From positions 1 through 64,000 of the forward strand of contig JANWVV010000017.1 of assembly GCA_025055795.1 (NCBI GenBank): a stretch of DNA of 64,000 nucleotides, written 5' to 3'. Below are positions 1 to 64,000 of the stretch, piece by piece (the stretch's first letter is position 1; every line of letters starts with the position of its first letter). This DNA is from Gemmataceae bacterium (GTDB lineage Bacteria; Planctomycetota; Planctomycetia; Gemmatales; Gemmataceae). Both the position numbers and the translations under genes were made by a program. The notes under the pieces are model-generated. The model worked only from the letters and a program-made list of their open reading frames with translations, ran no database searches and was not told the DNA's origin.

Positions 1-666
1 TGTGCCTGACATACCAGCAAAATGACTCCCTGTGGGAGCTCCTCGTAACTCCAAAGCGGCCCCAGCCCCATAAAGCTGGATAGCTCCCGCTGCACTCAAA
101 CGTGGTCCTGCCGGATTACCCCCACTATTGTCCAGAACCAGTGTACCTCCTCGCAAAGTGATCGGTGCCAGACCACTAATACTGGCCACCGTATTACCCG
201 TAAGGATTAACTGGCTGCCACTACCAACGATCAGAGCCCCTCCGCTCACTCCACTAGGGCCGTTTAACTGCAAAGAAGGCGTGACACCGTTGCCCAAATC
301 GATAACGATGACCGCGCCGCCTTGTGTAAACAAGCCGGCATTACCCATCGTGGTGTTTCCAGCAGTCAGGCTTCCCGTTCCCGAAAGTGTCCAACCCGTA
401 AACTGGGCAGTGTTACTCCAGCGCACCTGTTGCACACTGGCGGCAACGTTTAAAACCGGCTGCTGAATAATGGCGGGATAGGGCGTCCCCAAGATCTCAA
501 ATTGCGCTACGTCTCCACTACCAGGAATTCCCGCAGGACTCCAGCTGGACGGATTGTCCCATATCGATCCCGAGTTGTTCCAGCTATACACCTGAGCGTC
601 GAGCCGCGACGGACACCATCCCAATCCCATAAACGCCCCCAAAACACACAAGCAGGACGGTCTCAT
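1..666 (-). CDS. Secreted beta-strand-repeat (autotransporter-associated / PATR-like) protein, 3' end truncated by window edge
   Basis: Own minus-strand translation from ATG at 666: MRPSCLCVLGAFMGLGWCPSRLDAQVYSWNNSGSIWDNPSSWSPAGIPGSGDVAQFEIL...GGALIVGSGSQLILTGNTVASISGLAPITLRGGTLVLDNSGGNPAG..., open to position 1. Signal peptide plus Gly/Ser-rich beta repeats. Absent from the ORF track because no stop lies in the window. Confidence 0.8.
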   Translation of the reverse strand, partial: MRPSCLCVLGAFMGLGWCPSRLDAQVYSWNNSGSIWDNPSSWSPAGIPGSGDVAQFEILGTPYPAIIQQPVLNVAASVQQVRWSNTAQFTGWTLSGTGSLTAGNTTMGNAGLFTQGGAVIVIDLGNGVTPSLQLNGPSGVSGGALIVGSGSQLILTGNTVASISGLAPITLRGGTLVLDNSGGNPAGPRLSAAGAIQLYGAGAALELRGAPTGSHFAGMSGT

Positions 667-1135
667 GATGGTGCCCTCGCAGCAGGAACATAACGATTAC
701 CAGCACCAGTATTTCAACATTTCTTTCAAAATCAATGATCTTATGATAACGCGACTTTGTGCCAGCATTATCGACATGAACGTAACGGAATGCAACAAAA
801 TTCCATTTTTTCGTCGGGATCACAAAACCGGAGTGGTGAGCTATAAGTGCAATCGCATTCTGAATCTGCAATAACGTCAGGGAATGCTTTTTTCTGTTCG
901 CGAAGTTAGACAGGAGCGATACCATAATAAGGTCAAAGGAAGAATGGCGACGAAGGGGGATGATTACTATCGATTAACGTACACGATGAAGGCAAAGAGG
1001 GCGGCTGAAAGGGGCTGCCGGGAAAATCTCGGGGAAACGATACAAGGAGTAATAAAGAGTTTGGGCGATAGCAGCCGACAGCAGCAGCCCCGTATTTGCA
1101 GCCTGAATGTGTTGAACAAGCAGGAGTATAGTTCA

Positions 1136-2890
1136 ATGAAGCGATCGGCTTCCACCGCCGGCCCACTGGCCAAAGTCTCGGTAGGCCTGCTGCTGGGCAT
1201 CGCTGTGGGACTGGCTGTCCCAGGAATGGCTTGGATCCTGCTCCGACATCATCTGCTTGCGCCCACTTCTTTGCCCGTCGTCGATCCTGCGTCGCCATTC
1301 CTGTCGACCACTGAACAAACTGCGGAGTCCGTTCCTATGGATCCCCCTGCCCCTCCGGCCCGCAAACCAATCCCCGCACCGGAACTGGAAGGCGGTGTCG
1401 CCTGGCTGAATACCGCTGGTCCACTCTCGCTCAAAAAAGATTTGAAAGGCAAAATTGTTCTGCTCGACTTCTGGACACTTTGTTGCATCAACTGCATGCA
1501 CATCCTGCCCGACTTGGCCAAACTGGAGAAAAAATACGCTAACCAACTAGTGGTGATCGGTGTCCACTCCCCCAAATTCGAGAATGAAAAAGACACCAAT
1601 AGCATTCGTCAGGCCATCTTGCGCTACCAGATTGAGCATCCTGTCGTCAACGATGCAGAGCACAAAATCTGGAACGCTTATGACGTTGATGCCTGGCCCA
1701 CCTTCGTACTGATCGATCCGGAGGGGAACCTGGTCGGGTATACCTCAGGCGAAGGTCGCTACGAACTGCTCGACAAAGTGATCGAAAAGCTGATCGAGCA
1801 ACACCGAGAGAAAAAAACCCTGGACGAACGGCCGATACGCTTCGATCTGGTCAAGTACCGGCAAGGCGGGGATACCCCCTTGTTCTTCCCCGGCAAGGTA
1901 CTGGCCGACGCAGCCAGCAAGCGATTGTTTATTGCGGACAGCACGCACCATCGCCTGGTGGTCACGGATTTAGAGGGTAACCACATCTACACCATCGGTA
2001 CGGGGGAACCAGGGGCAGCAGACGGGCCTTTCGACAAATGCCAGTTCCAGGACCCCCAAGGCTTGGCTCTAGGGGATGACATTTTGTACGTGGCGGACCG
2101 TAAAAACCATCTGATCCGAGCCGTTGACCTCTCCACCAAAACGGTGCGTACTATTGCAGGCACGGGTGAACAGGACGGCGGTTTCACCAACCGCCAGTTG
2201 GACAAGCCGGTACCTGCACGCAGCATCGGTTTAAACAGCCCGTGGGATCTGTGTCTGGTTGGCGATACACTTTACATTGCCATGGCCGGCCACCATCAGA
2301 TCTGGGCCTACGATCTGAAAAAACGCGACATTGGTCCTTATGCGGGCACCGGACGCGAAAACATTCGCGATGGACCACTTCGCTTTGCCGATTTTGCCCA
2401 ACCTAGTGGCCTCACCACGGACGGACGTTTCCTTTACGTAGCTGACTGTGAAACCAGTTCTCTCCGAAAAGTACCTTTAGGGGGTGATGGACGGGTGGAA
2501 ACTCTTGTGGGTCGGGGGCTGTTTGTTTTTGGAGATGTAGACGGACCGGGCCGGGCCCCTCCAGAAGCTGGCCCTACCGAGGCCCGTCTGCAACACGCCA
2601 TTGGCGTCGTCCATCACGATGGCAAACTTTACGTGGCCGACACCTACAACAACAAAATCAAGATTTTCGACCTATCAACTGGCCGCCTGGAAACCTTTGT
2701 GGGGCACGAGTCCGATTGGCCCTTGCTTCCCCATCGTTTCCACGAACCCGCTGGGCTCAGCTATGCCTTGGGCAAACTTTACGTGGCGGATACCAACGCC
2801 CACCGGATCCAAGTAGTGGATCTGGCCACACGCCGCGTCAGCACTCTGCCCTTACGAGGTGTTCAACCACCCGCCCCTTCTAAACCATAG
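1136..2890 (+). CDS. Thioredoxin-like domain + NHL-repeat beta-propeller protein (NHLRC2-like)
   Basis: Translation contains FWTLCCINCMHILPDL and repeated NHL-type blades (LYVADTYNNKIKIFDL). Probable start MKRSASTAG at 1136 (N-terminal membrane anchor) rather than 884. Confidence 0.88.
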   Translation: MKRSASTAGPLAKVSVGLLLGIAVGLAVPGMAWILLRHHLLAPTSLPVVDPASPFLSTTEQTAESVPMDPPAPPARKPIPAPELEGGVAWLNTAGPLSLKKDLKGKIVLLDFWTLCCINCMHILPDLAKLEKKYANQLVVIGVHSPKFENEKDTNSIRQAILRYQIEHPVVNDAEHKIWNAYDVDAWPTFVLIDPEGNLVGYTSGEGRYELLDKVIEKLIEQHREKKTLDERPIRFDLVKYRQGGDTPLFFPGKVLADAASKRLFIADSTHHRLVVTDLEGNHIYTIGTGEPGAADGPFDKCQFQDPQGLALGDDILYVADRKNHLIRAVDLSTKTVRTIAGTGEQDGGFTNRQLDKPVPARSIGLNSPWDLCLVGDTLYIAMAGHHQIWAYDLKKRDIGPYAGTGRENIRDGPLRFADFAQPSGLTTDGRFLYVADCETSSLRKVPLGGDGRVETLVGRGLFVFGDVDGPGRAPPEAGPTEARLQHAIGVVHHDGKLYVADTYNNKIKIFDLSTGRLETFVGHESDWPLLPHRFHEPAGLSYALGKLYVADTNAHRIQVVDLATRRVSTLPLRGVQPPAPSKP

Positions 2891-3005
2891 GCCAAGGCCA
2901 TAGCCCTGCCTACACAACAACCAAGCGAGATAGAAAAAGCTGCTGCCATCCAATGCCTAAGCACGCTAAACGTCTCAACCACCTTGCCACCACAACTGAG
3001 ACGCA

Positions 3006-3047
3006 AGCGGAGCCGGACCAGACATACCGAAAAAATCCGGCTCCGCT
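3006..3047. terminator. 12-bp perfect inverted repeat between convergent genes (bidirectional terminator-like)
   Basis: AGCGGAGCCGGA (3006-3017) / TCCGGCTCCGCT (3036-3047), 18-nt loop. Confidence 0.6.
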
Positions 3048-3163
3048 GGAAACGATCATCCACCCGATAGAATGAGCATTTACCCAAGCACACGCAATGG
3101 GTCACGGTTTAGCCATTACCCAGCCGCAGGGAATCTGCTGCAGGCAAGTTTGCAGGTGATTAG

Positions 3164-4219
3164 CTAATCAGCCAGCCCATTCGGCACTACCCTCCTTTCG
3201 GCAATCCACTCCAGTCCCAGCCCGCCCGCACGGACAACAACGTACATGTGGCTTTGACCCGGGACAATCAACGCGTATTCATCCGATGTGACAATCATGT
3301 CTTCTTGAAGGAGGGGGTTACGCCAAGACTGACATACCACCCGGTAAGTCTTATTCCGTTTGCTTTTGTGTACATATTTGTCGATGATGGGAAGATAATG
3401 TTCTTGGGGGGGGGACGAGTCCGTCAGGGCATTAACGGCGGAGACCACCTCGCAGCTTCCAAAAGGAAGGCAGAGTAATGCCCCTCCCATCAACCGGAAC
3501 CAGGCATGGTGAGAGGTGGAAGTCCCTCGTAACAGCAAAGCTGTCACCACAGCAAAGGCAAGCAGACTGACAATGATCAGTGGCAAGCTAGTGAGTAGCC
3601 ATTCGCCCTCTCGCCATGGCATCACGTCGCTCCCTAGCCACCAGGTTCCTATCGCGAACACAATCAGAAATGCCCAGAGGAACCACTGACTATAGATGCG
3701 GCGTCGCACGGCCTGCACCGCGGCTTCTTCTTGGACGTCTGGCAGATCACGGCTCAGGATAACCAGCCGGGCCGCGGCCTCGTCCAGTAACTCCGGCCTC
3801 CAGTCTTTGGCCGGATCAAAATGAGGCCACAGGGCCGTCAACTCCCCTTTGTGCAGGGTCATCTCGCTAAAACCCAACCGTTGCATGTCCAGGAACGCAA
3901 TCCGCTTGACAGGATCGCTTAGATAAGCAGCGGCAAATAGAGGGGTATCGCTACGTATGTAACAGCGTTCGTCAAACTCCGCATCTCCCGTCGTAACCTC
4001 CTGAGCAATCCCCAGGCGTTTGCCTAGACGATCCCAAAACGTTTCGGGAAGCAGGTGGAACTCTCCTGAAGCGGTCACCGATGTACTTACCCGCAGTTCT
4101 GAGGGTATTTGATTTTTCCCCCGCTTCTCCGGCGGCCTGTAGATCGCCGTTATGGCGACTCCATCCAAGGTCTTAACCAGCGGTTCGTTAGGAACCAACG
4201 TTCCTTCTGGCGTGGTCAT
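3164..4219 (-). CDS. Hypothetical membrane protein
   Basis: Long ORF (track 3164-4252) with hydrophobic segments WFLWAFLIVFAIGTWW and LLTSLPLIIVSLLAFAVVTALLL. Alternative start MTTPEG at 4219. Confidence 0.6.
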   Translation of the reverse strand: MTTPEGTLVPNEPLVKTLDGVAITAIYRPPEKRGKNQIPSELRVSTSVTASGEFHLLPETFWDRLGKRLGIAQEVTTGDAEFDERCYIRSDTPLFAAAYLSDPVKRIAFLDMQRLGFSEMTLHKGELTALWPHFDPAKDWRPELLDEAAARLVILSRDLPDVQEEAAVQAVRRRIYSQWFLWAFLIVFAIGTWWLGSDVMPWREGEWLLTSLPLIIVSLLAFAVVTALLLRGTSTSHHAWFRLMGGALLCLPFGSCEVVSAVNALTDSSPPQEHYLPIIDKYVHKSKRNKTYRVVCQSWRNPLLQEDMIVTSDEYALIVPGQSHMYVVVRAGGLGLEWIAERRVVPNGLAD

Positions 4220-4674
4220 ATCCTCGCTCTCCCCATGTACGCACGGCTTCAATCTGAAACAAAGTCAATCTGTCTGCAGACCACCCCCCAGGTACCAACA
4301 CTTTACAAAAACAATTTTGGGCATTCTTCTATGTGTCACTAAGGCTTTATCTCGGTATTCGTTTGAAGATTAGTCATCTGAATGCGTCAGTTTATTATTC
4401 CTTGTGGCAGGCCACATACGGAGCTTAGAGGGCAAGCGGGAAGGAGGGATTTCACCTGTTTCGCAGTTTTTTGTTTTTCGCCAATTTTTCGTGTTATGCG
4501 CCTATCCCCGACAGGCCGATAAATTTCCTAGCCATTGGAAGAAGGTGATCAGGCTGCGGGGGCGCCCCTGTGGCAGGAGGGCGGGAGAACAGGCACGGAG
4601 GCCTTTCTCCTGCTCAAGGTAGGCTTAAACACGATCCACAGGTTGATAATCCCAGCGAAGGGGGAGCAAGTCGT

Positions 4675-6072
4675 ATGAGGCGGTGGCATGGCAAACGGCT
4701 GTGGTTGTGGGCAGCGGGCGGATTAGTAACGGCGACTGGCTTGACCTTGGCCCAAGGGGGACGTTCCGAAGCCCCGCCACCACCTCCCAAAGTCGGCGAC
4801 GTCATCACCTTGCGGTTCCATGATGGTCGGGACCGCACCGTCAAGGTGCTCAAGACGGAACGTCAGACCGATGGTTCGATCCTGTCGGAAGTACGGGACC
4901 TGAAAACGGGCGAGGTTTTCAATCTGTTGGACCCTCCTGTGGGCACGTTGCCCGGCAAAGCGGCCGCTACGGGCAAGGGGGGAGCTAGCAATGCGGGACG
5001 CCCGTCTCTGCCCCCTCCTCCGCCAACGAGTGAAGCCCGGTCTTCATCTTCCAATCGGCCGTTTTTCAATTGGTTCCGCTCAGGAAACACTGGTCAAGTG
5101 ACTGATCCGGCTGGCGAAGAGAAGCGTCCCGGCCTGTTACAACGGATCTTTGGCGGACGCAAAAAGGAGGCCGAGCGGTTACAGCCACCGCCGCTGGTAA
5201 ATATCCCTCCAACGCCGGGTAGCAATCGTCTGCCTGGGCGTCCCGACGAAACCACTGCCCCTGCTCGACCACTGACGGGGGGACGCGCTCCCGCGACCAC
5301 TACTCCGTCGACGACGTCCCCGCCTGCCACCTTCCCCTTAGCCATGCCGCCCAAAGGAGGTGCCGGCTCCAGCCCCGGTGGTAATGGTGCTCCGGTGTCT
5401 CCTGAGCCTCCGCGGGCCCGGCCGGCAGTGCCTCCCGCCTCAGGCAGTTCGAGCTCTGGTCCGGCCACCCCGGCGACGCCGATCCCCAACCCACCGGCTC
5501 CGCCCAAACCTTCCAGTCCAGCAGCCAATCCAGTTTCACCCCCGGCTGCCAGTCCGGCTCTGCCCCCCATTCCAGACGTCCCCGCTGTACCACCGCCAGC
5601 TGTTCCAGTGCCGCCAACCCCCGGCGTACCCGTGCCCCCTCCTCCGGCAGCCAGCGGCATTAACCCAACAAGTGCCCAATTGCCCGGCACACCCGGCGGA
5701 AGCGAATTACCGCCTGCTGCCGCCCGTGATCTACAGCCTTACGTCCATTCCCTACGACACGCTATGGCACCCAGTGCCCGAGCCCTAGCCGCCCGCGCCC
5801 TAGCGCAAAGCCCCTACGGCACCACACCAGCCATTCAAAACCTGCTGTTACATGCCTGCCAGCACGACCCAGCCCCCTTCGTACGTGCCTGTTGCATCGA
5901 CGAACTCAGTAAGCTCGGCTACGCCGACCCCGCCTTCCTTTCCTACCTGCGTCAAGCATGTCAAGCCCACGACGACGAGGTTCGTCTAGCCGCTGAACTG
6001 GCCCTACGCAAACTCAACACCCCTACCGGTGCCGACGGAGAAAAGAAAAACAGTGAAACCAAGAAGGACTAG
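4675..6072 (+). CDS. Secreted Pro-rich protein with C-terminal HEAT-like repeat domain
   Basis: Signal-like N-terminus MRRWHGKRLWLWAAGGLVTATGLTLAQ, long Pro/Ala/Ser-rich centre, C-terminal helical repeats ARALAQSPYGTTPAIQNLLLHACQHDPAPFVRACCIDELSKLGYADPAFLSYLRQACQ. Confidence 0.7.
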   Translation: MRRWHGKRLWLWAAGGLVTATGLTLAQGGRSEAPPPPPKVGDVITLRFHDGRDRTVKVLKTERQTDGSILSEVRDLKTGEVFNLLDPPVGTLPGKAAATGKGGASNAGRPSLPPPPPTSEARSSSSNRPFFNWFRSGNTGQVTDPAGEEKRPGLLQRIFGGRKKEAERLQPPPLVNIPPTPGSNRLPGRPDETTAPARPLTGGRAPATTTPSTTSPPATFPLAMPPKGGAGSSPGGNGAPVSPEPPRARPAVPPASGSSSSGPATPATPIPNPPAPPKPSSPAANPVSPPAASPALPPIPDVPAVPPPAVPVPPTPGVPVPPPPAASGINPTSAQLPGTPGGSELPPAAARDLQPYVHSLRHAMAPSARALAARALAQSPYGTTPAIQNLLLHACQHDPAPFVRACCIDELSKLGYADPAFLSYLRQACQAHDDEVRLAAELALRKLNTPTGADGEKKNSETKKD

Positions 6073-6178
6073 CTTTCTCAACCACTCGCTTGCTATGCTC
6101 CATTCCACCCCCTGCCTGCCATAATTGAAAGTACAAAGCGAAAGTGCAAATCACAGACCAGGTCAGATTATCGAGTAC

Positions 6179-6197
6179 AAACCGGCTCCGCCGGTTT
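6179..6197 (+). terminator. Rho-independent-like terminator
   Basis: AAACCGGC-TCC-GCCGGTTT perfect 8-bp stem, followed by AATATTTGTCT. Confidence 0.55.
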
Positions 6198-6651
6198 AAT
6201 ATTTGTCTGGATGATCGCTTTATCCCTTCCTGCAGGGGCATAAATACTTTCCAAGCAAAGGGAACAACTCGCTAATAGGCAAATTCTGGAATGGGTTCTT
6301 GACGAGACGCTAGCCGACTTGTAGGAAGATACTTTCCCAGTGATTGTTGCTGCACGGTGGGTTATACCAAATGTCATCATCCGGCAACAGATGGCGTCGG
6401 TGATGCACGACAGATGAGGGTGGGTCTATGGCCTTCAGCCCCCGGCTGATCTGGAGCGTCGGCCGGTCAGCAAGGGAGATCCATACACAGAGGCTTACCC
6501 TCACCTGGTGGTAAGGAAGCAGGTGAATCGAACTCTAGTGCGGGGCTTAGTTGCAAGGCACAAAGGTTAAACAGAAATTCATAACATAAGACGACGCCCC
6601 ACGATAATTATTTTTTCTGTACGGACAGGGGCGGGTTGAGGAGGCCGCAGC

Positions 6652-6984
6652 GTGGCGGGAATGTATCGCGAACGCATTCGCATCCGGCTGGAAGGGTACG
6701 ATCACGAAGTGCTGGACCGCACGGCTGCCGAAATCGTCCAAACTGCGCGGGAAACCAATGCTGAGGTCCGGGGACCGATACCACTGCCCACCCGGATTGA
6801 ACGCTACACCGTGCTGCGTTCGCCCCACATCGACCGCGAAAGCCGTGAACAGTTTGAAATCCGTACCCATAAACGGCTAATTGATATCCTGCGGCCTACC
6901 CAAAAGACAATTGAAGCCCTTAATAAGGGTCTTAGCCTGCCACCGGGCGTAGATGTAAAGATCCGTGTGCTGTCAGGGCAATGA
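6652..6984 (+). CDS. rpsJ: 30S ribosomal protein S10
   Basis: [73 protein letters not shown]. Possible GTG start. Confidence 0.97.
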
Positions 6985-7265
6985 AAGAAAATGCATGGAC
7001 GACAATAAACCGCACATACCCCCGAAGTGATAAGTACCCGACATGCGACGGGCAATAAAACCATCCGGATAATTTCCGGATCGCACAGTCGATAGTCAAA
7101 CGCACAGTCGGGATTATTTAGTTAGAATCCAGCAGTCCTGTCTCGCCGCGGACCAGAGGACTTCCTCCGTAGTGGTAATAAAGCCGCCCGGCGTCCCTGG
7201 TCCACCAGCGGCATCCCGTCTGAGGGGATGGCAGGGCAGCTTCCAAAGGCGAAGGGACATCATCC

Positions 7266-8051
7266 ATGAGTGCATCGGTTTCTACTTCCACAACCCCCGC
7301 CGTGCCACCGTTACTGCGGGAAGTGCACGAGGTTATCCGCGTTCCCGTATTGAATCGGCAAGGGGAAACCATCGATACGCTCGAAATTGATCCGGCCATT
7401 TTCGGTGGCAAGATCAACCGGCAACTGATGCACGAAGTGGTGCTGATGTATCTAGCCAATCAGCGGGCGGGAACCCATCACACCCTGCGTCGGGGTGAAG
7501 TAGCCGGTAGCACGCGCAAACTTTTCCGGCAGAAAGGAACGGGGTATGCCCGGGTGGGCTCTATCCGGACCAACAAACGCCGCGGCGGTGGAACGGCCAA
7601 AGGTCCTAAGCCCCGGGACTACGAATACCACTTGCCCAAAAAAGCCGTGCGAGCCGCTACACGTATGGCCGTGCTGTCCAAGTTCGTAGATCAAGAAGTG
7701 ATCGTGCTGGACGATTTGTCTTTGCCAGCTCCAAAGACTCGTGAAATGGCCACCCTGCTCCAGGGAATTCGCATCGGAACCCGCACCGTCGGTACCGGTG
7801 ACCAGGTACGGGAAAAACCGCTCACACTGCGCGACACAACGGTTCTGATCGGCACCCCCGAACTGGACCGTACGATCTATCGTGCCGCCCGGAACCTGCC
7901 CGGCGTGCAGGTGCTCCCCGTTGCCGAATTCAACTGCTATACCGTGCTCCGGTATAAACGTCTGCTACTGTCACGGGCTGCACTACAAACCCTGTTGCAA
8001 AGGTACCAAAGCCACAACGCAGGTAACACCAGCCCTAACAACGGTTCGTGA
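7266..8051 (+). CDS. rplD: 50S ribosomal protein L4
   Basis: HEVVLMYLANQRAGTHHTLRRGEVAGSTRKLFRQKGTGYARVGSIRTNKRRGGGTAKGPKPRDY. Confidence 0.96.
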   Translation: MSASVSTSTTPAVPPLLREVHEVIRVPVLNRQGETIDTLEIDPAIFGGKINRQLMHEVVLMYLANQRAGTHHTLRRGEVAGSTRKLFRQKGTGYARVGSIRTNKRRGGGTAKGPKPRDYEYHLPKKAVRAATRMAVLSKFVDQEVIVLDDLSLPAPKTREMATLLQGIRIGTRTVGTGDQVREKPLTLRDTTVLIGTPELDRTIYRAARNLPGVQVLPVAEFNCYTVLRYKRLLLSRAALQTLLQRYQSHNAGNTSPNNGS

Positions 8052-8165
8052 AGTTACATTTGTGGCTCCTAGGAACACGCCATCGACTTGGAACAGGCAA
8101 TCGCCACCGGTCCCGTGACAATACCCTAAAACTACGGAGAAGATTTTCGGAAAGGACCGCTGACC

Positions 8166-8531
8166 ATGGCACGGACACGACCCCATCCCAAAAAGTACTT
8201 GCGTAAACTGGCCTTGCGCCAGCCCTGCGTTCATGGCAAGCCGGGTCTGGAACTCCGCCCCTACCAGATCCTGTTGCGGCCGCTGGTGACCGAAAAAGGA
8301 ACGCACCTGAGCGAGCACCGCAACACCTACTGCTTCCAGGTGAACCCGGTGGCCAACAAAATCCAGATCAAGGCCGCGGTGGAAGAGATGTATAACGTCC
8401 GTGTTCTGGAAGTGCGCACCCAGAACCGTCAGGGCAAACGGCGGCGTTTCCGCCATATCGAAGGCCGCATGCCCCGCTGGAAAAAGGCGATCGTTAAAGT
8501 CCATCCCGAGGACAAGATCGAGTTCTATTGA
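8166..8531 (+). CDS. rplW: 50S ribosomal protein L23 (N-terminally extended)
   Basis: ILLRPLVTEKGTHLSEHRNTYCFQVNPVANKIQIKAAVEEMYNVRVLEVRT...RRFRHIEGRMPRWKKAIVKV. Confidence 0.95.
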   Translation: MARTRPHPKKYLRKLALRQPCVHGKPGLELRPYQILLRPLVTEKGTHLSEHRNTYCFQVNPVANKIQIKAAVEEMYNVRVLEVRTQNRQGKRRRFRHIEGRMPRWKKAIVKVHPEDKIEFY

Positions 8532-8775
8532 CGTCTGACCCAGGGGAAGCCTCAATCATCCGGATTCGATGGGCTTTTCCACGGCTGTACAACACTGTTG
8601 TTGGATACCCTCCGTGCCGATGGTCAGCAGGGATATGCAAAAGTCACTGGAAGCCGACGTCCATAGGTGTGAGTACGGTGGAGAGAACCCTGACGCAACT
8701 GTTTTGTGCTGAGTGAAGTGGTGAACAATCCTGGTCCTCCCTGAGCAACAGAAAACCCACAAGCGAGTCGTCATC

Positions 8776-9654
8776 ATGGGCATCAAGCAATATAAACCGA
8801 CCTCTCCCGGGCGTCGCGGCGGCATGGTCTCGGACTTTGCCGACTGCACGTTCCCGCGGGTCAACTGTCCGGATAAAAACCTTCTGGTCCCCCGTAAAAA
8901 GAAAGGCGGCCGGAATTTTCAAGGGATCATCACCTCCCGCTTCCGCGGTGGCGGTCACAAAAAGATGTACCGCATCATCGATTTCAAGCGTCGGCGGGAT
9001 GAGGTGGAAGCAACGGTCCTACGCATCGAATACGATCCGAACCGGTCAGCACGCATCGCCCTGATCGAGTATCCCCCCGACGAGCGCTACGAGTATCATC
9101 GTTCGTATATCCTTGCCCCCGAGGGGTTGAAACCTGGGGATAAAGTGATGTCGGGGGAAAGTGACGCTGTCGAGCCAAGACCGGGCAACTGCATGCCCTT
9201 GTGGAAAATTCCACTAGGCATGGCCGTGCATAACGTGGAACTGACACCCGGTCGCGGCGGCCAATTGTGCCGCTCGGCAGGCTGTAGTGCCATTTTGCAA
9301 GCCCGGGAAAAGAATTGGGCCTTGCTGCAACTGCCTAGTGGTGAGGTCCGTAAGGTGTCTGCCAAATGTCGTGCCACCATTGGAGTTTTGTCCAACGCCG
9401 AGCACATGAACATCGCTTTGGGTAAAGCGGGGCGTAAACGCTGGATGGGCCGACGGCCGCATAACCGAGGCACTAGCCAGAACCCAATTGACCACCCCAT
9501 GGGCGGTGGCGAAGGGCGCACCAGTGGGGGACGTCACCCGTGCTCGCCGACCGGCGTCCTGTCCAAGGGCGGTAAGACCCGCCGACGGCGCAAGCCAAGC
9601 AACAAGGCGATCGTCCGTCGCCGGCCACCGGGTCGCTTCCAGAATACCGCATGA
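8776..9654 (+). CDS. rplB: 50S ribosomal protein L2
   Basis: [21 protein letters not shown]...[31 protein letters not shown]. Confidence 0.97.
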
Positions 9655-10080
9655 GTTTGCCCCTGATTGCATCGACAGGGCCCGTAGGTATCCTCGGGTC
9701 CGTTAAAGACAACAGTCCCTAGCCGTTCCGGCTTGGCGACTAACGGAAGGCGGCCACCGGTCCCGTTCGCATGCGTCTGGCCACCCTTAGCCCGTACCCC
9801 TAGACTAACTTACCCTTGTTTGTATCCGAACCACTGTCCGGACGAACACAAGGCTACAGGGACTGAAGTTCCTCAAAGGTCACACACAACGGGCAGTCTG
9901 GACAGATTGGCCCAAAAAGGAAGAGGGGCATACGGCCTTGGGGCCAGTTCAGTTGTACCATGGGGACTGCTAGGCGGATAGGCAAATCCCCACAAAGCGG
10001 CCGAAGGGGCCGTGCTGTGGTTACAGGTGTGTAGTGGTATTTTTTGGTAAAAACAAAAATTAATTTACGAAGAAAGTGCC

Positions 10081-10359
10081 ATGAGTCGGTCCCTCAAAAA
10101 AGGTCCATACGTTGATGAACGACTGTTGGCCAAGGTCCTCAAGCAGGGGATGAACAAGGAGCCGATCAAAACCTGGTCGCGGGACTGCACGATTGTACCG
10201 GAATTTGTCGGCTCCACGTTTCTGGTACACAATGGCAAGACCTTCCATCGCGTCTATGTGACCGAGGAAATGGTCGGGCACAAGCTAGGGGAATTTTCGC
10301 CGACGCGGATTTTTAAGGGGCACTCGGGCGGCAAAGCCAAAACGCCAGGTGGCAAGTAA
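10081..10359 (+). CDS. rpsS: 30S ribosomal protein S19
   Basis: [19 protein letters not shown]...[46 protein letters not shown]. Confidence 0.97.
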
Positions 10360-10627
10360 CCGATACGGCTTTCTCAATTGCCGGTGTAACGACGGTTAGA
10401 TAGACCCCCCTGGTCGTACTGTCGAAAAATGACAGAGACCAGTGCTGACGATTGCTCCAGACTTTGGAAACCTCCGGGAGGAGCAAAAAGATCTCAGGTT
10501 AGGAGACATGGGTCTTATTTATTCGCAGACCAGTCCCTGGGGCGAGATTGGTTGTTGAGCCTCCCGGTTTTGAGACCGGAACTGACCAGCGGTATCAGAA
10601 TCATCGGCTGCCAGAAGGTGCATAGCC

Positions 10628-11059
10628 ATGCCATACACAGCCAAACATCGTTTTGCAGACATGGGGCCGCGTAAGATCCGCCCCTTCGCCAACCTGGTGC
10701 GTGGCCGGAATGTCAACGAAGCGTTGGAGCTGTTGTCTTTTTATCCCAATCGGGGCGCTAAGCTGCTGGCAGCTGTCATCAAGAGTGCCTACAGCAACGC
10801 CGAATTCCTGGAGCATCCCGATCCGGACGAGTTAATTGTCCTGGAGTGCCGGGTGGACGGTGCCCCGATGTATAAGCGGATCCAACCGCGAGCCCGGGGC
10901 ACTGCCTTCCGTATCCTCCGCCGACTGTCCCACATTACAGTCACATTGATGGACGAGACGGAAATGCAGGAATATCTGACGCATCTGAAGGCAGGAGGAG
11001 TACGACAAAACCTGGCTCGGCTAGCCCAAGGGTGGCTCAAACGCCATGCGGTCAGTTGA
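10628..11059 (+). CDS. rplV: 50S ribosomal protein L22
   Basis: AKHRFADMGPRKIRPFANLVRGRNVNEALELLSFYPNRGAKLLAAVIKSAYSNAE; C-terminal PRARGTAFRILRRLSHITV. Confidence 0.94.
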   Translation: MPYTAKHRFADMGPRKIRPFANLVRGRNVNEALELLSFYPNRGAKLLAAVIKSAYSNAEFLEHPDPDELIVLECRVDGAPMYKRIQPRARGTAFRILRRLSHITVTLMDETEMQEYLTHLKAGGVRQNLARLAQGWLKRHAVS

Positions 11060-11252
11060 ATCCCCAGCCTGCAACATTGATAAAGTCAAGCGGTCCTCGG
11101 AAGGGACATACTGGAATCAGACCGGTGGACCGCTCAAGTGAAAAACCAGCGACGACCAGCAACCGACTCGACTACAGGCGAAACGACTGAGATTGACGAT
11201 GATACATTCCGCCTGATTTGACCTGCTGCATCAATTGCTAAGGAATGAATTT

Positions 11253-11978
11253 ATGGGGCAGAAAGTACGTCCGACCGGTTTTCGCACGGGCATTATGCGA
11301 CCATGGCGGAGCATCTGGTATGCCGGCAAGCAGGACTATGCCGAACTGCTGCTGGAAGACTATACCATTCGCAAGTTCATACACAAGTATTTGAGCCGCC
11401 AACGGGAACGCAAGGAACAACGGCCTGCTATTTCGGAGATCCGCATCGAGCGGACGCGGGAACAGGTCACCGTGTATGTCGCTTCGTCACGGGTCGGTGC
11501 AATTATTGGCAAAAAAGGCGAAAAAATCGACAAATTGACCAAGGAACTGGAAAAGCTGACCCGCCGACGCATCGAGATCAAAACGATCGAGGTAACCCGT
11601 CCCGAGATCGACGCCCAACTGATTGCGGAGGACATCGCGGAGCAATTGGAGCGGCGTGCCAGTTTCCGCCGCACTATGAAGCAGGCGATGCAAAAAGCCA
11701 TGGAAAGTGGGGCCCGTGGTATCAAGATTCAGTTGTCGGGCCGGCTGGGGGGAGCGGAAATGGCCCGGTGCGAAAAGGCTATGGACGGCTCGGTGCCATT
11801 GTCCACCTTACGGTGCAAAATCGACTACGGCTTTACTGAGGCTGCCACCCCCCAAGGCAACATCGGGATCAAAGTCTGGGTGAACCAAGGGGACTATTTA
11901 ACAGGAGATACCGTCGATGCCACTGATGCCCAAACGGGTCAAGTACAGAAAAAGTCAACGCGGCGTCGCCCAAGGTAA
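11253..11978 (+). CDS. rpsC: 30S ribosomal protein S3
   Basis: MGQKVRPTGFRTGIMRPWRSIWYAGKQDYAELL...VGAIIGKKGEKIDKL (KH domain). Start 11253 preceded by AAGGAATGAATTT. Confidence 0.97.
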   Translation: MGQKVRPTGFRTGIMRPWRSIWYAGKQDYAELLLEDYTIRKFIHKYLSRQRERKEQRPAISEIRIERTREQVTVYVASSRVGAIIGKKGEKIDKLTKELEKLTRRRIEIKTIEVTRPEIDAQLIAEDIAEQLERRASFRRTMKQAMQKAMESGARGIKIQLSGRLGGAEMARCEKAMDGSVPLSTLRCKIDYGFTEAATPQGNIGIKVWVNQGDYLTGDTVDATDAQTGQVQKKSTRRRPR

Positions 11979-12375
11979 GACCACCCGCAAAAAGTATCAT
12001 GGTCCGATCCGGGGCTTTGCCCAACGCGGTAATTTTGTCGCCTATGGCGATTATGGCCTGCAGGCATTGGAGGGCGGCTGGCTGTCCGCCGAGTGTATCG
12101 AAGCTGGACGAATCACCATGACCCGCTTCGTCTCGGGTGAAGGCCGCTACTACATTCGTGTCTTCCCCCATAAACCGATCACGGCCATTCCCGCAGAAAC
12201 CCGCATGGGCAAAGGGAAGGGCGAACCGGAGTACTGGGCGGCTGTTGTTCGTCCCGGTCAAATCTTATTCGAAATCGGCGGTCTGCCCGAAGCAGCAGCT
12301 CGGGATTGTCTGGCCCGCGTCGCATACAAAATGCCCTTCAAGTGTCGCTTCGTGGCCCGCCGACCGAGCATCTGA
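11917..12375 (+). CDS. rplP: 50S ribosomal protein L16
   Basis: [67 protein letters not shown]. Start overlaps the rpsC 3' end. Confidence 0.97.
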
Positions 12376-12667
12376 CCTTTGTGGTTGTCCCATCTACCCG
12401 CGTTGTTCGCCTGACAACCCCACCTCGATCGAAACCAGTATCTGGCTGGGCCAAGGGATACGGGGGCCGCGGCACTGATGGGTCCTCCCGTACCAGCCAT
12501 TATCCGTGGTTTGTAACCCAAAAATACAACCGCTGGAATGGCTTGACCCTCCTGCCGTGACTTCTATGATAAATCTTTCCCTATAACGGACAAAGGTTGG
12601 GAAGGCGACCAAACCCTTGCTTTGTTGATGGACAGGTCGTCCCCGGTCCGTCCAGGAGCCCGAAGCC

Positions 12668-13021
12668 ATGGCCCTGAAAACCCGCGATTTACGCGGAATG
12701 AGCGACGAACAGTTACAAACAACCCTGCGCGATCTGGAAAAACACTTGTTCCAGCTCCGTGTCCAAGCAGCCACGGATCGCCTCAAGGCCCCCGCTGAAG
12801 TGCGGAAAACAAAACGGGACATTGCTCGCGTCAAGACAATCCAGCGGCAACGCGAACTGGCCAAGCTCCGCGAGCTGCCCCCCGATCAACTGCAGGCCCG
12901 CATCGAGCGGCTGGAAAAACGCGTGGCCGACAACCTGCCAGGCAAACGCCGGGCCCACCGTCAGGCGCAACGCCTCAAGCGTTTCCTTGCCGAGAAAACC
13001 TCGGCAACTGCCAAACGCTAA
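12668..13021 (+). CDS. rpmC: 50S ribosomal protein L29 with long C-terminal extension
   Basis: MALKTRDLRGMSDEQLQTTLRDLEKHLFQLRVQAATDRLKAPAEVRKTKRDIARVKTIQRQREL; 117 aa. Confidence 0.9.
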   Translation: MALKTRDLRGMSDEQLQTTLRDLEKHLFQLRVQAATDRLKAPAEVRKTKRDIARVKTIQRQRELAKLRELPPDQLQARIERLEKRVADNLPGKRRAHRQAQRLKRFLAEKTSATAKR

Positions 13022-13274
13022 ACCCAGAGCGGTGCACACAACACCGATACGGAACCTAGCAATCCCGGGTTGCACACGGAACGCGTTACAGAGATGTGCT
13101 GATTGGCACACCCTTAATCTGGGCTAAAACCAGGATCCCTAGAGCATCCTGACGTAAATCAATGTGGTCCCGATAGGCTTGCGGGTCTCCCGAATTCAAA
13201 GACCACAAGAGCGAACCCAGCGAGGAATCAGCATACACTGCTAGAAATCGAACTTAGGGATTATGGTGATACCT

Positions 13275-13685
13275 ATGAGCGAGCCAACAACCAACACCCC
13301 GTCCGCTGCCACACCGGCCAAAACAACCGGCCGACGCGTCCTGCAAGGGATCGTCACGCGTGACAAGATGAACAAGACGCGTCGCGTCGAGGTGGAACGA
13401 TTGGTCCAGCATCCACGGTACGGTAAGTACATCAAGCGACGGACAATCTGTTACGTTCACGACGAAAATAACGAATCGCATCTGGGAGACACGGTGGAAA
13501 TTATCGAATCCCGTCCGTTGTCGCGCCTGAAACGGTGGCGATTAGTCCGGATCGTCAAGAAAGCGCCCACCCGTACCTTGTCACAATTGGAAGGAGCCGT
13601 GGCAGGCAGCGAATTGCCTGATGCATTGCAATCACCAGCGTCCACCCCATCCGGCACCACACCTACCACTCCGACACAGGCCTAA
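13275..13685 (+). CDS. rpsQ: 30S ribosomal protein S17 with C-terminal extension
   Basis: [75 protein letters not shown]. Confidence 0.95.
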
Positions 13686-13786
13686 CGGACAATAAAACTA
13701 TTTGGCAGTAGGGGATAGGTCGGGCCGTTGCGGTAAGCCTTGTTTTCGTAATGTTGTGGCAAATTGTTTATCGGGAGAGGCAAGCC

Positions 13787-14152
13787 ATGATTCAAATGTA
13801 TACTTACCTGGACGTTGCCGATAACACCGGCGCCAAAGAGGTGATGTGCATCCAGGTACTAGGTGGCTCTAAAAAGCGCGTAGCCCACATTGGCGATATT
13901 ATCCGCGCTAGCGTGAAGAAAGCCATCCCCGGCGGAGACGTTAAGCCGGGCGACGTGGTCCGTGGCGTAGTTGTCCGCACCCGGGCCGCCACCCGTCGTG
14001 AGGACGGAAGTTACGTCCGCTTCGACCGTAATGCTATGGTTCTGCTAGATAACGAAAACAACCCCCGCGGAACCCGCATCTTCGGAGCCATCCCACGCGA
14101 ATTACGCACCAAGTTTATGAAAATCGTTAATTTGGCCGCAGAAGTCGTATGA
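13787..14152 (+). CDS. rplN: 50S ribosomal protein L14
   Basis: [65 protein letters not shown]. Confidence 0.97.
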
Positions 14153-14362
14153 AAATGTACACATTGCCAGTAAACCATAGCGGACTGACCAACGGCTGAA
14201 ACTACTTGTAGAGCTATGTGGCGTAGCTGACGGATCAGCTCTGTCTGGAATTCAGTCCGCAGGCACAGGTAATGCTCACTGTACTGCTCTTGTGGCGCGA
14301 GCCCGAAATCCCGAAAAAAGGAACTGCGACTACTAACCTGAATATGTAAGGGGCTGGAATCC

Positions 14363-14731
14363 ATGTACATTCGTAAAGACGACATCGTTGAGGTCATCGC
14401 CGGCGATGACAAGGGCAAACGTGGCAAGGTACTACGAGTGATTCCTGATAAAAACCAGGTTGTTGTCGAGGGAATTAACCTGGTTTATCGTCACGTCAAG
14501 CCGTCGCGGCGTAATCCCCAAGGCGGGCGGATTTCCAAAGAAATGCCTATTGACGCTTCGAACGTAGCCTTGATCGACCCCGTACAGAACAAGCCGACAA
14601 GGGTGGGTGTGCGTTACCTGCCCGATGGCAGCAAGGAGCTGTATGCCAAGCGGAGTGGCACCCGCCTCCGCTTGCTCAGCAAGCCGCGGCCCCGCTACGC
14701 CCAGCAGACAATCAACCCGACCAGTCGTTGA
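14363..14731 (+). CDS. rplX: 50S ribosomal protein L24
   Basis: MYIRKDDIVEVIAGDDKGKRGKVLRVIPDKNQVVVEGINLVYRHVKPSRRNPQGGRISKEMPIDASNVAL. Confidence 0.97.
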   Translation: MYIRKDDIVEVIAGDDKGKRGKVLRVIPDKNQVVVEGINLVYRHVKPSRRNPQGGRISKEMPIDASNVALIDPVQNKPTRVGVRYLPDGSKELYAKRSGTRLRLLSKPRPRYAQQTINPTSR

Positions 14732-14819
14732 CTTTTTCCGGGCTATTATTGCCGACTTTTTACAAGTTATTGGCTGGCACCAATCGTTTTGCAAAGAAGT
14801 GATCGGTCAGTTCTACCAA

Positions 14820-14885
14820 CGGGGATGTCCGAAAACACATCCCCGAAGGCCTCTAAATTACCCCGAGTTGTTCATTAAACTGGGG
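14820..14885 (+). promoter_or_regulatory. Tandem intercistronic RNA hairpins between rplX and rplE
   Basis: Hairpin 1: CGGGGATGT (14820-14828) / ACATCCCCG (14837-14845), perfect 9 bp. Hairpin 2: CCCC-g-AGTT (14861-14869) / AACTGGGG (14878-14885). CGGGG at 14820 could pair alternatively with CCCCG at 14861. Confidence 0.5.
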
Positions 14886-15094
14886 AAGTCGACGCGTTCA
14901 GCAACGTATTACTGAAAATTAATCAGAACTATAGGCCGTCGCGACTGGAAGGATGGTGCATTGTCTAATTAGTTCCCCGCCCTTGGCAAGTTGTAGGTAA
15001 CTCGTTATAAAATTCAACCTGACTTTTACGGTCGGTGAAATCACATGGCCTAATAGAGCAGTAACTCTCCGGCGTGTGCCTCTTCTAATTTAGG

Positions 15095-15670
15095 ATGGTT
15101 GCCATGACCGCTACAACGACTCAACTACCGCCGCCACGCTTGAAGGTGCTATACGACAAGGAAATCGTGCCCGCATTGATGAAAAAGTTCGGGCGTACGA
15201 ACGTGCTCAGTCTGCCCCGGCTGGAAAAGATCGTGATCAACATGGGCGTAGGTAAGGCGTTACAAGACAAGGAACGCCTCAAGCAGGCTGTGGAACACCT
15301 GGCGGTGATTGCGGGCCAGCGACCGCAGATCACTAAGGCACGCAAGTCGATTAGCAGCTTCCGGCTGCGTGCCGGGTATGAAATCGGCTGCCGCGTCACG
15401 TTGCGTGGCCGACGCATGTACGAGTTCCTCGATCGTCTGATAAATGTTGCCCTGCCACGCATTCGTGACTTCCGCGGAGTCAACCCCAAAAGCTTTGATG
15501 GTCACGGCAATTACTCCCTAGGCGTCAGCGAGCAGATGATCTTCCCGGAAGTCGACCCGGATACCGTTCATTTCACTCAGGGCATGGACATCACCATCGT
15601 CACTACCACCGACAGCGACGAAGAGGCACGCGAACTTCTTCGCCTCTTCGGCATGCCCTTCCGCTCCTGA
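15095..15670 (+). CDS. rplE: 50S ribosomal protein L5
   Basis: [77 protein letters not shown]. Confidence 0.97.
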
Positions 15671-15832
15671 GCAACACCCCGAAGGGCAGCTTGATTTCCA
15701 GTCAGTTCTTTCCCGTGTTGCCCGTGCCAAGGAAGCTCAAAAGCAGGGCTTAACCCCTACACAACTAGCTATGCCGTTGAGTGCCCCCCAACTATTGCGT
15801 CATTGCGTTGACAACCTACATCCGCAATCCGG

Positions 15833-17275
15833 ATGGCACTGACCATGTTGTTATCCTTTGAAGTTCCACATTTCCGACTGGTAATTCTGGTCGCTTCAGC
15901 CGTTGGAGGAGCCGTTGCCGGGATGGAACGGTTAGAAACCCATGCCCAGGAGGCTCCGCAACGGCAGGAACTAGTTTACGCCCCTGCCCCAGTTGACAAT
16001 CCCCTGAAGGGACTGGTGCCTTATCAAGGCGATGTCCGCCGCGACTTTCCACATTCGCTCGAGTTCAACTACGTTTTTTTCCATCAACTGGTCAAAGGGT
16101 ATGCCGAGTTCGATTGGAAGCCCCTGGAACAAATGCTGGACGACATTGCGTCCCGCGGGCACCAGGCAGTAGTGCGGATCGCGTTGGAATATCCCGGCCG
16201 GACAGGTCTGATTCCAGACTTTCTGATCCGTGACGGCTTGAAAGTGACCCGTTGGCGCTTCCAGGAGTCGGCCGATCGCCCCGGTCAGTGGGTAGAAACA
16301 CCCGATTATGAGAATCCGCGTCTGCGGCGCTGCCTGCGGGAGTTGATCCATGCCCTAGGCAAAAAATATGATGGTGATCCGCGGCTGGGCTTCATTACCG
16401 CCGGACTGCTGGGGCTGTGGGGCGAGTGGCATACCTGGCCACGCTCCGAACTGTTCGCGAGTAAGACCGTGCAACAAGAAGTGATGGATGCTTATGAGGC
16501 CGCTTTCAAAACAACCCCCATCCTTTTACGCTATCCCGCGAATGACAACCATCCGACCCTGGCAGCTAATGCTCACCGCCGTTTCGGCTACCACGATGAC
16601 TCGTTTGCCTGGGCCACTTTACCTACGGGTCGCAAGGAAGATGCTTGGTTTTTCCTATCCGCTCTGAAGGCAGCTGGTCCCAATGCTGAGGCTAAGTGGC
16701 AGACCCATCCGATTGGCGGGGAGATCCGCCCGGAGGCCTGGGGCCGCGTCTTCGACGATGACCCCGGCGATCCCCGCATCCAGAATTTCCGCCGATGTGT
16801 CGAGGCCACACATGCGTCCTGGCTAATGGACAGCGGTATGTTCCGGCGAAAAGTCCCCCCTGCCCGCCGGCAAAAAGCCCTGCAGGAGGTACGCCGTTTG
16901 GGCTACGAATTTCATGTGTCAGCGGTCACTGTGCCGACCCAGGCCCACGGGTCACTGCCCGTCGAATTAGAACTAGTCAACCGTGGCGTGGCCCCCTTCT
17001 ACTACGACTGGAAAGCGCAATGGGGACTGCTGGTCAACGGCAAGGCCATCCACACCTGGCCGAGCCAGGGGAAACTGACCGGTCTGCTACCCGGCGACCC
17101 ACCCCGCCGCTGGCGAGAACGCTTGGACATCTCTGCGGTGCCGCCAGGCCGCTACGTCCTGGCGGTACGCGTCCCCCATCCTCTTCCCCAGGGAGCTCCT
17201 TTGCGGTTTGCCAATGCCACGCAAGATACAGACGCCCCCGGCTGGCTTTCCTTAGGCCAGATTCAGATCCGTTAA
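15833..17275 (+). CDS. DUF4832-like secreted protein (glycoside-hydrolase-like TIM-barrel plus beta domain) inserted in the spc operon
   Basis: NPLKGLVPYQGDVRRDFPHSLEFNYVFFHQLVKGYAEFDWKPLEQMLDDIASRGHQAVVRIALEYPGRT...LGFITAGLLGLWGEWHTWP; C-terminal beta domain. Family assigned by recall of the motif pattern. Confidence 0.75.
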   Translation: MALTMLLSFEVPHFRLVILVASAVGGAVAGMERLETHAQEAPQRQELVYAPAPVDNPLKGLVPYQGDVRRDFPHSLEFNYVFFHQLVKGYAEFDWKPLEQMLDDIASRGHQAVVRIALEYPGRTGLIPDFLIRDGLKVTRWRFQESADRPGQWVETPDYENPRLRRCLRELIHALGKKYDGDPRLGFITAGLLGLWGEWHTWPRSELFASKTVQQEVMDAYEAAFKTTPILLRYPANDNHPTLAANAHRRFGYHDDSFAWATLPTGRKEDAWFFLSALKAAGPNAEAKWQTHPIGGEIRPEAWGRVFDDDPGDPRIQNFRRCVEATHASWLMDSGMFRRKVPPARRQKALQEVRRLGYEFHVSAVTVPTQAHGSLPVELELVNRGVAPFYYDWKAQWGLLVNGKAIHTWPSQGKLTGLLPGDPPRRWRERLDISAVPPGRYVLAVRVPHPLPQGAPLRFANATQDTDAPGWLSLGQIQIR

Positions 17276-17610
17276 GACATCCTAGCACTGGTTGTTAGCA
17301 AGCACCCCGTCCAGCCCCCGATGCTCTTGCCGAGTGTACCACTGGGACGTTGCCCCCCGGAGGCCTCGGTTCAATCAGGGCCCTGTTCAGTGGGATTGTT
17401 TGGCCCGTTCAAGGCTCAAAGGCGGTTGCAGATGGCTAATCTGACCTGAAGCCGTTACTGGCAAGGCGAGGGAATTTTTCTCTTTGTCCTATTGGCGGTA
17501 GGGTAAACGGGTTGTAGAAAAGATAGTCTCAGTGTGCAGGAACGGCCGGTTCCCTCTTCCCAGAGCGGTGCTGGCAGGAGCGAGCCGGTACGCCCCGGGG
17601 GTATACAGCA

Positions 17611-17871
17611 ATGTCCACTAACGCGCAAGAGGCCAAGCATCGCCGGCAGCTCGCGGCGATAATGGTTCACGTGGCAGAGATGAAAAAGCCACCGGAGCAA
17701 CGGGACAAAAGCAAGTTGTTGCCCGGAAGGGTGTTAATTCGATTCCGGCGGCGCTGCCGCATCTGCGGCCGGGGACGAGCCGTTTATCGCAAATTCGGCA
17801 TCTGTCGCATCTGTTTCCGAACGCTGGCTAGCGACGGCATGATTCCCGGTGTCCGTAAGGCTTCCTGGTAG
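17611..17871 (+). CDS. rpsN: 30S ribosomal protein S14 (zinc-ribbon type)
   Basis: [43 protein letters not shown], two CxxC motifs. Confidence 0.95.
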
Positions 17872-18021
17872 CCCTGTGCTCCCTCATCGGCGGTACGATT
17901 GCCCCGGAGATACTTGCCGCTGGGCCATCGCCGATGTTGTAACCCAATCCCGAGTTAAGCCGGTGCATCGTGCCCCTCAGTCTAAAGCGCCTGCTGACTT
18001 GCAAGACCAGAGGACATTGCC

Positions 18022-18477
18022 ATGATGACAGATCCGATCGCCGATATGCTTACCCGCATCCGTAACGCCAATGCCGTCGAGCGGCCGTACGTGGAAATGC
18101 CGGCCACGAAGATGAAAGTGGCCATTGCCCGCGTTCTGTTGGAAGAGGGATTCATTCTGGGTTATCGGACCGGCAAGTATGTCACCGTACAAACGGAAAA
18201 CGGTGTCGAGCAACAGTTCCAGGAAGTCGATAAGCTCGGCGAACCTCACCTGATCCTGCAGATATTCCTGAAGTACGGTCCGGACGGCGAGAAGGTGATC
18301 CGCCACATTGAGCGATACTCCAAGCCGGGACGACGGATTTACATGGGTTATAAGGAGCTACGGCCTGTTCTGGATGGACTGGGTATCGCGGTTCTAAGCA
18401 CCAGTAAGGGCGTACTATCCGACCGTCAGGCCCGCAAGCAAAAGGTAGGAGGCGAGGTCATTTGTACCGTCTGGTAG
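18022..18477 (+). CDS. rpsH: 30S ribosomal protein S8
   Basis: MMTDPIADMLTRIRNANAVERPYVEMPATKMKVAIARVLLEEGFI...GLGIAVLSTSKGVLSDRQARKQKVGGEVICTVW. Confidence 0.97.
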   Translation: MMTDPIADMLTRIRNANAVERPYVEMPATKMKVAIARVLLEEGFILGYRTGKYVTVQTENGVEQQFQEVDKLGEPHLILQIFLKYGPDGEKVIRHIERYSKPGRRIYMGYKELRPVLDGLGIAVLSTSKGVLSDRQARKQKVGGEVICTVW

Positions 18478-18709
18478 CCTGCCCACCCCCCAGGGGTTTC
18501 TCACTACCCCCGGGCTGTATCGCAACGTCGGATGACTACAGTGGCGAGATAGCCTCACATTCAAGGAGAATGTGTGAACCGGACGGCCCCAACTTGGTGG
18601 AACAATGCGGATCCTTACCTGAATCTCCACAGAGCTACCAACGCGTGAGAGCTAGTCATTCCAGGTGTGGACCACCGCTTGGAGCGACGAGCAAGGGGGA
18701 GCTAGAACG

Positions 18710-19258
18710 ATGTCGCGGATCGGACGTCAGCCAATAGAAGTCCCTGCAGGGGTCAAAGTGACCTTGCACAACGGCGAGATTATCGTGGAAGGCCCCAAGG
18801 GTAAACTGCAGTGGAAATACCACCCAAACATGCATGTGGCGTTTGACGGTAAGCAGATCACGGTTACCCGACCCAACGACGAGCGTCTGAACCGGGCCCT
18901 GCACGGTCTGACCCGGGCCCTGATCGCCAACATGGTCAAAGGGGTAACGCAAGGGTACGAGAAGCGACTGAAAGTAGAAGGGGTAGGCTTTCAGGCGGCC
19001 TTGAAAGGGAAAGGGGTGGAATTGACCGTCGGCTATGCCAATCGGATCTATCATGAGCCTCCACCCGGCGTGACCGTGGCTGTGCCCGATCCCACCACAA
19101 TAGTGGTCAGCGGCATCGACAAGCAGAAGGTCGGCCAGTTTGCCGCCGAAATTCGCGCCAGCCGCAAGCCGGAACCTTATAAGGGCAAGGGGATCCGCTA
19201 CGAAAACGAAGTGGTACGACGCAAGGAAGGTAAGTCGTTTGCTTCAGGAGGCAAATAA
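18710..19258 (+). CDS. rplF: 50S ribosomal protein L6
   Basis: MSRIGRQPIEVPAGVKVTLHNGEIIVEGPKGKLQWKYHPNMHV...EPYKGKGIRYENEVVRRKEGKS. Confidence 0.97.
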   Translation: MSRIGRQPIEVPAGVKVTLHNGEIIVEGPKGKLQWKYHPNMHVAFDGKQITVTRPNDERLNRALHGLTRALIANMVKGVTQGYEKRLKVEGVGFQAALKGKGVELTVGYANRIYHEPPPGVTVAVPDPTTIVVSGIDKQKVGQFAAEIRASRKPEPYKGKGIRYENEVVRRKEGKSFASGGK

Positions 19259-19387
19259 ACGGCTACTAGCAGCTAACAATCCGTGTCGTTCTCAACCCAG
19301 GGGTAGCATAGCGGTTTACTTTTAAATGCCTTTAGCCTTCATCCGGCAAATTCTCCGGAGATTGTCCGCACAGTGAATGGAGCGGCT

Positions 19388-19897
19388 ATGAACAGGCAGA
19401 AGCAGAAGCAGTTGCGTGCCCAGCGGCGGAAGTTCCGTGTTCGGAACCGGATCTACGGCACACCCCAGCGGCCACGCCTAAGCGTGTTCCGCAGTAACAT
19501 GCATATTTACGCCCAGTTGATCGACGATCTGCACGGCGTGACCCTAGCCGCGGCCAGCAGCTGTGGCAAAAACTCTGGCATCAGCTATGGCGGCAACATT
19601 GCCGCCGCCCAGGCCGTGGGCCGCAAAATCGCTGAGCTGGCCAAGGCCAAGGGGATTACTCAGGCCGTCTTTGATCGTGGCAGCTACCGGTTCCACGGTC
19701 GGGTTGCCGCTTTGGCGATCGCTGCGACCGAGGCGGGGCTCAAATGCACCGACCCGGAGGCCATCCGAGCCAAGCAACAAGCACGAGCCGAGCAACGAGC
19801 AGAAGGCCCCAAACCCAAGGCCGAAACAAAGCCCAAGGGGGGACCGCCCGCCGCTGCCAAGGCACCGGCCAAAAAGCCGCAGAAGGCCGGCAAATAA
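19388..19897 (+). CDS. rplR: 50S ribosomal protein L18 with Ala/Lys/Pro-rich C-terminal tail
   Basis: [46 protein letters not shown]...[19 protein letters not shown]. Confidence 0.95.
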
Positions 19898-20141
19898 GCA
19901 ATTACCCCTGTGGGGTCCGCCCTCAGTGGGCCCTTGCAGCACCGCGAACAACCGCTCGCTTTTTGCAGGACGAGTACCCTCACGGGGGGATATAACCCCA
20001 AGTATTCTAATGCCACTGATGTGACGGTTTTACAGCAGTGCGGGGCGTAACGTCGCTAATACCCTGGACTCCAGCAGGACGGGAACACTAAGACAGTGTA
20101 GTATTCAGGAGAGGCTGAACGACCTGAATGAGGGGATAGAC

Positions 20142-20660
20142 ATGGCACGCGAACGGCGCGACAAAGGGGACGTAGATACTTACGATCAGGTGGAACTGAA
20201 GGACTACGTAGTGAAGATCCGTCGCTGCGCCGCAGTAGTGAAGGGAGGCCGACGTTTCAGTTTCAACGCCCTGGTCGTTGTGGGGGATGGGCGAGGCCGA
20301 GTAGCCTACGGCTACGGTAAGGCCAACGAAGTACCGCCTGCCGTGGAAAAAGCGGTTAAGGAAGGGGAGGAAAAAGTCCGGCGTTCCGCCCCGTTTGCTC
20401 TGCGTGGTACCACGATTCCCCACCGGGTGATTGGCCATTATGGTGCGAGCAAGGTAGTGATGATCCCGGCTGGTCCAGGCACAGGGGTTAAAGCTGGGCC
20501 GGGGGTCCGCGAAGTGCTACAGGCCTGCGGTATCACCGACATTCTCACCAAGGTGCACGGCAGCACTAACCCGATCAACCTGGTCAAGGCCACCCTTAAC
20601 GGACTGGAACAATTGCGCACCAAAGAGCAAGTGGCTGCCTTGCGTGGCGTTCAACTGTGA
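20142..20660 (+). CDS. rpsE: 30S ribosomal protein S5
   Basis: LKDYVVKIRRCAAVVKGGRRFSFNALVVVGDGRGRVAYGYGKANEVPPAVEKAVKE...GVKAGPGVREVLQACGITDILTKVHGSTNPINLVKAT. Confidence 0.97.
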   Translation: MARERRDKGDVDTYDQVELKDYVVKIRRCAAVVKGGRRFSFNALVVVGDGRGRVAYGYGKANEVPPAVEKAVKEGEEKVRRSAPFALRGTTIPHRVIGHYGASKVVMIPAGPGTGVKAGPGVREVLQACGITDILTKVHGSTNPINLVKATLNGLEQLRTKEQVAALRGVQL

Positions 20661-20867
20661 GTCAGGACAGACCTGCTGGGCTTAGTTGTCCATACGCCTG
20701 CTGCCCGCCAGCCAACCGCGAGCCAGAAGCAGTAGAAACACTCGCTGGCTTTGCTGACAAGTAGGGGAAGCAATAGATTGAAGCCGCGCGATTGATCGCA
20801 CAAACGGGCAGGCCGGTCTAGCTTAGTACACCAACTAATGCTTGTGAAATAGCTAGGAGAAGGAGCT

Positions 20868-21374
20868 ATGGATCTGACTACCGTATCCCTTGGAGTACAT
20901 CGCCGCAAGCGGAAAAAACGCGTGGGGCGTGGTATCGGCTCCGGACACGGTAAGACCTGTGGCCGCGGTCACAAAGGACAGTACTCCAGTGCAGGCTCCG
21001 AGTGGCCCCACCCTCTGTTTGAGGGCGGACAGATGCCACTGTACCGGCGGCTGCCCAAGCGGGGCTTCACCCGCGGCCCTTGGAAAAAGCATTACGCTAT
21101 CGTTAACGTGGGCCAATTGAACGCCTATTTCCAAGCCGGCGAAACCGTCAATCTGCAAACCCTCAAGGCCCGTGGCTTGATCGATGGCACCTTTGACGGG
21201 CTGCGCGTCTTAGGAGATGGCGAACTGGACCGTCGCCTGACCGTCCAGGCACACCATTTCTCGGCCACAGCTAAAGCCAAGATTGAAAAAGCGGGCGGCG
21301 TCTGCGAGATTATTCCCGGACCTAAAAAGCCGGTTCGCAATAAGATGAAGCCGCGGAAGGCGAAGTCCACCTGA
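20868..21374 (+). CDS. rplO: 50S ribosomal protein L15
   Basis: HRRKRKKRVGRGIGSGHGKTCGRGHKGQYSSAG...FEGGQMPLYRRLPKRGFTRG. Confidence 0.95.
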   Translation: MDLTTVSLGVHRRKRKKRVGRGIGSGHGKTCGRGHKGQYSSAGSEWPHPLFEGGQMPLYRRLPKRGFTRGPWKKHYAIVNVGQLNAYFQAGETVNLQTLKARGLIDGTFDGLRVLGDGELDRRLTVQAHHFSATAKAKIEKAGGVCEIIPGPKKPVRNKMKPRKAKST

Positions 21375-21504
21375 CGATCGGTTGCAAGCCGTGTCACAGT
21401 CCAGCCATACGAATGATGTGCCGGCTGCATGCAGGACCTGACGGAGCAATCCTCGCACTATTCCCGGACTTATTTTCTCCGGTCTTGTTCAGGATTACGC
21501 GTCC

Positions 21505-23037
21505 ATGAACTGGCGATTGCTAGGCTTGTTGGTAGGCATAGTAGCGATTGGTCTGGCAGTGGTATCCGCAGCGTGGGGAGGTCCCAGCGGACTGACCTGG
21601 ACGCTGAGCCTGTTCGGCGGGGCTGCTGTCATTCTCGGTGTGGCTCCCGAACAACTCTTCTTGATTTTCCGCATCCCGGAGCTACGCAAAAAAATCTTCA
21701 TTACCCTGCTTTTTCTGGCCGTATACCGCATTGGCTATTACATTCCTCTGCCAGTTGTAGATCAGGCCAAACTGGCGGAGAAGATGCAACAGATGCGGAC
21801 GGGCCCCCTCGGTCAGGTGCTGAGCTTTGTCTCCTTGTTCTCGGGCGGCAACCTCAGCATGGCGTGCATTTTCTCCCTAGGTATCATGCCGTATATTTCG
21901 GCCTCCATTATTATCCAGTTGCTGGCTAGTGGTGTAATGCCCTCGCTGGAAAAGCTGCGCAAAGAGGGGGAAACAGGACGCAAAAAGCTCAATGAGATTA
22001 CCCGGTACGTCACCGTGCCCATCTGCATGATCCAAGCCCTGATGGTGGTCAATCAGTTGTATCGACCGGAGTCGGAGGGGGGGTTTGGCGTCATTGCTCC
22101 AGGGTATTACGGTACTTTCAACGTGTTGTGGTTCGGCTTTGCCGCCATTTTGACTATGACTGTTGGCACCATTTTCCTGATGTGGTTGGGGGAACAGATC
22201 GACGAATACGGCATCGGTAACGGCATTTCACTGATCATCATGGCCGGGATAGTGGCCCGTTTACCGGATGCAACCACCACCTTACTGATTGACAGCGCCA
22301 CGGGTCGGCTTAAGGAATCCGTGCTGACTTTAGGGGGCAGCACCGGCGACATCAGTTTCGAAAAGCTGATTGTCATGGGAGTACTGTTTCTGGCCGTGGT
22401 CGTCGGCGTGATCGCGATGACAAAAGCCCAGCGTCGCATTCCGACGCAATCCGCCCGTCTGGTCCGAGGCCGACGGGTCTACGGCGGTACTCGTCAGTTC
22501 CTGCCGATGCGGGTCAACGCCGCTGGTGTCATGCCCGTCATCTTTGCCAGTACACTGCTGATCCTGCCTTACGTCTTGTTCAGTGCCATCGATAGCATTT
22601 CCGGAGGTGAGGTCCCCTGGGCCCGGACTCTGGCTCGCCTCTTTCAGGACCATCGCTCCTGGCTATACAACGTCATGTACATTGCCATGATCTACCTGTT
22701 CACTTACTTCTGGGTAGCCATCACCTTCAATCCGAAAGAGATCGCTGACAACCTCAAAGACCACGGCAGCTTCATCCCCGGTTACCGCCCGGGCTCCCAT
22801 ACCGCCAATTATCTGGAAAAAGTCTTGATGCGGATTACCTATGTCGGGGCTGCTTTCTTGGCGGTCATTGCCATCATTCCCAACATCATTACTAGCGGCT
22901 TGGAAATCCCCTGGCAGGTTGCCAGCTTTTATGGGGGTACTGGCCTGCTGATTGTGGTGAGCGTAGCGCTCGATCTGATCCAAAAGATCAACAGCCATCT
23001 GGTGATGCGTAACTACCCACAACTGACGGAGGAATGA
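21505..23037 (+). CDS. secY: Preprotein translocase subunit SecY
   Basis: IPELRKKIFITLLFLAVYRIGYYIPLPVVD...ISASIIIQLL...EIADNLKDHGSFIPGYRPG; multiple TM segments. Confidence 0.97.
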   Translation: MNWRLLGLLVGIVAIGLAVVSAAWGGPSGLTWTLSLFGGAAVILGVAPEQLFLIFRIPELRKKIFITLLFLAVYRIGYYIPLPVVDQAKLAEKMQQMRTGPLGQVLSFVSLFSGGNLSMACIFSLGIMPYISASIIIQLLASGVMPSLEKLRKEGETGRKKLNEITRYVTVPICMIQALMVVNQLYRPESEGGFGVIAPGYYGTFNVLWFGFAAILTMTVGTIFLMWLGEQIDEYGIGNGISLIIMAGIVARLPDATTTLLIDSATGRLKESVLTLGGSTGDISFEKLIVMGVLFLAVVVGVIAMTKAQRRIPTQSARLVRGRRVYGGTRQFLPMRVNAAGVMPVIFASTLLILPYVLFSAIDSISGGEVPWARTLARLFQDHRSWLYNVMYIAMIYLFTYFWVAITFNPKEIADNLKDHGSFIPGYRPGSHTANYLEKVLMRITYVGAAFLAVIAIIPNIITSGLEIPWQVASFYGGTGLLIVVSVALDLIQKINSHLVMRNYPQLTEE

Positions 23038-23518
23038 GACCGTTATCAGTGTCGTCTACCAACAAAAGGGCGGTCTGCCGCCCCCTCGACGTCCCTGCCC
23101 CCTTTTCATTGCTTATGCACCCAGGTAATGCCGTTGATGGGCAAGTACCTTGAACACTGCGTTTAGACTAGTTGCCGTTAGCCTACTAACCAAGAAGTCG
23201 ACAGGGAATAGTTTGTGTCTAGTTCTCAGGGCTCCCCTTCCCCCTCGGCTAGCGATGAGAAGAGCACGCTGCACTGGCTGGGGTTGAAAAGCAAGCTGCT
23301 ACGGTACCTCCACGAGGCTTATTACGAGCAATTGTCAAAAACTCGATTGAAGCTGAGCAGGAAACGACCTCCGTTCAACCTTAAAGACCAGGAACAACTT
23401 TCGCGATTCGGAGCCGTCCATACCTTCGTCCATCACGTCATGAGTTTCATGGCGATATGATGATGAGGATGCAAAGTTAAAATGAGGGAACAGTCCTGAT
23501 AAAACGGCAGGTGCGTGT

Positions 23519-24196
23519 ATGCGTCTGGTGCTGGTAGGACCTCCGGGCAGTGGCAAAGGAACGCAGGCGAAGCGTTTGGCGGAACGTTTGGGGCTAACCT
23601 ACATCGGCACCGGCGACATGCTGCGCGAAGCGATTGCTCAGGGCACGGATCGGGGCCGGCGGGTAGCCGACCTGATCAAACAGGGCTTGTTGGTTCCCGA
23701 TGCGGAAGTTAACGCTCTGATTGCTGAATTGTTTCACGGTCCGCAGCGTCCCCGTTGTTTTGTTACCGATGGTTATCCGCGTACCCAGGCCCAGGCCGAA
23801 GCCTTCGACCAACTGCTCGCCCAATTGGGACTGCCTCTGGATGCCGTCATCAACCTGACTATCCCTGACGAAGAGGTGGTACGGCGTATCGCCGGTCGAC
23901 GTTGTTGTACCAATCCAGCCTGCGGCATCTGCTACAACGTGCATTTCCAACCGCCTCGCCAAGCCGGTATCTGCGACAAGTGTGGTGCACCCCTGGCACA
24001 ACGCGATGACGATCGGGAGGAAACGGTTCGCCGGCGCCTCCAGGAGTTCCACAAAACCACCGCGGCCCTGCTAGAACACTACCGCAAGCAAGGACTGGTG
24101 CGGGACGTCTCCGCCGTCGATCATGTCGAAACCATCTATGCAAACATCCTGCATGCTGCCCATCTGACCGATGGCCGTTCGTCCTGTACCTCCTAA
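23519..24196 (+). CDS. adk: Adenylate kinase with zinc-type LID (4 Cys)
   Basis: MRLVLVGPPGSGKGTQAKRLAERLGLTYIGTGDMLREAI...CCTNPACGICYNVHFQPPRQAGICDKCGAPLAQRDDD. Confidence 0.96.
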   Translation: MRLVLVGPPGSGKGTQAKRLAERLGLTYIGTGDMLREAIAQGTDRGRRVADLIKQGLLVPDAEVNALIAELFHGPQRPRCFVTDGYPRTQAQAEAFDQLLAQLGLPLDAVINLTIPDEEVVRRIAGRRCCTNPACGICYNVHFQPPRQAGICDKCGAPLAQRDDDREETVRRRLQEFHKTTAALLEHYRKQGLVRDVSAVDHVETIYANILHAAHLTDGRSSCTS

Positions 24197-24297
24197 TATC
24201 CCCTTAGTTTGTGCAGCCAAGTGCAGGTTGTTAGTAATCTCGCGGGTCTGATGTGTCTGCGCCAAGTATTCCTGAAACGTTGCAGTAATAGAGTACC

Positions 24298-25125
24298 ATG
24301 TTGCGTTCCCGTTCGCCCCGTCCGCCCGAATTGAAATCGCCCCGTGAGATAGCGTTAATGCGGGAAGCAGGTAAACTGGTAGCAAGGGCCTTGAAAATCT
24401 GCCGCGACATGGCCCGACCGGGCGTGACGACCTTGGAAATCGATCAGGCAGTCGAGGAGTTTTACGCCCGCCATCAGGCCATTCCCCTGTTCAAGGGGTA
24501 TCCGGGCAAAACTCCCTTTCCTGCCGTCACCTGCATGAGCATCAACGAACAAGTCGTACACGGCATTCCTAGCAAACGTCCCCTTAAAGAGGGCGACCTG
24601 CTCAAGGTGGACACGGCCTGCAAGCTGCACGGCTGGTGTGCCGACCGAGCTATTACCATCCCTATTGGTCAGGTTTCGCCGGAAAAAGAACGCTTGATGC
24701 GTGTGGCCGAGGAAACGTTGCAACTGGCCATCGAGCTACTGCCGAAAAAACGCTGGTGGAGCGAAGTGGCCAGTGCCATGCAGCGGCACGTCGAACAGGC
24801 CGGCTTCAGTGTGGTAACCAGCTATGTCGGCCATGGTATCGGACGGGCCATGCACGAAAGCCCCCAGGTGCCCAACTATGTCGACCGGGAAACCCGTAAA
24901 CAGGACTTTCGCCTGGAACCGGGCCTGGTTCTGGCAATTGAACCCATGGTCAACATGCGTCGGCCCGAGGTAGAAGTCCTTAGCGACCATTGGACCGTCG
25001 TTACCCGCGACCGCATGCCCAGCGCTCACGTTGAACACACCGTGGCCCTAACCACCGACGGAGTCGTCATCATCACCGCCGATGAGGGAGCCTTCGATGA
25101 GCAGGGATCGTCAACTTCCCCTTGA
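24298..25125 (+). CDS. map: Type I methionine aminopeptidase
   Basis: LKSPREIALMREAGKLVARAL...FPAVTCMSINEQVVHGIPSKRPLKEGDLLKVDTACKLHGWCADRAIT...VGHGIGRAMHESPQVPNYV. Confidence 0.95.
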   Translation: MLRSRSPRPPELKSPREIALMREAGKLVARALKICRDMARPGVTTLEIDQAVEEFYARHQAIPLFKGYPGKTPFPAVTCMSINEQVVHGIPSKRPLKEGDLLKVDTACKLHGWCADRAITIPIGQVSPEKERLMRVAEETLQLAIELLPKKRWWSEVASAMQRHVEQAGFSVVTSYVGHGIGRAMHESPQVPNYVDRETRKQDFRLEPGLVLAIEPMVNMRRPEVEVLSDHWTVVTRDRMPSAHVEHTVALTTDGVVIITADEGAFDEQGSSTSP

Positions 25126-25365
25126 GTTCCAGCCTCAGCCAGAATGCTCCTTTACGCACCCTTGCTTCCGCCTCTCAGCGAACAGTTCATTACCAATCCG
25201 GCCACGTGGCCGCGGTTAAAAAATTGGAAAAATCGGAAAAGTCTGTTTGCTCACTTTCCCAACTCATGCCCAAGGGTGGTAGCCGACTGGGAAAAGGTTA
25301 GTTGATCGCAGGCTAAGTCGGTCCCTTTCACAAGGACGGAGTGTAAGAAAAACGCAGGCAAGCTC

Positions 25366-25393
25366 TTGCCGGAGCAAGCAAGCATTCTATTAT
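25366..25393 (+). promoter_or_regulatory. Candidate sigma70-type promoter upstream of rpmJ
   Basis: TTGCCG (25366-25371) - 16 nt - TATTAT (25388-25393), in the 374-bp map-rpmJ spacer. Confidence 0.35.
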
Positions 25394-25499
25394 GATGTTT
25401 TACCGATACCGTTCGGCAGAAAAATGCAAGCGGCACTTGGCTGTTTGCTACCTGTATTATTGCCTTATGGTGAGCAGTCATGAGGAAGGAGAAGGGGCC

Positions 25500-25613
25500 A
25501 TGAAGGTGCGTTCCAGCGTTCGTCGGATTTGCGAGAAATGCAAACTGATCCGTCGGAAGGGGGTGATCCGGGTCATTTGCGTGGACCCTCGTCACAAGCA
25601 GCGGCAAGGCTGA
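25500..25613 (+). CDS. rpmJ: 50S ribosomal protein L36
   Basis: [37 protein letters not shown]. Start internal to track ORF 25392-25613. Confidence 0.96.
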
Positions 25614-25675
25614 TTCCCTGATGATGGAGAGCTTATCGGACCCTGTGATCTGGACCACGCTGAAGTGAGAGGACT

Positions 25676-26065
25676 ATGCCACGTATTCTGGGTGTGGACA
25701 TCCCGGCGAACAAACCCCTGCACATAGCTTTGCGTTACATCCGGGGTTTGGGGCCAACCAATTCGCTATGGGTCTGTGAGAAATTGAAGCTGGATCCGCA
25801 ACGGCGAGCCAAAGACCTGACTGACGCGGAAATTGCCGCCATTGCCTCGCTGCTGGATAAGGATCCCACCTTCCTGGTCGAAGGTCCGCTACGACGCTTT
25901 GAAGCGGCAAACATCGCCCGCTTGAAAGAAATCAAATGTTACCGCGGGGAACGGCACCGGAAAAACCTGCCTGTACGCGGTCAACGTACACGCACCAACG
26001 CCCGAACGCGTAAAGGACCCCGTAAGACGGTCGCTGGCAAGAAGGGCGTCAAGGAACTGCGCTAA
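25676..26065 (+). CDS. rpsM: 30S ribosomal protein S13
   Basis: [30 protein letters not shown]...[33 protein letters not shown]. Confidence 0.97.
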
Positions 26066-26234
26066 CCGGCCGAACCGCTCCGACACACAACTCCAGCGGC
26101 GTAAGGCCACGCGGACTGCCGGGAAAGCGGGCAAACCCGGGCGACGACCAATACGTCGCCGCAAGGCGTAAAAATAGTCTGCCGCTGGGCCTTGATTACT
26201 GCACTGCTGGGATTTGTGGAGGATCAGAGGCAAT

Positions 26235-26615
26235 ATGGCCAAAAGCAAAAAGAAAAAGACGCGACGGAACGTTACGCGGGGTATAGCCCATATACAAAGT
26301 ACCTTCAACAATACGATCGTGACGATTACCGACACCAACGGCGATACGCTCTGTTACGCCTCCGGGGGAACGGTAGGTTTCAAGGGTAGCCGGAAGAGTA
26401 CGCCGTTTGCCGCACAGCGAGCGGCGGAGGAGGCAGCGGCTAAAGCCTTGAAATTCGGCGTTAAGGAGGTCGAAGTACGGGTCAAGGGGCCAGGAGCAGG
26501 ACGCGAATCGGCCATCACGGCCCTTCAGACAGCAGGCCTGATCATCAAGTCGATTGAGGACGTTACCCCGTTGCCTCACAACGGCTGCCGACCCCCAAAG
26601 AAACGCCGCGTCTGA
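26235..26615 (+). CDS. rpsK: 30S ribosomal protein S11
   Basis: [53 protein letters not shown]...[17 protein letters not shown]. Confidence 0.97.
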
Positions 26616-26942
26616 CTATTTGCCCCCAGGGCATTTATCCGACGACCTAACGAACCCAGCTTGATACCAACGCTGCCACCGCCTGAAGATTTCATCCTTC
26701 AGGCAGGCCACCACCCCCTAAGGCTGGCTGTTGGAAAGATGTATCGGAACGTTCGGAGCCAGCCGTGAGGATTGATTGTAGTCACGCTGGCTCTGACTTC
26801 TTCCCCCCTTTGTGCGTTCTGGGTCTGAGTTGGGGGTTCGCCAGAACACACGGGGAAGGGACGCTACCGTGGCCTTCCGTGGACACGGCCTACCTGCAAG
26901 CTCAGCTAATGACCCCCACCAGTAGGAAGGAACATTACGGCT

Positions 26943-27593
26943 ATGGGACGTTACCTCGATCCAGTCTGTAAACTGTGTCGCCGCGAGCAGATCAAGTTGT
27001 ATCTCAAAGGGGAACGCTGCTTCAGCAACAAGTGCCCTATCGAGCGGGATGCGTTGCCTCCGGGTATGCATGGTGCCCGGCGTGGCAAGCTGTCCGAATA
27101 CGGCTTGCGTCTGCGGCATAAGCAACGCCTGAAACGGTTTTATGGCGTCTTGGAGGCTCAGTTCCGCCGCTATTTCAAAATGGCTAGCCGCTCGGTCGGC
27201 AATACCGGTGAACAGCTCCTTTCAATTATGGAGCGTCGTCTGGACAACGTCGTGCATCGGCTGGGCTTTGCCATCAGTCGCAACGCCGCCCGGCAAATGG
27301 TCGTCCATGGTCACATTCTGCTCAATGGCCGCAAGTGTGACCGGCCCGGCATCCTTCTCAAGCCCGGCGACGTGATCAAGGTACGACCCCGCGAAATCAG
27401 CCTTAAACTGGCTCGCGAAGGTTTGCAAAAAACCGGTCAGTACGGTCTGCGTGTACCCGATTTCCTGGAATTGACAGGTACTATCGACGCCCCCGAAGGA
27501 CGCATGATCCGCCTGCCCACCCGCCAAGACGTGGATGAACGGATCAGCGATCAGGTCAACGAACAACTGATCATCGAAATCGTAACCCGTTAA
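26943..27593 (+). CDS. rpsD: 30S ribosomal protein S4 (Cys-rich N-terminus)
   Basis: MGRYLDPVCKLCRREQIKLYLKGERCFSNKCPIERDALPPGMHGARRGKLSEYGLRLRHKQRLKRFYGVLEAQF. Confidence 0.97.
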   Translation: MGRYLDPVCKLCRREQIKLYLKGERCFSNKCPIERDALPPGMHGARRGKLSEYGLRLRHKQRLKRFYGVLEAQFRRYFKMASRSVGNTGEQLLSIMERRLDNVVHRLGFAISRNAARQMVVHGHILLNGRKCDRPGILLKPGDVIKVRPREISLKLAREGLQKTGQYGLRVPDFLELTGTIDAPEGRMIRLPTRQDVDERISDQVNEQLIIEIVTR

Positions 27594-27885
27594 GGCAGCA
27601 TCCCAAAGATACTTGCCCGTTCATCAGTCGATGCGAAGACACTGACCCAGTTGATTGAGAAAAGTAAACCGGACACTGAGGCAGAGACTAGTGTCCGGCC
27701 CCAACTATTTGATCCTACTGAGGTCGGAAAAGAATATTGATTGAGTTGGGGGCGTCAGCGTACAACCCCCAGCGTGTGTGCCGATAGCGACCGGTCGGCG
27801 GTCTGTTCTGCGGAGAGGTGGTCTGGTTCGTCGGGCTGGGGTCGCACGGCCTGGCGGCAAACCGACTGCCCAGGAGAGATCGGCT

Positions 27886-28887
27886 ATGCGTGTCCGTTGG
27901 CGTGGACTGGAATTACCGAGCCGGGTGGTGTGCGATCGGGCTACCCTTACGGATACCTACGGCAAGTTCATCGCCGAACCATTCGAGCGGGGCTTCGGCA
28001 TGACCGTAGGCAACAGTTTGCGACGCATCCTGATTTCCAGTCTGGAAGGCAGCGCAGTTACTCGCCTGAAAATCCAAGGCGTTCAGCACGAAATTTCGAC
28101 CATTCCGGGTGTGGTGGAAGACGTTACCGACATTGTGCTCAACATCAAATCGTTGGTCCTGAAAAACCTGTCGGATCAGCCCCGTATTATCCGCATCCAG
28201 AAGCATGAGGCCGGGACGGTGCGGGCCGCTGATATCCAGCACGATGAAATGATCCAGATCATCAATCCCGAGCACCACATCGCCACCCTGACCCGCGACG
28301 TTCCCTTTGTCATGGAAATGACGGTGGAGAACGGCCGCGGCTACCGCACTGCCGAGGAAAACGCCGGTAAAGAGCGGGAAATCGGGGTCATTCCGCTGGA
28401 CAGTAGCTTTTCGCCCATCGTTCGGGTCAAATACGAGGTCGAAGAAACACGTGTCGGTCACAAGTCCAACTACGATCGCCTGATCATGGAAATCTGGACC
28501 AACGGCACGGTTACGCCCCAGATGGCCCTGGTCGAGGCAGCTAAAATCTTGCGTAAACACCTCAACCCCTTTGTGCAGTACACGGAACCCGGCCCGGAGG
28601 TACCGCTGGAAGAACCCGTCGAGATCGGCCAACGGCCCACCGAGGTCTACGATGCCGAACTGGAACGCAAACTAAACATGAGCCTGGCTGAACTGGAGTT
28701 GTCGGTACGGGCCACCAACTGTCTGGAATCCGAGGGGATCACCACAGTCCGTGATCTGGTCATGCGTACGCCGGACGAACTACTCGAAGTTCGCAACTTC
28801 GGCGAAACCACGCTTCGAGAAGTCCAAGCCAAGCTGGCTGAACATGGTTTGTCGCTGGGCATGAAAGTGCCATCACGACGCCATTGA
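27886..28887 (+). CDS. rpoA: DNA-directed RNA polymerase subunit alpha
   Basis: [34 protein letters not shown]...[49 protein letters not shown]. Confidence 0.97.
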
Positions 28888-29171
28888 CGTATAATATCTG
28901 TCCTGTGTTTTTGAACTGGCCGCTTGCGATACCTGGGCCAATCCTACGAAGGGCACCCATACCTTCAAAGCGCTATATCCCTGTGGCGCCAATCAATGAA
29001 AAAGTGGGGCACCCCCAGGCACCGCTGGCCAGAACAACTTAAAGTTACCCACTCATCAGGTCTGCCGGTGGCCATGCACCGTTGGCGGGAGCAATAGTCA
29101 GCCCCGGCAGACCGCCCCCTGCCTGCCGTGGCACGGGGTGGGGGGATTAACCCGTCCTAGGAGCCTTTGCC

Positions 29172-29753
29172 ATGCGTCATCGTAAAGCCGGCCGTCATCT
29201 GAACCGTACGCCTGCCCATCGCCGGGCCCTGTTACGCAATCTGGCCCGGGCCTTGTTCCGCTATGAACGGATCCGCACCACCGTGCCCAAGGCCAAAGAA
29301 TTGCGTCCCTTCGCCGAAAAATTGATCACCCTGGCCAAGCGGGCCCATCTGGCCCTGGTGAATGCCGAAGGCAAATCGGAGGCTGAGCAAAAGCAAGCTC
29401 GCGTTCAAGCCTTGCACTACCGCCGCCGGGCCGCGGCTATCCTGGGACCAGTCGCCGAAACCCTGCTGTGGGATGACGCCAAAGACGAGCCTCTGACCGA
29501 TCCGCTAAACCCCAAGGGCACCAGTCTGGACAACGTCCTGAAGAAACTGTTCCGCGAGATCGGACCTCGCTACGTCAACCGTCCCGGTGGTTACACCCGT
29601 ATTATCAAACTGCATTACCGCCGCCTAGGAGACGCCAGTCCCACGGCTATCATCGAGTTGCTGAAAAAAGACGAAGAAAAGGTGCGCAAGCAGCCCAAGG
29701 CCGCAGCTGCTCCGGCACCGGTGGTCGGTCAGGAAACCACACCAGCAACCTGA
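29172..29753 (+). CDS. rplQ: 50S ribosomal protein L17 with extended C-terminus
   Basis: MRHRKAGRHLNRTPAHRRALLRNLARALFRYERIRTTVPKAKELRPFAEKLITLAKRA. Confidence 0.96.
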   Translation: MRHRKAGRHLNRTPAHRRALLRNLARALFRYERIRTTVPKAKELRPFAEKLITLAKRAHLALVNAEGKSEAEQKQARVQALHYRRRAAAILGPVAETLLWDDAKDEPLTDPLNPKGTSLDNVLKKLFREIGPRYVNRPGGYTRIIKLHYRRLGDASPTAIIELLKKDEEKVRKQPKAAAAPAPVVGQETTPAT

Positions 29754-29793
29754 ACAGTTTTTTCAGAATCACACGGCCACTTATCATTTTCAT

Positions 29794-31146
29794 TCAACTG
29801 TCCGAGCTTTCCTCGTCGGTGATCCGTTTGCGTTGCAGCATATGCAAGTAGTGCTGGGCGAAGCGATGAGCTTCGTCCCGTACGTACTGCAACAGGCGCA
29901 GAGCCGCCGAGTGGCGACTCAACCGCAGTGGCTCTGCCTGTTCCGGCCGATAAATTTCTTCCTGCTGTTTGGCTAAAGCCAGCACGCAAGGGGGCCGTAT
30001 CCCTATCCATGCAAAAGCCTCCATCGCTGCGTGCAACTGCCCTTTGCCGCCATCGATCAGCAACAGATCCGGCAAGGTCTCTTCCTCGTCCCGCAAACGG
30101 CGGAAGCGGCGGCTGATCACTTCCCGGATCGAAGCATAGTCGTCTACACCCTCCACACTACGGATACGGTACCGTCGGTAACCCGGCTTGAATGGCAGAC
30201 CATCCAGAAACGTGACCAGTGAGGCCACCGTGTCCTGACCGTGGATGTGGGCCACATCGACGCCTTCGATCGATCGAGGCACACGCTCCAATCCTAGCAC
30301 CTTTTTCAACCCACACAGTCCCTTACGGGGATCAATAGGGAAAACCTCCGGCTGAACATCCGTGTCCACTTTGCCCCGTAGATCGAGTTGCTCCAGTGCC
30401 ACAATCTCGTCGCGTAAGCGACTGGCTTTTTCGAAATTCAGCTCCTCACTGGCGGCCAGCATTTGTTTGCGGAGAAAGCGAATCAGTCGATCCTTTTTGC
30501 CGTCCAACACCAGGATCAGTTTGCGGATTTGCCGGCGATATTCCTGGCGATCGACCCGAAGGTTGCAGGGGGCCGTGCAACGCCGGATGTTGTACAGCAG
30601 GCAGGGACGAAACCAGCGCCAGCGGGGATCATTCGAATGGATGTCCAGACTACATGTGCGGAACTGGAACAACTTCTGCAAGGTGTGCACGGCCTGACGT
30701 AACCGACGGGCACTGGCAAACGGACCATATAGCCGCACCCCTCGTGGACGCGGCTTGCGCGTAATTTCCACCCGAGGGAATTCCTCTCGGGTGCGGATCT
30801 GCAGATAAGGGAACGTCTTGTCGTCTTTCAGTTCCTTGTTGAAACGGGGGCGCAGGTCCTTGATTAGGCGGGCTTCCGTGAAAATGGCGGCTACCGCATC
30901 GGAAGTCACGATGTAATCCACGTCCTGAACCAGGCCGATCCAGTCACGGATACGAGGATCGCGTTCAGCCTCAGGACCAAAGTAACTTGAAACGCGGGCA
31001 CGCAGATTTTTGGCCTTGCCTACGTACACCACGTTGCCACTGGCGTCCTTCATCAGGTAGACGCCCGGTCCCGTAGGGAATTCCCGCACCTTCTCGCTCA
31101 ACGCGGAGGCTGTCTCCGCCTTGTTTTCGGGAACAGAGCCTTTCAT
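29794..31146 (-). CDS. uvrC: UvrC-like excinuclease subunit, short form lacking the C-terminal HhH region
   Basis: FPTGPGVYLMKDASGNVVYVGKAKNLRARVSSYF (GIY-YIG); NFEKASRLRDEIVALEQL (UVR); LLIDGGKGQLHAA (RNase H-like). Ends soon after RDEAHRFAQHYL. Confidence 0.9.
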   Translation of the reverse strand: MKGSVPENKAETASALSEKVREFPTGPGVYLMKDASGNVVYVGKAKNLRARVSSYFGPEAERDPRIRDWIGLVQDVDYIVTSDAVAAIFTEARLIKDLRPRFNKELKDDKTFPYLQIRTREEFPRVEITRKPRPRGVRLYGPFASARRLRQAVHTLQKLFQFRTCSLDIHSNDPRWRWFRPCLLYNIRRCTAPCNLRVDRQEYRRQIRKLILVLDGKKDRLIRFLRKQMLAASEELNFEKASRLRDEIVALEQLDLRGKVDTDVQPEVFPIDPRKGLCGLKKVLGLERVPRSIEGVDVAHIHGQDTVASLVTFLDGLPFKPGYRRYRIRSVEGVDDYASIREVISRRFRRLRDEEETLPDLLLIDGGKGQLHAAMEAFAWIGIRPPCVLALAKQQEEIYRPEQAEPLRLSRHSAALRLLQYVRDEAHRFAQHYLHMLQRKRITDEESSDS

Positions 31147-31263
31147 AGGAGCGTTACCATAATGCAAGCCGTAGTTGTCAATTGTAGGTTGGTGTTCACC
31201 GCACAGGGCGCTCTATTGAAAACGACGGGAATCGATTCGGCAGTTTCCGGTCGGGCATCATCT

Positions 31264-32244
31264 TTACTGCTGTTTCGGATCCCCTTTGGCATTAGGGATC
31301 GGGCGTCCCATGTGTCGCAGCAGCATTTTCATGTCTTCCCAGGTTTCGCGTTTCATCGTGCCGGATGGATCACGCAGCAGGGCAGCCGGATGGTAGGTAC
31401 ATACCAGCGGGATGCCCCGGAATTCATACATCCGACCACGCAACTTCGTCACTCCTGCAGTTGTCTGTAATAATGCCCGTGCGGCGGTATTACCCAGGGC
31501 CACCAGGTGCTTCGGCCGGACCAGAGTGAATTGCTGTTCAAAATAGGGAAAGCAATTCCGGCATTCCTCGACGGTTGGAGTACGGTTCCCTGGCGGCCGG
31601 CACTTCAAGATGTTGCAAATATACACCTCCTCGCGTTTGAAACCCATTGCCTCGATGATCCGTGTGAGTAGTTGGCCAGCACGGCCCACGAACGGCTCTC
31701 CCATGCGGTCTTCGTCCGCTCCCGGTGCTTCGCCGACAAAGCAGATCTCGGGATCCAATGGGCCGACGCCGAACACCGTTTGTGTACGCGTGGCGTAAAG
31801 CTCCTCACATCGCCGACAACGCGACACCTCCTCGGCCAGTGTAGCAAGCGCGTGGCGACGATCCTCTTTTGTCAAAGATGCTTCAGTGCATGTTTCGCTT
31901 GCAAAAAGACCGCCTTGGGCAATCTGTTCCGCGCTTTGTCTGCCTGCCAAAGAAGCTGGGAGTGGCTGAGTGGCACTGTGTACTTTGCCAACCGTTTGTC
32001 CAGGCGATGCCGCTGCAGGGGGTATTGGGGCAGAGCCACCCGCAAGTTGTTCTGCTGTCCCCGATGCAGCCCGGCCAGCGGTACGCCCGGGGTCTTCTGC
32101 GTTGTTTCGTGAAACCGGGTTTGAGGAATCTTGCTGGGCGGGCAACCAAGAGGGCTGGCGAGGAACAAACAACACCCCCTGGGATCGTAGCGACTCGATG
32201 TGTCGCTGCAATTGCCATCGCCAATCGAAACGGTTTCCTTGCAT
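31264..32244 (-). CDS. Uracil-DNA glycosylase, family 4/5-like
   Basis: [80 protein letters not shown]...[12 protein letters not shown]. Confidence 0.9.
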
Positions 32245-32567
32245 CACTGCCCTCGTTGTGCTTCCTGTCATTAAGTTATTATATTCTTGAAAAATTCAGT
32301 TTCACATCATGAGTCGGTCATCGACTGTGAACAGTTTCGATATTCTGTTTTGGGTTCAAGCACTCGAGCCTTCCCAACGCCACCAACAGCTTAAACATCA
32401 CACCATACGCTCTCCATATTGATTGAGCCCTTTGATTATCAGATTGAATCGAGGAGATACTGCCCTGGCCGCGGTAATAACGGATTGCTTACAACTAGTT
32501 GCGTCGGTCAAAACCAGTCTGTGGAGGCTGGTTTACGAGTATCGACCATCCTTGCTGAAGTAACATA

Positions 32568-33671
32568 ATGACCATCGCGCCATCTTCCGGGATGTCGTTT
32601 GATTCGGTACCAGCACCAGCTTCTACGCCGGCAGCCTTAGGCTATCGTATGCCGGCTGAGTGGGAACCACACGCGGCCACCTGGCTAGCCTGGCCGATGC
32701 GGGAATCCGATTGGCCCGGCAAACGCCACCTTATCCCCTTCGTATGCGCCGAAATCATCCGCCATCTGACGCGATACGAGGATGTGCATCTAATTGTTCC
32801 TGATACGACGATGGAGACCCAAGCCCGTGATCTACTCCAGCGCGTAGCCGCTGATCTGACCCGTATTCGCTTCTGGCAATTCCCGACCAATCGTTCGTGG
32901 CTGCGTGATTCCGGTCCACTTTATCTGGTCAACAATAGTAACAACAAAGCGATTATCGACTGGCATTTCAACGCCTGGGCCAAATACGACGACTGGGAAG
33001 CGGATGACCAGCTGGCCTGTCTCATCGCTCAACAGCAGCATCTCCCCTGCTGGCAGCCTCAGGTAAACGGCCGACGAGTGGTACTGGAAGGTGGAGCCAT
33101 CGATGTTAACGGTCAGGGCTGGCTTCTGACTACCCAGGAGTGCCTTCTCAGTCCCATACAGGCACGTAACCCCGGTTGGAACCAAGCCGATTACGAACGC
33201 CTCTTTGCCGAATATCTTGGCTGTCAAGAGGTGATCTGGCTGGGTCAGGGAATTGTCGGGGATGATACCCATGGTCACGTAGACGACCTGGCTCGTTTTG
33301 TGGCCCCTCGCACGGTTGTAACCGTGATCGAAACCAATCCGCAGGATGAGAATTATCGTCCCTTGCGGGAAAATCTGGAACGACTGCGTGCTTGGCGTAG
33401 TAGTTCGGGCCAGAGGCTTGAAGTCGTGACTCTTCCCATGCCTCGTCCCCTGTATTACGAGGGCATCCGCTTACCTGCCAGCTATGCCAATTTTTACCTG
33501 GCCAACGGTCTGGTTCTGGTACCAACGTTCAACGACCCTGCCGATCGGCGTGCCTTGGGTATCTTGGCTGAGCTGTTCCCTGACCGTGAAGTAGTCGGCA
33601 TTCACGCTGTCGACCTGGTGTGGGGCCTGGGCACTTTGCACTGTATGACCCAACAGGAACCCTGTTCTTGA
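32568..33671 (+). CDS. aguA: Agmatine deiminase family (PAD-like) protein
   Basis: MPAEWEPHAATWLAWP...FPTNRSWLRDSGPLYL...VLEGGAIDVNGQGWLLTTQECLL...DDTHGHVDDLARF...SYANFYLANGLVLVPTFNDP. Confidence 0.92.
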   Translation: MTIAPSSGMSFDSVPAPASTPAALGYRMPAEWEPHAATWLAWPMRESDWPGKRHLIPFVCAEIIRHLTRYEDVHLIVPDTTMETQARDLLQRVAADLTRIRFWQFPTNRSWLRDSGPLYLVNNSNNKAIIDWHFNAWAKYDDWEADDQLACLIAQQQHLPCWQPQVNGRRVVLEGGAIDVNGQGWLLTTQECLLSPIQARNPGWNQADYERLFAEYLGCQEVIWLGQGIVGDDTHGHVDDLARFVAPRTVVTVIETNPQDENYRPLRENLERLRAWRSSSGQRLEVVTLPMPRPLYYEGIRLPASYANFYLANGLVLVPTFNDPADRRALGILAELFPDREVVGIHAVDLVWGLGTLHCMTQQEPCS

Positions 33672-33745
33672 AAACACAGAATAGCCTGCGGTCCAGCATA
33701 CCGAACGTTCCTACTTCGCAGTGCAAATCCAACAGATACAGCATG

Positions 33746-35020
33746 TCACTCACCAGGCTTATACGCGGGTTCCTGTCGGCTTTCGTAGCTAGGAGGCAAC
33801 CACGCGACCAAAGCAAGCCCTACCCCCGTCAGAATTGTGGTGCTCAAACTTAATAGCAGACTGTAACCATGCCAGACGCTAAAGGCCTCTTGGGCACTCC
33901 GGGCTACTTCTGGGTCCGGGGAAAAACGAGCTGCCCGCAATTCACTGACGTAATCGGATATAGGCCAGCCGATAAGCACGCCCCCCGCGGCCAGTCCCAA
34001 CACTAAGACACGCCAACGATGAAGATGACCATGAAACCACCAGCTTAATGCTGTTAGCAACGCTCCAGTGGCACATACCCCTTGTAAAGCATAATAGCGA
34101 GGAAAAATGGGGCCAACGGCACAGCCCGCCAAGGCACTGGCCAAAGCTTTGCGGCGTGATTCGGAAGCCTCTGGTGGTAACAACGGTTCATTAGCCGTCC
34201 GGTCAGAGGGGGCAGAGGCCACTACCTGCTCAAACGAGCGAAATATCGCCGGAGCCGCTAAAAAATTAAAAAAGGAACCTGCGCCGAACCACACACCGAT
34301 AGCTAAAACGTGGATCACTCGTAGCAACGGTTGCCGCATCCTTGATTCTCCAAGGCGATTCTCATGTCCGTGCCAAAGCCGTAACAGATTACTGCGGTGC
34401 TTGACCAATACTAGGAGACTGCCACTCAGCAGATAGATAGTGAGCGGCCACTGGGGGGATGCCCACGGCTGCTTGCAAGTACTTAGGTGGTACATCGTCA
34501 AGGCACAGGCAGCCGTTAGGGAGGCCAACGACACATACCGGCTGGCAAGGACAATCAGTCCCCAAAGGGTAAATGCGACCAACGTGGCCTCGGGTGCCAG
34601 CACTAGTAAGGTTCCAGCACCGGTAGCAATCCCCTTTCCCCCTCGGAATCCCAGATATATCGGAAAAAGGTGCCCTAGAAATGCCGCGGCCGCTGCTCCT
34701 ACACTAAGCAAATTCGTCCACAACGGATCCAGACCATCCTCTGGACCACACGCCCAAAGGTAGAAAGGCACGATGACCAAAGGCGGCAGCATCCCCTTGC
34801 CAAAATCAACTATGAAGATGGCTATACCATAGGGCCAACCGAGCACGCGGCCAACGTTCGTAGCACCGATATTACCACTGCCCGCGTTAAACAGATTGAC
34901 ACCACGGGCCAAACCCAGCAAATAACCAAAAGGAATGGCCCCGATCAAATAAGAAGCCCCGATCAAACCGATACTCACAGCAAGGCAAACCATACAAACA
35001 AGTGACTTTGATTTTGACAA
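33746..35020 (-). CDS. plsY: PlsY-type glycerol-3-phosphate acyltransferase fused to C-terminal DUF4149-like membrane domain
   Basis: SYLIGAIPFGYLLGLARGVNLFNAGSGNIGATNVGRVLG...HLFPIYLGFRGGKGIATGAG; after about residue 225, LLRVIHVLAIGVWFGAGSFFNFLAAPAIF... Confidence 0.88.
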   Translation of the reverse strand: MSKSKSLVCMVCLAVSIGLIGASYLIGAIPFGYLLGLARGVNLFNAGSGNIGATNVGRVLGWPYGIAIFIVDFGKGMLPPLVIVPFYLWACGPEDGLDPLWTNLLSVGAAAAAFLGHLFPIYLGFRGGKGIATGAGTLLVLAPEATLVAFTLWGLIVLASRYVSLASLTAACALTMYHLSTCKQPWASPQWPLTIYLLSGSLLVLVKHRSNLLRLWHGHENRLGESRMRQPLLRVIHVLAIGVWFGAGSFFNFLAAPAIFRSFEQVVASAPSDRTANEPLLPPEASESRRKALASALAGCAVGPIFPRYYALQGVCATGALLTALSWWFHGHLHRWRVLVLGLAAGGVLIGWPISDYVSELRAARFSPDPEVARSAQEAFSVWHGYSLLLSLSTTILTGVGLALVAWLPPSYESRQEPAYKPGE

Positions 35021-35075
35021 GATATCTTTGGTTATCTTTACACAAAGTATTGTACCTGCTAGTTAGATGGATAAA

Positions 35076-36242
35076 CTAAGCTGCTGACTTGTGACGGCAA
35101 ACCTCTTGGAACACGTTCATTAATGCCTCATAGTGCCGGTCGAAATTCCACTCCATACCACGGCGACGGGCAGCCATGGCGGCCTCACGTCGATAAACAG
35201 GATCGCACATCCGCTGGATGGCCTGACTAAGAGCTAGGGTATTGTGGGGATCATCAATAATCAGGCCTTCAGCAGGCGGATGTAGCAACTCCGCCGCACC
35301 ATTATAGCGAGTCGTTATGACCGGCAAGCCGCAGGTTAGTGCCTCAAGCACGACCAAAGAACATGGATCGTAGAAAGTGGGATGCACTAGAAAGTCGGCA
35401 GCAAAAAAGTAATCACGTGGCTCCTTTTGGTGACCAAGAAAATGCACACGATCATCAAGACCAAGACGCCACGCTAGTCGCCGGTAACGTTGATATCGTG
35501 GATTCCCAATCACAAGCAAATGCAAAGAGGGCACAGTCACGTAGTAGAGTGCTCGCAAAAGGGGGGCTAGGCCCTTTAGACGATAATTCATCGCGACAAA
35601 TAAAGCGACCGGAGCATCAGAAGCGATGCCGAGCCGCCGGCGAACTTCATCACGCAGCCTGAACCGATCCTCAGCCGAAAAACGCGAACTGTCTATTGCA
35701 CTGTGAACGACTCGAACACGCTCACTCGAAATACCATAATACGTTTCAAAGTGACGTCGTACCAAGTGACTATTAACAATTATCATCGGATTATATGTAC
35801 TACAATATTGCTTGTGTTCAAGCATTCGAAATGACCAAAAAGCAGGGTCAAGACGCTTACCCAATTTAGCGAAAAATCGCAATACTGGTGAGCGGTACTT
35901 TAATAGATTATGGTCAGCACAAGCCAAATGAAGACCGCCTTGAGGATAAAGGATATCCTGCCCCCATGTCTTATCAAATCCGATACTGATATCGTGAGGT
36001 ATATATCTGAGAAGCTGTAGACAACCATAGGCAAACCGCCATGGACGGAGTAGCCGCGGTGTGGGCCGACTAACGACGCGATGGCAGTGCACACCTGTTG
36101 GAAGCGAGCGATCCCATTGACTAGCAATAAGATGTACTAAATGATTATCCTTGATAAGTCTATTTATTAGATCATAAATATACTTCTCGGCGCCGCCACG
36201 TGTTGGTAGTAGATACTCATAACATAAAATAATCCGCATCAT
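35076..36242 (-). CDS. Glycosyltransferase family 4 (LPS core type)
   Basis: YLLPTRGGAEKYIYDLINRL...ALFVAMNYRLKGLAPLLRAL...DFLVHPTFYDPCSLVVLEALTCGLPVITTRYNGAAELL. Confidence 0.9.
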   Translation of the reverse strand: MMRIILCYEYLLPTRGGAEKYIYDLINRLIKDNHLVHLIASQWDRSLPTGVHCHRVVSRPTPRLLRPWRFAYGCLQLLRYIPHDISIGFDKTWGQDILYPQGGLHLACADHNLLKYRSPVLRFFAKLGKRLDPAFWSFRMLEHKQYCSTYNPMIIVNSHLVRRHFETYYGISSERVRVVHSAIDSSRFSAEDRFRLRDEVRRRLGIASDAPVALFVAMNYRLKGLAPLLRALYYVTVPSLHLLVIGNPRYQRYRRLAWRLGLDDRVHFLGHQKEPRDYFFAADFLVHPTFYDPCSLVVLEALTCGLPVITTRYNGAAELLHPPAEGLIIDDPHNTLALSQAIQRMCDPVYRREAAMAARRRGMEWNFDRHYEALMNVFQEVCRHKSAA

Positions 36243-37156
36243 TTTGCTCCTGCACGTTTAGCATGTCTCCTATAAAAGTATATTTTAAATTTTATTAGTA
36301 CTTTCAGAAATAGCAATGCAAGTTTACTAATATTTAATTTCCAATAATACAATCTAAAAATAAATTGGCGATCTTCATTATTAATACCATCAATATATAA
36401 CGAGAATAACAGCTGAGATAAGTCCTTTACCAACCAATAAAAGTATAATAACCTATGCCTACGCAAGCGATGTAAATCTATAAGATAGATATTACCTTCA
36501 AATTCTGGTATTGGATTATATATATCATCCAGCTTGATATATAAATGACACAGATAAAGATCTTTATGAAATATCCTTTTTTGATGCAATGCTGCAATCA
36601 CATTGACTAACTCAATGAGTAACCGTCTCTTCCATTCGCTGTAAGAGGATGGCGAATGATATTGCATTGCTTGAGGAATAGCTTCATGTAGTGGTACCAT
36701 ATCCTGTAATTCTTCTACGGCCAAAAAACTACGCAACCGCAGACCAGGACCAACCCACTGACCGGCGGCGACTGGACGAGGTACTTTCCATCCGTTTTGT
36801 AATGCCCACTGCAGTCGATTCCACTCATGCAAACCCGGTGACCATATCTTATGAGGAAACAAAAAAGCTAGTAGGCGTATGTACCAAGGAAATGTATAAT
36901 ACCGTTTGAGAAATACAGATAGCACATTGTCATTATAAAAATAAAGACGACGACCTATTGTACGACCCTGTTTTGAATGAAAGCGATCGGTAACTTGTTG
37001 ATGGAAAATATGTTTCTCCCAGTCGATACCAGCAAAGGCAGGCCAGTCTCCTTTGAATGCGACAATCATGCACCGCCGTCTTAGCAGATTAAGACGATTA
37101 AATAAACATTTTATATTTTGATAAATATCTAGTAACATTGTCATAATGATTACCAT
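36239..37156 (-). CDS. LPS kinase (WaaP/InaA-like) family protein
   Basis: LIELVNVIAALHQKRIFHKDLYLCHLYIKLDD...IYLIDLHRLRRHRLLYFYWLVKDLSQLLFS: HKDLYxxH catalytic motif and IDLHR metal-binding motif. 4-bp overlap with the upstream gene of the operon. Confidence 0.85.
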   Translation of the reverse strand: MVIIMTMLLDIYQNIKCLFNRLNLLRRRCMIVAFKGDWPAFAGIDWEKHIFHQQVTDRFHSKQGRTIGRRLYFYNDNVLSVFLKRYYTFPWYIRLLAFLFPHKIWSPGLHEWNRLQWALQNGWKVPRPVAAGQWVGPGLRLRSFLAVEELQDMVPLHEAIPQAMQYHSPSSYSEWKRRLLIELVNVIAALHQKRIFHKDLYLCHLYIKLDDIYNPIPEFEGNIYLIDLHRLRRHRLLYFYWLVKDLSQLLFSLYIDGINNEDRQFIFRLYYWKLNISKLALLFLKVLIKFKIYFYRRHAKRAGAK

Positions 37157-37164
37157 AGGACAAA

Positions 37165-38658
37165 TTAATTCTGGGAATTTGAATTACAATATTGATTTCT
37201 GGTAGTATACCCATCAATAATAAACTTATGAAAATCAATAGGATAAAATTGTAATATATGATACAGATTATTGTGCATAACTGTTCCTGTCATTCTATGT
37301 ATGACTTTAATAGCATCAATTTTTTTTATACTAATAATACCATTGTATGTACCAAAAACGTCATGAAGTTTTGTACATCTAACTATACATGATGCATTAT
37401 GAAGACATTTTAAAAAATATCCTATTAAAAAATAGTTATCTGCCGTAGTAGGTATCCATGGCCGCATATAGGGAGTGCTTAAGAAAAACCATTCGACTGT
37501 TCGCTTAGTAATCCTTCTGTGCCCGAATGCTAAAAGACGTGGTGCGGGGACATTAAAACGCCGTAAATGCATCAGAATTCGTGCATATTGCATGTCGGGT
37601 GTGATCTTAGCGCGATTGCTTAATAATCTCCAAACGCATGCGATGCTGAATCTATATCGTCCACGCAATAGACATGCGAGGTCGTTGCTAGGAGTAATCC
37701 ATTCCGTTTCACCAGGCGGTTCACCATAAATTGGGGGTGATGCTGGAGGAGCCGGCCACCAGCGTAAAGCCTCGTCTGTCACGCAAACGGCTTGCTCATC
37801 AAGCCAATAAATGTGTGATGGTATGTGTACAATGGATAGCTGCTGTCGTGCTGTGCGTGGTGACTCGGGACGATCGGCCAGCCTTACGATCTTTCGAGCT
37901 ATTGACGCCAGAGAAGGACGCTTATGGACGGGAAGTGACTGAAGATATGGGTTGAGAACATGATATAATACTCTATATCGTTCGCGCCAGCTTACAAGAT
38001 TAAATGGAACAGATATATGTAATTTTATTAATACTCTTAAATAGTCACTGAGTGTAATCTGACGCTTGACAACGCATGAAGCCCAGTCGAAAAAAATCAA
38101 TTTGTTATTATGTCGACTAATGTAAACATGTTTAAGAACTATTGATGCAGCAAACCCAGCCTGCAATATGCGTGATAATGAATTTGCAAATTCATTTAAA
38201 ACTCCTGAGCGCTTCTCGTATTCCTGCCTTTGCAAAAAGTAAATCGACTCAATAACATCATCTTCTTCGGCTAGCAACAAAAAGGCCTCATTGCGTCTAT
38301 TTTCGCCATATACTAGCCATTCAGCAATATTGTTTGTAATTTTGGACAACCCGAACAGAATGCATCCTTCATGTGCCGCACTAGATAAGGGCCGTTGATT
38401 ATGTAACCAGTTCCATACTCGTTCCTTAAATGCAATACAGTGCTGTTTTTTTAAGTATGCCCAACCGACAGAAGGTATATATACCTTCCGCACATGTCGG
38501 CTAGGATGTCCATTAACTATCACACCTGGTAAACGTAAATAATCGTCAGGTGTATTCAGATTAGCAGACCTTAGCAGAGAGGCAACACGCGGGTTAATCA
38601 CTATCCATCCGCCATCTGCTCGATTCTTAACAGATTCACAATCCATATCATATATCAT
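37165..38658 (-). CDS. Divergent LPS-kinase-like protein, possibly two tandem degenerate kinase-like domains
   Basis: ASIVLKHVYISRHNNKLIFFDWASCVVKRQITLSDYLRVLIKL resembles a kinase catalytic/metal segment. The second half (GRYRFSIACVWRLLSNR...HLRRFNVPAPRLLAFGHRR) resembles an N-lobe. Confidence 0.5.
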   Translation of the reverse strand: MIYDMDCESVKNRADGGWIVINPRVASLLRSANLNTPDDYLRLPGVIVNGHPSRHVRKVYIPSVGWAYLKKQHCIAFKERVWNWLHNQRPLSSAAHEGCILFGLSKITNNIAEWLVYGENRRNEAFLLLAEEDDVIESIYFLQRQEYEKRSGVLNEFANSLSRILQAGFAASIVLKHVYISRHNNKLIFFDWASCVVKRQITLSDYLRVLIKLHISVPFNLVSWRERYRVLYHVLNPYLQSLPVHKRPSLASIARKIVRLADRPESPRTARQQLSIVHIPSHIYWLDEQAVCVTDEALRWWPAPPASPPIYGEPPGETEWITPSNDLACLLRGRYRFSIACVWRLLSNRAKITPDMQYARILMHLRRFNVPAPRLLAFGHRRITKRTVEWFFLSTPYMRPWIPTTADNYFLIGYFLKCLHNASCIVRCTKLHDVFGTYNGIISIKKIDAIKVIHRMTGTVMHNNLYHILQFYPIDFHKFIIDGYTTRNQYCNSNSQN

Positions 38659-38673
38659 ATTTATATATCATAT

Positions 38674-39744
38674 TTATTTAAGTAATTTTAATATTGCATC
38701 AAAAACTTGATCTGGCTTAAGATCATGCATGCAACGATGATGATAATTAACACATTCACGCCGTTGGCAAGGACCACATTCATATTTCACTTGCAACTTT
38801 ATTTCCTTATCATAAAAGGTATCGGTCCAGGAGATATGGGTTGGACCAAATAATGCGACAACGGGTCTCCCTAACGCGGCTGCAATGTGCCGTGGACCAC
38901 TATCTGTAGTAACCAAAACACTGGCACGTCGTAAAAGGGCTTTCGTCAGATTTAGCGATGGTGGTGATAATTCATTCATATAATATATATGATTACTACG
39001 ACTAGCCTCAACAATCGAACATGCTATGTGTAATTCGTTTGGTCCATGTAAAATAATTACAGCTGCGTCGATGTTTTGTACAATTCTGCGCGCTAGAAGT
39101 GCGAAATGTGATACTGGCCACATCTTAGCCTGACCGAATGCCGCGGCAGGATGGAACATGATCGTATATTTGTAGCTATGCAGTTTTTTTTGTCTCCAGA
39201 AATTATCAACCTTTTCTTCATATTTCTTTTGCGTAAAGAGTTGCATCTGTATTCCCGGATCTGCTGCTCCTGCTGCAATTGCAAGTCGATTATAATCAAG
39301 TATTATTGGTAACGGTACTAGGTGGCTATTATAGCGATAATGATATAATTTTTGATGTAAATACATAGACCTATAATAACGCACAAATCCAATAATATGT
39401 TTACTATTGGACAGATATGCTATAATTGCTGCACGGAGAGAATTAGGAAACAATATGGCTATATCTATTTTGTGGTATGTCAATTTATTAATAGTCGAAA
39501 ATAATCCATTTTTGCCTATAAATGTTTTACTATAAGTTATTATTTCATCGAACCATGAGGTTCCTGAATAAAGATCATATACTATATGTGGCTGACCAAT
39601 ACCAATTATGTATGCATAAGGATATGAATAACGAATAGACCTTATCGCCGGCGTTGCCATAACAGCATCGCCTACCCAATTAGGCAATATTATGGCAATA
39701 GTTTTGTATTTACCGGTTGGTCGTATGGACCATTCACATTGCAT
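38674..39744 (-). CDS. waaF: Lipopolysaccharide heptosyltransferase (GT9)
   Basis: IAIILPNWVGDAVMATPAIRSIRYSYPYAYIIGIG...HPAAAFGQAKMWPVSHFALLARRI...VTTDSGPRHIAAALGRPVVALFGPTHISWTDTF. Confidence 0.92.
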   Translation of the reverse strand: MQCEWSIRPTGKYKTIAIILPNWVGDAVMATPAIRSIRYSYPYAYIIGIGQPHIVYDLYSGTSWFDEIITYSKTFIGKNGLFSTINKLTYHKIDIAILFPNSLRAAIIAYLSNSKHIIGFVRYYRSMYLHQKLYHYRYNSHLVPLPIILDYNRLAIAAGAADPGIQMQLFTQKKYEEKVDNFWRQKKLHSYKYTIMFHPAAAFGQAKMWPVSHFALLARRIVQNIDAAVIILHGPNELHIACSIVEASRSNHIYYMNELSPPSLNLTKALLRRASVLVTTDSGPRHIAAALGRPVVALFGPTHISWTDTFYDKEIKLQVKYECGPCQRRECVNYHHRCMHDLKPDQVFDAILKLLK

Positions 39745-39745
39745 A

Positions 39746-41230
39746 TCAGGCTGCCTTCGCGCGATGGATTATATTTGTACTTGAATATCCATTGTGATAA
39801 TTGGCTATATAGATTCGACCACCATAGCTCTCTACATAATCAGCTCCTACTATTTCATCTTTTCGATAATCTCCACCCTTTACTAATACATCAGGCTTGA
39901 TTTGTTGGATCAACTTCATCGGTGTCGGCTCATCAAATATCACGATGTAGTCTACTGATTGTATTGCTGCTAAGACAGTGACGCGCGCATGCACTGGATT
40001 TAATGGCCGCCCAGCACCTTTAAGCAACCGTACGCTTGCATCGTCGTTGAGACCTACCACCAAGCAGTCTGCTTGCTGTCGTGCTTCGGCTAGGTAGCGT
40101 ACATGTCCAGCATGAAGTATGTCGAAGCAGCCATTGGTAAACGCGATACGTTCTCCACGCATGCGACGTTGTTGAAGTATGGGGAGCAAAGCGTCTAATG
40201 TCATTATTTTATCAGGACTATGATAATGTGCCGCATGCAAATTTTGGAGAATATCTGACAGGATCTCTGTTCTTGAAATAGGGGCAGCTCCAATCCGTTC
40301 TACTTCTAGGCCACCTGCAATATTGGCTAATTGTATTGCAGTCTCGAAGCTTGCCTTTAATGCTAGTGCCATGCCGAGCGAAGCCATCACCATATCACCC
40401 GCACCGGTGATGTCATAGACTTGTCTGGGACGTGTTGAAAAATGCAACGTTCGTCCATCGCGGTGTGCAAAAACAATCCCATCTTTGTCCAGAGTTACAA
40501 TACTAGCTTCCAGGTTATAATTCTGCCACAATTTTACAGCCGCCGCAATTGCATCATCAATTGTGCTTATACGATGCCCGGTTGCCAAACCCGCTTCATG
40601 TCGATTAGGCGTCAATGCTGTGCATCCATGATACTTCGAATAATCTCCTCCTCTAGTTGGATCTGCAATGACTATTTTACTTAATCTATGTGCATGACAT
40701 ATTACATATTGTAACAGTTCATGTGTACATGTACCTTTATTATAATCACTAATCAAGATGATATCAGATTTCTCGATCTGTTCAGATGCATATGTTTGCA
40801 ATTGCTTTTCTATATATGTGTCGATAGGGTGGCATTCTTCATAGTCGACACGAAGCATTTGTTGCGGATGACGTGTTTGTGCTCGACCTATATAACGTTC
40901 TTTAAGCGTGGTAGGTCGTGACGGATCGTTTAGTACAGCGGTAGCTTCGATCCCCTTTTGCTCAAGTAATTTCAACACGCGTTCGCCTACTTCATCCTGC
41001 CCGATTACGCCTATCAGGTGAGTCTGTACATCAAGGGCCTGTAGCATCGAGGCAACGCTGCCAGCGCCTCCGAGGCGTTCCTCCTTATAATCGGCGCGTA
41101 ATAGGATTACCGGTGCCTCTTGGCTGATGCGTTCGGCATTGCCCCATATGTATCGATCGAGCATTATGTCACCGATCACCAATATGTTTGGTCTTCTGGG
41201 ATTTTGTAATAGTGTGATCAATTCATTCAT
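39746..41230 (-). CDS. hldE: Bifunctional D-glycero-beta-D-manno-heptose-7-phosphate kinase / 1-phosphate adenylyltransferase
   Basis: ILVIGDIMLDRYIWGNAERISQEAPVILLRADYKEERLGGAGSVASML...ITGAGDMVMASLGMAL...FTNGCFDILHAGHVRYLAEARQQADCLVVGLNDDASVRLLKG. Confidence 0.95.
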   Translation of the reverse strand: MNELITLLQNPRRPNILVIGDIMLDRYIWGNAERISQEAPVILLRADYKEERLGGAGSVASMLQALDVQTHLIGVIGQDEVGERVLKLLEQKGIEATAVLNDPSRPTTLKERYIGRAQTRHPQQMLRVDYEECHPIDTYIEKQLQTYASEQIEKSDIILISDYNKGTCTHELLQYVICHAHRLSKIVIADPTRGGDYSKYHGCTALTPNRHEAGLATGHRISTIDDAIAAAVKLWQNYNLEASIVTLDKDGIVFAHRDGRTLHFSTRPRQVYDITGAGDMVMASLGMALALKASFETAIQLANIAGGLEVERIGAAPISRTEILSDILQNLHAAHYHSPDKIMTLDALLPILQQRRMRGERIAFTNGCFDILHAGHVRYLAEARQQADCLVVGLNDDASVRLLKGAGRPLNPVHARVTVLAAIQSVDYIVIFDEPTPMKLIQQIKPDVLVKGGDYRKDEIVGADYVESYGGRIYIANYHNGYSSTNIIHRAKAA

Positions 41231-41271
41231 TGTCTAATCCACCAATAATCTTTAAATTTATTATCACCAAT

Positions 41272-42324
41272 TCAGGCTGCCGAGCGTTTTTGATCCTTTA
41301 TGTTTTTTATACATGAATTTTTCTCGGAGGTTTTTTCCTCACTTTCATTGATAGATTTGTCATACGATGTCGCCATCATCAAGTTTGCTAGAATGCTAGC
41401 ATGCCAAAGAGGTATCAAGATTTCATGATGTCCGATTATTTCGATACCCTCGCTGCCTGGACGTCGAAGCACATTCATAGCCGTACGATATTTTGATTCT
41501 TTGTCAAAATTGACTGTTACAAGGTTATTCAGCTCGTAGCCACAATTCTTAGCTACTGCTACGGCCTTCAAGAATACCTCAGGCATAATCACTGCAGAGC
41601 CTATATTAAACCACACACCTCCCTCAAGTTGTGATACCACTGTACATAGTATATGAAAATCCGTAACTGCCGCAGTTCCCAACGTCGCTCCATCGATTTG
41701 TGGGTGCATGTGAACGATGTCAGTACCAATAGCAACGTGGACTGTACATGGAATCTGGCATCGATAGGCCGTCGCTAGCAGGCTGTGTTGCGTGTAGGGG
41801 CATTTCCATACGCTATTTATGTGCCAGCCCAAGGCGTGACCGAATCCACAATGATATGATGCGGCATACTGGGCGGCCTGGGCGAAAATCTCGGCCGTCT
41901 CTCGGGCCATACCGAAATCACCTTTGGCTAGTTGGGCACCCACATCCTCACTCGTTTTGCCAGCGTAAGCGAGTTCGAAATCATGGATGGCTGCTGAGCC
42001 ATTCATGGCCACCGCATGGATGATGCCCCGCTCGATCAAATCAATCAGATATGGACCGCAACCTGTCTTGATGACGTGGCCACCAAGTGCCACAGCGATA
42101 AGCTTTCCGGCTTTATATCGCTCTACCACATAATCTCGCACCTTACGCAATTCAACTGCTGCTAATTGTTTGGGAAGGTTATCTATCCAATTGGCAATCG
42201 TGCAATTTGGAGCGATCGGAACACCCAAATCGCTCACCATTACTTTGCTGGGCCGTTCATGCAACGAATAGGTACGGATTTTCGTCAGGTCAAATGGTTG
42301 CATCCTTGCCTTACCTTGCCTCAA
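41272..42324 (-). CDS. Conserved protein, possibly deoxyhypusine-synthase-like, in the LPS operon
   Basis: LIAVALGGHVIKTGCGPYLIDLIERGIIHAVAMNGSAAIHDFELAYAGKTSEDVGAQLAKGDFGMARETAEIF. Intact ORF, tight operon spacing. Family link is tentative. Confidence 0.5.
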   Translation of the reverse strand: MRQGKARMQPFDLTKIRTYSLHERPSKVMVSDLGVPIAPNCTIANWIDNLPKQLAAVELRKVRDYVVERYKAGKLIAVALGGHVIKTGCGPYLIDLIERGIIHAVAMNGSAAIHDFELAYAGKTSEDVGAQLAKGDFGMARETAEIFAQAAQYAASYHCGFGHALGWHINSVWKCPYTQHSLLATAYRCQIPCTVHVAIGTDIVHMHPQIDGATLGTAAVTDFHILCTVVSQLEGGVWFNIGSAVIMPEVFLKAVAVAKNCGYELNNLVTVNFDKESKYRTAMNVLRRPGSEGIEIIGHHEILIPLWHASILANLMMATSYDKSINESEEKTSEKNSCIKNIKDQKRSAA

Positions 42325-42330
42325 AGTCTC

Positions 42331-43533
42331 TTAGTTGCACCTAGCATTCACCATTTGCACTTGGGCTTGGCAATTTTCTTGCACCTGAGCCGGCTGAGGT
42401 TCCCTATCGCTCGTTACTGTGGGTATCGTCGCTCGGATGCCATCGAGTACCGCGTGAAAGGCGTCCTTTCCTTGAGTCACGGCAAACGCTACGGTTAGGG
42501 TCCACAACGGCCGATCCCCCAGCAAATTCAGCTGCAATTTGACCTGATCCTTCTGAGTAGTGACAATCCATGTGTCTACGGGAAACTTTGACGCCCAACG
42601 GTGCAAGGTTTCAACTTCTGCTTTGGTGTAAGGGTGATGATCCGGATAGCTACGAAAATCGCACACATGTGCACCCAAACGTTTGAGTGTTCGTTTGAAG
42701 TTATCAGGCTGACCGATACCACAAAAGGCAGCAACGGGCTGTCCATTTAGCTCCTGCGGTTGACGGACCTGAGTGCCGCAACGTAATGCTACTGGCTCGT
42801 GGACAGCATGCGCTACAACTTTACCGGTAGCCCAATCGCTCAGACGCAGTTGCCAATGACAAAGTTCGGATGGGTCTACCTGATCGGTATGCGTCAGTAT
42901 TACACAATCCGCACGCCGCAAGGAACGGAATGGTTCTCGCAAGCTCCCTCGTGGGAATAACAAATCGTCACCTGGTAGGCGTGCGGCATTAATCAAAACT
43001 ATGTCCAAGTCACGATGCAGACGACGATGCTGGAAACCGTCGTCGAGCAAGAGGAGTTGACTGTCTAGTTCCTGAACAGCACATTCCGCGGCAGCAACGC
43101 GATCGGCGTTCTGGAGGTGCGGGACATCGGGAAGATTTTCTTCCAGGACATAAGCTTCGTCGTTGCGGCCACTGTCGGTCCCATAACCGCGGCTCAGTAT
43201 GGCCACGCGAATGTCCCATTGGCGGAAATAACGGGCCACATACTCAATGCACGGAGTTTTGCCTGTTCCGCCTAGATGTAGATTGCCGATGCTGATCACA
43301 GGAACTGCCGCTGTGTGGATCTTTAACCAGTGGCGGTCGTATAGCCTATTGCGTGCCTCGATAGCCCAGCCGTAAGGCCAACTAGCCAGACGCAAAATTG
43401 CTCGTGTTAGGGGACCATACCAGCCCCCTTTGCCCTCAAGGGCGATTTCCCTCCACGCGGTTTCCCAGCGTTGTTGCCAACATACCTTCAACGTCGCCAC
43501 CCTCTTCAAGCGTCGCGAATGTAGCAAACGCAA
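42331..43533 (-). CDS. lpxK: Tetraacyldisaccharide 4'-kinase
   Basis: PVISIGNLHLGGTGKTPCIEYVARYFRQWDIRVAILSRGYG...LLLDDGFQHRRLHRDLDIVLINA...FCGIGQPDNFKRTL. Confidence 0.95.
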   Translation of the reverse strand: MRLLHSRRLKRVATLKVCWQQRWETAWREIALEGKGGWYGPLTRAILRLASWPYGWAIEARNRLYDRHWLKIHTAAVPVISIGNLHLGGTGKTPCIEYVARYFRQWDIRVAILSRGYGTDSGRNDEAYVLEENLPDVPHLQNADRVAAAECAVQELDSQLLLLDDGFQHRRLHRDLDIVLINAARLPGDDLLFPRGSLREPFRSLRRADCVILTHTDQVDPSELCHWQLRLSDWATGKVVAHAVHEPVALRCGTQVRQPQELNGQPVAAFCGIGQPDNFKRTLKRLGAHVCDFRSYPDHHPYTKAEVETLHRWASKFPVDTWIVTTQKDQVKLQLNLLGDRPLWTLTVAFAVTQGKDAFHAVLDGIRATIPTVTSDREPQPAQVQENCQAQVQMVNARCN

Positions 43534-44642
43534 GCGTTACATGTCAACAGCAAACCTGGCCATTGGCGAAACCCGGAAAAGACAACACTCAAGGCAAACC
43601 TACACTGGAGAGGCCCCGAGAGCTGCTCTTCCCTTTCGCATGGTCAGGTCGGAATCTTCCTCTTCAAGAAGGATAGCGGTAATTGCAGGCTTGATAGCTT
43701 AGTTCTAAATAATCTCCCCAAGCGACATAATGAGCTGACATTCCAGTTTTGGAAAATCCCACCTTGTCGACTTGACATATCTCAATTTTTGTAACTTAAG
43801 TACATATTGTAAATATACATTATATTTCGTTTAGAGTCAAGTTAATCTCGGTCCAGCAAGCTCCACGAACGAATGGTAGGTTCATCGGGGTTGTTACGTT
43901 TGAAGCTCCGGATGTTGATGGAGCCGTAGTTAACATGGAACACGCAGCTAAGGTAAGTGGTTGTTTTACTCAACGAGCAGCAATAACTCGTAGAATTCGG
44001 GAATAGATAAAACAAAAAGTAGTGTTGGACTTGTCCCCAGCGGTGAGCGAGACGACAGAAGTGGCAGCGAAAGGTGAATGACCATCAGGGCAGTTATTCA
44101 TGTAACAAATTCCAGTCGGGGAAGCGGAAACGGTTGGTAAGACCCGGCCAGAGGTACCAAGCGGTGCTGTTGTTTCTCGTGGTGGGGATGGTCCCAGAAT
44201 GTTGGCGAGCGTTAGCCCCGTCGTAATCCGTTCTGATCCTGTCTGTAATCGTTCGACAGAGTAGAACCTGCAACTGCTGTTTGGGTGGATTTGTCGTCGT
44301 GTGGGCGTGGCGGTTCGCTCCGAGCTGCTGATCAATAGGCGGGCGTTAGAAGAACCAGTACAGGGGGCCGACAATATTTGCTCAATTACTATCATGTGCA
44401 TGAGCTGAATCGGACGATGAAGAAAATGTTGTCGCGGCTTTCACTAAGGGCAGGTGCTTAAGCAGCGTGGTCGTCGGGGTGGTGAGTCGAGATGGTAGAA
44501 GGTCCCTAACATCAGTCTCTGCAAGGAACAAAGGGGGCCATAGGGCGTTGCATGCGGTTGATGGAGTGCCGTCGGAAGTGATTAACTTTGCAACAAGTTA
44601 CAGTAGTATATATCAGCTCTACAATAGATCGTCAGAACACAG

Positions 44643-44716
<74 letters not shown>

Positions 44717-45255
44717 ATTCAGAAGGGAACTATTTGCTAAATTAATATTACCCATGGCACATGCTATCGTCAACTACCTCACCCCGAATCAACAGCTACC
44801 GTAATTGGCTAAAAGTCCAGCTAGCGTAGGTTAAATCCCAACCCAATCACACTCTCAAGTTAGGACTGATATTAACCCGTGCAGACTACAACGCTGGGCG
44901 GAGAGAACGCATACACCTCCGAGCGAAAGGGTGTCTTACGACCTTGGCCATTTATCTGTACCGATATCAAAAATTGGGAGAGAGGATTTCGAGTCCCGAA
45001 GAGTGTCCCACGGCTTTGGGTATCGTTTCGCACGGTGGTATGATGCCGGGTGCGACACATCCATCAGGAGGTCACTGCTAGCGGCACATGCGGTGCCAGA
45101 TATATTTTCATAAATTTAATTTGGATAAAAGTTGGGTTGTGCTCATCGCGTGCTAGATGGGGGGTGCTACGGGTTAAAAATTGGCATTCGCTCTTGACGA
45201 TAGCCTTGTCAGAGGGCATAAGCCGGTTTCGGTCAGCTCCAGTGGGGAACAGGCC

Positions 45256-45918
45256 ATGGAAAGGAAAACGCTGGTTGTCTGGCTGTGTCTGGCTGGAGTG
45301 GCGGGAATCAGCGGGGGTTGCGAGCATATGAACCAAGCCCAGACGGGGGCTGCGATCGGAGGAGCGCTAGGGACGGCGGCTGGGCTGGGAATTGGTGCGG
45401 CTACTGGCAATCCTCGTACAGGAGCCCTCATCGGCGGTCTGGCCGGTGCGGGGATTGGCGGCTTGATCGGTAACGAGGCTGACAAAGAAGAGAGGCAGCA
45501 ACAAATGGCCGTCCAGCAAGCTGCAGTAGCGGCCGCTCCTGCCCCTCAGAAATTGGGTTTGACTGACATCGTCCACTTGACACAGCAAGGGCATGATGAG
45601 CAGGTGATCATTAATCAGATCCGAGCGACGGGCAGTACGTTTCAGTTGACCACCAGCGACCTGGACTGGCTGAAAGCGAATGGTGTTTCGCCGCGGGTGA
45701 TCGCCGAGATGCAATCGCGACCGCCCACGCTGGCAATAACGCCACCTCGAACCAGCAGTGGTACTAGTACAAGTACGACGATTATTTACGAATCACCTTG
45801 GTCGCCCTGGTGGGTGCCCCCTCCGGTTGTGGCTGCACCGGTGATCGTCCGACCCGTTTACGTACCACCCCCGCGGCCGCCGATCGTGTTCGTAGGCGGG
45901 TATTATCGCTGTCGCTAA
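45256..45918 (+). CDS. Glycine-zipper lipoprotein
   Basis: MERKTLVVWLCLAGVAGISGGCEHMNQAQTGAAIGGALGTAAGLGIGAATGNPRTGALIGGLAGAGIGGLIGNEADKEER; lipobox-like GISGGC. Confidence 0.85.
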   Translation: MERKTLVVWLCLAGVAGISGGCEHMNQAQTGAAIGGALGTAAGLGIGAATGNPRTGALIGGLAGAGIGGLIGNEADKEERQQQMAVQQAAVAAAPAPQKLGLTDIVHLTQQGHDEQVIINQIRATGSTFQLTTSDLDWLKANGVSPRVIAEMQSRPPTLAITPPRTSSGTSTSTTIIYESPWSPWWVPPPVVAAPVIVRPVYVPPPRPPIVFVGGYYRCR

Positions 45919-46229
45919 CCCAATCACATGCGGCCCAAACAGTTTGGTACACGACTCGAAGCATCTGTTCCCTAGTCAGCAGCTTGTTACGCAACTGTCT
46001 TGCTTAACAGTCTGTCGATTCTACACTTCCAATAACCCTCCCCCCAGCGGACCTGAGGCGTCCCTGCCAGCGGCATTCGTTCGGGAGCGTGAGCCCAACC
46101 TGGGATCGTAGGGTGAGACGGAAGGCGGTCCGTTGCTGCAGCCGGACGTCCGCCGGGAGTTGTTTTTTCGGGAGTCGTTCCCACCAGTAAGGACTAACCA
46201 GTTTTTGCAGAAGCAGGAGAAGCTGCCCC

Positions 46230-47546
46230 ATGAGTGCATTACACAAAGTACAGTGGTGTGTGGCGTGCGGATTGTCTCTAATCGGAGTAGTGTACGCAGC
46301 CGATTGGCCGGAATTTCGCGGTCCAAAGCGAGACGGTTATTGTCTGGAAACGGGCTTGCTGCCGAGCTGGCCGAAGGAGGGACCACCACTGGTGTGGAAG
46401 GTAGGGAACCGAGGGGCCGGCTGGGGCACCCCCTCCATTGCCGAGGGAAAGATCTTCGGTATCGGTCTGCGTAACGGCAAAGATGGCATCTGGGCCCTCA
46501 ATGAAGCCGACGGTCAGGAGCTGTGGTTTACCCCCTTTGCTGATCCTCCCGCAACGGGTCCGGCCTACAAGAATCAGACCAACGGACCGGCCAGTACACC
46601 TACAGTCGCCCGGGGCAAGGCGTATGTCGTCAGTGGGGATGGTACAGTGGTTTGTGTACGGACGAGCGATGGTCAGATTGTCTGGAAGAAAAATTACGTT
46701 CAGGATTACGGCGGCCGTGTGCCCGCGTGGGCGTATACGGAGTCGGTTCTGGTAGACGGCAACAAAGTTATCGGCACGCCCGGTGGTAGCCAGGCGACGA
46801 TGGTAGCTTGGGACGCCGATACCGGCAAGGAGTTGTGGCGTTGTCAGGCTGGAAACGTCAGCGGGGGCAATGGTTATTCCTCACCCGTCAAAGCAGTAGT
46901 AGCGGACGTGCCAATGTACGTGGTTCTCACCGGTAGTGCCGGTGGTCTGATCGGAGTCCATGCTGACACGGGCAAACTGCTATGGCAATACAAAGGGAAT
47001 GCCGCTGCTGGTGGGGTGGCTCAAATTCCCATGCCTGTTATATCGGGAGATAAAATTTGGGTCTCCTGTAGTTACAGCGGCGGCGCAGCTTTGTTGCAGC
47101 TAGTACCTAAAACGGACGGCGGCTTCTCTGTCAAGGAACTGAAAAGCTACCGGGCAGCCGAGTTGAACAACCACCATGGTGGCATGGTACTGGTAGATGG
47201 CTATTTGTACTTCGGACATGGACAGAATCAGGGGTATCCGGTGTGCGTCGAGTTTGCCACAGGCGAGATCAAATGGGGACCGGAAAAAAATAGCAAGGCC
47301 GTCGGCGGTGGTCAGGGGTCGGCCGCGGTCCTGTACGCTGATGGACGGCTGTACTTCCGCTATCAAAACGGCGTAATGGCCCTGCTCGAACCCTCACCCC
47401 AGGAACTGAAGGTGGTGTCCACCTTCCGGTTGCCACCACCAGACAATCCGAAGTATCCGCAGAGCTGGCCACACCCCGTCATCGCGAACGGCCACCTATA
47501 CATCCGCGATCAGAACATGCTGTACTGTTACAAGGTGAAGTCGTAA
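46230..47546 (+). CDS. PQQ-like beta-propeller repeat protein (secreted)
   Basis: DWPEFRGPKRDGYCLETGLLPSWPKEGPPLVWKVGNRGAGWGTPSIAEGKIFGIG...GKELWRCQAG. Confidence 0.88.
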   Translation: MSALHKVQWCVACGLSLIGVVYAADWPEFRGPKRDGYCLETGLLPSWPKEGPPLVWKVGNRGAGWGTPSIAEGKIFGIGLRNGKDGIWALNEADGQELWFTPFADPPATGPAYKNQTNGPASTPTVARGKAYVVSGDGTVVCVRTSDGQIVWKKNYVQDYGGRVPAWAYTESVLVDGNKVIGTPGGSQATMVAWDADTGKELWRCQAGNVSGGNGYSSPVKAVVADVPMYVVLTGSAGGLIGVHADTGKLLWQYKGNAAAGGVAQIPMPVISGDKIWVSCSYSGGAALLQLVPKTDGGFSVKELKSYRAAELNNHHGGMVLVDGYLYFGHGQNQGYPVCVEFATGEIKWGPEKNSKAVGGGQGSAAVLYADGRLYFRYQNGVMALLEPSPQELKVVSTFRLPPPDNPKYPQSWPHPVIANGHLYIRDQNMLYCYKVKS

Positions 47547-47690
47547 CAGGGATTCAACCGGGAAAAAGCAACGGAAGTGCCTGCCGGGCGAACCACGAAA
47601 ACGCGCCTACGGGCACTTTCTTGTTTTTCAAACGGATCAGGTGTGTGTTTTGTTCCGTTTCCGGTAGCTGCAAGCTTGGGGGGCGAAACC

Positions 47691-48959
47691 ATGGTGAGCG
47701 GGCGAACACTAGCAAGTGCAACCGTGGCTATGTTGCTGGCCGGCCTGACCGCCTGGGCTGCCGACTGGCCCCAATGGCGGGGCCCCGACCGGGACGGCGT
47801 ATCCCGGGAAACCGGTCTGCTCAAGCAATGGCCCAAGGAGGGACCGCCGTTGCTCTGGACCGTCACCGGTTGCGGTGATGGGTTTTCCTCGGTAGCAGTG
47901 GTCCAAGGTGTGATTTATGGCACCGGCAGCAATAAAGGACGCAATTATCTGTGGGCACGCCGGGAGCAGACAGGTGAATTGCTCTGGAGTCTCCCCTATT
48001 CGGATCATCCCGGAGAACCCAACAGCACACCAGTCATTGATCAGGGGAAGGCTTATGCTCTGACCCGTGACGGTGATCTGGCCTGTATAGACCTGCTTCA
48101 GAAAAAAGTGGCATGGCGGAAAAACTATGGTAAAGACTTCGCTGGGCGGATGATGTCGGGGTGGGGATACAGCGAAACTCCGTTGGTAGATGATGAAAAA
48201 CTGATCTGCACACCGGGAGCGGACCAGGCTGCTGTGGTGGCCCTGAATAAGGACACTGGCACGGTTATCTGGAAGTGCGCCGTGCCGCGGTGCGGCGGAG
48301 CGGGATATGCTTCACCAGTCAAGATGGTCGTAGAGGGGGTGCCGCTGTATGTGACGCATCTCGGCCCTAGCGGCGGCGTGGTGGGCGTTCACGCCCAAAG
48401 CGGACAACTGCTCTGGCAATACACACGGGTCAGTAACGGCACTGCGAACATCCCGACAGTGGTGGCGCGGGGACCATTTCTGTTTTGTTCCACCGGTTAC
48501 GATAGTGGGGCCGCTTTGCTCCGTTTGCAAGTGGAGGGCAAGGAACGGGTCCGCGTGCACGAAGTGAAACGCCATCCTGGTCGGGAATTGCAAAATCACC
48601 ACGGGGGGATGGTTCTGGTCGGAGATTATCTCTATCTGGGACATGGTCATAATAACGGCCTGCCCACCTGTGTCGACTTCCGCACCGGCGAAATCGTCTG
48701 GAAGGAAGGTCGCAATCCAGGAGGTGGCAGTGGCTCGGCTGCCGTGATCGCTGCGGAAGGGATGCTTTACTTCCGCTACCAGAATGGTGTCGTTGTGTTG
48801 ATACGTGCTAGTCCCGACGGTCTGGAAGTAGCAGGTTCATTCCGGCAAAATCCCCGCAGTGGCCGGGAATGCTGGGCCCATCCTGTTATTGCCAACGGTC
48901 GGCTCTACCTGCGTGACCAGGACTACCTGCTTTGCTACGATTTGCGTGCCCGCCGCTAG
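47691..48959 (+). CDS. PQQ-like beta-propeller repeat protein (tandem paralogue)
   Basis: DWPQWRGPDRDGVSRETGLLKQWPKEGPPLLWTVTGCGDGFSSVAVVQGVIYGTG, collinear with 46230-47546. Start 47691 is inside the track ORF. Confidence 0.88.
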   Translation: MVSGRTLASATVAMLLAGLTAWAADWPQWRGPDRDGVSRETGLLKQWPKEGPPLLWTVTGCGDGFSSVAVVQGVIYGTGSNKGRNYLWARREQTGELLWSLPYSDHPGEPNSTPVIDQGKAYALTRDGDLACIDLLQKKVAWRKNYGKDFAGRMMSGWGYSETPLVDDEKLICTPGADQAAVVALNKDTGTVIWKCAVPRCGGAGYASPVKMVVEGVPLYVTHLGPSGGVVGVHAQSGQLLWQYTRVSNGTANIPTVVARGPFLFCSTGYDSGAALLRLQVEGKERVRVHEVKRHPGRELQNHHGGMVLVGDYLYLGHGHNNGLPTCVDFRTGEIVWKEGRNPGGGSGSAAVIAAEGMLYFRYQNGVVVLIRASPDGLEVAGSFRQNPRSGRECWAHPVIANGRLYLRDQDYLLCYDLRARR

Positions 48960-48965
48960 CTGGTC

Positions 48966-48991
48966 AATCCGGTATCCAGCGGGACCGGATT
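48966..48991. terminator. Terminator-like inverted repeat between convergent genes
   Basis: AATCCGGT (48966-48973) / ACCGGATT (48984-48991), 8-bp stem, followed by a T. Confidence 0.4.
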
Positions 48992-49077
48992 TCCGGCAAG
49001 GGCAGTAATGTTCGCCGGGGCACGGGGAGGACAAGAAAACGACTTGTCTGTCTGGGGACATGAACACGTCAGCATCA

Positions 49078-49773
49078 TCAGGGTATATTCTTTGGGGCGT
49101 AGGAAACGTCATGGAGGGTACCCTGGCGTAATTCCGCCTGCCGAGGGAAGCGACGAGCGACCTCCCAGCTGTGCGTCACCACGATCAGAATGTTGTTTTC
49201 CTGGCAATGGAGTTCCCACAGCAGGTCGGCCACGGTAGCGGCGTTGTCGGCGTCCAGGTTGCCGGTGGGCTCGTCCGCAAGCACTAGCAACGGTTGCAAG
49301 ATGAGCGCCCGAGCCAAGGCCACCCGCTGACGTTCGCCGCCGGACAATTCGGCAGGTCGGTGTTCCAGGCGCTGAGCCAAGCCGACCCGTTCCAGCAGTA
49401 GACGGGCTCGCCGCTCGTTGTCAGCCGGAGCACGATCACTGACCAGAGTCGGCACCAGCACGTTTTCCAGAACGTTACACTGGGGCAGAAGATGATGGTC
49501 CTGGAACACGAAGCCGATGTGCCGGTTGCGAAAGGTGGCCAGTTCGCGATGGCTCAAGGCAAACGGATCGACTCCTTGAAGGGTCACTCGCCCCCGGGTG
49601 GGGGAATCCAGAGTGCCCAGAATGTGAAGCAAAGTACTTTTGCCTGAGCCGGAAGGCCCCATAATGGCCAAAGCATCGCCCGGCCGTAAAGTCAGGGAAA
49701 TCTCACGCAAGACCACCAACGGACCACTGCGGGTGGGATAATCCTTACCAAGACCGTCAACAACTAGTGTCAT
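49078..49773 (-). CDS. ABC transporter ATP-binding protein, LolD/MacB-like
   Basis: IMGPSGSGKSTLLHILGTLDSPTRGRVTLQG...FVFQDHHLLPQCNVLENVLVP...LSGGERQRVALARALILQPLLVLADEPTGNLD. Confidence 0.93.
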   Translation of the reverse strand: MTLVVDGLGKDYPTRSGPLVVLREISLTLRPGDALAIMGPSGSGKSTLLHILGTLDSPTRGRVTLQGVDPFALSHRELATFRNRHIGFVFQDHHLLPQCNVLENVLVPTLVSDRAPADNERRARLLLERVGLAQRLEHRPAELSGGERQRVALARALILQPLLVLADEPTGNLDADNAATVADLLWELHCQENNILIVVTHSWEVARRFPRQAELRQGTLHDVSYAPKNIP

Positions 49774-49915
49774 AGCGTGCGGTACTCCCGGTAGCTCCAG
49801 AGTGGCCGATAGACCTGCCGCTCTGGAGAGTAATTGTCATGCCGCCCGATCTTCTTGGTGGTTTGAGTCGTGCTTTGATCGCCTGTCGGAACGTACTACT
49901 TCAATAGCTACAGGT

Positions 49916-50899
49916 TCATTTGCCAACATCCGGGAAGCGGTAGGGAATCGACGATTGAGGCAGATGCACGGCTGTCAGGGCCAGGACGCCCAGGCCATAG
50001 AAGGTGTATTCGACGTCGGGCTGATTGTCCCAGCAGCCGGCCAAGAAGCCTCCAGCTGGTAAGGCACACGACCAGGCGTAGTGGCCCAGTCGGTCCCAGG
50101 CGAGACGCTCGGCCCAGCCCAATCGTGTCAAGGTCCAGGCTGCTGTGAAGGTGGACAGCAGGTCGGCCAGAGGGATACGGTCGTGGGCCCGCCATCCGCC
50201 TTCTTCGGGGGCGTACATTCGTAAAAGGAACTGACCGGCGGAATTCATGGTGGCGCTATCCAAGGCGTCATAAAGCTGCAGTATGGCCAGGGCTGCCGCA
50301 GTGGGGTTGGTACTGCTGCGTTTCTGGGCGGCGACGTCGACAAAGCCACCATCCGTACCCCGTCGTGCGTGCACGAACTTTATGAGTCGTTCGGCCTCCG
50401 GCAAGTGAATGTCCAGCAGTTGGGCCGTCAGGCTGACCAGGAAGGAAACGTAGGTGCTCCCGTGGGTGGCTCCGGGCAAGCGGCCATAACCACCATCGGG
50501 GGTACGGAACCGCTCCAGCAGGGTGGCCAGGCGGCTTTGCCAATCAGGGGGGGCATCAGCCCACAGATCACACCCGCACCACTGTAGTAGTGCTGCACTG
50601 CTCAGCCAGGCAAAAAAGTCGATCAGTTGGGCGGTCCCGGCCAGTCGGGAACGCAAATATGCAGCGGCATGCTGGGCCACATTGGTGTCCCATGCCTGGA
50701 GCACAGCCAAAGCTCGCAGTCCAAAACTGGTGTAGTACAGGTCGGAGTTTTCGGATCGGCCGCGGAAGCCCCCGTCGGGCTGCTGTTGAGCCAGCAGGAA
50801 GCGGCGATGTGGTTCCAATAGCTCCCTCGGCCAACGCTCCAGGCCTTCTACTAAGGCCACGGTTAACGCCGTCAGGTAGGGAAGGGATTCCTGGACCAC
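49916..50899 (-). CDS. Prenyltransferase / squalene-oxidase-repeat fold protein
   Basis: QQPDGGFRGRSENSDLYYTSFGLRALAVL...RTPDGGYGRLPGATHGSTYVSFLVSL...RGTDGGFVDVAAQ...DVEYTFYGLGVLAL alpha-alpha repeats. Confidence 0.8.
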   Translation of the reverse strand: MVQESLPYLTALTVALVEGLERWPRELLEPHRRFLLAQQQPDGGFRGRSENSDLYYTSFGLRALAVLQAWDTNVAQHAAAYLRSRLAGTAQLIDFFAWLSSAALLQWCGCDLWADAPPDWQSRLATLLERFRTPDGGYGRLPGATHGSTYVSFLVSLTAQLLDIHLPEAERLIKFVHARRGTDGGFVDVAAQKRSSTNPTAAALAILQLYDALDSATMNSAGQFLLRMYAPEEGGWRAHDRIPLADLLSTFTAAWTLTRLGWAERLAWDRLGHYAWSCALPAGGFLAGCWDNQPDVEYTFYGLGVLALTAVHLPQSSIPYRFPDVGK

Positions 50900-51077
50900 G
50901 AGTTGCTCCGGAACAAAAATTTCTGCCGGTTACCTGTCTCTGTTGTCGGTTCCTGGCATCCGCTGAACATGAGCAGTGGTTCGAGCGATGGTGCTGCTGC
51001 TGAGGGATGGTTGGATCGCCTGATGCAAGAACCTTGACGAATGAATAGAAGCCACGGCGGGGGACACCATTGGCCCA

Positions 51078-51536
51078 TCAAGGGACGTCGGGCAGCGGGG
51101 GAATCTGTTCGGACACAACTTCACTACCGTTAAGCCGCTGGCGGATCTCGGCGGGGATCTCTACAGCTTCCAGTCGATCTGGCCCCATCGCCCGGCAGAA
51201 TACGGCTGTAATGCGGCCTACAGCAATCGTCTGACCCTGCTCATTGCTGAAGTCGAAACGATAACGTACGGACTTCTGGCCGACGTTTTCTACGGTCACC
51301 GTAATCGTGAGCAGGTCCTCGAAGCGAGCCGGTTTGAGATACTCGCAGGCCACGGCCACACGGGGGAACCCCCAGCGGCCGCCAGCGTCACGCCAACTGA
51401 CGGTCAGCCCTAGTGACCGCAAAAACTCCGTCTCCGCTGATTCCATGTAGCGGAAAAAATTGGCAAAATGCATGATACCGGCCATATCGGTATCACCGAA
51501 CTCGACGCGTCGCTGCGTGGTATAAGTGCGACTCAT
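51078..51536 (-). CDS. Hotdog-fold acyl-CoA thioesterase (4HBT family)
   Basis: MSRTYTTQRRVEFGDTDMAGIMHFANFFRYMESAETEFLRSLGL. Start 51536 internal to the track ORF. Confidence 0.88.
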   Translation of the reverse strand: MSRTYTTQRRVEFGDTDMAGIMHFANFFRYMESAETEFLRSLGLTVSWRDAGGRWGFPRVAVACEYLKPARFEDLLTITVTVENVGQKSVRYRFDFSNEQGQTIAVGRITAVFCRAMGPDRLEAVEIPAEIRQRLNGSEVVSEQIPPLPDVP

Positions 51537-51697
51537 AACGTTATCGAACTCTTCTGCCCAAGCATCCCCTCTGTGTAGGCGCCACTTGGCCATGCGGAAC
51601 GGTTTATTCGGTGTCATGCAAACCACAGTCGTGGCGGCTGACGGAGGGGTAATTCGTCCATCCTTGCTGGTGTCTGTGGTCAAGGCTACTTCTGGCC

Positions 51698-53005
51698 TTA
51701 TGCTGGCAGTGTAGAGGTACAGCAACAATCTTCCAGCACCTTCAGGGTCTGCTGGGCCATGCGTTCGGCATGGAAGTAGCGTTGTACGGCGGCGGCACCG
51801 GCCTGGGCCAGCCGTTCCCGCTGGTCGGGATCCAGAAGTAGTTGGGCGATGGTTTGTGCCAAGGCGGCGGACTGCCCGGGCGGTACCAGAACGCCTCCAC
51901 CGCTGAGCTCGATCAGCTCCGGAAAGGCACCATGGGCCGGTTGCACAGCCGGTACACCATTGGCCCAGGCCTCCAGCAAGTACAGTCCTTTCGGCTCGCG
52001 ATAGACCGTGGGAACGCAGAACAGATCCAACGACTGGAGAAAATGCAACTTGTCGGCATGGTTGGGGCAGTCGACGTGCTCGATATCGGCGGCCAGACCT
52101 GCCTGCAGCAGCCGCTGCCAGTGGTGCTGGAAGTAATCGCGGTCACCGGCACCGAGATACCCACCGACTTTCAAACGGACGCGTGGGAGGTCTGTCCGCT
52201 GGCGGAGAAGCAGATAGGCGTCGACCAGTTGATGCCATCCTTTGTCCGGACAAATACGGGCAAAATAGCCAATGGTATAGGGTGGCTCCCGTCGTACAGG
52301 CCGGGGTCCGCTACAGCCCTGCAAGTTGATTCCTGGATGGACCACATGGATATTGGAACGTTCCAGCCCGAGATACTCTGCCATGTAGTCGGCATAGTAG
52401 CGGCTGGTAGCAATGAAGGCCGATGCCTCGGCGCAGTTGGCCCGGATCAGGTCCAGACAAACGGTCCGATGTTCCGGCAGCAAAGCATCCAGAAAAATGT
52501 CGTCCCCCTGGAGGGTCACGACGAGGGGAACCTGCAGCCAGCGGCGAATCGCAGGCAACAAGCCCGAGAGCAAGGCGTTGCTGAGCACGACGACATCGGG
52601 TCGCCATTCCACAGCCAACCACTGGGCCAGTTCATTCATCTCCTTGGCTTGGTTTCCTGCAGGACCGCGGAGCATCGAGATGGTCAGTTCGCCCAGCTCA
52701 CGGTACGGGGTACGGCTAGCGAAATGTGACACAGCTCGGAGCAGCCAGCGGCTGCTCAGCATGCGATCCAGCCAGCGGGGCGTACGACGAAACACCGCAT
52801 ACTTCTGCTCCAGATAGACGTTGATGCCGCCCAGAAAAATGCGGGGCAGGCTGACGTCTTGTTCATCGGTCCGCAGCGGTGTATAGGTCGGAATGAGCAC
52901 AGCGTCCTGGCCGGCACGTTGCAGGGCCGCTACCAGGGTGTTGTCCTTCAGGCAGCTGCCGCAAAACATCCCCGCTGCCCCGGCAGTGACGTAGGCAATC
53001 CGCAT
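51698..53005 (-). CDS. Glycosyltransferase family 4
   Basis: MRIAYVTAGAAGMFCGSCLKDNTLVAALQRAGQDAVLIPTYTPL...IGYFARICPDKGWHQLVDAYLLL...YREPKGLYLLEAWANGVPAVQPAHGAFPELIE. Confidence 0.9.
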   Translation of the reverse strand: MRIAYVTAGAAGMFCGSCLKDNTLVAALQRAGQDAVLIPTYTPLRTDEQDVSLPRIFLGGINVYLEQKYAVFRRTPRWLDRMLSSRWLLRAVSHFASRTPYRELGELTISMLRGPAGNQAKEMNELAQWLAVEWRPDVVVLSNALLSGLLPAIRRWLQVPLVVTLQGDDIFLDALLPEHRTVCLDLIRANCAEASAFIATSRYYADYMAEYLGLERSNIHVVHPGINLQGCSGPRPVRREPPYTIGYFARICPDKGWHQLVDAYLLLRQRTDLPRVRLKVGGYLGAGDRDYFQHHWQRLLQAGLAADIEHVDCPNHADKLHFLQSLDLFCVPTVYREPKGLYLLEAWANGVPAVQPAHGAFPELIELSGGGVLVPPGQSAALAQTIAQLLLDPDQRERLAQAGAAAVQRYFHAERMAQQTLKVLEDCCCTSTLPA

Positions 53006-53199
53006 GGTCGCCCGTCCTTTCTACCGCGGTCGTTGTATCACACTCCATTACAAGTGATGAGCTTATCCCTGCACTGCCCTGTTGTCCCGATCTTTTCTTT
53101 ATTCGTAGTACCGGTACAAGTATGCGAAACAATCGACCCTGTTCTGCAGGCTGCCAATGCCTCCGTATCGGTTCAGAATGAGGAATCTTGCAAGTTTGC

Positions 53200-54210
53200 C
53201 TAATATTGCAGCACCAGACGGGGCGGGGGTAAGGTACCGCGCTGCTGCAGCAGTGTGTCTACCACCAAGCTCAGCAAGGCCAGCAAGACCGCAAGCACAC
53301 CGAGCCGTTGCCAGAGCGTGTATTCCAGGTTGTAACGACGGAGTTCCTGTTCCATGCGATAGTGCACAATGGCTTGTTTGTCGGAGTTATCACCGGCCTC
53401 GCGCATCTCATCAGCAAACTGCTGCACAATTGCGGCGTGAACCGCCCGTTCCATTCCCAAGCCGTAAAGTGTCTGGCTGACCAGCAAAAATGCGGTGATA
53501 GTAACCAGAGCCAGGAGAATCCAGCGGCGATACGGCCAGAAACGAGCCAACGGCGGTACCTGATGCCAATCCACAACTTTCAGACTGCGATCCGCCCAAG
53601 CCAGCAGAGTGGCCAATACCAGAGTCGTCAAGGCTGGTAACAACAACCCCCAATCGCTGTGCAGGTGATCGAGCCAACGCAGATTCCAACGAGTGGCCTC
53701 AGCCAGGGAATAGTTGGTCGAGACAGTGCCAACCAGCGCGCTCCATGGCGTCTGCCGATACACAGCCGCTCCACCAACGAACATCCCCACCCAGGGGAAG
53801 AAAGTACACAATAAGGCCAAGGTGAGTAACACAGCGGGTGCCCATGCCACTACGGTGGGTGACAACGTGATGCTGATCGCATGGGCGTAGCCACCTTCTG
53901 GCAAAGGAGGCGATGGCAGACGGGTTCCGCTAGCCGATGCGGAATCGGTGCGGTTGACACCCGAAGAAAAGGAAGCGGCCCCCGCTGGTGGTGCTACTAA
54001 CGGTGGTGCAATGGCCGCCGCTGAAGCCGGCCGGCTAGTTACATCCGTCGACTTCGACCCAGCACTCGATCCCGAGCTACTCCCTAGCACTTCCGGTTCG
54101 TAACGCGTTGGAGCAGCAAACTCATGCCGACACAACGGGCACCGGACCTTACCATCCGTAACCTCTGTCATCTCCACCAAACTATGACAACTCGGACACA
54201 TCAGGAGCAT
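53200..54210 (-). CDS. Zinc-ribbon multi-pass membrane protein, unknown function
   Basis: N-terminal MCPSCHSLVEMTEVTDGKVRCPLCRHEFAAP (two CxxC), then at least 4 hydrophobic segments. Confidence 0.7.
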   Translation of the reverse strand: MLLMCPSCHSLVEMTEVTDGKVRCPLCRHEFAAPTRYEPEVLGSSSGSSAGSKSTDVTSRPASAAAIAPPLVAPPAGAASFSSGVNRTDSASASGTRLPSPPLPEGGYAHAISITLSPTVVAWAPAVLLTLALLCTFFPWVGMFVGGAAVYRQTPWSALVGTVSTNYSLAEATRWNLRWLDHLHSDWGLLLPALTTLVLATLLAWADRSLKVVDWHQVPPLARFWPYRRWILLALVTITAFLLVSQTLYGLGMERAVHAAIVQQFADEMREAGDNSDKQAIVHYRMEQELRRYNLEYTLWQRLGVLAVLLALLSLVVDTLLQQRGTLPPPRLVLQY

Positions 54211-54800
54211 GATTACCTCGTCCTCCAGATTCGGTACGGCTCAAACCCACAACGGACTCCTTACGACATCGACATACTTCACTCCCCCAACCTGTCCACT
54301 ACCCTTCAGGATCTTATTGCTTTTCAGCCATCGTCCCTTTCCGCGTTGTAAATGTGTACTAGAGTTTACTGTGTACATAAATTTTACAGAACCGTTTCCC
54401 TTTCCACAAGCCCAGTCTCCTTTGCCGCGTGTGCACCAGTTCACTAAATACTTCCGGCTTCGAATTGCGGTTTGCCATCGCTTTTTTAGGAAAAACGTGC
54501 GGGGATTCTTTACGTCCACGCAACAGCGAGCCCGCCCATCAAACTATTTTGGGGATGTATCATCTCCCGATATCCAAAATCCGAGGCCTTGCTTGAAGAA
54601 AGGCACGGCATCGACTACTCATACTCGCGGGAAAACATAGCCCGTCCACGAGATGATCAACCTCTGCGAACACTGGCTAGCAGATTTCGAGATGGAAAGA
54701 ACTGATTGGAAGCCTCGCGACACAACCATCAACTGAGTAATGTTTTGCCAGGTTACTGGTTGTCCGTCCACCGGCTGGGACAAACGTGTGACGCTTTTTG

Positions 54801-55415
54801 CTACTGCGGCTGCGACTGGTCGGTGCTGATCATCCGACGCAGGCGTTCACAGGCCGACACCCAACGTCGGCGGACCGTTCGCACACTGACATTAAACAGT
54901 TCGGCGATCTCCTGTTGTTTCCAGCCATGATAGAAGATCAGGCCAACCACTTCGCGTTCTTCCAGAGGGAGGTTGTCGACTGCTTCATGGAAGCGGACCC
55001 ATAGATCGAAATCTTCCAGACAGCGGTACAACGAGTCGGGGGACACCGGCTCGGGCAGCATTGCGCGGTGTGTGAGGGAACTGGACGAGATTGCTGTGAT
55101 CCGCCGTCGGGCCTGACGAGCTAAATCAATCATTTCGCGCCGCATGTGGACGGCGGCCAGGTTGAAAAAGTCCCGGGTAGTTGCTGGCCGGATGGTTTGC
55201 AAGGTCCGGACAAATCGTACGACGCTGTTTTGCAATAAGTCATCACTGTCAATCAGGGGACGAATGTTGGGGAAACTCCGCAGCATACGTGAGGCCAGTT
55301 GTTCCAACCGGCGGAACACCCGTCGCAGTAATTCATTGAGTGCAGCTTGTTCTCCCGCACGCCACCGGCAGAGGTAATCCTGCAGTACGGCTGTCGAAAA
55401 CTCGGTCTCCTCCAT
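54801..55415 (-). CDS. ECF-like RNA polymerase sigma factor
   Basis: LRRVFRRLEQLASRMLRSFPNIRPLIDSDDLLQNSVVRFVRTL (region 2); LPLEEREVVGLIFYHGWKQQEIAELFNVSVRTVRRRWVSACERL (region 4). Start 55415. Confidence 0.9.
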   Translation of the reverse strand: MEETEFSTAVLQDYLCRWRAGEQAALNELLRRVFRRLEQLASRMLRSFPNIRPLIDSDDLLQNSVVRFVRTLQTIRPATTRDFFNLAAVHMRREMIDLARQARRRITAISSSSLTHRAMLPEPVSPDSLYRCLEDFDLWVRFHEAVDNLPLEEREVVGLIFYHGWKQQEIAELFNVSVRTVRRRWVSACERLRRMISTDQSQPQ

Positions 55416-55811
55416 TAGTCCCCCCTCCGCACAGCCTCGGGACACCACGGCCGACCAGTCTTCGTCACGTTCCCATGCTAGTCCATTTTCTATGAATCGC
55501 AAGACAAAAATCAAACAGGACATTATTTTAAGAAATTCATACACATGTTTATCTACGATATAAGACAATCAAAGCTGTAAAATTATCACTCGACTTAGAC
55601 GGGAAAGGAGTCTTCCGTGGTTGTGGCGGGCAGAGCTTGTTCCCCTTCTCTTCGTACGAAGGCAACTTGTAGGAACAACGATGCGATTGATTGAATGCGC
55701 TGACAAGTGGGAAAAGTAAAAGTGGCGTCGGGAAGTGTTTTGCCCCCTCTGTCTCAGCATCAATCTCGCTTAGGGAAAGATCACGACGGAGTTATCTCGT
55801 GTAGGTGATAA

Positions 55812-56825
55812 TTAGAGCATTCGTGCAGGGTCTGATGACGTGAGACGGTCTATCTCCTCTGACGTTTCAAAGGGTTTGAGAGCTTCGGGGAGATAATCGA
55901 GCAGATCAGGGGCAGTCAGGGCGGTTTGACCTAGCTGAGCAGCGGCCAGGTCGCCGGCGCGGCCGTGGACAAAGGCTCCTAGCACCGCGGCATCGAAAGG
56001 GGTCAGTCCTTGGGCGATGAACGCAGCGATGATCCCTGTCAGGACGTCACCACTGCCGCCGGTGGCCATGCCGGGATTACCCGTCGTGTTGCAATACAGA
56101 CGCTGGCCGTCACAGACCAGGGTACCGGCCCCTTTCAGCAGCACCACTTGCGGCCAGCGGTGGGTGAATTCCACCACCTGCTGCCGGCGTTCTTCGGGAC
56201 TTTGGGGCTTGGGCCAGCCGGTCAGACGGGCAAATTCCCCTGGATGCGGTGTCAGCACAGCCGCTCGGTGAACTGTCAAGGGATAATCGACGTACGGGGA
56301 TAAGGCAAACAAGGCATCGGCATCGACGACCAGCGGCCGTTGCTGGGGCAATAGTGCCAGCAAGCGGCGGATAAAACTAATAGTATCGGGTCGACGGCCC
56401 AGCCCAGGACCTATCGCGACGACGTCCACGTCTGTCGCCACCTCGGCCACCACCCGTTCAGCGGCGTCTGCCGCATAGGTTCCTTCACTGGTCAGAGGTA
56501 TGCCCCAGGTGGTGTAGGCGGCATAAGCAGTGGCAATTACATCCCACACATCGGCCGGACAGGCGACCCGTACCAGTCCAGCGCCACCACGCAGAGCTGC
56601 CCGCCCCGTCAGGACAGCCGCTCCTGCCATACCCCGACTACCGGCCACCACCAGGACTGTACCGAATGTCCCTTTGTGTCCCTCACGTGGGCGCCGAGGC
56701 AGCCGGGGAAGGCTTTCTACTGACTGTACCGCTTGCTCTAACGGCACGTTTTCCGTCTCTCCTTGCAGCGACTGCCAACGTCTCCATGCCGCGAGCTTAT
56801 TTACTATCGCTGGCACGGACCACAA
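55812..56825 (-). CDS. nnrD: ADP-dependent NAD(P)H-hydrate dehydratase (stand-alone)
   Basis: HKGTFGTVLVVAGSRGMAGAAVLTGRAALRGGAGLVRVACP...VVDADALFAL...LTPHPGEFARLTG...TTGNPGMATGGSGDVLTGIIAAFIAQG. Confidence 0.92.
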   Translation of the reverse strand: MWSVPAIVNKLAAWRRWQSLQGETENVPLEQAVQSVESLPRLPRRPREGHKGTFGTVLVVAGSRGMAGAAVLTGRAALRGGAGLVRVACPADVWDVIATAYAAYTTWGIPLTSEGTYAADAAERVVAEVATDVDVVAIGPGLGRRPDTISFIRRLLALLPQQRPLVVDADALFALSPYVDYPLTVHRAAVLTPHPGEFARLTGWPKPQSPEERRQQVVEFTHRWPQVVLLKGAGTLVCDGQRLYCNTTGNPGMATGGSGDVLTGIIAAFIAQGLTPFDAAVLGAFVHGRAGDLAAAQLGQTALTAPDLLDYLPEALKPFETSEEIDRLTSSDPARML

Positions 56826-57957
56826 CGTCGGCTCCCCCTACCTGTGCTGGCCAGATCAGAAGCTGTTCGCTCTCACTTCCCAATCGCCACCGCACTTGCG
56901 GTCCGACCCATACCGGTAGCTGTGAACGGGCCGGCAAATCTACCGCTCGCCCCTCAATGCTCAGTCGCAACGGTTGGTCGGTGTAGTTAAGGAAGCGCAA
57001 CAGACGATAACCATCGGGTGTCGGAGGAACCGACCAGTGCTGCACACGCACCTGCAGGCGTATCCCTGAAGTGAGCGATGTCTCTTTTTGTTCGTGGGTG
57101 ACTTGTGCTGGTCGATAACGGGAAGTGGCGGGAGCCGCCAGACTGCCACTACTTGGAGGGAGAGGTGGTGGAGGCACTACTGGGGGAATTTCCGGCGGCA
57201 ACGTCAGAGGGGGCAATGGTTCCTGGCCCGTCTTTGGCGGCCCAGCAGGAGCAGGAAGAGGTACCTGCGGGGGTGGAATGTAGTCGTTTGCTTGTTTCTG
57301 ATCATCCGCAGGTTGGGGTGCGCTCTGAGACCCGCGGGGAGAGGAAGGCGTTCCTGGCAACACTAAGGGAGGCAGTGGCGTCTGTGCCGCTTGATTCGCT
57401 GCTGGTTGCAGGCCTCCTGAAGGTGGAGCGAGCGGCGCTAAAGGTGCGGACATTCCCCCCGGTCGTTGTTCGGCCATGCCGGTGCCGTCCGTGTTCAAAG
57501 GGGATAGGTTGGGGGCCATCCGCTGGGGATCAGGGGTCGTTTTTACGGTCCCTTCCCGGCTTGCAGACGGCTGGGTGCCCGCCTGCTCTGTCTGATGAAT
57601 GGTCGGTTGGTGTCCTGTTCCCGTCTCGGCATGTGGGTTTGATCTGTCCTTGGAGCCAATGCGGGAGACCGGGCTATCGGATGACGAAGCTGGGCGGGGA
57701 GCCGTCTGGATGTCCACTTGCGGCGTACGCAGCGGTGGCGCGGCGGCAAGCGGCACCACCCAGATGACCTGCGGCGGCCCCACCATAGGCACCCCTATCC
57801 GTTCCCTCCAGCTCCACGGGCTGATAATAACTGGCGGTGAAACTATGCCCGGCCCGACTGGGTAAACATAGGGATATAACCCGCATGATTGTGCCTGCAG
57901 GGAGGAAGTGCCCATGCCTAATCCGGCCACCATTGCCCACACCAGATGCCGTCCCAT
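56797..57957 (-). CDS. Secreted Pro-rich hypothetical protein
   Basis: MGRHLVWAMVAGLGMGTSSLQAQSCGLYPYVYPVGPG signal-like N-terminus; Pro-rich centre; C-terminal SGIRLQVRVQHWSVPPTPDGYRLLRFLNYTDQPLRLSIEGRAVDLPARSQLPVWVG. 29-bp overlap with nnrD. Confidence 0.65.
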   Translation of the reverse strand: MGRHLVWAMVAGLGMGTSSLQAQSCGLYPYVYPVGPGIVSPPVIISPWSWRERIGVPMVGPPQVIWVVPLAAAPPLRTPQVDIQTAPRPASSSDSPVSRIGSKDRSNPHAETGTGHQPTIHQTEQAGTQPSASREGTVKTTPDPQRMAPNLSPLNTDGTGMAEQRPGGMSAPLAPLAPPSGGLQPAANQAAQTPLPPLVLPGTPSSPRGSQSAPQPADDQKQANDYIPPPQVPLPAPAGPPKTGQEPLPPLTLPPEIPPVVPPPPLPPSSGSLAAPATSRYRPAQVTHEQKETSLTSGIRLQVRVQHWSVPPTPDGYRLLRFLNYTDQPLRLSIEGRAVDLPARSQLPVWVGPQVRWRLGSESEQLLIWPAQVGGADVVVRASDSK

Positions 57958-59491
57958 GGCCTGCTGCCTCCTGCGTGGTGGTTGGACACTCACATACTAT
58001 TGTCTAACTGTTGTAAAGCAGAGGCTAATATCAAGACAAGGGGAATCCGGCTGGCCTCACCCATTCGCAGGCCGAAGCGGATGGTGGGCACCAGGCATAA
58101 GTGTGGTTATTGTGTTGATGGTGCCTACCTTGGCGGTCGCTCAGGTAGAGCGGTATGAGTTAGGCCGCCGCCTGCGGTTGTTTGAGGCGGCTTGGGAGAA
58201 ATGGGATTGTCATGAAGCCCGTCAACGGGCCTTGCCCTTGCTGCGACCGCTGACGGGTCAATTCTTCTCCTTTCGTTTCGCTGAGGCGGGCCGCACGTTG
58301 GATCGGGCCACATTTGCATTGCAGGCCGCCGATGGACCTCCAGCGGGACGGCGCTGGGCAGCCGCGCTACAAATCGTTCCGCAATCCCGTTTGCTGGACG
58401 AAACGACCACCGAGCTGATCGTTACCGTTCAACCCTTCTACCAGCCCGACGTGCCCTTACCGCCGAACGCCCGCCTGCGGCTGTGGTTTACTAATCAATC
58501 CACGGTCAGCGTGACCGTGCAGACCTGGCCGGTGACGGTTCGCGTTCCGTTACCTCCGTTGAATGACCACACGGGCCTGGATCGCCGACTTTATGTACTT
58601 TTGGACGTGCGGGGGAACCTGGAGCCAGCCTCCGTCGGCATTTCCCAGGTCCGGCATCTGCGGGCCCGCCTGGAGCGGCTCAAGGCCGCCTGTGACAAAT
58701 TGCCCCGGCATTGCGAACTGGAAGCGGCGACCATTCGTACCCGTCTGCAGGCCTGGCAGGCCGCCTTGCAGGGCGAAACACCCATCACCGACTTTCCCTA
58801 CGCCCTGTGGCTGGACAACGCCGAACTGATGGCCGCGGGCCGACCATTTTTTACTCCGGAACGCCAAGGACAATTTTGGATTACCCTTCCCACCGGCTCC
58901 GCAGGCAGTGTGCCCTGCCGATTATTCGTTCCCAAGGGTCTGCAGAAGCACCAGCCGGTACCCCTGGTCGTCGCCCTGCATGGTGCCGGTGTGGACGAAA
59001 ACATGTTTTTCGACAGCTACGGTGCTGGTCAGATCGTGCGGGAATGTCAGCAACGCGGCTGGATGCTCTTGTCCCCCCGGGCGGGCTTGCTGGGACCACC
59101 TCCCGTCCCCCAGTTGATCGATACTTTAGCGCAACGTTACCCGATTGACCGCAAACGGGTCTTTCTGGTTGGTCACTCCATGGGAGCCGCCCACGCCATG
59201 GCCGTGGCCCTGCGTCAACCGGATGCCTACACAGCCGTAGCTGCTCTCGGCGGCGCCCCCCGCATTGCCCAAGTGCAAGCCCTGCAACGCCTCCCCTTTT
59301 TCCTGGCCGTTGGCACACACGACTCCCTGGCCATCAACGGAGCCCGTAAACTCCATCAACAACTGACCACTGCTCAACTTCCGCACTACCACTACCGCGA
59401 ATATCCCGAACTGGAGCACCTCCTCATCGTCCGCCAGGCATTGCCCGATGTGTTTGCCTTTTTTGACAAATTCGTCAAGCCGACCCCCTAA
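57956..59491 (+). CDS. Secreted alpha/beta-hydrolase (PHB-depolymerase/esterase-like)
   Basis: PVPLVVALHGAGVDENMFFDSYGAGQIVRECQQRGWMLLSPRAG...RVFLVGHSMGAAHAMAVALRQPDAYTAVAALGG; GHSMG nucleophile elbow. Exact start uncertain (57908, 57956 or later). Confidence 0.85.
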   Translation: MACCLLRGGWTLTYYCLTVVKQRLISRQGESGWPHPFAGRSGWWAPGISVVIVLMVPTLAVAQVERYELGRRLRLFEAAWEKWDCHEARQRALPLLRPLTGQFFSFRFAEAGRTLDRATFALQAADGPPAGRRWAAALQIVPQSRLLDETTTELIVTVQPFYQPDVPLPPNARLRLWFTNQSTVSVTVQTWPVTVRVPLPPLNDHTGLDRRLYVLLDVRGNLEPASVGISQVRHLRARLERLKAACDKLPRHCELEAATIRTRLQAWQAALQGETPITDFPYALWLDNAELMAAGRPFFTPERQGQFWITLPTGSAGSVPCRLFVPKGLQKHQPVPLVVALHGAGVDENMFFDSYGAGQIVRECQQRGWMLLSPRAGLLGPPPVPQLIDTLAQRYPIDRKRVFLVGHSMGAAHAMAVALRQPDAYTAVAALGGAPRIAQVQALQRLPFFLAVGTHDSLAINGARKLHQQLTTAQLPHYHYREYPELEHLLIVRQALPDVFAFFDKFVKPTP

Positions 59492-59921
59492 GCCACCTGA
59501 CGTCTGCTCCGCGACACGCCCTGCCGGATTTTTACCGCTGTTGAACCAACATGATGACCGGATCTCAACCCGTGTCTCCAAGGATTTGGGTCGATGAGAG
59601 AATTTTGATCCCACCTAATCCTAAGCTTGTTCAGATAATTTAATGCATCAAGATGGTATAGTTTCACAATCAGGCATTACAGACTTCATTAAGGGAGTGT
59701 TTGTTATTCATCCCATCGTTTAGCTCATGTTGGCCCATTGCGACTTGGAATTGCGAAAGAGATGACACGACCAGACACATTCCTTCAGCTGCGCATAGGA
59801 ATATTTCGGATTAGCCTTGACCAACGAGCCAGAACATCCAGTACACACCCGTTGCGCAGCCGAGGGAGGGTAGCTCAGCATCGAGCCGGAGCCCAACTTC
59901 GTGCCATAAGGCCCCTTAGAG

Positions 59922-60143
59922 TTAGATAATACCGCCATGGATGCGATCCGGCGTCAGGTGGCTGGGCTGATCGTTGAACCAGAAGCGTCGCCATTCCCCT
60001 TCGATCTGCCGCAAATCTTCCGATTGGTACAGCAGTTGCTGCATCCGTGTGTTCGGATCACTGGAATATTGATTGAGGATGCAACCGGTGGGCAGCGTCA
60101 CCGTCAGGGCCGTTCCCCCCAACAACAGCAGTTTACGGACCAT
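59922..60143 (-). CDS. Small putative lipoprotein
   Basis: MVRKLLLLGGTALTVTLPTGCILNQYSSDPNTRMQQLLYQSEDLRQIEGEWRRFWFNDQPSHLTPDRIHGGII; lipobox-like LPTGC. Confidence 0.65.
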   Translation of the reverse strand: MVRKLLLLGGTALTVTLPTGCILNQYSSDPNTRMQQLLYQSEDLRQIEGEWRRFWFNDQPSHLTPDRIHGGII

Positions 60144-60524
60144 ACCACCCTCCATGTGTTCGGCTGGCGCCCACTGGCCGAGCGTACCGCTGATGGTTCC
60201 CCCGCGACCATCCACACGGTACGGTTGGCACATTTCCCATTATCGGCACGTACCAGCCCCGGCTTGAATCGATTCTGATGGGTTTATTGATTCGGCTTGG
60301 CAATCCTGATACAGCGGGAAAATTGGCCGTAGCGTCGATTGTTTGGTGTGCTTATGAATATGCTCAGATTAAAACTTTCCAAAGCCGGAGCATTACCGTC
60401 TGAAGAGCAACAACAAATAGCAGTGGGTAAGAGAAACTAAATCACGTTCTAGTATAGACACAGGCGGTACAAGAGGGAAAAAGCGAAAAGGCGCACTCAC
60501 GCAAAGATACGCTAAATTAGGCAT

Positions 60525-63500
60525 ATGGGATTTCTTTGTTTCCCACACTGGGGGATGCTGCGTCTGACGGTGAGTCATGAGATAGTCCCATCGGCATGGA
60601 CGCAGTGCCCCGTGGACTGGGCGGAGGACAACTGCGGGCAGGTGTGGTTCCGTCTCGTGACCGCTTTGCCTGCTGCGGTGCAGGAGAAGCTGAGCCGCCT
60701 GGGGGTACGCAGCCACAAGGAAGCTCCGTCGTTGGCCTTCCAGCAGGTGTGTTGCTGGGCGGCCGCCCATCCCTTGGAGCCTCAGTCACAGCCGGAGTCC
60801 CCGGCGCGGATCCTGGTGCGGTTGTCGGCCGAGGCGTTACCCCTGTTACTGCGGGGGCGGCCGGCCCTTTTGTCACAAATCCAACTGATCGGCGACGACT
60901 GGCAACAGAAGGTGGTTTGGGCAGTGGTGCTCGAGCCGTCTATCGCTGGGGCTGAATTCTGGCAGCACCATGGGCAGGTCTTCACCGAGCAGGTTCCCCA
61001 TCTCTGGGTCCCTTGGGGCTGGTACCATCCGCTGGCAGAACACCTTCCCATCCCTGCTGGCAAAGAATGCATCATCACTCCCCCAGCACAGATGCATTTC
61101 ACTAATTTGATGCCGATTCCGTCCGCCACTACTGCCAGCGGACAGGATCTTAATCCGCTGCCTCAGATCGATGGGACACCACACTTTGTGTGCACACCGG
61201 TTCCGTCGATCCCCCTCCCCTTGCAGTGGTCGCCGCGGCAACAAACAGAGGCTTCGCCAGCGTTATGCTTCATTCCGCGGAAAGAGATGGATGCGTTCCA
61301 CCATTTTTGTCTGCATGGCGACCCTATCAGTAGGGCAGGCCTGTGGGTGGCCTTCGTAAAACAGGATGAACAGGAAGGAGTACTTGTGTGGAACCGGACC
61401 AAGGAACCGGGGGTACTGCTGGAACTGGAGGGTCGAGGGCAGGCTTACGTCGCAGACGAACGAATGCCACATTGGTTCTGGCCCCAGGGCTGGCACCTCA
61501 GACCCGTGCTAGCACGCGAGGCATACGCCGCCTTGGCCCCCGTGCAACTTTCAACTCTCGTTTGGTGGCAACAAACGGAAAAAAACTCCGTCCGCTGTCA
61601 CTACGCCGACCTTTCCATCTTCCAGCCACTGGAAGCATACATCCAGTATGAGTTTCCTGCTCCCCAACAGGCTGTAATGCTAGAGCCTTTGCCATGGGAA
61701 CCACCTACCTGGACCACTCAGGAGGTAAACTCAGAAACGGAACAGGGGAGACGGTATGGAATTAGCAACAGTGTCACGGCCTGGCGTCCCGGACGCCGGA
61801 GAAGCACGACAACTCCAGGGCAGCCGCTGATAGCAGCCCGGGGCCGATCATCGCAAGGATGGTTCGAATCCTGGCGTCGGTGGTGGCGGAAAATCGTCGA
61901 GGTACGGACAGAGTGGCTAGCCCGCCTCCGACAGGCTTGGACTGCCTCAACACCAAAGCAGCGTCAAGCGGAAAGTTTTTCCTTGGATCACACCCTTCAA
62001 CAGCAGCTACTAGCGCGGGCCGAAGCGACGATTATCAGAATGAGTCCGAGTCATCGGCTGCCAGAAAGCTACCAACGGTTACTAGCCCATGTACTGGAGA
62101 GCGAGTCGGACGAGCGGTTGCCCGAATGGTGGGCTGAACTGGCCCGCTGGAAGCAAGCCCATGGGCAGGTCACAGACGCCGCTTTATGCTGGTTGATGGC
62201 TGCGTGGACCAGTCCGGAAGAGGTAGCAGCGGCGGATTGGGAACGACACTGGTGGCGGACCGAGTTGCAATTGGCGCAGGCTTCGGAAAGGTTGGTCTGT
62301 CAGGCGACGTTTTGGGAAGTTGGTCAGACACGGCCTGCGTTGGGTCGGCTGGCCGCCGCCGGCTTGGTACAACTGAACCGAGGCAACAAAGCCTTAGGGC
62401 GGGAGCTGGTCCCCGTGTTGCTTCAGGTCCTGGAACGTCACGCAGAGACCGTGCCACTCCGGGCGTGCTGGCTGGGGGTGCAAGCGGCTTCCCACCTCAG
62501 CGGCGGCGATGCGGTACTGCTGGCCCGCTGGGCGGAACGCCTCCTAGAGCGACTGAGCAGATGTGGCCAGTTGTCGGAAGTAGACCTGCCCACCTCCGTA
62601 CGTTACTGGGGGCATAGCACGTCTGATGGATCGCTAGCTGCAGCCGCGGCCTGGTTGGTTCGCCATCGCCAGCAAGTTGTCCAGTGGATCGAGCGTTTGC
62701 CTAAAGGACCACTACGCGCCGAAGGGCTGGACGGCGAAACGGAAACAACCAGTCAGGTAGCCCTTCTGCTAATGGCCTGGGGTGCCGCAGCTGTGGGAGA
62801 GCGGCGACGGGCTGCGGAATGGCTTAGCAACGTCGGGCACTCCAGCAGTCGGCTCGACCCCGAAATCCAGCCGGCCTTGCGCCTCGTGGAACAACTGACG
62901 GCCGAACGCATCCAAGAGGTCGGAGAAGGCCTGCGACCACGTCCCTGGCCGCCCGCGTTGAAAGAAAAGGCACGTCTGAGTCTGCCCCCAGCTGCCCGCT
63001 ACGCTGTTGAACGCCTGTGCGAGTACGTCCGCATTCTGGACCCCTACCCGATGTGCCGCCCCCTGCGCAGTTGGGAATTAGCCCCGCTGCGGGACGACGA
63101 TCTGCTCGGCGAACGTCTGGCGGTGCTGCTGGAGCACTCGGACAGCGAAAACACCGGCGGTGAAGCAGAGGAATTGCTCCGCCTGGCTGGGCAGACTAAC
63201 GAAGCGGGATGCCGCGGACGCATTCTGACGGCACTGTGCGAGGTGGCCGCTGGTCTTCCCCTCGAGTTGGTCCAACGGTTCGACTCGCTGCTCCCGCAGG
63301 GCTGGGAAGCTCTGGCCCAATGGTGGCCGGATCCACCGGCCAACTGTCCAACTCCGATAACGCACCTGAGCCGGACGGAAGTTCTCTGCCGGACGTTGGA
63401 AAATCTCGTGCGGGCCGCGGCCGAATGGCCCGCGGATCAAGCCGCCCCCTGGATCGCCCAGCTCTGGCAACACTGGCAAACAGGCACGGACCGGGCCGAC

Positions 63501-64000
63501 TGCCTGTTACCATCTACGGCATTTCTCCTGGCCGATGTATTCCGCCGTCTGCAGTTGGACAAACAACTAGAGACTCTGGCCGAACGCTGTAAGAGGGCCG
63601 GTTGGCTGGAACCCCACGCGGACTGGCCCTGCCGCCTGGCAGCGGCTACTGTCGGACTGGCCCAAGGCATTGGCGACCCGGCCGAGCGGATCCTGGATGA
63701 AGCCCGGGACCGCTTATTTTTGCCCCCTGCTCCTCCCCCCTTGACATCGCGCCAGTACACCCGCCTGGCTTGGGACTATGCTAGCACGATCGCCTTTCTA
63801 TCACTGCGTCGTCGTCTGGGCCGCTACGAGGAACTGTTCCAGCGGCTACGCCCCATTCACCTCCACGGCTCGACCAACCGCTTCTGGACCCTACAACCTC
63901 TCCGCCTCGTCGACATTGTCATCCGCGGCATCGTCGGTCCGGCCTACCGTCTCAGCCCAACATTACAACAGTGGCTGAATCTGGAAGACCTGCGCATCCG
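60525..64000 (+). CDS. Very large multidomain protein of unknown function, 3' end beyond window
   Basis: Own translation from ATG 60525 (or 60555, MLRLTVSHEIVPSAWTQCPVDWAEDNCGQVWFRLVTALPAAVQEKLSRLG...) shows no stop to 64000. Trp-rich N-terminal part, long Leu/Ala/Arg-rich alpha-helical C-terminal part. Absent from the ORF track (no in-window stop). Confidence 0.85.
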   Translation, partial: MGFLCFPHWGMLRLTVSHEIVPSAWTQCPVDWAEDNCGQVWFRLVTALPAAVQEKLSRLGVRSHKEAPSLAFQQVCCWAAAHPLEPQSQPESPARILVRLSAEALPLLLRGRPALLSQIQLIGDDWQQKVVWAVVLEPSIAGAEFWQHHGQVFTEQVPHLWVPWGWYHPLAEHLPIPAGKECIITPPAQMHFTNLMPIPSATTASGQDLNPLPQIDGTPHFVCTPVPSIPLPLQWSPRQQTEASPALCFIPRKEMDAFHHFCLHGDPISRAGLWVAFVKQDEQEGVLVWNRTKEPGVLLELEGRGQAYVADERMPHWFWPQGWHLRPVLAREAYAALAPVQLSTLVWWQQTEKNSVRCHYADLSIFQPLEAYIQYEFPAPQQAVMLEPLPWEPPTWTTQEVNSETEQGRRYGISNSVTAWRPGRRRSTTTPGQPLIAARGRSSQGWFESWRRWWRKIVEVRTEWLARLRQAWTASTPKQRQAESFSLDHTLQQQLLARAEATIIRMSPSHRLPESYQRLLAHVLESESDERLPEWWAELARWKQAHGQVTDAALCWLMAAWTSPEEVAAADWERHWWRTELQLAQASERLVCQATFWEVGQTRPALGRLAAAGLVQLNRGNKALGRELVPVLLQVLERHAETVPLRACWLGVQAASHLSGGDAVLLARWAERLLERLSRCGQLSEVDLPTSVRYWGHSTSDGSLAAAAAWLVRHRQQVVQWIERLPKGPLRAEGLDGETETTSQVALLLMAWGAAAVGERRRAAEWLSNVGHSSSRLDPEIQPALRLVEQLTAERIQEVGEGLRPRPWPPALKEKARLSLPPAARYAVERLCEYVRILDPYPMCRPLRSWELAPLRDDDLLGERLAVLLEHSDSENTGGEAEELLRLAGQTNEAGCRGRILTALCEVAAGLPLELVQRFDSLLPQGWEALAQWWPDPPANCPTPITHLSRTEVLCRTLENLVRAAAEWPADQAAPWIAQLWQHWQTGTDRADCLLPSTAFLLADVFRRLQLDKQLETLAERCKRAGWLEPHADWPCRLAAATVGLAQGIGDPAERILDEARDRLFLPPAPPPLTSRQYTRLAWDYASTIAFLSLRRRLGRYEELFQRLRPIHLHGSTNRFWTLQPLRLVDIVIRGIVGPAYRLSPTLQQWLNLEDLRI

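Follow-up and report, generated by a model that had tools for sequence, protein, structure and literature searches.

The FtsH ternary system corresponds to vWA-MoxR subsystem 3 of Kaur, Burroughs, Iyer and Aravind (eLife 2020, PMC7159879), in which the ternary machine was proposed, from comparative genomics, to be a biological-conflict system. This description is computational, and our literature search turned up no experiments on the FtsH class. The simpler type of the system consists of FtsH (AAA+ and M41 domains), a MoxR with a TAKS P-loop, an ivWA protein with a helical N-region, a radical SAM protein (rSAM), and the fvmX3-analog (X3a), fvmX5 (X5), fvmX6 (X6) and fvmX7 (X7), all of which are shared by the Gemmataceae genome studied here. 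Unlike the described system, this genome has a duplicated X7, and one of the copies (X7b), the MoxR gene and the ivWA gene lie on contigs other than that of the core. Furthermore, the core operon here includes RtcA, which is absent from the main text of PMC7159879. The MoxR-vWA-beta-propeller ternary system is also related, as the MoxR of this genome matches PF20030, the model named after that system, and the X7 proteins of two relatives are weakly bpX2-like (E 0.0006 and 0.005). However, the vWA partner found here is the ivWA of the FtsH class, and no beta-propeller-vWA fusion was seen.

Identification of the fvmX7b gene

The window, i.e., the whole stretch of DNA analysed, comprises bases 1-64000 of contig C87 (79,399 bases), which belongs to a draft genome (G000) of 4.4 Mb in 267 contigs. 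At the right end of the window, a plus-strand ORF starts with an ATG at 60525 and stays open through the window end (1158 codons inside the window); rightward extension along the contig closes it with a stop at 64050-64052, 52 bases beyond the window, for a total of 1175 codons (60525..64052). The encoded protein matched Pfam family PF20005 (fvmX7, "FtsH ternary system domain X7") over its first ~353 residues (E 2.8e-24, 86.3 bits; gathering cut-off 24 bits) and aligned over its full length with the ortholog from a second member of the genus (G001), with 42% identity. Because of this match and this end-to-end alignment, the ORF is a genuine gene and a chance ORF is excluded. The ATG at 60525 is plausible as the true start, since the family members begin alike (M-x-x-x-F-P). 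An NCBIfam search with the protein gave matches at chance level only, and nearly all matches in a PDB sequence search were designed helical proteins, a composition effect.

In a tree of 69 X7 proteins, built by a quick method and containing several long branches, the window protein was placed with the X7b of G001 inside an X7b clade (17 rows, SH-aLRT 100) and apart from X7a. Of the two X7 paralogs of the Gemmataceae FtsH ternary system, the window protein, judged by sequence, is the second, fvmX7b, which evolves the faster; while its N-terminal domain scores above the Pfam cut-off, the 800 residues of linker and solenoid that follow lie outside the Pfam model. A third X7-like lineage, whose grouping rests on long branches, was seen at standalone sites (L049:8874-11645 in G010 and L054:6590-9967 in G008). 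Upstream of X7b and divergent from it, a small ORF on the minus strand (59922-60233) has a lipoprotein-like signal (LPTGCILNQYSSD), and its true start is probably internal.

The large ORF had been recognised in the initial annotation, correctly, from the open frame at 60525. Its presentation as part of an undescribed protein system does not hold, since Pfam covers the domain and Kaur et al. 2020 (PMC7159879) described the system. The accompanying guess, a subunit of a MoxR/vWA "ternary" system, was right in kind, and the PF20005, MoxR and ivWA matches specify the FtsH class.

Domain organisation of fvmX7b

The AlphaFold2 model of the whole protein (45 aligned sequences) had a mean pLDDT of 80.8, and the features are as follows.

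60525..64000 (+): fvmX7b coding sequence; of its 1175 codons, 1158 lie in the window, with the stop at contig positions 64050-64052
60525..61640 (+): N-terminal alpha/beta domain, residues 1-372, PF20005 (fvmX7); AlphaFold2 pLDDT 87.8 when modelled alone
60999..61085 (+): first Trp/Pro motif, residues 159-187, consensus PRVWVxxGxxHPLAxxLxxPxG, conserved columns W161, G165 and P169
61452..61541 (+): second Trp/Pro motif, residues 310-339, consensus LPNLFxPxGxRLxPxLRRDxxRxLLA, P327 invariant and P320 nearly so
61653..61991 (+): low-confidence linker, residues 377-489, pLDDT <50 at 377-444 and 472-492, basic helix at 446-473
61992..63998 (+): alpha-solenoid, residues 490-1158, helices only (AlphaFold2); the conserved C-terminal tail runs beyond the window

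In the model, the N-terminal domain appears to be internally duplicated (95-193 and 247-362), because the order of strands and helices repeats, and each copy carries one of the two Trp/Pro motifs. The linker is predicted to be mostly disordered, with a single basic helix. This anatomy agrees with what had been read from the letters at the outset: both Trp/Pro motifs coincide with conserved columns, residues 446-473 form a basic helix, and residues 490-1158 are all helical. As was also stated then, no catalytic motif was found in the window protein. Hydropathy revealed no membrane segment in it. Foldseek searches against the PDB returned nothing under E 1e-3 for either the whole model or the N-domain model, and the weak matches of the whole protein were TPR/HEAT/PPR-like (best E 3e-3, TM 0.13). 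Ferredoxin/ACT-like homology of the N-domain was not accepted, the PDB matches being too weak, and X7 is not taken for the missing vWA protein, with no vWA-like fold among the Foldseek hits shown.

Partner genes in the window genome

On the 3' side, X7b is followed by a gene for a PQQ-propeller protein and then, as read from translations, by genes for a sulfatase, MoeA, Lnt, two ATP-grasp ligases and a lysine-aminomutase-like enzyme. The partners had been expected just past position 64000, but no ATPase or vWA gene was recognised in the 15 kb downstream, and they are found on other contigs. The core cluster lies on contig C201 in the order RtcA, radical SAM, fvmX6, fvmX5, FtsH (AAA + M41), fvmX3-analog and X7a, where X5 and X6 have their only copies in the genome and where X7a scores 211 bits against the Pfam model, versus 86 for X7b. 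The FtsH of this cluster matched PF00004 (AAA+, E 2.8e-42) and PF01434 (M41 peptidase, E 6.7e-30), and its Walker A (GPPGTGKT), Walker B (IIVFDEID) and zinc site (HEAGH, HExxH) are all kept. Unlike classical FtsH, which carries a membrane helix, it has none by hydropathy. FtsH proteins of the ternary system are expected to have a second, inactive AAA domain at the N-terminus; here, the ~300 residues ahead of the active AAA domain are without a GPPGxGKT P-loop, and also without a Pfam AAA match. PADLOC hits of this FtsH to IetA/TRIP13 were discarded, as they covered the generic AAA domain alone. The radical SAM gene beside X6 matched PF13353 (E 1.9e-31) and PF04055 (E 5.3e-07).

A solitary gene on contig C33 encodes the ternary-type MoxR (PF20030, E 4.1e-61) with the P-loop GPPGTAKS, and a GxxxTAKS variant of the MoxR P-loop has been noted for ternary systems (PMC7159879). 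The ivWA protein, encoded on contig C22, has a helical N-region and matched the ivWA and helical_N models only (PF19997, E 2.9e-35; PF19996, E 1.2e-16). The genome encodes each of the three components named for the ternary core, on separate contigs, and the core, X7b, MoxR and ivWA together are spread over four (C201, C87, C33 and C22) and do not form one neighbourhood. Because ternary components stand together in a myxobacterial MAG (L195; X7-MoxR-ivWA, consecutive), the spread is read as secondary dispersal, which weakens the notion of one locus but not the identity of the parts.

The order X6-X5-FtsH-X3a-X7 recurs in many of the fetched planctomycete and myxobacterial loci, often with rSAM before X6 and MoxR after X7 (MoxR adjoins X7 in 15 relatives of the first fetched set), so recurrence of the neighbourhood, raised in the initial annotation, was confirmed.

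Several other genes were observed around these loci. A TMEM43-family (PF07787) membrane protein is encoded beyond RtcA on C201 (L005:17084-18001), in a myxobacterial locus the fvmX3-analog and X7 are separated by a Band_7/SPFH gene (L188:13504-14337), and an ordinary MoxR + DUF58 pair lies ~4 kb from the X7 cluster of G016 on the opposite strand (L041:1023-3395). In G075, G069 and G072, a MoxR-like gene stands beside RtcA. The MoxR-like genes near RtcA or the cluster in these three genomes and G016 were not accepted as partners, because those scanned (G075 and G016) proved to be MoxR of the ordinary AAA_3 type.

Distribution and co-retention

Among 95 genomes of the family, X7 was present in 70, X5 in 66, MoxR in 70 and ivWA in 63, while X7, X5 and ivWA were found in 0/14 control genomes. 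In the 66 good family genomes (>=90% complete, <=5% contaminated), all four markers were present in 50, none in 11, and one or two were missing in 5. X7 and MoxR were both present in 53, with X7 only in 0, MoxR only in 2 and neither in 11; the corresponding counts for X7 and ivWA were 52, 1, 1 and 12. Each marker pair was associated in these genomes with Fisher p 3e-11 to 5e-9, by a test that ignores shared ancestry. The contrast occurs even within one genus (g13), in which three good genomes (G095, G097 and G099) are without all four markers and two others (G013 and G096) have them all, although X7, X5 and MoxR-ivWA are on different contigs in G013. We take this co-retention as evidence, from gene content, that X7, the FtsH cluster, MoxR and ivWA form one functional unit even though their genes are scattered.

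Beyond the family, few genomes of the phylum carry X7 (11/294 matched, the window's own included), and no match was found in 72,556 plasmids (X7a as query) or in 50,697 phages (X7b as query). In many Gemmataceae, the first gene of the fvm operon is RtcA, which encodes an RNA 3'-terminal phosphate cyclase (C201 copy, L005:15664-16719). It was not retained as an obligate part, as its presence across genomes did not significantly track X7 (p 0.11), and the association is positional only.

Putative role of fvmX7b

We consider it reasonably likely that X7b serves a MoxR-ivWA/soluble-FtsH machine in trans in this species, as an adaptor or scaffold with no catalytic activity of its own. The protein would be soluble, its duplicated alpha/beta N-domain would dock on the machine, and its alpha-solenoid, tethered by the flexible basic linker, would recognise or hold a client. 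The MoxR AAA+ ATPase and its ivWA partner may then remodel or load the complex, and the soluble FtsH-like AAA+ zinc protease may unfold or degrade the delivered client; X7a and X7b, as the two adaptors, could differ in specificity. That a complex forms, that X7b is an adaptor and that the output is proteolytic are all inferred, as is the biological purpose of the machine, and client binding by the solenoid is proposed by analogy, because the solenoid resembles the TPR/HEAT/PPR proteins of the PDB weakly. The solenoid subunits of the 26S proteasome offer a similar analogy, with a weak fold resemblance and an alike supposed role beside an AAA+ protease, but with no significant structural or sequence match to X7b.

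Against the adaptor role, the window copy lies near none of the partners and could be a drifting paralog, as it shares only 42% identity with the ortholog in G001, compared with 86% for FtsH. X7a (43%) and X6 (45%) are similarly divergent between G000 and G001, and MoxR is 80% identical. Slow FtsH and MoxR with fast X7 and X6 would fit either a conserved engine that carries variable recognition subunits or scaffolds under loose constraint.

Housekeeping or biological conflict

Two purposes can be considered for such a machine, and both are compatible with X7b as an adaptor. The first, to which we give close to an even chance, is a housekeeping machine for protein-complex assembly or quality control in Gemmataceae and myxobacteria, in which the X7 proteins would bring substrates to a soluble FtsH as its adaptors, with no part in defence. 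The genes are single-copy and dispersed yet kept together, the X7a and X7b subtrees broadly correspond, and FtsH and MoxR are strongly conserved; the absence of all four markers from 11 good genomes nevertheless implies that the machine is dispensable.

The second purpose, also credible but with the smaller share of our confidence, is that of a conflict machine as in Kaur et al. (PMC7159879), in which X7 would sense an invader and the complex would release an effector, perhaps a radical-SAM-modified peptide, that stops the infection or kills the cell. Membership in the same system class, the much faster evolution of X7 and X6 than of FtsH and MoxR, and the presence of RtcA, an enzyme of RNA 3' ends, in many loci agree with it. 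However, there is usually one core per genome, X7 occurs in 53/66 good family genomes, and the parts are dispersed in the chromosome; besides the absence of X7 from plasmids and phages, PADLOC gave no match for X7, MoxR, ivWA, X6, rSAM or RtcA, and no effector gene was recognised beside the window X7b. Because the system is usually single-copy, dispersed, co-retained and absent from plasmids and phages, we lean slightly towards a housekeeping role in Gemmataceae.

Displacement of fvmX7b

In G001, the genes are arranged as RtcA-rSAM-X6-X5-FtsH-X3a-X7a-X7b-PQQ, followed by a small convergent ORF. The window retains X7b, PQQ (72% identical) and the small convergent ORF (44%) as a block, separated from the other genes. 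Since MoxR (beside a homoserine dehydrogenase-like gene) and ivWA (beside an amidohydrolase-like gene) occupy matching places in both species, the neighbours being named from their sequences, gene order indicates that X7b alone has moved within the genus, relative to G001. X7b is also separated from X7a in G033 and in G075, G069 and G072, with ~2 Mb between the two X7 genes of G075 on a single contig of 4.9 Mb, and the core, MoxR and ivWA are hundreds of kb apart on the single contig of G063.

That the displaced and divergent X7b is a relic, cut from its operon and decaying, is unlikely. Its Pfam score is well below that of X7a, but the gene runs for 1175 codons without a stop, aligns with its ortholog over the full length and retains the family-invariant residues, and the X7b of G001, still in the operon, is equally divergent with a similar score (96 bits). 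An assembly or binning artefact hiding an X7b that truly sits beside the core, conceivable in a draft of 267 contigs, is highly improbable given that X7b is well away from the ends of its 79 kb contig, that the core sits in the interior of one of 187 kb, where a TrmE-like gene follows past X7a, and that alike splits occur elsewhere (G075 and G063). X7b is probably still working with the core locus in trans despite its displacement.

An anonymous large ORF has become a named component of a predicted AAA+ machine, whose X7b partners in Gemmataceae would be missed by operon-based searches. We tentatively suggest that the Gemmataceae FtsH ternary machine might be a cellular system that is single-copy, dispersed and vertically kept, with X7a and X7b as diverged solenoid adaptors that assemble in trans, and coupled through RtcA to RNA 3'-end processing, and not a clustered conflict cassette. 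The pattern of dispersed yet co-retained genes calls into question the conflict-system reading for Gemmataceae.
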